Shown here piece by piece: positions 1 through 22,720 of a DNA stretch of 22,720 bases (the first letter of the stretch is position 1; each line of letters begins with the position of its first letter). The notes under the pieces were generated by a model, which saw only the letters and a program-made list of their open reading frames with translations, ran no database searches and was not told the DNA's origin. The position numbers were made by a program, and so were the translations under genes. The DNA comes from a virus. The DNA lies in IMG/VR virus record IMGVR_UViG_3300003690_000081, positions 11,983-34,702 of that record, one strand, 5' to 3'.

Positions 1-90
1 GGATTTAAAACCCGTTCCACTCGTTTCAAGTTGAACAACCAGAACAAGCAAAGCAAGGCAATATCCAACGGTAGGGGAGGGGAGGGGTAA
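1..90 (+). CDS. Possible 3' end of a gene cut by the left edge
   Basis: Frame 1 is open from the window edge to a TAG-free TAA stop at 88-90, giving 29 residues that are rich in Arg, Lys, Asn and Gln and end in a Gly-rich tail. The Gly-rich end is produced by the G-runs at 74-87. A run this short can occur by chance, and nothing in it identifies a family. It is listed only because the edge may cut a real gene. Confidence 0.15.
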   Translation, partial: GFKTRSTRFKLNNQNKQSKAISNGRGGEG

Positions 91-108
91 GGTATATCTC
101 CTCGTAGC

Positions 109-123
109 TTTACATAATGTAAA
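109..123. repeat. Perfect inverted repeat (operator-like)
   Basis: TTTACAT and ATGTAAA form a perfect 7-bp inverted repeat around a single central A. It is flanked by CCTCGT at 100-105 and ACGAGG at 135-140, which could close a larger stem. A 15-bp palindrome of this kind fits a dimeric repressor site. With no run of T after it, it does not look like a terminator. No matching repressor gene is in the window. Confidence 0.35.
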
Positions 124-182
124 TTATCAGCATAACGAGGTAATTTAAAAAGGGGGTGAGGGGGGATGAGTTGTAACTGCCT

Positions 183-220
183 GTCGGGCATCCACCTACC
201 CGACGACAAAACAAGTTTTG
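183..220 (+). other. Two adjacent hairpins upstream of first gene
   Basis: The first hairpin pairs GTCGGG (183-188) with CCCGAC (199-204) around a 10-nt loop. The second pairs CAAAAC (207-212) with GTTTTG (215-220) around AA. They lie 66-103 nt ahead of the first start codon. They could be a leader structure, a terminator for an upstream unit (the second stem ends in GTTTTG, a weak U-run) or part of a packaging site. Confidence 0.35.
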
Positions 221-285
221 AACACGATTTCATTTCCCAAAAAACTTTGAAAATCTCGGAATATGGTTAGAAGGAACATTAAATT

Positions 286-990
286 ATGATTATGAATCTA
301 CTTACCAATTTCACAAGGAAACAGGCAATGGCTATTGAAATGATAGCTACACGCCCTGATATTAACTATGCAAAGATAGCGGACAAATTAGGAGTTTCGA
401 GGATGACAGTATCTACTTGGAAGCGGAATCCTTTATTCTGGAGTGCTGTTTATACTCGATATATGCAGTATATGGAGGGGAAACTTCCGAAGGTTATGGA
501 TGCGATGGTTAGGGAAGCGTGTGAAGGGAATGTTCAGGCAGCCAAGTTGGTTATGGAATCAGCAGGGAAGTTAATTAAGAGGGTTACACTTAGCGTGGAT
601 TCGCCTTTTGAGAAGTTCCTTAAAGCTGAGAGTATTGAGTTTAAGGATATAACGGATGGTGAGATTCAGGATGAGGATTTTGCACATTTACCAGTGAGGA
701 ATTCTACTAATGACCATCCTGTAAGGAGAATGAGGGCTGAGAAGAAGAAGATCAAGCAAAAGTTAAGCAATTACAAGGGTAAGACCAAGTATGCTACTGA
801 GCAAAGACAAAAGAGACAAAAGCAGAGGATTGTTTTGAGGAAAAGGGCTATTGATGTTGGTCTTAAACCTTTGATAAACAAAAAACCGACTAAGACTGAT
901 TATACAGCGTGGGTTAATAAGATTGTGGAGTTAGAGGAACAACGTGGGATTAAGTACGACAATAAAGATGTGGATTTATATATAAAATGA
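286..990 (+). CDS. HTH protein, probable terminase small subunit (phBC6A51-like)
   Basis: This protein probably recognises the packaging site and recruits the large terminase subunit. The N-terminal ~50 residues form a clear helix-turn-helix: the stretch from INYAKIADKLG to SRMTVSTWKRNP at about residues 26-48 matches HTH proteins of the phBC6A51/terminase-small type. A helical segment (to about residue 95) containing EGNVQAAKLVMESAGK is also typical of them. The C-terminal half is long and strongly basic (Lys/Arg-rich at about 140-190), consistent with DNA binding. The start has AAGGA at 271-275, 10 nt before the ATG; a second ATG two codons later is possible. The gene overlaps the next by ATGA. 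The large subunit lies 3.5 kb away on the opposite strand, which is unusual. An HTH regulator is the alternative. Confidence 0.6.
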   Translation: MIMNLLTNFTRKQAMAIEMIATRPDINYAKIADKLGVSRMTVSTWKRNPLFWSAVYTRYMQYMEGKLPKVMDAMVREACEGNVQAAKLVMESAGKLIKRVTLSVDSPFEKFLKAESIEFKDITDGEIQDEDFAHLPVRNSTNDHPVRRMRAEKKKIKQKLSNYKGKTKYATEQRQKRQKQRIVLRKRAIDVGLKPLINKKPTKTDYTAWVNKIVELEEQRGIKYDNKDVDLYIK

Positions 991-1313
991 GTGAGTTAGA
1001 TTTACTTATAGGAAGTAACATTAAGGTTATCATAGGTTTATTCTTTATAAATATGTTCAAAGATTTCATTTCGAGCATTGTGAGTGGTTTATTTATGTTT
1101 ATAGGGAAGGAGTTAAATGTAGATGATAATATTTTTATCTCAGGGCGACCTGCTCGTGTCATTAGGGTTGGCGTACTCAACACAGTTTTCTTTATGAGGG
1201 ATTCAAAGTGTAAGATGCGTGTTCCGAATGTTCAACTAAAGGAACTCACCATCGAAAAGGTATTACCTGAGAATGGTAAACCTTATATTAGGGAAAAGGA
1301 TTATTCTAAATAG
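987..1313 (+). CDS. Miniature MscS-like mechanosensitive channel domain protein
   Basis: The 108-residue product resembles only the core of small-conductance mechanosensitive channels (MscS): the pore-lining third helix plus the first beta domain. Residues ~7-22 are hydrophobic. Residues 24-40 (FKDFISSIVSGLFMFIG) match the TM3 region. Residues ~41-86 give the beta-domain pattern of 'V-D-D-x-I-x-I', 'G-R-x-A-R-V-I-x-V-G' and RVPNVQL (78-84), which corresponds to the conserved VPN motif of MscS. Full MscS proteins are near 280 residues, so most of the cytoplasmic vestibule and the first helices are absent. The ATG overlaps the upstream stop (ATGA), suggesting translational coupling. A role in membrane permeability, lysis timing or osmotic protection is inference; another small membrane protein with a chance resemblance is the alternative. 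Confidence 0.55.
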   Translation: MSELDLLIGSNIKVIIGLFFINMFKDFISSIVSGLFMFIGKELNVDDNIFISGRPARVIRVGVLNTVFFMRDSKCKMRVPNVQLKELTIEKVLPENGKPYIREKDYSK

Positions 1314-1315
1314 GA

Positions 1316-1355
1316 TGAACATCTTTATTTCTTAAACCTACATTTCTTGAACATC
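1316..1355. repeat. 8-bp direct repeat TGAACATC, 32-bp period
   Basis: TGAACATC occurs at 1316-1323 and 1348-1355, three helical turns apart, in the spacer before the next gene. The surrounding TTCTT(A/G)AAC context is partly shared. This spacing suits a pair of protein-binding sites on one DNA face, but an 8-bp repeat can also be chance. Confidence 0.2.
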
Positions 1356-1403
1356 CTCCTCGACAAAAAAGACTTGCGAGACACTTTTGAGGGTATTATC
1401 TTA

Positions 1404-1425
1404 ATTAACCAACAGAAAGGTTAAT
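1404..1425 (+). promoter_or_regulatory. Hairpin covering a ribosome binding site
   Basis: ATTAACC (1404-1410) pairs perfectly with GGTTAAT (1419-1425) around an 8-nt loop. The right arm includes the GG of the Shine-Dalgarno AAAGG (1416-1420) that serves the ATG at 1429. A folded leader would hide this site, so expression of the downstream gene may be controlled by RNA structure or by a protein binding here. Confidence 0.4.
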
Positions 1426-1428
1426 AGA

Positions 1429-1707
1429 ATGTTTAAGAAAAGTGATATTAAGGTAGGGGATAAGGTGTTATTGGGTAATAAACCCTATGGCATAACAACC
1501 TACCAGAGAGCAATGGAACGATTCTCCATAAATTACCCCTCCAAGACAAATCCATTTAAAATAAACTATCAGAAGGTTACTTCGGTTAGACCTCTGACTT
1601 GCAGGGCTGTATTAAAAAATAAGAAAGATGTCCACTATCCTAAGAGTTGGTTATATGATCAATTCTATATGAAGTGGGTGTCTGAGATAGAAAGGAAAGA
1701 ACAATGA
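1429..1707 (+). CDS. Small protein of unknown function (92 aa)
   Basis: I do not recognise this protein. It is basic and begins with a segment (DIKVGDKVLLGNKPYG, about residues 6-21) that resembles the start of small beta-barrel or SH3-like folds, where a 'V-G-D-x-V' turn is common. The rest is rich in Lys, Tyr and Trp with no catalytic signature. The ATG has AAAGG at 1416-1420, held in a hairpin. The last 4 nt overlap the next gene (ATGA), so the two are probably co-translated. Its place in the left + strand block beside the HTH and MscS-like genes suggests an accessory phage gene. Confidence 0.6.
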   Translation: MFKKSDIKVGDKVLLGNKPYGITTYQRAMERFSINYPSKTNPFKINYQKVTSVRPLTCRAVLKNKKDVHYPKSWLYDQFYMKWVSEIERKEQ

Positions 1708-1961
1708 AAAAAAGAGAAATGGAAATATCTATATTTAGATTTATATCTGAATTTAGACGACAAATAAGTATATCAGGAAGTGTTATGCACCATTGCGATA
1801 TTTCTTGGAAAGAAGTTTTTTGGGATTCGTTAAAAATGAGATTAAAAGAAATTCCAAATCAAAGGTGGTTAATAAGAGAAATGAATGAAATAGATAAATT
1901 TCTTGAACTGGATGAAGTTAAAGAACTAACAGATGGATATAAAATTCACGATTTAATTTAA
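1704..1961 (+). CDS. Small protein of unknown function (85 aa)
   Basis: Not recognised. It is a mixed-charge, mostly helical protein with several aromatic residues (ISIFRFISEF near the N terminus) and an acidic C-terminal half; I see no membrane span and no metal-binding set beyond a single HHC (about residues 29-31). The ATG overlaps the stop of the previous gene (ATGA) and has AAGGAAAGAA just upstream, so it is probably translated. Its stop overlaps by 4 nt the stop of the convergent minor-head gene. Codon bias toward A/T endings fits the neighbours. Confidence 0.55.
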   Translation: MKKREMEISIFRFISEFRRQISISGSVMHHCDISWKEVFWDSLKMRLKEIPNQRWLIREMNEIDKFLELDEVKELTDGYKIHDLI

Positions 1962-2485
1962 TCCCTAAGGATAGTATCATCTATATCCATACCTTCTGGA
2001 ACTAATACGCAGTAGCAGTTTCCTCTGCAAACAGACCAACCTGAACCGGGCATACCTCTGGATTCCCAACCGCCCCAAGTATCCACCACTCCTGCTCTGC
2101 CAAGACAATCTTCGCATATTTTATGTCCACTAACATTAACCCACTTAAATTGTTCTACGCGATCCCCATAAACCGCAAGTTGTCCGAGCCGACTGCTTTG
2201 CATAATTCCGAGTACGATTGCTCGTCTAACTGAATTACGCAGTTCTCCGAATATTCGCCCACTGGTCTGTAAATCTCTTGAAAGTATTCCTGCGATTGCG
2301 TTGTCTGTTGCTCCTGCTGCTCGTAATACTGCAACTTCTTGGTTAATTCTATTAACAAACTGATTAATATCATATCCGAGTCCAAGTAAGAGCCAAAGAA
2401 GGAGATTCTCATCTTCTTCTGTCGCTTCTTCCTCAAATTGGTTAAGAGTTTCTTCAAGTTCTTCATCTGTTATTTCTATTGGCAT
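1958..2485 (-). CDS. MuF-like phage minor head protein
   Basis: Minor head (MuF-type) proteins act in head assembly or are ejected with DNA, and their genes usually follow the portal gene, as here. The C-terminal third carries the family-type cysteine pattern: HKICEDC (C124, C127), then Trp/Gly-rich residues with GMPGSG (144-149), then C153, C157 and C159 ahead of VLVP. The N-terminal 30 residues are very acidic (EEEATEEDE), followed by a helical region. At 175 residues it is shorter than many MuF proteins, so it may be a reduced form. It starts at ATG with a 1-nt TAATG overlap to the preceding gene and is last in the minus-strand operon. Confidence 0.65.
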   Translation of the reverse strand: MPIEITDEELEETLNQFEEEATEEDENLLLWLLLGLGYDINQFVNRINQEVAVLRAAGATDNAIAGILSRDLQTSGRIFGELRNSVRRAIVLGIMQSSRLGQLAVYGDRVEQFKWVNVSGHKICEDCLGRAGVVDTWGGWESRGMPGSGWSVCRGNCYCVLVPEGMDIDDTILRD

Positions 2486-2991
2486 TATTTATGAAATGCC
2501 TTTAACCTTTCCTTAAAATACTTGTCAAAAATAATTTTTTTCTTTTTTCTTATAAATCTTTCAGGGAATCCGAACCATTGTCGTTGTGGAATCTTCGCAC
2601 CTGCGAAATTAAATTGTTTTCCTCCGATTATAGGTCTGTTTTTTGTAGTAAAACCCTGATTATGATAAACTCCGTATGGAATCCCTGTTGAGGGGCTTCT
2701 TCCTCCCATCATTCTAACAGAATTAGCATCTACGATAGTTTTCCGCATTGAACCAGTGTCTATAAGTGGTCTTGATCCTTTTCTGCCTTTTAACTTCCTT
2801 GCTTCCACTGATTGTTTATTACTTGAAAGAGGAGCAAAGGGTTTTCCGTAAATGTCATAACTTTTATCTAAACCGCCTTGTATTCTTTCGTTTGTGGCTC
2901 TGGCATATCTTTCTATTACATGACCTATAATATGAGGTAAATGATTTGCCAACTTTAAAGCGTTGTATGATATTTTAATGTCTTTAATCAA
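2485..2991 (-). CDS. Phage virion morphogenesis protein (Mu gpG-like)
   Basis: This family helps complete the head-tail junction. The diagnostic pieces are visible: RPLIDTGSMRKTI (residues ~74-86 from this start), IPYGVYHNQG (~104-113) and KIPQRQWFGFPE (~133-144), matching the family's 'PL-x-x-T-G-x-L-x-x-S-I ... Y-x-x-x-H-x-x-G ... I-P-x-R-x-F-x-G' pattern. A basic C-terminal tail follows. I chose the TTG at 2991 because GGAG (3002-2999) lies 7 nt upstream. The longer reading from the TTG at 3006 has AGGAG only 1 nt away, so it is less likely but possible. The gene overlaps its upstream neighbour by 8 nt and its downstream neighbour by 1 nt. Confidence 0.75.
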   Translation of the reverse strand: MIKDIKISYNALKLANHLPHIIGHVIERYARATNERIQGGLDKSYDIYGKPFAPLSSNKQSVEARKLKGRKGSRPLIDTGSMRKTIVDANSVRMMGGRSPSTGIPYGVYHNQGFTTKNRPIIGGKQFNFAGAKIPQRQWFGFPERFIRKKKKIIFDKYFKERLKAFHK

Positions 2992-3220
2992 GTAATTTCT
3001 CCGCAAACTCCTTTCCTTGCCTTCTTGCTCTTACTATTTCTGGTATAAACTTTAATAACATCCTTTCTGTAAAATCTTCTGCATACACTTCAGGACTGGC
3101 GAGTATTTCTTCGATATTCACCTTAGTGTCAAGCTCTATTGCATCTGTTTTATCTCTATACGCTTTCAGTTGCCTGACGAGGGCGACTAAAGATGCTTCG
3201 TGGTTTTTCTTGTGTGACAT
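2984..3220 (-). CDS. Small protein of unknown function in portal operon (78 aa)
   Basis: Not recognised. It is charged and largely helical, with Lys/His at the start (MSHKKNHEAS) and an amphipathic middle; it has no membrane span and no motif. AGAGGT (3235-3230 on the minus strand) precedes the ATG by about 10 nt. It overlaps the 3' end of the portal gene by 65 nt and the morphogenesis gene by 8 nt, which is tight but fits the packed style of this operon. Its slot between portal and gpG-like genes suggests a small head or connector-assembly factor. Confidence 0.55.
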   Translation of the reverse strand: MSHKKNHEASLVALVRQLKAYRDKTDAIELDTKVNIEEILASPEVYAEDFTERMLLKFIPEIVRARRQGKEFAEKLLD

Positions 3221-4475
3221 TTGCAGTATTTACCTCTTTATTCTTTATTATAATTTTTTCTGATTCTTTTATAGTTAAATCTTTGTTGATTTCATTAAGC
3301 AACTTAGATTCTGTCGTGAGATTATGTATAAGTCTGTATTCATTCCATTGGATTTGGTCTTGAACAGTCTGTGGATATTCAGGTTCTATGAAATTAACGC
3401 TGAACTTAGTTCCTGTATCCACGCCATTGGATTTAGCAATAGCACTTTCAACTCTAAAAAAATCTTCCTCATATTTAGCCCAAAGGTCTAAATCATCCTT
3501 ATAATCCTCACTTCTTTCCAAATCTTTGATCATTAAACTGATCCCTGACGGCATTTCACCACCTTGTTCAGCCCAATGAATCCATAAATGATTATTTTGA
3601 GCAACAAGCTCAACTTGAAACTTGATTGCTTGTATAGTTGCATTAATATCACCTTTAGGTGCTTCAATTCCGAAACTACCACCTTCAGGTATTGAAATAA
3701 TAACATCTGAACCTGCTCTGGTTATAGGTTTATCTGCATCCAACCCACTTGCCCATGCCTGACCGAACATTTGATAGCGAAGTCCAAGTGCAAGTTCAGT
3801 AAGGGATATATTTGTATGTTCATTAACTTCTACTATATCTGAAGCACCTTCAACAAAATGAGAATCTATCTGTTCTTCCCTATGAGTGAAAACAAAAGGT
3901 AAAACTCCATATCCGTGTTGGGCATCAATTTCAATCTTCCCGTCTTCATCATATTGTTTATAAACTTGGTCATCCCAATAGGCATATTTAAGTTTTGTTG
4001 CATCTGATACATCATGTACTGGCAATAAAATTGGATAAATAATCGAAGCAGGTCTAAATGGGTCAGTATCGAAGTAAGCATCATAAAAATAAATAGGTTT
4101 ACTCCTTAAACCTTCATCTGTCCATATAATTTGATTTGCTATGCTACCAACCAATCTTGTCATTCTTTCTATATGCTTCATATCACAAGGCTTAGACATT
4201 GTTAATTGCTTGTAAGCATTATTTGTGTTTCTATCAGCACCAATAGTATAGATCCTTGACATTCTATTAATAAACCTACGGGTAAAGTTCACAGTATAAA
4301 TTGGCACTTCTTTAAAAGCATCAGCATTAAAATATGGAGTAATATATTTAGCCGTATTATTTCTACCACCTTGATAATAATCTAATAATTTACGGACTTC
4401 TTTACGCCTTGCTTTTGAGTTCTGCAATTTTGATTCTTTAATTGATTCTTGGATTAAATAATCACTATGTATCAT
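3156..4475 (-). CDS. Phage portal protein
   Basis: The portal forms the dodecameric ring at one capsid vertex through which DNA enters and leaves. The gene follows terminase large with an ATGA overlap, the classic order, and the size (439 aa) is in the family's range. The N terminus (SKARRKEVRKLLDYYQGG) and the following KEVPIYTVNFTRRFINRMSRIY (about residues 55-76) look like the 'Y-Y-x-G ... N-x-x-x-x-I-V-x-x-x-A' start of siphophage portals. A helix-rich region at about 280-400 that includes SGISLMIKDLERSEDYKDD matches the portal stem and wing, where 'S-G-x-A-L' is common. A GAGG site lies about 12 nt before the start. Identification rests on context and these patterns. Confidence 0.8.
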   Translation of the reverse strand: MIHSDYLIQESIKESKLQNSKARRKEVRKLLDYYQGGRNNTAKYITPYFNADAFKEVPIYTVNFTRRFINRMSRIYTIGADRNTNNAYKQLTMSKPCDMKHIERMTRLVGSIANQIIWTDEGLRSKPIYFYDAYFDTDPFRPASIIYPILLPVHDVSDATKLKYAYWDDQVYKQYDEDGKIEIDAQHGYGVLPFVFTHREEQIDSHFVEGASDIVEVNEHTNISLTELALGLRYQMFGQAWASGLDADKPITRAGSDVIISIPEGGSFGIEAPKGDINATIQAIKFQVELVAQNNHLWIHWAEQGGEMPSGISLMIKDLERSEDYKDDLDLWAKYEEDFFRVESAIAKSNGVDTGTKFSVNFIEPEYPQTVQDQIQWNEYRLIHNLTTESKLLNEINKDLTIKESEKIIIKNKEVNTANVTQEKPRSIFSRPRQATESV

Positions 4476-5794
4476 CTTTTAATAAACCTCAATTCTCTAT
4501 TTTTTATTGGGAAACGATTTAAAAAGAAATAACGGAAAGCATCGCAACCGTGATCGTGATAACCATCTTTTACAGGGTCTAACTTTAATTCTCTGCCCTC
4601 TTTTGGTTCTGGATAGCGATAATTTTCTAAATCTTCCATTATTCCTTTGCATTTATTGCTAATGTGTAAAAATCTTTGTCCTTCTGCGTTTTCTATAAAA
4701 CTTCGGCAGTGTGAGATGCCTTCTGATACTTTTCTTGATAATCTATCTCTTACAGTCTTAATATGGATGCCTTGCCTTCTGAATATTTCAATATCGCCCA
4801 ATCCTGTCTGTCCACTTACTTGGAATCCAGCCGGGTCGCCAAAATAAGAAACTACCCTGTAAGGTTTATTCTTAATTCGGTTGGCAAGTTCATCTGTCTT
4901 TACATCTGGCTCGTGGATTATCTCATCTACTATTTTTGTATGCCACAGACCCTCTACCAAGTAATTCTGCATCCATAATACTCCCGGCATCCTATATCCG
5001 AAGTCTATTGAACAATAAGTTGGTAATTGGGGATCATATCTAAAATCACCCCCATCAAGTTGCCTATCAAAAGGATAAACACGACCAGCAAAAGAAGTAA
5101 ACATAGCACCATATTCTTGGTCAAAGATTTCCCTTGCCATATTTCTTTTAGCTTCCAGAAGGTCAGGATCATTGATACCAAAAGGGTAAGCATAATGGTT
5201 TTCCCAACTTGGGGAATTAAATGAAGTCCAATAATCATCTTTTTGACCCAATAGAAATAAATCATAAACCCAATTATACCCTTGTGGTGTTGTTATAAAC
5301 AATGCCTTACCTTTTTTATCAGACAGGGTAGGTCTTAGATACATTTCCCAAGTTTTCTTTTTGATTTTGGCAGCTTCATCTAAAATAAGATAGTCCAAAC
5401 CTTCACCTACTAAGGTTTCAGGTTTATCTGCCGATTTTCCTACAATCGTTGAACCCCACTCGAACTCAATGTATTGTTCTTTGTAGGATGCTCTACGATA
5501 ACCAAATTTCTTTTTAATAATCAAGGCATCCCATATTTCTCTGAATACTTTTTCAGAACCATCGTATGTTGGTGCAACACACCAGACACGCTTGTTCTTT
5601 TGGGTCAGTACGCATTGTGCTTCAACGGAAGCTGCCACTGATTTGCCCCATCTTCGCCCACAAATTGCTGTTGTGAACCGCACATCAGGATTTTCAGGGA
5701 AGTGTAATCTTTCCTGACCCTTATGAGGTTTATACCCAATGAAGTCAAACCATTTTCTCTTGTAATCAAGGGTTTTATCTATTTTTTCGACCAT
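4472..5794 (-). CDS. terL: Terminase large subunit (packaging ATPase and nuclease)
   Basis: TerL pumps DNA into the procapsid and cuts the concatemer. The ATPase half shows a Walker A motif GRRWGKS (residues 46-52), a Walker B LDYLILDE (133-140) and the coupling motif TTP (168-170). The nuclease half has the RNase H-like acidic residues: D264 in CSIDFGYR, D320 in YFGDPAG and a C-terminal DHGCDAFRY (D414, D418). The length of 440 aa is complete for the family. GGGAG lies 5-6 nt ahead of the ATG. It is the first gene of the minus-strand operon and is transcribed away from the scaffold and capsid genes, so the divergent spacer at 5795-5915 must hold its promoter. Confidence 0.95.
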   Translation of the reverse strand: MVEKIDKTLDYKRKWFDFIGYKPHKGQERLHFPENPDVRFTTAICGRRWGKSVAASVEAQCVLTQKNKRVWCVAPTYDGSEKVFREIWDALIIKKKFGYRRASYKEQYIEFEWGSTIVGKSADKPETLVGEGLDYLILDEAAKIKKKTWEMYLRPTLSDKKGKALFITTPQGYNWVYDLFLLGQKDDYWTSFNSPSWENHYAYPFGINDPDLLEAKRNMAREIFDQEYGAMFTSFAGRVYPFDRQLDGGDFRYDPQLPTYCSIDFGYRMPGVLWMQNYLVEGLWHTKIVDEIIHEPDVKTDELANRIKNKPYRVVSYFGDPAGFQVSGQTGLGDIEIFRRQGIHIKTVRDRLSRKVSEGISHCRSFIENAEGQRFLHISNKCKGIMEDLENYRYPEPKEGRELKLDPVKDGYHDHGCDAFRYFFLNRFPIKNRELRFIKR

Positions 5795-5915
5795 AAACCA
5801 CTCCCAATTTAATAATTATTTTTCCTTATACCCCCAATATATTGTGGTGATTTAATAAATAAGTGTTAATATACCACCAGATATAGTAATAATATTTAAC
5901 TCATACGGAGGTAAA
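5795..5915. promoter_or_regulatory. Divergent AT-rich spacer with promoters and imperfect inverted repeat
   Basis: This is the only gap between the leftward terminase operon and the rightward capsid operon, so promoters for both should lie here. An imperfect inverted repeat is visible: TATAT-TG-TGGTG (5838-5849) against CACCA-G-ATATA (5875-5885), centred on the spacer. Such a site could be an operator controlling both directions. TATA-like tracts (TAGTAATAAT at about 5884-5893) could be -10 elements, but I cannot assign -35/-10 pairs with confidence. GGAGG at 5907-5911 is the ribosome site of the scaffold gene. Confidence 0.45.
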
Positions 5916-6446
5916 ATGGAAACAGCAACTCAGGAAGTTGAAAAACCTGCCGACAGTACAGTCGAAAAAAACATCGACACTAAAGTCGAAAATAAAAATG
6001 AACAAGTTCCTTATTATCGTTTTAAAGAAATAAACGAAAAATATAAAGTAGCTACCGATGAACTTTTAAAGTTCAAGAGTGAACAAGAGGAAGCCCGACT
6101 GAAAAAACTGGAAGAAGATGGTGATCTAAAAGCTATTATTGATGAAAAAGACAAACAGATCGCGGCTTTAAGTTCTAAAGCTACTGAATGGGATACCTAT
6201 CAATCTGACCGCAGAGATGTGTTATTATCGAAATTATCAGATGATGACAAAAAGGTTTTGGAAAATGCTAAACTTGAATTAATTGAGCATTTTGTTTCAA
6301 AACAAGATAAAAATATAAAACCCAATATTGGAACTATTCCCGGCACGACTAAAAATGTAATCCTTTCCAAAGATTGGACTACGATGGATGACGGAGAAAA
6401 AAGAAAAAATTGGGGCGATATTTTAAAAAGTTATAAAAAAAATTAA
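5916..6446 (+). CDS. Capsid scaffolding protein
   Basis: Scaffold proteins guide procapsid assembly and then leave or are cut away. The product is 176 aa, highly charged and helical. It contains VPYYRFKEINEKYK (about residues 32-45), the 'I/V-P-x-x-R-F-x-E-x-N-x-K' segment typical of siphophage scaffolds, followed by a coiled coil of Glu/Lys-rich heptads (about 48-90) and a basic C-terminal tail (KRKNWGDILKSYKKN), which in this class contacts the capsid protein. It directly precedes the major capsid gene. GGAGG lies 4 nt before the ATG. No prohead protease gene accompanies it in this window. Confidence 0.85.
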   Translation: METATQEVEKPADSTVEKNIDTKVENKNEQVPYYRFKEINEKYKVATDELLKFKSEQEEARLKKLEEDGDLKAIIDEKDKQIAALSSKATEWDTYQSDRRDVLLSKLSDDDKKVLENAKLELIEHFVSKQDKNIKPNIGTIPGTTKNVILSKDWTTMDDGEKRKNWGDILKSYKKN

Positions 6447-6489
6447 CCCTACTTGAAGATGGTGTAAGCCATAGTTGATAGAGGGTTAA
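6443..6489 (+). other. Nested hairpin between scaffold and capsid genes
   Basis: TTAACCCT (6443-6450), which includes the scaffold stop codon, pairs perfectly with AGGGTTAA (6482-6489). Inside the 31-nt loop, ATGG (6459-6462) pairs with CCAT (6469-6472). The structure ends about 7 nt before the capsid gene's Shine-Dalgarno AGGAG (6496-6500). It could act as an RNA processing or stability element, or insulate capsid translation from scaffold translation. It has no U-run, so it is unlikely to be a terminator. Confidence 0.4.
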
Positions 6490-6506
6490 ATATTTAGGAG
6501 ATAAAA

Positions 6507-7556
6507 ATGGCTTTTAGCGGAGACCCATCGAACGTTAATGTTCAATCGGGGGGAACAGGAAAGAATAGTTACCCCATCGCTGACCAGTTTGTCCCAGAAA
6601 TTTGGGGACAGGCTGTTTTTGATGTATTTCAACAAACAATAATGATGAATAATGTGGGGATAAATTTATCTCCAGATGTAGCAAATGCTGGTGATGTAAT
6701 TCATCTACCCCACATTGGTGTTCCAGCCTTACAAGCAGTTACTCATGGTGAGGAAATTGCAGTAGAGATTGGTGGGAGTGGTACTGAAACACAGACAGAT
6801 TTAACTATTAGCGAATATAATGTTTCTTCTGTGTATGTTCCAGACATTACAAAAGTTCAATCAAGTTACGACCTTATGAGTATTTATGTTAAACAGTTAG
6901 CCTATGCTAATGCAAGAGGTTTTGATAACTTCATGCATTATCAAGTAGCAAATAACTTCAAGGGGTTATTTAGAGGTGCTACAGGTGCTATTGGTCAAGA
7001 TTCGGATACTTCAATGCACGTTGTTATGACAAGTTCTGCATTGGGTCAAGGTAATTTAACAAGCTTAATGGGCTTAATACTTGGAGAAACAGGTTCAACT
7101 GATGGTTGGAATCTTGTTTTGTCGCCTGATACATATGCAAGTTTAAATGCTTTAACAGATTATGCTCAAGGAACTCAAGCTACGCTTGGTGCTGAGTTTG
7201 GTAGAACAGGTAATGCAGGTGCTATACTCGGTATGCCTGTTTGGATAGCTCAATCCCCTTATATGGGTTCTGCTGGTGGTGGTACAGATGTTGCTGCTGT
7301 TGAGGGCAAGGGTATTAAATTTGTTCAGGCTCTTGATTCAGATGGTTCAGGTCACGAAGATATTGTATATGGATATGCAATACATGAAAGTGCTCTGTAT
7401 TATGCTTTCTCAAGACAAGCTAAATTAACAGCTTCTTATAGGCATTCATATCTATCAACACTTATTACTTGCGAATCTGCTTATGGTGGAGCGTTTAGAA
7501 ATACTGATGCTGATGGTAATCGTAGGTGTTTTGCACTTATTGATTATAAGTCTTAA
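6507..7556 (+). CDS. Major capsid protein (HK97-fold, inferred)
   Basis: This is the shell subunit, present in hundreds of copies per virion. Evidence is the position after scaffold, the size (349 aa) and recognisable capsid-like patterns: ADQFVPEIWGQAVFDVFQQTIMM at about residues 25-47 (the 'F-x-P-E-x-W-x-x-x-v' start of many capsid proteins), GDVIHLPHIG (about 63-72) and a C-terminal ALYYAFSRQAKLTASYRHSYLSTLITCESAYGGAFRN region rich in Tyr, Arg and Gly. The N-terminal segment lacks a long Lys/Glu-rich delta domain, consistent with a separate scaffold protein. AGGAG (6496-6500) precedes the ATG. It is flanked by RNA hairpins on both sides. Confidence 0.9.
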   Translation: MAFSGDPSNVNVQSGGTGKNSYPIADQFVPEIWGQAVFDVFQQTIMMNNVGINLSPDVANAGDVIHLPHIGVPALQAVTHGEEIAVEIGGSGTETQTDLTISEYNVSSVYVPDITKVQSSYDLMSIYVKQLAYANARGFDNFMHYQVANNFKGLFRGATGAIGQDSDTSMHVVMTSSALGQGNLTSLMGLILGETGSTDGWNLVLSPDTYASLNALTDYAQGTQATLGAEFGRTGNAGAILGMPVWIAQSPYMGSAGGGTDVAAVEGKGIKFVQALDSDGSGHEDIVYGYAIHESALYYAFSRQAKLTASYRHSYLSTLITCESAYGGAFRNTDADGNRRCFALIDYKS

Positions 7557-7576
7557 TCAGTAGCTGATTAAATAAA

Positions 7577-7604
7577 TGAGGGGGGTGTTTATTCATCCCC
7601 CTCA
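7577..7604 (+). terminator. Strong G/C hairpin after capsid gene
   Basis: TGAGGGGG (7577-7584) pairs with CCCCCTCA (7597-7604), 8 bp, and the stem can extend inward through a G-U (7585/7596) and a T-A pair (7586/7595). It lies 21 nt after the capsid stop. There is no U-run after it, so it is either an attenuating terminator that partly lowers expression of later genes or a 3' stabiliser of the abundant capsid mRNA. Confidence 0.5.
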
Positions 7605-7628
7605 CATAATAGGATAGGAATTATTTAA

Positions 7629-7991
7629 TTGTTTTTAACTGCAAATTTCACAACTAATGAACTCAAATGCCCGTGTTGTGGCGAATGCAAAATGGACAAG
7701 GAGTTTATGATTAAACTTCAATTCACAAGAAGTAATTGTGATTTCCCTTTTAAAGTGAACTCAGGATATAGATGTAATAAAGAAAACAAAAAAGTAACAA
7801 AAGGTAAACGCAGTTTTGGTGAACACACCAACGGCACGGCAGTAGATATTAGCATTAAGGGTAGATATGACAGATACGAGATTTTATGGTATGCAATGAA
7901 TACACATTATTTCAGGGATATATCGGTAGGTAAAACCTATATCCATTTAGGGAAGGGGAGAGATATGGAAGGTATTGGTGTTTATGGATAA
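7629..7991 (+). CDS. M15-type peptidase, probable endolysin
   Basis: This enzyme likely cuts peptidoglycan stem peptides (D-Ala-D-Ala or L-Ala-D-Glu carboxypeptidase/endopeptidase of the M15_3 family). The N terminus has F-T-x-N-E-L-K-C-P-C-C-G (about residues 7-18), typical of this group. The zinc site is visible: NSGYRCNKENKKV (44-56), then SFGEHTNGTAVDI with H66 and D73, and YIHLG with H106. At 120 aa it is a bare catalytic domain without a wall-binding or signal segment, so it needs a holin. Start is TTG with AGGA (7616-7619) 9 nt upstream; I see no better ATG. It overlaps the next gene by 8 nt. A virion-associated role is possible given its position. Confidence 0.85.
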   Translation: MFLTANFTTNELKCPCCGECKMDKEFMIKLQFTRSNCDFPFKVNSGYRCNKENKKVTKGKRSFGEHTNGTAVDISIKGRYDRYEILWYAMNTHYFRDISVGKTYIHLGKGRDMEGIGVYG

Positions 7992-8211
7992 AACTCAGGA
8001 ACATAGGGAATGGGTTATAAGAGCACTCACTTCGCAATGTACGGATTTAAAGTATATTAAGGAACAGGTAGATAAGAATGAAAAGCATCTTAGTAAGATC
8101 AATAATCGTGTCGGCAACACAGAGAAGAAAATTAGTTTTTTACAAGGTATTGGTTCTTTTATTGGTATTTTGTTTGGTGCTTTCATTACTTTTCTATTTA
8201 AAAAAGGTTAA
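7984..8211 (+). CDS. XhlA/holin-like small membrane protein
   Basis: The 75-residue product has an N-terminal charged coiled coil (LKYIKEQVDKNEKHLSKINNRVG then TEKKISF) and a single C-terminal membrane segment (GIGSFIGILFGAFITFLF) ending in Lys-Lys-Gly. This is the layout of XhlA-type hemolysin/holin-associated proteins. It directly follows and overlaps the endolysin-like gene, so together they form a plausible lysis cassette. I chose the ATG at 7984, with GAAGG (7968-7972) 11 nt upstream; a TTG at 7975 in the same frame is possible. An i-spanin-like role is less likely, since there is no lipobox or second protein. Confidence 0.6.
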   Translation: MDKTQEHREWVIRALTSQCTDLKYIKEQVDKNEKHLSKINNRVGNTEKKISFLQGIGSFIGILFGAFITFLFKKG

Positions 8212-8223
8212 TTTTTTGATATT

Positions 8224-9099
8224 TTGATTTGTCCTCATTGCACATCTAATAATGTAGATAAAAGAGGTGTTAGGAGAGGAAACCAGAAGTTTTGTTGTCA
8301 GACTTGCAAAAAGTGGTTTCAAACACCTATAAAATCTGATTTCAGAGAAGATATTTATAGCAGGGATATAGAACCCGGACAAGTCTTACACGCAAAGTTT
8401 AAAAACACAGTAAGGATATACTGTGCGACTGACATCCATCACGGAGCAAACGAGCATCATTGGGAAAAGTTTGATGAGTTTTTAGATATGGTTGAGAAGG
8501 ATGATGATGGATATTGGTTTATGAACGGGGATAACATAGAATGTATCCCACCAAATTATAAAATTTCACAAAGGGGTCAATATGAAGAACCTGATGACCA
8601 ACATCTAATCTTCATAAAACGGATAGACAGAATCAAACATAAACTACTTTTTGTCAGAGGTGGAAACCACGATATGATAAGAAGCGTAAATCTTTTAGGT
8701 TTTGATGTATCTAAGGTTTTGGCAGATAGATTACAAGTGCCTTATTTTAAGATGCCCGGATATACAAATATTAACATAGAAGGCAAAGATTGGAAACTTG
8801 TAACTGGACATGGTAGAGGTGGAGGAAAGAACGGTGATCTTGAACTTGATAAAATGGCAGCCGTTTATAGTGATGGCGATGTATTCTTTCTTGGACACAA
8901 TCATCAACTCTATGCTAAACCGATAGACAGTCTTGTTATAGACATGGCTGAAGAACGCCTAAAAAGAAGATGGTATTGCAGAGGTGGAAGTTTTCTTAAA
9001 TATGCTGATTATGCCCGATACAGTTTCTATCCAATGGTAAGAACTGGGTGGGTAACTATGGAATTTTCGAAGAAAGAAATAAAATGTTGGACAAACTAA
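8224..9099 (+). CDS. Zinc-ribbon/metallophosphoesterase fusion
   Basis: Two domains are clear. Residues 1-35 are a zinc ribbon of the kind seen in InsA/transposase-associated proteins (C3-P-H-C6, then K-R-G-x-R-x-G-x-Q and C25-x-x-C28), which binds nucleic acid. Residues ~63-290 are a calcineurin-like phosphoesterase with its full metal set: D70-x-H72, GD at 102-103, GNHD at 147-150, GH at 195-196 and GHNH at 224-227. It should be a Mn/Fe-dependent hydrolase of nucleic acid or nucleotide phosphoesters. The start is TTG at 8224; the upstream in-frame stop (8209-8211) leaves no ATG, and the nearest purine-rich site (AAGG, 8204-8207) is a poor 16 nt away. It lies after the lysis pair, away from replication genes. 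Confidence 0.85.
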   Translation: MICPHCTSNNVDKRGVRRGNQKFCCQTCKKWFQTPIKSDFREDIYSRDIEPGQVLHAKFKNTVRIYCATDIHHGANEHHWEKFDEFLDMVEKDDDGYWFMNGDNIECIPPNYKISQRGQYEEPDDQHLIFIKRIDRIKHKLLFVRGGNHDMIRSVNLLGFDVSKVLADRLQVPYFKMPGYTNINIEGKDWKLVTGHGRGGGKNGDLELDKMAAVYSDGDVFFLGHNHQLYAKPIDSLVIDMAEERLKRRWYCRGGSFLKYADYARYSFYPMVRTGWVTMEFSKKEIKCWTN

Positions 9100-9168
9100 A
9101 GACTGTATCATCTTTTGGCGATACCGTATTTTATACTGATAACGAAATTATTAACTTGAGAGGAAATT

Positions 9169-9465
9169 ATGATAGAATATTTAACAGCAAAGTTCGGAGT
9201 AGTAGCACTTCAATACACGGCAGTAGGAGTAAGCGGTGTAGTTGTAGCTTGGGCACTAAAAAGAGTACCAAACAAGGCGATAAAAGCTAAGTTTGGTGCA
9301 TTTATGTATGGAGCAGGAGTTGCTACAACTCTTGGTCTGAGTAAGTTTAAATGGACAAAGGGGCTTTGGAATAAAACAGTAGAACCCTATGTTATAGATG
9401 CAATAGATAACATATTTGTTACTGGTGTTTCCAAGTTCGTAGAAGGAATGAGGAGTGATGGCTAA
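9169..9465 (+). CDS. Small membrane protein, unknown (possible holin)
   Basis: The 98-aa product has one clear membrane segment (residues ~10-29, FGVVALQYTAVGVSGVVVAW), then a short basic turn (KRVPNKAIKAK) and a second, weaker hydrophobic stretch rich in Gly/Ala (FGAFMYGAGVATTLGL, ~43-58). The C-terminal part is soluble and Lys/Trp-rich. AGAGG precedes the ATG by 5-6 nt. No family is recognised. The two-hydrophobic-segment shape and closeness to the lysis genes fit a holin; a virion membrane component is another option. Confidence 0.6.
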   Translation: MIEYLTAKFGVVALQYTAVGVSGVVVAWALKRVPNKAIKAKFGAFMYGAGVATTLGLSKFKWTKGLWNKTVEPYVIDAIDNIFVTGVSKFVEGMRSDG

Positions 9466-9514
9466 ACACGCCTATCCAAAAAAGAAAAAGAAGATGAAGA
9501 AGGGTAAGAAATAA
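9458..9514 (+). CDS. Tiny lysine-rich peptide gene (18 aa)
   Basis: The reading frame encodes MAKHAYPKKKKKMKKGKK. It overlaps the end of the 98-aa gene by 8 nt and its stop overlaps the next ATG by 1 nt (TAATG). AAGGA (9443-9447) lies 10 nt ahead, and a closer AGGAG is present. Lys-rich micropeptides of this type recur in marine phage structural regions, from memory; DNA compaction or capsid-interior binding is conceivable. A chance A-rich frame cannot be excluded, but both junctions are well formed. Confidence 0.5.
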   Translation: MAKHAYPKKKKKMKKGKK

Positions 9515-10335
9515 TGGCAAGTCTTACTGATAAAACTATATCAGGAAGTTATAAAGATTTACTTCAGATAGATAATTCTAATAGTGGTGTAGATGCCACA
9601 ACCAGAGTTGTTAAAGATGGTGCTGGGAATTTCTCTGCCATTAGGCTATCTGATGACCAAGTGATTGTACAACCCATAAATGATGATACATCTATATTCA
9701 CTGTTAAAGATAAATCTGGAACAACAATATTAAAAGTTGATTCTTCAACAGGAGGAGATTTTGGTGTAGATGTTGATGGAGATGTAGCATTAGATTCTAA
9801 TAGTGGGAATTATATAATGAAAAAGGGTGGCACTGAGTTTAGTGCTACTGATTCAGCATACGCAGGGATGATATTGGGATATACTGCAATAGGGATAGAT
9901 TCTGCTGATGATTCTTATACCACTACAACATCTATGGCAGTTACAGATGCTGACCATAAAGTTACATTCACTGCTCCACCGAGTGGTAAGGTCGAAATAT
10001 TTGCAAGTATTTATGTAGATACAGGACAAGGCAGACCATTAATCTTTGGATTGTCAGATAATGCTACTTATAGTGCGATTGATTTTCCTACTTCAAATGA
10101 CCCAACAAATGAACATGAAGTATATACAGGTGATGAAACTGATGAAGAACAGATAAATCATCAATGGGTAGTAGAAGGTTTAACAGCAGGAACATCATAT
10201 ACTTGGTATTTTGGAGCAATGGCTTCAACAACAGCAGGTGCATATGTATTAAGATGGGGAGGCGATGTTACAGCAGAATATGGTGCATTTATTATGAAAG
10301 CGACAGCATTACCCGCAACAATTTATACAGGATAA
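9514..10335 (+). CDS. Virion structural protein (decoration/fibre-like)
   Basis: A 273-aa acidic, Ser/Thr/Asp-rich, beta-rich protein. The N terminus (SLTDKTISGSYKDLLQID...VVKDGAGN, residues 3-37) is a segment I recognise from phage fibre and minor structural proteins, where a 'dataset'-like N-terminal motif is followed by repetitive beta structure. The C-terminal half (about 140-260) has a fibronectin-III or jelly-roll look: FTAPPSGKVEIFASIYVDTG, then VEGLTAGTSYTWYFGAMAS, where 'G-L-x-x-G-T-x-Y-x-W' is typical of FnIII-like sandwiches. It starts by TAATG coupling to the Lys-rich peptide. Head decoration or fibre is the likely role; exact location in the virion is unknown. Confidence 0.6.
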   Translation: MASLTDKTISGSYKDLLQIDNSNSGVDATTRVVKDGAGNFSAIRLSDDQVIVQPINDDTSIFTVKDKSGTTILKVDSSTGGDFGVDVDGDVALDSNSGNYIMKKGGTEFSATDSAYAGMILGYTAIGIDSADDSYTTTTSMAVTDADHKVTFTAPPSGKVEIFASIYVDTGQGRPLIFGLSDNATYSAIDFPTSNDPTNEHEVYTGDETDEEQINHQWVVEGLTAGTSYTWYFGAMASTTAGAYVLRWGGDVTAEYGAFIMKATALPATIYTG

Positions 10336-10356
10336 TATTAATAAGGAGATTTAAAT

Positions 10357-11922
10357 ATGGGAGCTTATATACCACCACCACTATCACCAGCAACCAGTCT
10401 GAGGGGGCGTTCATCTTCAGCACGGGGTGCAAAACCAATACTTGAAAAAACAAAATCAGTTTCTTATAATTCTGCGACTTCAGATCAGATATTTGCTATA
10501 TCGTCTGAATCAGGTTCAGCAACAAAAGAATCAATGCCAAATGCTATTGAAATCCAGAATAATGGTGGTGTGCCTATCTTTTTAATGGTAGGATATAAAT
10601 CATATACAGATGACACTTCTGATGATGCTACAGATTTTCTTCATGTTTTGTTGCCACCGGGAGAAACATTTAATCCTCCAGTTCGTGCCGTTATATCAAG
10701 TGCAAACGATAATACGATAATGTTTGGAACTGCTGTTGATAATCTCGCACCAGATTCCAATGAATATACAGATAGTTTGGCAAATGTAGATTCTGCTACA
10801 GCATCAGGTGTAGTCGGTAGTCTTACTGATACTACAGTTTATTTAGAGCCTTATACATCGGCTGCTAACTGTGCAGCAAATAAATTCCGTGTAAATGACC
10901 TTATACGCATTGATGATGAAATTATGTTGGTAACTGCAATAGGGGATAAATCAGATTTAGCCAATAATAAACTTACTGTTGAAAGGCATATGTATGGTTC
11001 TCTTGCATCAACAGCAGGGGCGGATGGTGATCCAGTTAGATTGCCTTTTTTCAATGCTTACCACGATTTTGATAAATATACTGTTGCCCAAACTAATAGT
11101 AACGGCAATTTTAAATGTTTTAACTTCTTCGGGCAGGGGCGTTCTGCAACAGAAAGTCAAGGTATAATACCGGGAAGTTTTGCCGTGAAATTCTATAGTG
11201 CTGGATACAGAAAACTCGGCTTATCTGGGATTCATTCATCGGCTACTACATCTCTCACGGCAGGTGGCTCATATTGGCTGAAAATCGCTATAGATGGTGG
11301 AACAGCAGAATCAATAAATTTTGAGGTAGATGCGAGTAATACAAATTGGGGAGGAACTAACGGAGTGCTTTCTAAAATTCAAACAGCGTTAGATGATAAA
11401 TATAATAATACTGCTTCAAATACCTTTCAGCAAAAATCAACTATTGGTATTGTTAATGGTGATATTCAATTTACTTCAGGACAGAGATTATCTACTTCTG
11501 CAATAGCACTTACGGCTGGAACAGACGGGGCAAGTGCTTCATATAATATATTTGCACAACAAAATGGATGGTTTCCAGCCCTTACTAATGTTCCTGATGC
11601 TGTTGGTGCAAAACTCCCAGTTGATGTTATTTATGATAGAGTTACTTATTCTGCATCTGCAAATACAGGCGTGTTTGGATATGATGATGGATGGGGAAGA
11701 TTATTCGGTGCGTGTAATGGAACAATTAATTATGAAACTGGTGCTATTAATATGACAGGATGCCCAGACAATGCTGAATTTGTTGTAAGTGCATTAACCA
11801 ATTCGGCTTTTTCAGGTAAACTGAATGAAGGAGAAGCAGACCGTGTTAATTCTATTGTTGAAATATTAGCTAACACGCCAAGCCAGAAATGGAATGGTTC
11901 TGTTATAGTTAGGACTTATTAA
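10357..11922 (+). CDS. Virion structural protein (521 aa)
   Basis: This large Ser/Thr/Ala/Asp-rich beta protein has no clear enzymatic motif. A Pro-rich start (MGAYIPPPLSPATSLRG) leads into a flexible Ser-rich segment. At about residues 178-220 the pattern VNDLIRIDDEIMLVTAI...LTVERHMYGS is a motif common in phage virion proteins ('I-D-x-E-x-M-L-V ... V-x-R-G-x-x-G-S/T'). The C terminus (RVNSIVEILANTPSQKWNGSVIVRTY) is compact. AAGGAG lies 9 nt before the ATG, and it couples to the next gene by TAATG. Its place between decoration-like and connector genes suggests a head, neck or collar protein. Confidence 0.6.
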   Translation: MGAYIPPPLSPATSLRGRSSSARGAKPILEKTKSVSYNSATSDQIFAISSESGSATKESMPNAIEIQNNGGVPIFLMVGYKSYTDDTSDDATDFLHVLLPPGETFNPPVRAVISSANDNTIMFGTAVDNLAPDSNEYTDSLANVDSATASGVVGSLTDTTVYLEPYTSAANCAANKFRVNDLIRIDDEIMLVTAIGDKSDLANNKLTVERHMYGSLASTAGADGDPVRLPFFNAYHDFDKYTVAQTNSNGNFKCFNFFGQGRSATESQGIIPGSFAVKFYSAGYRKLGLSGIHSSATTSLTAGGSYWLKIAIDGGTAESINFEVDASNTNWGGTNGVLSKIQTALDDKYNNTASNTFQQKSTIGIVNGDIQFTSGQRLSTSAIALTAGTDGASASYNIFAQQNGWFPALTNVPDAVGAKLPVDVIYDRVTYSASANTGVFGYDDGWGRLFGACNGTINYETGAINMTGCPDNAEFVVSALTNSAFSGKLNEGEADRVNSIVEILANTPSQKWNGSVIVRTY

Positions 11923-12869
11923 TGGCAGTTGCACCTCAATATTGCACAGATAGAGATTTAAAGGATGTCTTTCCTCATATAGATGACTATGATACTAAAG
12001 TTCCTATATATGGTTGGGTTGTTCATGATGGTTCTCTATATAGAGCAGATAATTGTGGACTTATTACACAACTTTTTGTAGATGGTCAGGACTTAGGCGA
12101 TCCAGAAGCAAACAGTGGTGTATTAAATGCTAATGGTGAATGGTACTATGATTCTAATCTTGATGCTGTTTATTATTATAGTGCTTCTAACCCCAATGAT
12201 TCGTTAATGGAATCTGGTGAGGATTGGGTTACTCTTAAAATAAGATATAGAGAAAACGCATCAAGATATTTTGAATCAAAAATAGATAAAAGTTTACCAA
12301 GAGAATTATTTAAAGATAAAGGTGGTAGTTATGACTATGTTGTTATAAGAACTACGGCATTACTTACCTGTTCTTTTCTTATAAGGAGTTTTGATCCGAC
12401 TTCCGAGTTTGCAAACGCATTTTGGGATGAAGCTATGGCGACAATCGAATCTCTTAATAGTGGTGATATGAAACTCGGACATCAAACCACAGGAGATTCA
12501 AGTAAGGGTATTCTCAGAGATGTTTCATATACAAGTGGTTCTATTAGACCTGTTGATACTCGTGGAAGATATAAAGGAACTTGGGATTTAATTAGAGTTT
12601 TAATAGATACAGGTGGTGTTATTGGTACTGCTAAATACTCAGTATGGGTAAAAGATAGTGATCAATTAAAAAATAATAAAGTTATAGATGCTGAAATTAT
12701 AAATGGAGATTATCAGAGTTTGGCAGGTGGCTTACAGATAAGATTTGCAGGGGATACTGATGCAACAACGGCAGCATCCAGTGATGAATGGGAAGTAGAA
12801 GTGGCAGGATATACAGAGGAAGTTGATAATCCTTCTTCATTTCGTTCAGTGAAATTAAGTAGGCGATAG
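11922..12869 (+). CDS. Head-tail connector (gp6-like adaptor) with extra C-terminal domain
   Basis: Adaptors of this family stack under the portal and bridge to the tail. The N terminus (YCTDRDLKDVFPHIDDYD, about residues 7-24) matches the start of gp6/DUF1320-type connectors, and the helical middle (KIDKSLPRELF ... VIRTTALLTCSFLIRSFDPTSEFANAFWDEAMATIESLNSGDM shape, about 108-185) fits the helix bundle. Family members are often 100-150 aa; this one is 315 aa, because an insert at about 28-95 and a C-terminal beta domain (about 190-315, ending in a basic KLSRR) are added. It starts by TAATG overlap and is 1 nt from the next gene. Identification is by pattern and place. Confidence 0.6.
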   Translation: MAVAPQYCTDRDLKDVFPHIDDYDTKVPIYGWVVHDGSLYRADNCGLITQLFVDGQDLGDPEANSGVLNANGEWYYDSNLDAVYYYSASNPNDSLMESGEDWVTLKIRYRENASRYFESKIDKSLPRELFKDKGGSYDYVVIRTTALLTCSFLIRSFDPTSEFANAFWDEAMATIESLNSGDMKLGHQTTGDSSKGILRDVSYTSGSIRPVDTRGRYKGTWDLIRVLIDTGGVIGTAKYSVWVKDSDQLKNNKVIDAEIINGDYQSLAGGLQIRFAGDTDATTAASSDEWEVEVAGYTEEVDNPSSFRSVKLSRR

Positions 12870-12870
12870 T

Positions 12871-13305
12871 GTGGCTATTACTTTTACAAATAATTGGAAA
12901 AATATTTTAGATAAATTAGAATCAATTTTAAGAACAGAATTTAAAGGTACTTTACCTGTATATAAAGGGAATAAAGAACGAACAGCATCACAATATTTGC
13001 AATTGAATCCTTCTGGATCAGTCCTTTTAGAATACGGAACTACCTCTGAAACGAGGGAATTTACTATACAGATTTTTTATTATTTTTTAGAAGCCAATAT
13101 TAAGGAGATAGCGTTAGACCATATTCTACGCACAGTTTCACGAATAGAAGCTCTAATACACGATAATATGTTAATGACATTATCGGATAGTACAAGGGCA
13201 ATCAACTGTAGGATGGAATCTACAGAATTGAATGCGAATGAAGAAGAAAAAATGTATGTTGTTGAATGGGGGTGGAAATGCACCCATGTCGGTAACATTA
13301 GTTAA
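12871..13305 (+). CDS. Tail terminator/completion protein
   Basis: Tail terminators cap the tail tube and join it to the neck. The 144-aa product shows the usual plan: an N-terminal helix (WKNILDKLESILRTEF), then YKGNKERTASQYLQLNPSGSVLLEYG, an extended strand set TREFTIQIFYYF, a helix with VSRIEALIHDN (about residues 84-100), and a final strand VVEWGWKCTHVG. It sits directly ahead of the tail-tube gene, the normal place. The start is GTG, 1 nt after the preceding stop; a later ATG would cut into the helix. No ribosome site is strong here, so coupling is likely. Confidence 0.65.
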   Translation: MAITFTNNWKNILDKLESILRTEFKGTLPVYKGNKERTASQYLQLNPSGSVLLEYGTTSETREFTIQIFYYFLEANIKEIALDHILRTVSRIEALIHDNMLMTLSDSTRAINCRMESTELNANEEEKMYVVEWGWKCTHVGNIS

Positions 13306-13324
13306 TAAAATAAGGAGATAAATT

Positions 13325-14458
13325 ATGGCTGTAAACAGTAGTATATATTCGGGAAAAGAGTTTAAGGTCTATGTCGGGGCTGACGGAGATGCGGACTATG
13401 ATCCGGGTGTTGGAACGGTTAATGCCGCAGGTAGTGGTTCGGGGATGTATAGACTTGATGTTGAAGGTATTACATTTCCTAATTTCGCACCGAACCAAGA
13501 GTTCGAGATGCGATCCGGTACTGGTAGGGTCGCAGAATTTGGACAAATATTTTCATCATCAAAAAGAACACTAACTGAAGTGTCGCTGTCTGGAAGGGTA
13601 GAGCTTCAAAGCCTTCCTATTTTGCTTGAGAATGTATTTTCAACTGCAACGACCATAAATAATTGGAAACTTCCAACTGGATTTACCCCTAACACAATTA
13701 TACACGATGAAGCTACAGGTGCGGCAGTATGGAATAAATCCTTGACATTGCACTTTGTATCTCCAACTGCTGTTGCAGATAGTTGGAACATTCCGGGTTG
13801 TGTATGTACAAATCTAAGTTTAACCGCTGACATGACAAGCAATTCAGGTAGATATGATTATTCTGCTACATTCCAGAGCCAGTACGCAGTTTCAAAGGCG
13901 ACTATGACATTATCCTCTGCAAATGAGCTTACAACTACACTTGGGTCTACTTATATGTTCTTGTCAGACCAAACTACAAAAGATGTTCAGTTGATGGATT
14001 ACAAGACCGGTGGGACTGATCTCAAGGATATTGATCCTATCATAAGTAGCTTAAATCTTACAATAGATATGCCAACTCAGTTTTTAGGGGCACAGGGAAC
14101 AACCGCAGACCCTCAAGTTATTGCAAGAGCCGTTCCTGAAATGAGTATCACCCTCGCTGGAGCTTTTAAGTTTGATTCGGAAACAGAGATAATGTTAGAA
14201 GCATTTTTAGATACAGGTGGGATATCTTTCTTCCAAATGATATTGAACAATAGGGCTGTTACAAGTGATCTTGATACACCCGCTTCTAACCTATTGGCAC
14301 TTAGCCCAGACCAAACTTTTGGGTTTATTATTCCGAAAGCTAAACTTACATCTTGTGAAGTATCAAGTGATGATGTCGCTATGGTTAATTTCGAGGCTAA
14401 AGTTCTTGACTCCGGAAGTAATTTTGTATTTCATATAGCAGCAGGAGCAACTGCATAA
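13325..14458 (+). CDS. Major tail tube protein
   Basis: This is the probable tube subunit of a non-contractile tail. The 377-aa product is Ser/Thr/Gly-rich, beta-dominated and lies between the terminator and chaperone genes, the standard slot. The N-terminal part (SSIYSGKEFKVYVG) and repeated domain-like segments (EVSLSGRVELQSLPILLENVFS, LSLTADMTSNSGRYDYSATFQS and SSLNLTIDMPTQFL) resemble tube proteins, with paired strands and a 'S-G-x-x-x-Y-x-A-T-F' core. At 377 aa it is longer than many tube proteins, so it may have an additional outer domain. AAGGAGA lies about 7 nt before the ATG. No sheath gene is next to it. Confidence 0.8.
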   Translation: MAVNSSIYSGKEFKVYVGADGDADYDPGVGTVNAAGSGSGMYRLDVEGITFPNFAPNQEFEMRSGTGRVAEFGQIFSSSKRTLTEVSLSGRVELQSLPILLENVFSTATTINNWKLPTGFTPNTIIHDEATGAAVWNKSLTLHFVSPTAVADSWNIPGCVCTNLSLTADMTSNSGRYDYSATFQSQYAVSKATMTLSSANELTTTLGSTYMFLSDQTTKDVQLMDYKTGGTDLKDIDPIISSLNLTIDMPTQFLGAQGTTADPQVIARAVPEMSITLAGAFKFDSETEIMLEAFLDTGGISFFQMILNNRAVTSDLDTPASNLLALSPDQTFGFIIPKAKLTSCEVSSDDVAMVNFEAKVLDSGSNFVFHIAAGATA

Positions 14459-14473
14459 TAAAGGAGAAAAACA

Positions 14474-14632
14474 ATGGCAAAAAAATACTATAAAGTAGAT
14501 CGGTTTTTAAAACCACAGTATGTGAGTGTAGATGATGAACGTATTGACAATACTTGGATTGAATGTGATAAGAATGGAATTCCATTAACAGTCGTTCCAA
14601 AGTCAAAAGCGAATAAAGATAAAGGCAAGTAA
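14474..14632 (+). CDS. Small protein of unknown function (52 aa)
   Basis: This short gene has a strong ribosome site (AAGGAG at 14461-14466, 7 nt upstream) and its stop overlaps the next ATG (TAATG), so both ends look deliberate. It encodes a 52-aa basic protein beginning MAKKYYKVDRF, with a DDERIDNTWIECDKNG middle and a Lys-rich end (KSKANKDKGK). No family is recognised. Its position between the tail tube and the assembly chaperone suggests a small tail-assembly factor. Confidence 0.65.
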   Translation: MAKKYYKVDRFLKPQYVSVDDERIDNTWIECDKNGIPLTVVPKSKANKDKGK

Positions 14633-14910
14633 TGAAAGAAATTAAACTTTCGTCTGGGCGTAAATTCAAGATAAAAGAGATGTCAGTTGATGACATAGAT
14701 TTTTGCAATGATTTAGCGGTTCTTCGTTATGAGGATACACAACCTGTTGCAGTTACAGGACTTGCCAAAGCAAGAACAGCGTGGCTTAGAAAAGGTCTTA
14801 AAGATTGCACAGATAAATTCATAAAAGGTTTAAGTGAGGAAGAAAAGTCAGAACTATCATTTAAAATACAGGAGCATCAACGCTTGGGGGAAGAAAAGCC
14901 CTCAGATTAG
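14632..14910 (+). CDS. Tail assembly chaperone, upstream part (G-like)
   Basis: The chaperone helps load tube subunits on the tape measure. The 92-aa product begins MKEIKLSSGRKFKIKEMSVDD, a small beta-plus-helix start typical of such proteins, followed by a helical body (SEEEKSELSFKIQEH). It is followed by a reading frame in -1 phase with no start of its own, and ends just before the tape-measure gene set. As in many siphophages, most ribosomes should stop at 14908-14910 to make this short form, and a fraction should shift to make a long form. It starts by TAATG overlap. Confidence 0.75.
   Translation: MKEIKLSSGRKFKIKEMSVDDIDFCNDLAVLRYEDTQPVAVTGLAKARTAWLRKGLKDCTDKFIKGLSEEEKSELSFKIQEHQRLGEEKPSD
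14886..14898 (+). other. Probable -1 ribosomal frameshift site
   Basis: In the upstream frame the codons are ttg ggg gaa gaa aag. A run of five G (14886-14890) lets the glycine tRNA on ggg slip back one base, and a second slippery A-AAG lies at 14895-14898. The -1 frame is open only from 14865 (after a TAA at 14862) and the 0 frame stops at 14910, so a shift must occur within this 45-nt overlap. The exact slip codon is not certain. A sequencing error in the G-run is the alternative. Confidence 0.6.
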
Positions 14911-15344
14911 CTTTAAATATTCATAATGACGGCTGGTGTGAGGGATGCAGATTTCACGAATATCCCTATGATGCACAAATTCCAATTAAAATTGGAGGAA
15001 AGTATTCTGTCGTCAAATTTGACAAAGATGAGGATGTATGGGAAATAATAGATAAACTTATAGGAGAGGTGAATGATTTTAACAAAAAGGGCAAGGATAT
15101 AGATATGGCACAATCAGTCTTTTATCAGTTGCCCTTTTTTAGTTGTCCTAATATTATTTTAAAAAATGAGTATCAAAATGACATTAAGAAATATTTATAT
15201 TGCAAGGGATTTGGAATCTCGCCATATAGGGGTAGTTATGGAGAACAACCTGCGTTATGGGTAGAAAAAACATTTGTAATGAATAATGCTATTAATAATA
15301 AAGAAAAAAGAGAATTAAATAAAATGAAGAAAAAAAATGGCTAA
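14889..15344 (+). CDS. Tail assembly chaperone, frameshifted extension (T-like)
   Basis: This is the C-terminal part of the long chaperone made by -1 frameshift; if the slip occurs at ggg (14887-14889), the fusion from 14632 is 237 aa. The frame has no ATG, GTG or TTG between 14865 and 15068, yet encodes a well-formed segment (DGWCEGCRFHEYPYDAQIP, with a CxxC pair) that must come from the upstream start. The later part, FGISPYRGSYGEQPALWVEK, resembles the C-terminal region of siphophage chaperone extensions ('I-S-P-Y-x-G-x-Y-x-x-Q-P'). The GTG at 15069 could start a short form, but that would lose the CxxC segment. It overlaps the tape-measure gene by 8 nt. Confidence 0.7.
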   Translation, partial: GRKALRLALNIHNDGWCEGCRFHEYPYDAQIPIKIGGKYSVVKFDKDEDVWEIIDKLIGEVNDFNKKGKDIDMAQSVFYQLPFFSCPNIILKNEYQNDIKKYLYCKGFGISPYRGSYGEQPALWVEKTFVMNNAINNKEKRELNKMKKKNG

Positions 15345-17613
15345 ATCGATAGACACAATACAAATACAGTTTAAGGCATCAGGAAATCAGGCATTAACTG
15401 CTGCTGTAAGGGCACTTGATAATGCTACAAGAAGTTTAACTGCTTCTGCTATGAGCAGCTTAAAGGTTGGTAGTTCTAAGATTAAAGATGCTTTAAAACA
15501 AGAAAATGCACAATCTCGGCTTAATGAAGCCACAAGAGCAGGTACACATAATTTAAGGAATATACACGACCAAACCAGTAAAACTGGAACTGCATTTTCT
15601 GTTTTTCGTTCTAAACTTTTATTAGCAACATTTGCTATTGGGTTAATGAAACAAACTGTTGGAAAGTTAATGGGTTTGTATGATGATATGGTTAAGCAAC
15701 AGATAAAAATAAATACTCATATTAAAACAACAGGAGCAGCAGCCAATCTTACAAGTCGAGAATTATTTAAACTTGCTGATAGACTTCAAGATGTTACCTT
15801 AGTATCAAACGACCTAATCCTTGAAGGTCAGTCTATGTTACTTACTTTTACTAAAATTAGAGGTGAAGCATTTGAAAGGACATTAAAGGCAGCCCTTGAT
15901 TTATCTACTGGGTTTGGTCAAGACCTACGCCAATCTATAATACAAGTAGGAAAAGCAATTAATGATCCAATTCTTGGGTTTACTGCATTAAGAAGGGTTG
16001 GTGTTTCATTCAGCGAAACACAAAAAACAATGATAAAGGATTTAGTTGCACAGAATAGATTATTTGAGGCACAGAAGATTATACTTGATGAATTGGAAAT
16101 GGAGGTTGGTGGTGTAACAGAAGCAATGAATAAAGCACCATTAGCAGGATGGAAAAAAGGTTGGAATGACTTATTGGATTCTATGAAAGAAGTTGGTGCT
16201 TTTTTAGAAATTGGATTTAGACCATTAGAAAGTTTATGGGGTACATTAACAAAAGGATTTAAAGATATTACTCACGGAGCTAAAGTTTGGGCTAATTCCG
16301 TTAAAGGCATAGATATTACAAAATTTGAAGCAACAAAAGACAGAATGGATTTTATTAACATTGCTTTAGGCGATGTTCAAGGAAGTTGGGATGATATGAA
16401 TGATGTTCAGAAACAGTGGGCTACTGATGCAGGGCTTAGCATAGAAAGTCTTACTCATCTTGCATCTCTTTCTGGTAAATCATCCACAGGATTCTTAATG
16501 TTTAAAGATGCCTTAGAGGAGGCACGACAAAAATTAGAACAGGCTGTGGTATCTTCTAAAAAATTAGGAGATTGGGAAAAGATAAGAGAAGAAATTATGA
16601 TTTCTTCAGCAGAAAAAAGTAATGAAAGATGGACTGAAACATTGAAACAACTTGATGATGCTATTACTCATTATCAAAAATTAGAAGAAGCAGAAGCTAA
16701 GTTAGACAAGAGGATGAAGGATAGAATATTTGGAGAAAAAATAGATTTCACGGCTGCTAAGGCAGAAGGAGATATTACAGGACAACTTGACCAATCTTTA
16801 GAAATAAGAGCACAACACGAACAAAAAGCTATAAGTATGAAACAACAAGCATTTGATGAATCTACACAATTATTTTCAGAAGGTTTAATGACGGAACAGG
16901 AAGCATATCAGCAATATAAGGAGAGATTACTTGATATAGACAAGTGGTATCAGGAACAAAAACTTTCATTGGATGCAGAAGAAAAAATTGCAAATATCGA
17001 GAAATGGACTGAAGCAGGGGAAATGGCATTGCAGACTATGGATAGAATAATATCGATGCGACAAACACAACTTGATGTAAGTATTCATTCTGATTTAGAA
17101 GAATTAAAAGCAACTACAAAATATAATATGGCAAGTCGTGATTCACAAATACAGATGGAAAAAGATGTAAAAAATGAACATCACAAGCAAAGGGTTAGTA
17201 TATTTAGAATGGAAAAAAGTGCTGCTATTTCTGATATAATTATGAACTTTGCTACTGCACATTCTAAGACATTTGCACAACTTGGATTATTAGGTGGTCT
17301 TGCATCTATGCCACTATTGTCAGGATTAATGGCACTCCAAATTGGGCTTGTGTTAGCACAACCAAAACCACAGAAGTTTGCAAAAGGTGGAGAGTTTATA
17401 ACAGACAGACCTGAAATGATTATAGTGGGTGAAGCAGGTAGAGAACGGGTTAGTATTACACCAATAGATCGCCCTGATGATAGGGCATTAGGTGGTGGTA
17501 GCGTTACTGTTAATTTCTCTGGCAATGTTTTAAGCCAAAACTTTATAGAAGATGAAGCAATCCCTGCTATTAGGGAAGCTATAAGGCGTGGTGCGGATAT
17601 AGGAATCACCTAA
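15337..17613 (+). CDS. Tape measure protein
   Basis: It sets tail length and may help DNA entry through the host membrane. The 758-aa product is long and helical with charged heptad stretches. A hydrophobic span lies at ~88-105 (SKLLLATFAIGLMKQTV). Near the C terminus a hydrophobic block (KTFAQLGLLGGLASMPLLSGLMALQIGL) is followed by KFAKGGEFITDRPEMIIVGEAGRERVSITPI, the hallmark end of many siphophage tape measures ('G-G-x-F-x-T-x-x-P-x-x-I-x-V-G-E-x-G-x-E-x-V'). At about 1.5 A per residue the tail would be near 110 nm. It overlaps the chaperone extension by 8 nt and ends with a TAATG junction. Confidence 0.9.
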   Translation: MAKSIDTIQIQFKASGNQALTAAVRALDNATRSLTASAMSSLKVGSSKIKDALKQENAQSRLNEATRAGTHNLRNIHDQTSKTGTAFSVFRSKLLLATFAIGLMKQTVGKLMGLYDDMVKQQIKINTHIKTTGAAANLTSRELFKLADRLQDVTLVSNDLILEGQSMLLTFTKIRGEAFERTLKAALDLSTGFGQDLRQSIIQVGKAINDPILGFTALRRVGVSFSETQKTMIKDLVAQNRLFEAQKIILDELEMEVGGVTEAMNKAPLAGWKKGWNDLLDSMKEVGAFLEIGFRPLESLWGTLTKGFKDITHGAKVWANSVKGIDITKFEATKDRMDFINIALGDVQGSWDDMNDVQKQWATDAGLSIESLTHLASLSGKSSTGFLMFKDALEEARQKLEQAVVSSKKLGDWEKIREEIMISSAEKSNERWTETLKQLDDAITHYQKLEEAEAKLDKRMKDRIFGEKIDFTAAKAEGDITGQLDQSLEIRAQHEQKAISMKQQAFDESTQLFSEGLMTEQEAYQQYKERLLDIDKWYQEQKLSLDAEEKIANIEKWTEAGEMALQTMDRIISMRQTQLDVSIHSDLEELKATTKYNMASRDSQIQMEKDVKNEHHKQRVSIFRMEKSAAISDIIMNFATAHSKTFAQLGLLGGLASMPLLSGLMALQIGLVLAQPKPQKFAKGGEFITDRPEMIIVGEAGRERVSITPIDRPDDRALGGGSVTVNFSGNVLSQNFIEDEAIPAIREAIRRGADIGIT

Positions 17614-20600
17614 TGTTAAGTGTATCTTCTATATTTACAAATGATACACTTGGCAATAATCTAAATGTAGTTCCTCTTATTAACATTACGAAGGGGATTG
17701 ATTATGAGTTAAATATTTCTACTCAAAACCTAACCTTCGATGGTAAATATTACAAACCAATCCTATTAAACATCCCCTCTATTAAGGAATCTGTTGATTT
17801 TGAGAGTAGAAAGTTCAAAATATCAAATGTTACTCTTTCTATTTCCAATGTAAAATATAATGGTCAAAGGGTTTCAGATGAGGCAGTTAATTTCACAAAT
17901 GCGGATGTAGTAATCTATTGGAAATCTCAGTCTTGCACAACTTTAAATGAATGTTTAAAAGTATATCGAGGTAAAGTCAAAAGAGTAAATCACGATGATA
18001 AGAATTTTAACCTCCAACTTGAAGATGTTTCTCAGGAAAATTTATATCAAGAAGTTCCAATAGCAAGACTTGGTGATGAAGAAACTGTGCCAGATAAACA
18101 TAAAAACAAGCCAATCCCAATGGTATATGGGTATGTTGATAAATGCCCTACTGTATTAAAGGTCGAAACATTAATATACAACAAAGATTTTGTCATAATT
18201 TCAGATAGTAAACCTATGTATGAATATGTATCTACGAATTGGAATAAAAATATTTATAACACACAAACCGACCCATTGTGGATATACAAAAATGATAACT
18301 ATTTTAATGTAAAAATAGCACCTTTAAATATTAGCCCAACCTCAAATTACACAGAAAACCAATATAATTTACATCCTGAATCAGGGTACATACACCTTGA
18401 ACCTATAGGTGGTGTGAGTGGATTAAATGCTGTTGCTGATAATATGTTGGAAACAGACATATTAAGAATACCAGAAATAGTACACCTGTCTCACGCATAT
18501 GAAAATATTGATGATTATCTTGGTGAACTTGGTGGTGAAATTAATCTTATGACACATACATTAGATTATGCTTATTTTACTGGAACATTTATAGAAATTG
18601 CACTCGCAAAACTTGTTATTAAACCTATTTATGGACATATACCTGATGATGATATAATTTATTCAAGGCATTATAATATATTTAATGTTTATCTAAATCA
18701 TATATCCTCATTTTCTGAAGATAGTTTAAGATTTAGAGCATACTATGATGATGATTTGGAATTATATGAAGCATATTTTGCTATACCTCAGTCTGAAGGA
18801 ATATATGGTATTAATGAAGGAGAATCCTGTGAGAGTAATAATATGCATCTTTATACTGCTGAAAATGGAACAATTAATGAAAATTATGACATAGACCAAT
18901 ATGAAATGACGGCACAGACCGATGAATTAAATTGGACTGAATTTAGTCTTACCCCCTCGAAGTTCTTATATTATGTAATAAAAAGATTTTCTACTTCATC
19001 AGTAGAACTTGAAGCACAGATAAGGGGAATAGGTTTATACCAAAGAGTTCTTTTCGCTGGAATAGATAAAACTAATTTTTTTATAGATGTTAAAGGCAGA
19101 AAAGACAAGGCAGCAGGAACTTACACAGGGATTCCTGCACCAGAACAAAGGGGTAGTTCAAGGGATGGACACGAAACAGTATTAAACTATTGTGATACAT
19201 TGGAAACTTTTCTTCTTGGGAGTTGGTCAGAAACCACTTTATCGCTTGACACTGGGTATGATTCTCTTGTCTGTATTAAAGGCGAAACAATAGATAATAG
19301 AATTACATTCATTGCACAATTAAGTGAGCCAGTATACAATGTTGAAGGATGGAATATTAAAATATGGTTTAAACATTTTGGAAATTATGGTTCATCAGGA
19401 ATTTTTTCTTTTAGACTTGGTGATTCTGGAATGAACATTTCTAATAGTGATATTTACAACTTTAAACTTTGGAAAAATGTAAATTTAAATTCATATACAG
19501 AAAATGAATGGCATCAAATTACACTTAATTCATCAACAATTTGGACAGTAGAACACGATTGGAATGTAATAGAAAAAATAGGGTTACAAAAGTCATACAC
19601 TGGTGATTTTTCTGAAAATGTAACTATTTCTATGGATGATATTTCTATAGGAGTATCTGGTGATATATTGGGTTGTATGGATGAAGATGCCTACAACTAT
19701 AATCCCGAAGCAACAATAGATGACGGTACTTGTATTTTTTATCCTATCCCTGACTATTTTATACATCACGGATTAATCCCATCTGATGTATGGGATGGGG
19801 TTACACCATTTCAAGGTGGAGATAGACTTTCTATAAATGCAATAAACTCTTATGACCCTGATGGTGGTGATTTGGTTGGTAATTGGGAGTTCATTTCAGG
19901 TGTTGAATTGGAAAATGTCTCTATGGGAAGCACAGAAGGATTTTCAGATTCTCGAAAAACTATGGATGTGCCTGACTACATAGATGACTTCTTCGCTGAA
20001 TCAGTTTATAAATTAACGATTCAAGATGACGAGGGGTTAGAAAGTTGGGTTAATATAACTGTTCCATTAGCAAACCCTGATTATGTCCCTCCTCCAACTT
20101 TTGAAGATGAAACAGCTTTTGATGCAACCCAGTTAATAGAAAATCCTGCTGACATAATAACACATATTATTTGCGAAGAACTTGGTTTTGATAATAGTAA
20201 TATAAACCCTTTAGACCATAAACACGCCAGACAAGCACATTTTACAAAAGATATAAATAACTGGAAATTTGGGTTTACTGTAAATAAGAAGATAGATTCT
20301 AAAAAACTTATCGAGGACATCGCCAAATCTACACGCCTATTCCCTAAGTTCAGGAATGATGGTACATTTGGTTTTAACAGTATGCGTTATACTTATGATA
20401 TGAAAGCAGACTATGTAGAAACTTTAAATACTTCTGATATAATTAGTTTTAAGATTTCAAGAACTAAGATAGATGATGTTAAAAGCAGGGTTAAAATATT
20501 TTACAATAAAGATTATGCTTTAGATGATTTTACTAAATCCTTTCCAATTGGTGAAGGTGTTTATAGATATTTTTCTGACTATGGACAAATTTGGAACAAC

Positions 20601-21626
20601 GACTCATCAGCAGACATGCTTACATATTATGGAATAGACAGCGATGAAAACGCTACTTTAGATTTTGAAAGCGAATATATAAGAGATGAAACGACAGCAG
20701 AAGAATTATGTAAATTTCTCGTAGGTTGGTATATGAACCAACATTTAATCTTGGATGTAAAACTGCCTTTAAGTTACTTGAAATACGAAATAGGCGACAT
20801 AGTGGCGTGGAATGAATTACTCGGAGGCGTTAAGGCATTCGGTGAGGATTACACAATAACCTCTGCTTTAGAAGCTGGTGAGAATGGAGAACACACACTT
20901 AGAAATGGTCAAGTTATATATCCTTTATTTATGATAATGGAATCTAATAAATCCGTTAATTCTGTTTCTATTAAAATGGTTCAATTGCATGATAGTTCTA
21001 TGACACTTAGTAGAGATTACTCTGATACAACTCAACAGACAGTGGCTATGCGTATCACAAATCCAGAAACAGGTGATCATTATGGTGTTCCAAGCGAGTG
21101 GGCTCAAGGTAACGATGTTATTGGTATTAACAGGAGAACTCCTTTCCAATTCTCAGCCATTGATGTTGGCGAGGTAAGTACCGTAGATTGGATATTCACA
21201 GAAATAGATTCCTCTAATATTCCGATAGAAGGTGGTTGGTCGCATACCGAAGAAACAGTTGGGATAGAAGATTTGGTTTATACCTTTGGATATAATATTG
21301 TTGATGGAGAAGTTGGAAATGAGCCGGGATTTGAAGAAAATTCAGGTTTCCCTCCAAGATACTATAATGTTACTATGGTAGTACATAAACCAGATGGAAC
21401 AACAGCAATCGATAACACTGGAAGAATAAGATTATATCAAAATGGTGATGTAAATTTAGATGGTGGTATAGATGTCTTAGATATTGTTTTATTGGTTGGT
21501 CATATTTTAACCTCTACTGTACCATCTGAAGAAATACCAAAGTATTTAATTGATTTAAGCAATGATGACCAAATAAATGTCATTGATATTGTTTTGATGG
21601 TTAATATAATACTTGAAAGTTCTTAA
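17613..21626 (+). CDS. Tail hub/tip protein with PKD-like, Cys-repeat and dockerin-like domains
   Basis: This 1337-aa product directly follows the tape measure, as hub/tip proteins do. Residues 1-~190 look like a hub start, including PIPMVYGYV at ~168-176. Residues ~524-685 resemble a carbohydrate-binding jelly roll. At 687-707 there is a Cys-framed motif (GC, YNYNP, DDG-x-C). Residues ~711-825 form a PKD-like domain (INSYDPDGGDL ... YKLTIQDDEG). A second hub portion at ~829-1130 includes ENPADIITHIICEELGF, typical of hub proteins. Residues ~1145-1275 are Ig-like. The last 60 residues (1278-1337) are a dockerin-like pair: D1279-N1281-D1283-D1287-D1290 and D1314-S1316-D1318-N1322-D1325. The hub parts are thus split by and followed by host-type surface modules. 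Receptor binding is the likely role. Confidence 0.8.
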   Translation: MLSVSSIFTNDTLGNNLNVVPLINITKGIDYELNISTQNLTFDGKYYKPILLNIPSIKESVDFESRKFKISNVTLSISNVKYNGQRVSDEAVNFTNADVVIYWKSQSCTTLNECLKVYRGKVKRVNHDDKNFNLQLEDVSQENLYQEVPIARLGDEETVPDKHKNKPIPMVYGYVDKCPTVLKVETLIYNKDFVIISDSKPMYEYVSTNWNKNIYNTQTDPLWIYKNDNYFNVKIAPLNISPTSNYTENQYNLHPESGYIHLEPIGGVSGLNAVADNMLETDILRIPEIVHLSHAYENIDDYLGELGGEINLMTHTLDYAYFTGTFIEIALAKLVIKPIYGHIPDDDIIYSRHYNIFNVYLNHISSFSEDSLRFRAYYDDDLELYEAYFAIPQSEGIYGINEGESCESNNMHLYTAENGTINENYDIDQYEMTAQTDELNWTEFSLTPSKFLYYVIKRFSTSSVELEAQIRGIGLYQRVLFAGIDKTNFFIDVKGRKDKAAGTYTGIPAPEQRGSSRDGHETVLNYCDTLETFLLGSWSETTLSLDTGYDSLVCIKGETIDNRITFIAQLSEPVYNVEGWNIKIWFKHFGNYGSSGIFSFRLGDSGMNISNSDIYNFKLWKNVNLNSYTENEWHQITLNSSTIWTVEHDWNVIEKIGLQKSYTGDFSENVTISMDDISIGVSGDILGCMDEDAYNYNPEATIDDGTCIFYPIPDYFIHHGLIPSDVWDGVTPFQGGDRLSINAINSYDPDGGDLVGNWEFISGVELENVSMGSTEGFSDSRKTMDVPDYIDDFFAESVYKLTIQDDEGLESWVNITVPLANPDYVPPPTFEDETAFDATQLIENPADIITHIICEELGFDNSNINPLDHKHARQAHFTKDINNWKFGFTVNKKIDSKKLIEDIAKSTRLFPKFRNDGTFGFNSMRYTYDMKADYVETLNTSDIISFKISRTKIDDVKSRVKIFYNKDYALDDFTKSFPIGEGVYRYFSDYGQIWNNDSSADMLTYYGIDSDENATLDFESEYIRDETTAEELCKFLVGWYMNQHLILDVKLPLSYLKYEIGDIVAWNELLGGVKAFGEDYTITSALEAGENGEHTLRNGQVIYPLFMIMESNKSVNSVSIKMVQLHDSSMTLSRDYSDTTQQTVAMRITNPETGDHYGVPSEWAQGNDVIGINRRTPFQFSAIDVGEVSTVDWIFTEIDSSNIPIEGGWSHTEETVGIEDLVYTFGYNIVDGEVGNEPGFEENSGFPPRYYNVTMVVHKPDGTTAIDNTGRIRLYQNGDVNLDGGIDVLDIVLLVGHILTSTVPSEEIPKYLIDLSNDDQINVIDIVLMVNIILESS
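19671..19733 (+). other. Cys-framed YNYNP...DDG-x-C motif within the tail hub
   Basis: The hub residues 687-707 read GC, x5, YNYNP, x4, DDG, x, C. From memory, repeats of this form ('G-C-T-D-x-x-A-x-N-Y-N-P-x-A-x-x-D-D-G-S-C') are frequent in secreted proteins of marine FCB-group bacteria such as Marinimicrobia and Bacteroidota. Its Asp residues suggest calcium binding, and the two Cys may form a disulfide. Its presence in a phage tail is a likely sign of acquisition from the host. Confidence 0.6.
21444..21623 (+). other. Dockerin-like calcium-loop repeats at tail hub C terminus
   Basis: Two repeats fit the dockerin type I pattern (D-x-N/D-x-D-G-x-I/V-D-V-L-D followed by a hydrophobic helix). 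The first starts at residue 1278 (GDVNLDG, then IDVLDIVLLVGHIL) and the second at about 1313 (IDLSNDDQINVIDIVLMVNIIL). Ligand positions 1, 3, 5, 9 and 12 are kept in both. Dockerins bind cohesins or fold as paired EF-hand-like loops. Confidence 0.75.
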
Positions 21627-22066
21627 TGAATAAATTAGAAAAATTAAAAGAAAAACAAGAACCCAATGCACCTATACTTTATTATGGGGATGGCATAGTC
21701 TGGTTGAAACATAATGGTTATCCAGCCGGGATTGAAATCGGCTTTAAAAGTAATGATATAAGGTTAGTTAAAAGATTACCTCGCAAGTGGATTATGGCTA
21801 ATAGCACTAAAAAGGTTTTAATCTACACGCTTACCGATGCTCCGCTTCCTGATCCTGTTGAACTGTTTGCATATACAGGATACTTCAAACCTGTTACTTG
21901 CATACTTGCAACTTGGAATCTTAATAAGATAAGAGCAAGAATAATACCTTCTAATATCCATTATTGGGAATTATTCAAAGAACAGAAATGGGGAACTTTC
22001 GATGGTAAGTGGAAAGACTTCGGCAATACTTATTATAACAAAAAACTTAAACCTAAAACAATCTAA
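21626..22066 (+). CDS. Tail-region protein of unknown function (146 aa)
   Basis: Not recognised. The product is basic and beta-rich, with an N-terminal helix (MNKLEKLKEKQEP), then short strands (ILYYGDGIVWLKHNGYPAGIEIGFK shape) and a central LYS/Arg-rich stretch (VKRLPRKWIMANSTKKVLIYTLT). A segment PVELFAYTGYFKPVTCILATW suggests a compact sandwich, and the C terminus is Lys-rich. No metal or catalytic set is seen. Both junctions are TAATG overlaps, so it is tightly co-translated with the hub and the following gene, which argues for a tip, fibre or fibre-chaperone role. Confidence 0.6.
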   Translation: MNKLEKLKEKQEPNAPILYYGDGIVWLKHNGYPAGIEIGFKSNDIRLVKRLPRKWIMANSTKKVLIYTLTDAPLPDPVELFAYTGYFKPVTCILATWNLNKIRARIIPSNIHYWELFKEQKWGTFDGKWKDFGNTYYNKKLKPKTI

Positions 22067-22720
22067 TGTCGAGGCAAAATGTCGGCAGCACTCCAAGATT
22101 CTATTTGGATTATTTACAATGGGCTTTTGCTATTGGATTGGTTGGAGCAGAAGATGTTATTTTGGATGATGATTTAGACATAGAATCTCCAGAAGATTTA
22201 TTTAGATTAAACCCAACAAAACAAACCATTATTTCGCCAACAAGCGGATGGGATTCTGATGAAAAATATATTAGAATACCGACAGGATTGTCCACTTTAG
22301 AACAAGCGAATTTTAATTATAGTTTTATTCTTGGTCATAATTTTAAAGAAGCAAATGTAGTTTTTCTTTCTACAACATCAAACGAGAATAGTTCTGATAA
22401 TTATAATGCAGCTGATGAAATAAATTTTGTCGGTTCAAACTATAATGGATGGTCTGGCTATACCTTCACAGAGCAAGACGCCTCCCCTCAAGAATATTAC
22501 TCACATATTTTACTTACTTTGATTAGGCTTGAAGGTGGGAGTGATGTGCCAATTAAGATTGGTGCATTCTCATTTGGCAGATATTACGATATGACCAATG
22601 CCCCCAACCTTTCACTCACACTTACAAGAGAATATGGATATGATAAAATGACCGCTTATGATGGCACGACTTTGACTAATGCAAACTGGACACGCCCTGC
22701 TGATTGGGGTGATTTACCTG
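22066..22720 (+). CDS. Virion structural protein, cut by the right edge
   Basis: The ATG overlaps the preceding stop (TAATG) and the frame stays open for 218 codons to the window end, so the gene is truncated. The start SRQNVGSTPRFYLDYLQWAFAIG, the following LFRLNPTKQTI and the middle (NYSFILGHNF) resemble proteins seen beside tail-tip genes in marine phages, where a beta-sandwich region (VPIKIGAFSFGRYYDM then APNLSLTLTREYGYDK) follows. That resemblance is from memory. It is likely a tail-tip or fibre protein. No enzyme motif is visible in the part present. Confidence 0.7.
   Translation, partial: MSRQNVGSTPRFYLDYLQWAFAIGLVGAEDVILDDDLDIESPEDLFRLNPTKQTIISPTSGWDSDEKYIRIPTGLSTLEQANFNYSFILGHNFKEANVVFLSTTSNENSSDNYNAADEINFVGSNYNGWSGYTFTEQDASPQEYYSHILLTLIRLEGGSDVPIKIGAFSFGRYYDMTNAPNLSLTLTREYGYDKMTAYDGTTLTNANWTRPADWGDLP

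Follow-up and report, generated by a model that had tools for sequence, protein, structure and literature searches.

Phages have their tail hubs synthesised in the host cytoplasm, and the secretion systems of the host do not carry them out, so a domain used in export or surface assembly would have no obvious use on a hub inside the cell. The interaction between cohesins and dockerins is known mainly from cellulosomes. The locus described here raises the question of what a dockerin-like domain does at the very end of a putative tail hub. We analysed a stretch of viral DNA of 22,720 nucleotides (the window), which covers positions 11983-34702 of the 34,702-base IMG/VR record IMGVR_UViG_3300003690_000081. 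The two ends of the record share a 91-base overlap (window 22630-22720 = L002:1-91), which makes it likely that the 34.7-kb genome forms a circle and, except for a short masked stretch, is complete.

The putative tail hub and its C-terminal domain

A preliminary description of this DNA had called the 1337-aa protein a tail hub. Its gene directly follows that of the tape measure, both in the window and in three relatives (L061, L062 and L065), and this position supports the label. No family match of its own backs it: the protein matches no Pfam or PHROG family as a hub, and the hub relatives have no PHROG match. The hub shares the place after the tape measure, the conserved core and the variable C-terminal part with lambda J and the Tal-type hub/tip proteins, but it ends in a dockerin, which no hub in the literature searched was found to do, and its relatives are without a PHROG match. 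A structure model of the hub core, built from 11 sequences, had a pLDDT of 44 and was not used. The features of the locus are:

15337..17613, + strand: 758-aa tape-measure protein, its gene directly preceding that of the hub (match to PHROG 27166, tail length tape measure protein, with E 1.4e-33)
17613..21626, + strand: putative tail hub/tip protein, 1337 aa (ORF directly downstream of the tape-measure gene)
19671..19742, + strand: repeat module GCMDEDAYNYNPEATIDDGTCIFY at aa 687-710, of a kind common in proteins of Marinisomatota and in some of Flavobacteriales
20160..21050, + strand: conserved hub core with the (A/I)FGEDYT motif, about aa 850-1145 (alignment of 11 hubs)
21429..21623, + strand: type I dockerin at the C-terminus, as modelled by AlphaFold2 for aa 1273-1337 (Dockerin_1 matches aa 1278-1333)
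21447..21482, + strand: calcium loop 1, DVNLDGGIDVLD, aa 1279-1290 (ligands D1, N3, D5, D9, D12)
21552..21587, + strand: calcium loop 2, DLSNDDQINVID, aa 1314-1325 (ligands D1, S3, D5, N9, D12)
21626..22066, + strand: conserved gene for a small protein of 146 aa, which follows the hub and also adjoins dockerin-less hubs; not cohesin-like
22066..22720, + strand: start of a 'TPRFYxD' tail protein, which crosses the record junction and is followed by a paralogue; not cohesin-like

The last ORF of the window runs over the junction into L002:1-456, and the two 'TPRFYxD' tail proteins stand as tandem paralogues (window 22066-22720 and L002:456-1496). In most loci with a long enough flank, this family was found downstream of the hub.

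The C-terminal end of the hub reads ...NGDVNLDGGIDVLDIVLLVGHILTSTVPSEEIPKYLIDLSNDDQINVIDIVLMVNIILESS. The preliminary description had recognised here two calcium loops of the dockerin type, each keeping the ligand pattern at positions 1, 3, 5, 9 and 12, and both loop sequences bear this out. It had also proposed a profile search and a structure prediction, and both agreed with its view. The Dockerin_1 family (Pfam PF00404) matched the whole protein with 25.8 bits (E 1.3e-5) against a curated cut-off of 22.9, and the last 69 aa alone with 31.6 bits (E 1.9e-7; 31.9 bits for the C-terminal stretch in the test with 43 copies described below). Nothing else in the 34.7-kb record matched Dockerin_1. 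When aa 1273-1337 were modelled by AlphaFold2 with an alignment of 43 homologues, the model reached a pLDDT of 89.2 and had the paired calcium-loop and helix fold. Its best 30 matches in a comparison with PDB structures were all dockerins, with TM-scores of 0.61-0.78 on the query, and many of these structures are dockerins in complex with cohesins. Ordinary EF hands ranked below the dockerins, with a probability of at most 0.07. A profile search of PDB sequences likewise placed dockerins of cellulosome-type systems at the top. By the profile, ligand and fold tests applied, the C-terminal domain of the hub is a type I dockerin.

Classical Clostridium dockerins carry a Ser-Thr pair at positions 10 and 11, whereas the phage dockerins have V/I and mostly L/V there. 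Otherwise the domain resembles the type I dockerins of cellulosomes (PF00404; PDB 4dh2, 2vn5 and 1ohz), with a duplicated 12-residue calcium loop and helix, a length of about 60 residues and the same fold. Unlike these, it sits on a tail protein without a function in secretion.

Homologous hubs and change in the dockerin

A search with the phage terminase gave 49 viral contigs. Among these is G006, whose genes are in the order of the window. Its hub is divided over two genes, the second of which likewise ends in a dockerin. The two genes overlap (L061:6609-9389 and 9382-11337, minus strand; 651 and 926 aa), and both the core match and the dockerin are in the second one only. An alignment of the C-terminal parts of the window hub and the G006 hub found 18 hub loci, and a further 61 and 9 came from two sub-alignments. 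Since the search patterns of these scans sit in the core, the hubs were not sampled by their dockerin. After contigs seen twice had been removed by hand, 69 hubs with a closed C-terminus remained, the window included. A strict two-loop dockerin ends 62 of them, two have a degenerate second loop (L222 and L231) and five have no proper dockerin (L066, L069, L070, L075 and L242). Many hubs (L185, L187, L193-L196, L198, L203 and L205) have an extra single calcium loop, which precedes the two-loop dockerin by about 25-35 residues.

Dockerin_1 matched all of the 43 non-redundant hub dockerins, the window included (E <= 0.01), and among 11 diverse hub dockerins Asp 1, 5 and 12 of each loop were the only invariant columns. 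Because the domain is C-terminal in most hubs that were found by their core, is matched by Dockerin_1 in 43 of 43 copies and has a confidently predicted fold, it is beyond a chance resemblance.

In the more distant relatives L062 and L065 the hub stops where the core ends. The same holds for three contigs from Marinisomatota genomes (L166-L168), which have the hub core and no dockerin; L168 comes from a 502-kb contig, so at least this one looks like a prophage. Judged from these sequences, the dockerin is an add-on to a hub core that is able to exist without it. Core and dockerin together were found in no Marinisomatota genome. Single queries recovered little: the hub as a single sequence had no match among viral contigs, tblastn with the window hub and the core of the L073 hub had none among named phages, the L073 dockerin had one weak match among named phages, in an unannotated faecal record, and the dockerin alignment A2 matched only G006 among viral contigs.

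We then compared closely related hubs. In 13 of 15 close pairs, which are partly non-independent, dN was higher in the dockerin than in the adjacent core. The pair L204/L239 shares 93% identity in the core and 50% in the dockerin, with conserved DNA on both flanks: the DNA identity falls to about 63-70% across the dockerin and returns to 93% around the stop codon. In the pair L207/L212 the identity dips over the second repeat and is 98-100% on its far side. Between close pairs there was little or no change at ligand positions 1, 3, 5, 9 and 12. Positions 7 and 15 changed most, followed by 2 and 18. In cellulosome dockerins the specificity positions are 10 and 11 (PMC8063739), and the idea that the fastest-changing positions are exactly those of cohesin specificity was dropped, the most variable ones being 7, 15, 2 and 18. 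The dockerin is not the only part that changes fast, since the hub has a second variable zone in its middle. Taken from these alignments, the dockerin appears to evolve like an exposed part.

Cellular dockerins, cohesins and the candidate host

Since the dockerin alignment A4 was too variable for a scan of a genome collection, the single dockerin L073 was used as the query. Its best match in the species genome collection was Ca. Neomarinimicrobiota SP3060, a member of Marinisomatota (Ca. Neomarinimicrobiota, SAR406). A profile of hub plus dockerin matched 149 of 245 Marinisomatota genomes versus 42 of 296 Bacteroidota genomes, with a best dockerin score of 79 versus 54 bits. When 32 dockerin-bearing genomes from many phyla were searched with the profile of 43 dockerins, three Marinisomatota genomes (1.5-2.6 Mb) scored highest, with 71, 72 and 79 bits, and their matches numbered 43, 95 and 108. 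Genomes of Acetivibrio, Muribaculaceae and Ruminococcus had equal copy numbers with weaker best matches, and single good matches beyond Marinisomatota came from Ruminococcus (67 bits) and WOR-3 (66 bits).

The closest sequences are dockerins of secreted Marinisomatota proteins, which have the domain exactly at the C-terminus as the hub does (e.g. L085:1309-2430, 373 aa). These proteins have an apparent signal sequence and are made for export, in contrast to the hub, which is a virion protein.

The hub carries a further repeat with cellular counterparts. Its GCMD...GTC repeat (19671-19742) was present in seven of 14 genomes tested, five dockerin-rich Marinisomatota, with several copies in each, and two Flavobacteriales. 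It was absent from the remaining genomes of the 14, including two with dockerin-less hub relatives. Dockerin similarity and the GCMD repeat together point indirectly to Marinisomatota as the host, and the relatives of the hub core in three contigs of that phylum speak for it as well. These Marinisomatota relatives have no dockerin, and a direct link to a host genome was found for no phage of the dockerin-bearing clade. A terminase profile run against the 245 Marinisomatota genomes gave a best score of 304 bits, and as this gene and its neighbours look distant, it was not used as a host link. On the sequence comparisons made, Marinisomatota (SAR406) are most likely the hosts of the dockerin-bearing phages.

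The preliminary description had suggested looking for cohesin-like domains both in this phage and in candidate hosts, and the two sides gave different answers. On the phage side there was nothing to build on. Pfam found no cohesin in this phage, and none above the cut-off (24.1 bits for the cohesin profile) in 24 relatives. In a profile comparison with 16 cellular cohesin segments, the families of the small protein and the TPRFYxD protein reached a probability of about 0.1%. A phage-encoded cohesin was thus rejected, as none was found in the phage, in the 24 relatives above the cut-off or in the downstream tail proteins. One hub (L071:3483-6851), with a long extra region between core and dockerin, has a sub-threshold cohesin-like match of 11.5 bits, which was not counted.

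In Marinisomatota, on the other hand, 91 of 149 genomes (61%) had a cohesin match, 82 of them over the cut-off, with mostly modest scores. Dockerins far outnumber the cohesin matches in the genomes examined. Three of the proteins were looked at individually. A 250-aa protein consists of a cohesin-like domain (21.0 bits, below the cut-off) and a type 9 secretion tail and little else; the second, a 2687-aa stretch, has fn3, a cohesin (24.4 bits) and, at a lower score, a type 9 secretion tail; the third has fn3 and a cohesin (32.5 bits). Two of the examined cohesin proteins end in a Por_Secre_tail sorting domain. Since cohesins with secretion tails occur together with many dockerin proteins, these hosts appear to display cohesins and to secrete dockerin proteins, which on sequence grounds suggests an apparent surface docking system in Marinisomatota, an uncultured phylum. 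A cohesin-like domain joined to a type 9 secretion sorting tail was seen at L171:2720-3472 and L170:2046-10142, in genomes with dozens of dockerins.

Possible roles of the hub dockerin

Two uses had been offered in the preliminary description, namely that the domain holds a detachable receptor-binding protein on the tail or grips a cohesin of the host. Because no cohesin was found in the phage or, above the cut-off, in 24 relatives, the neighbouring proteins are not cohesin-like and the probable host phylum often has cohesins, gripping a host cohesin seems to fit better. We infer that the last 60 residues, a true dockerin module, form the host-facing tip of the tail hub in a group of uncultured marine phages. 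On a virion in seawater, both loops would hold calcium and the dockerin would be folded. The tip would then insert into cohesin domains that the host, most likely a member of Marinisomatota, displays on its outer surface. These sockets would normally be taken by the host's own secreted dockerin-bearing proteins, and adsorption would thus proceed by molecular mimicry of an extracellular assembly system of the host. We give a probability of roughly 60% to this reading, in which the hub end binds the receptor by imitating the dockerins of the host and fitting into its surface cohesins. That a widespread marine phage group adsorbs by cohesin-dockerin docking, with the surface cohesins of Marinisomatota as receptor, has in our estimate about even chances.

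The main rival is an assembly clip, in which the dockerin binds another tail protein of the phage, such as the small or the TPRFYxD protein, and so holds a receptor-binding part on the hub. Wherever the flanks of a locus were read, hub, small gene and TPRFYxD gene follow one another in this order, and the small gene is missing beside some dockerin-less hubs (L062 and L065), both of which speak for a clip. However, the two downstream families also adjoin hubs without a proper dockerin (L066, L069 and L075), no cohesin was found in the phage, in 24 relatives above the cut-off or in the profile comparison of these families, and an internal clip is not expected to outpace the hub core in change. 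We regard it as unlikely. Somewhat less likely again is a host-facing dockerin whose ligand is not a cohesin, e.g. another surface protein or a polysaccharide. The modest cohesin matches, their lack in about 40% of the genomes and the large excess of dockerins over them would agree with such a ligand, but cohesins are the known partners of the best-matching PDB dockerins, and the candidate hosts do have cohesin proteins with secretion tails.

A role that needs no partner at all is that of a calcium-stabilised cap aiding the folding of the C-terminus. Calcium loops can stabilise proteins, and the domain is at the very C-terminus of the hub. Nevertheless, the family includes hubs that lack a dockerin, and a cap would need neither to resemble host dockerins most closely nor to change faster than the core, which makes this role quite improbable. 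We give hardly any weight to a dockerin that was acquired from host DNA and is functionless in the phage: the hub does carry another host-type repeat (GCMD), but the dockerin is kept in 64 of the 69 closed hubs over a large divergence, and its calcium ligands are invariant.

To our knowledge, the receptors of phages on uncultured ocean phyla are essentially unknown. If the host-cohesin reading is true, the tail sequence alone names a receptor class (surface cohesins), gives a testable protein pair and provides dozens of orphan viral contigs with a host marker. The interaction of cohesins and dockerins would then have a new use, and Marinisomatota would seem to possess a docking system on the cell surface that is worth studying in its own right.

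The preliminary description knew of no earlier account of a dockerin on a tail hub, and neither did we find one in a literature search that covered few subscription papers, so that an earlier description is possible. No paper was found with both Marinimicrobia and dockerin. Two phage proteins have been mentioned together with dockerins (PMC3558961 and PMC5967307 cover the two phages). For gene 40 of Vibrio phage VvAW1, 'dockerin' is a BLAST remark on a possible integration-site gene, and Gp02 of E. coli phage vB_EcoS_HSE2 is a tailspike-like protein that was likened to a 'dockerin carbohydrate binding module' (PDB 2wz8). Unlike the window hub, neither is a hub that carries a dockerin of two loops. 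Both dockerins and tail hubs are known, and what appears to be new here is a dockerin in the role of a tail-hub part.

Two further genes of the record were noted. A 291-aa protein at window 8224-9099 shows a zinc-finger-like segment (CPHC...CQTC) in its N-terminal part and matches metallophosphoesterases weakly, and the minus strand at L002:10652-11296 encodes a protein of the Gene product 88 family (PF17338, 91 bits).
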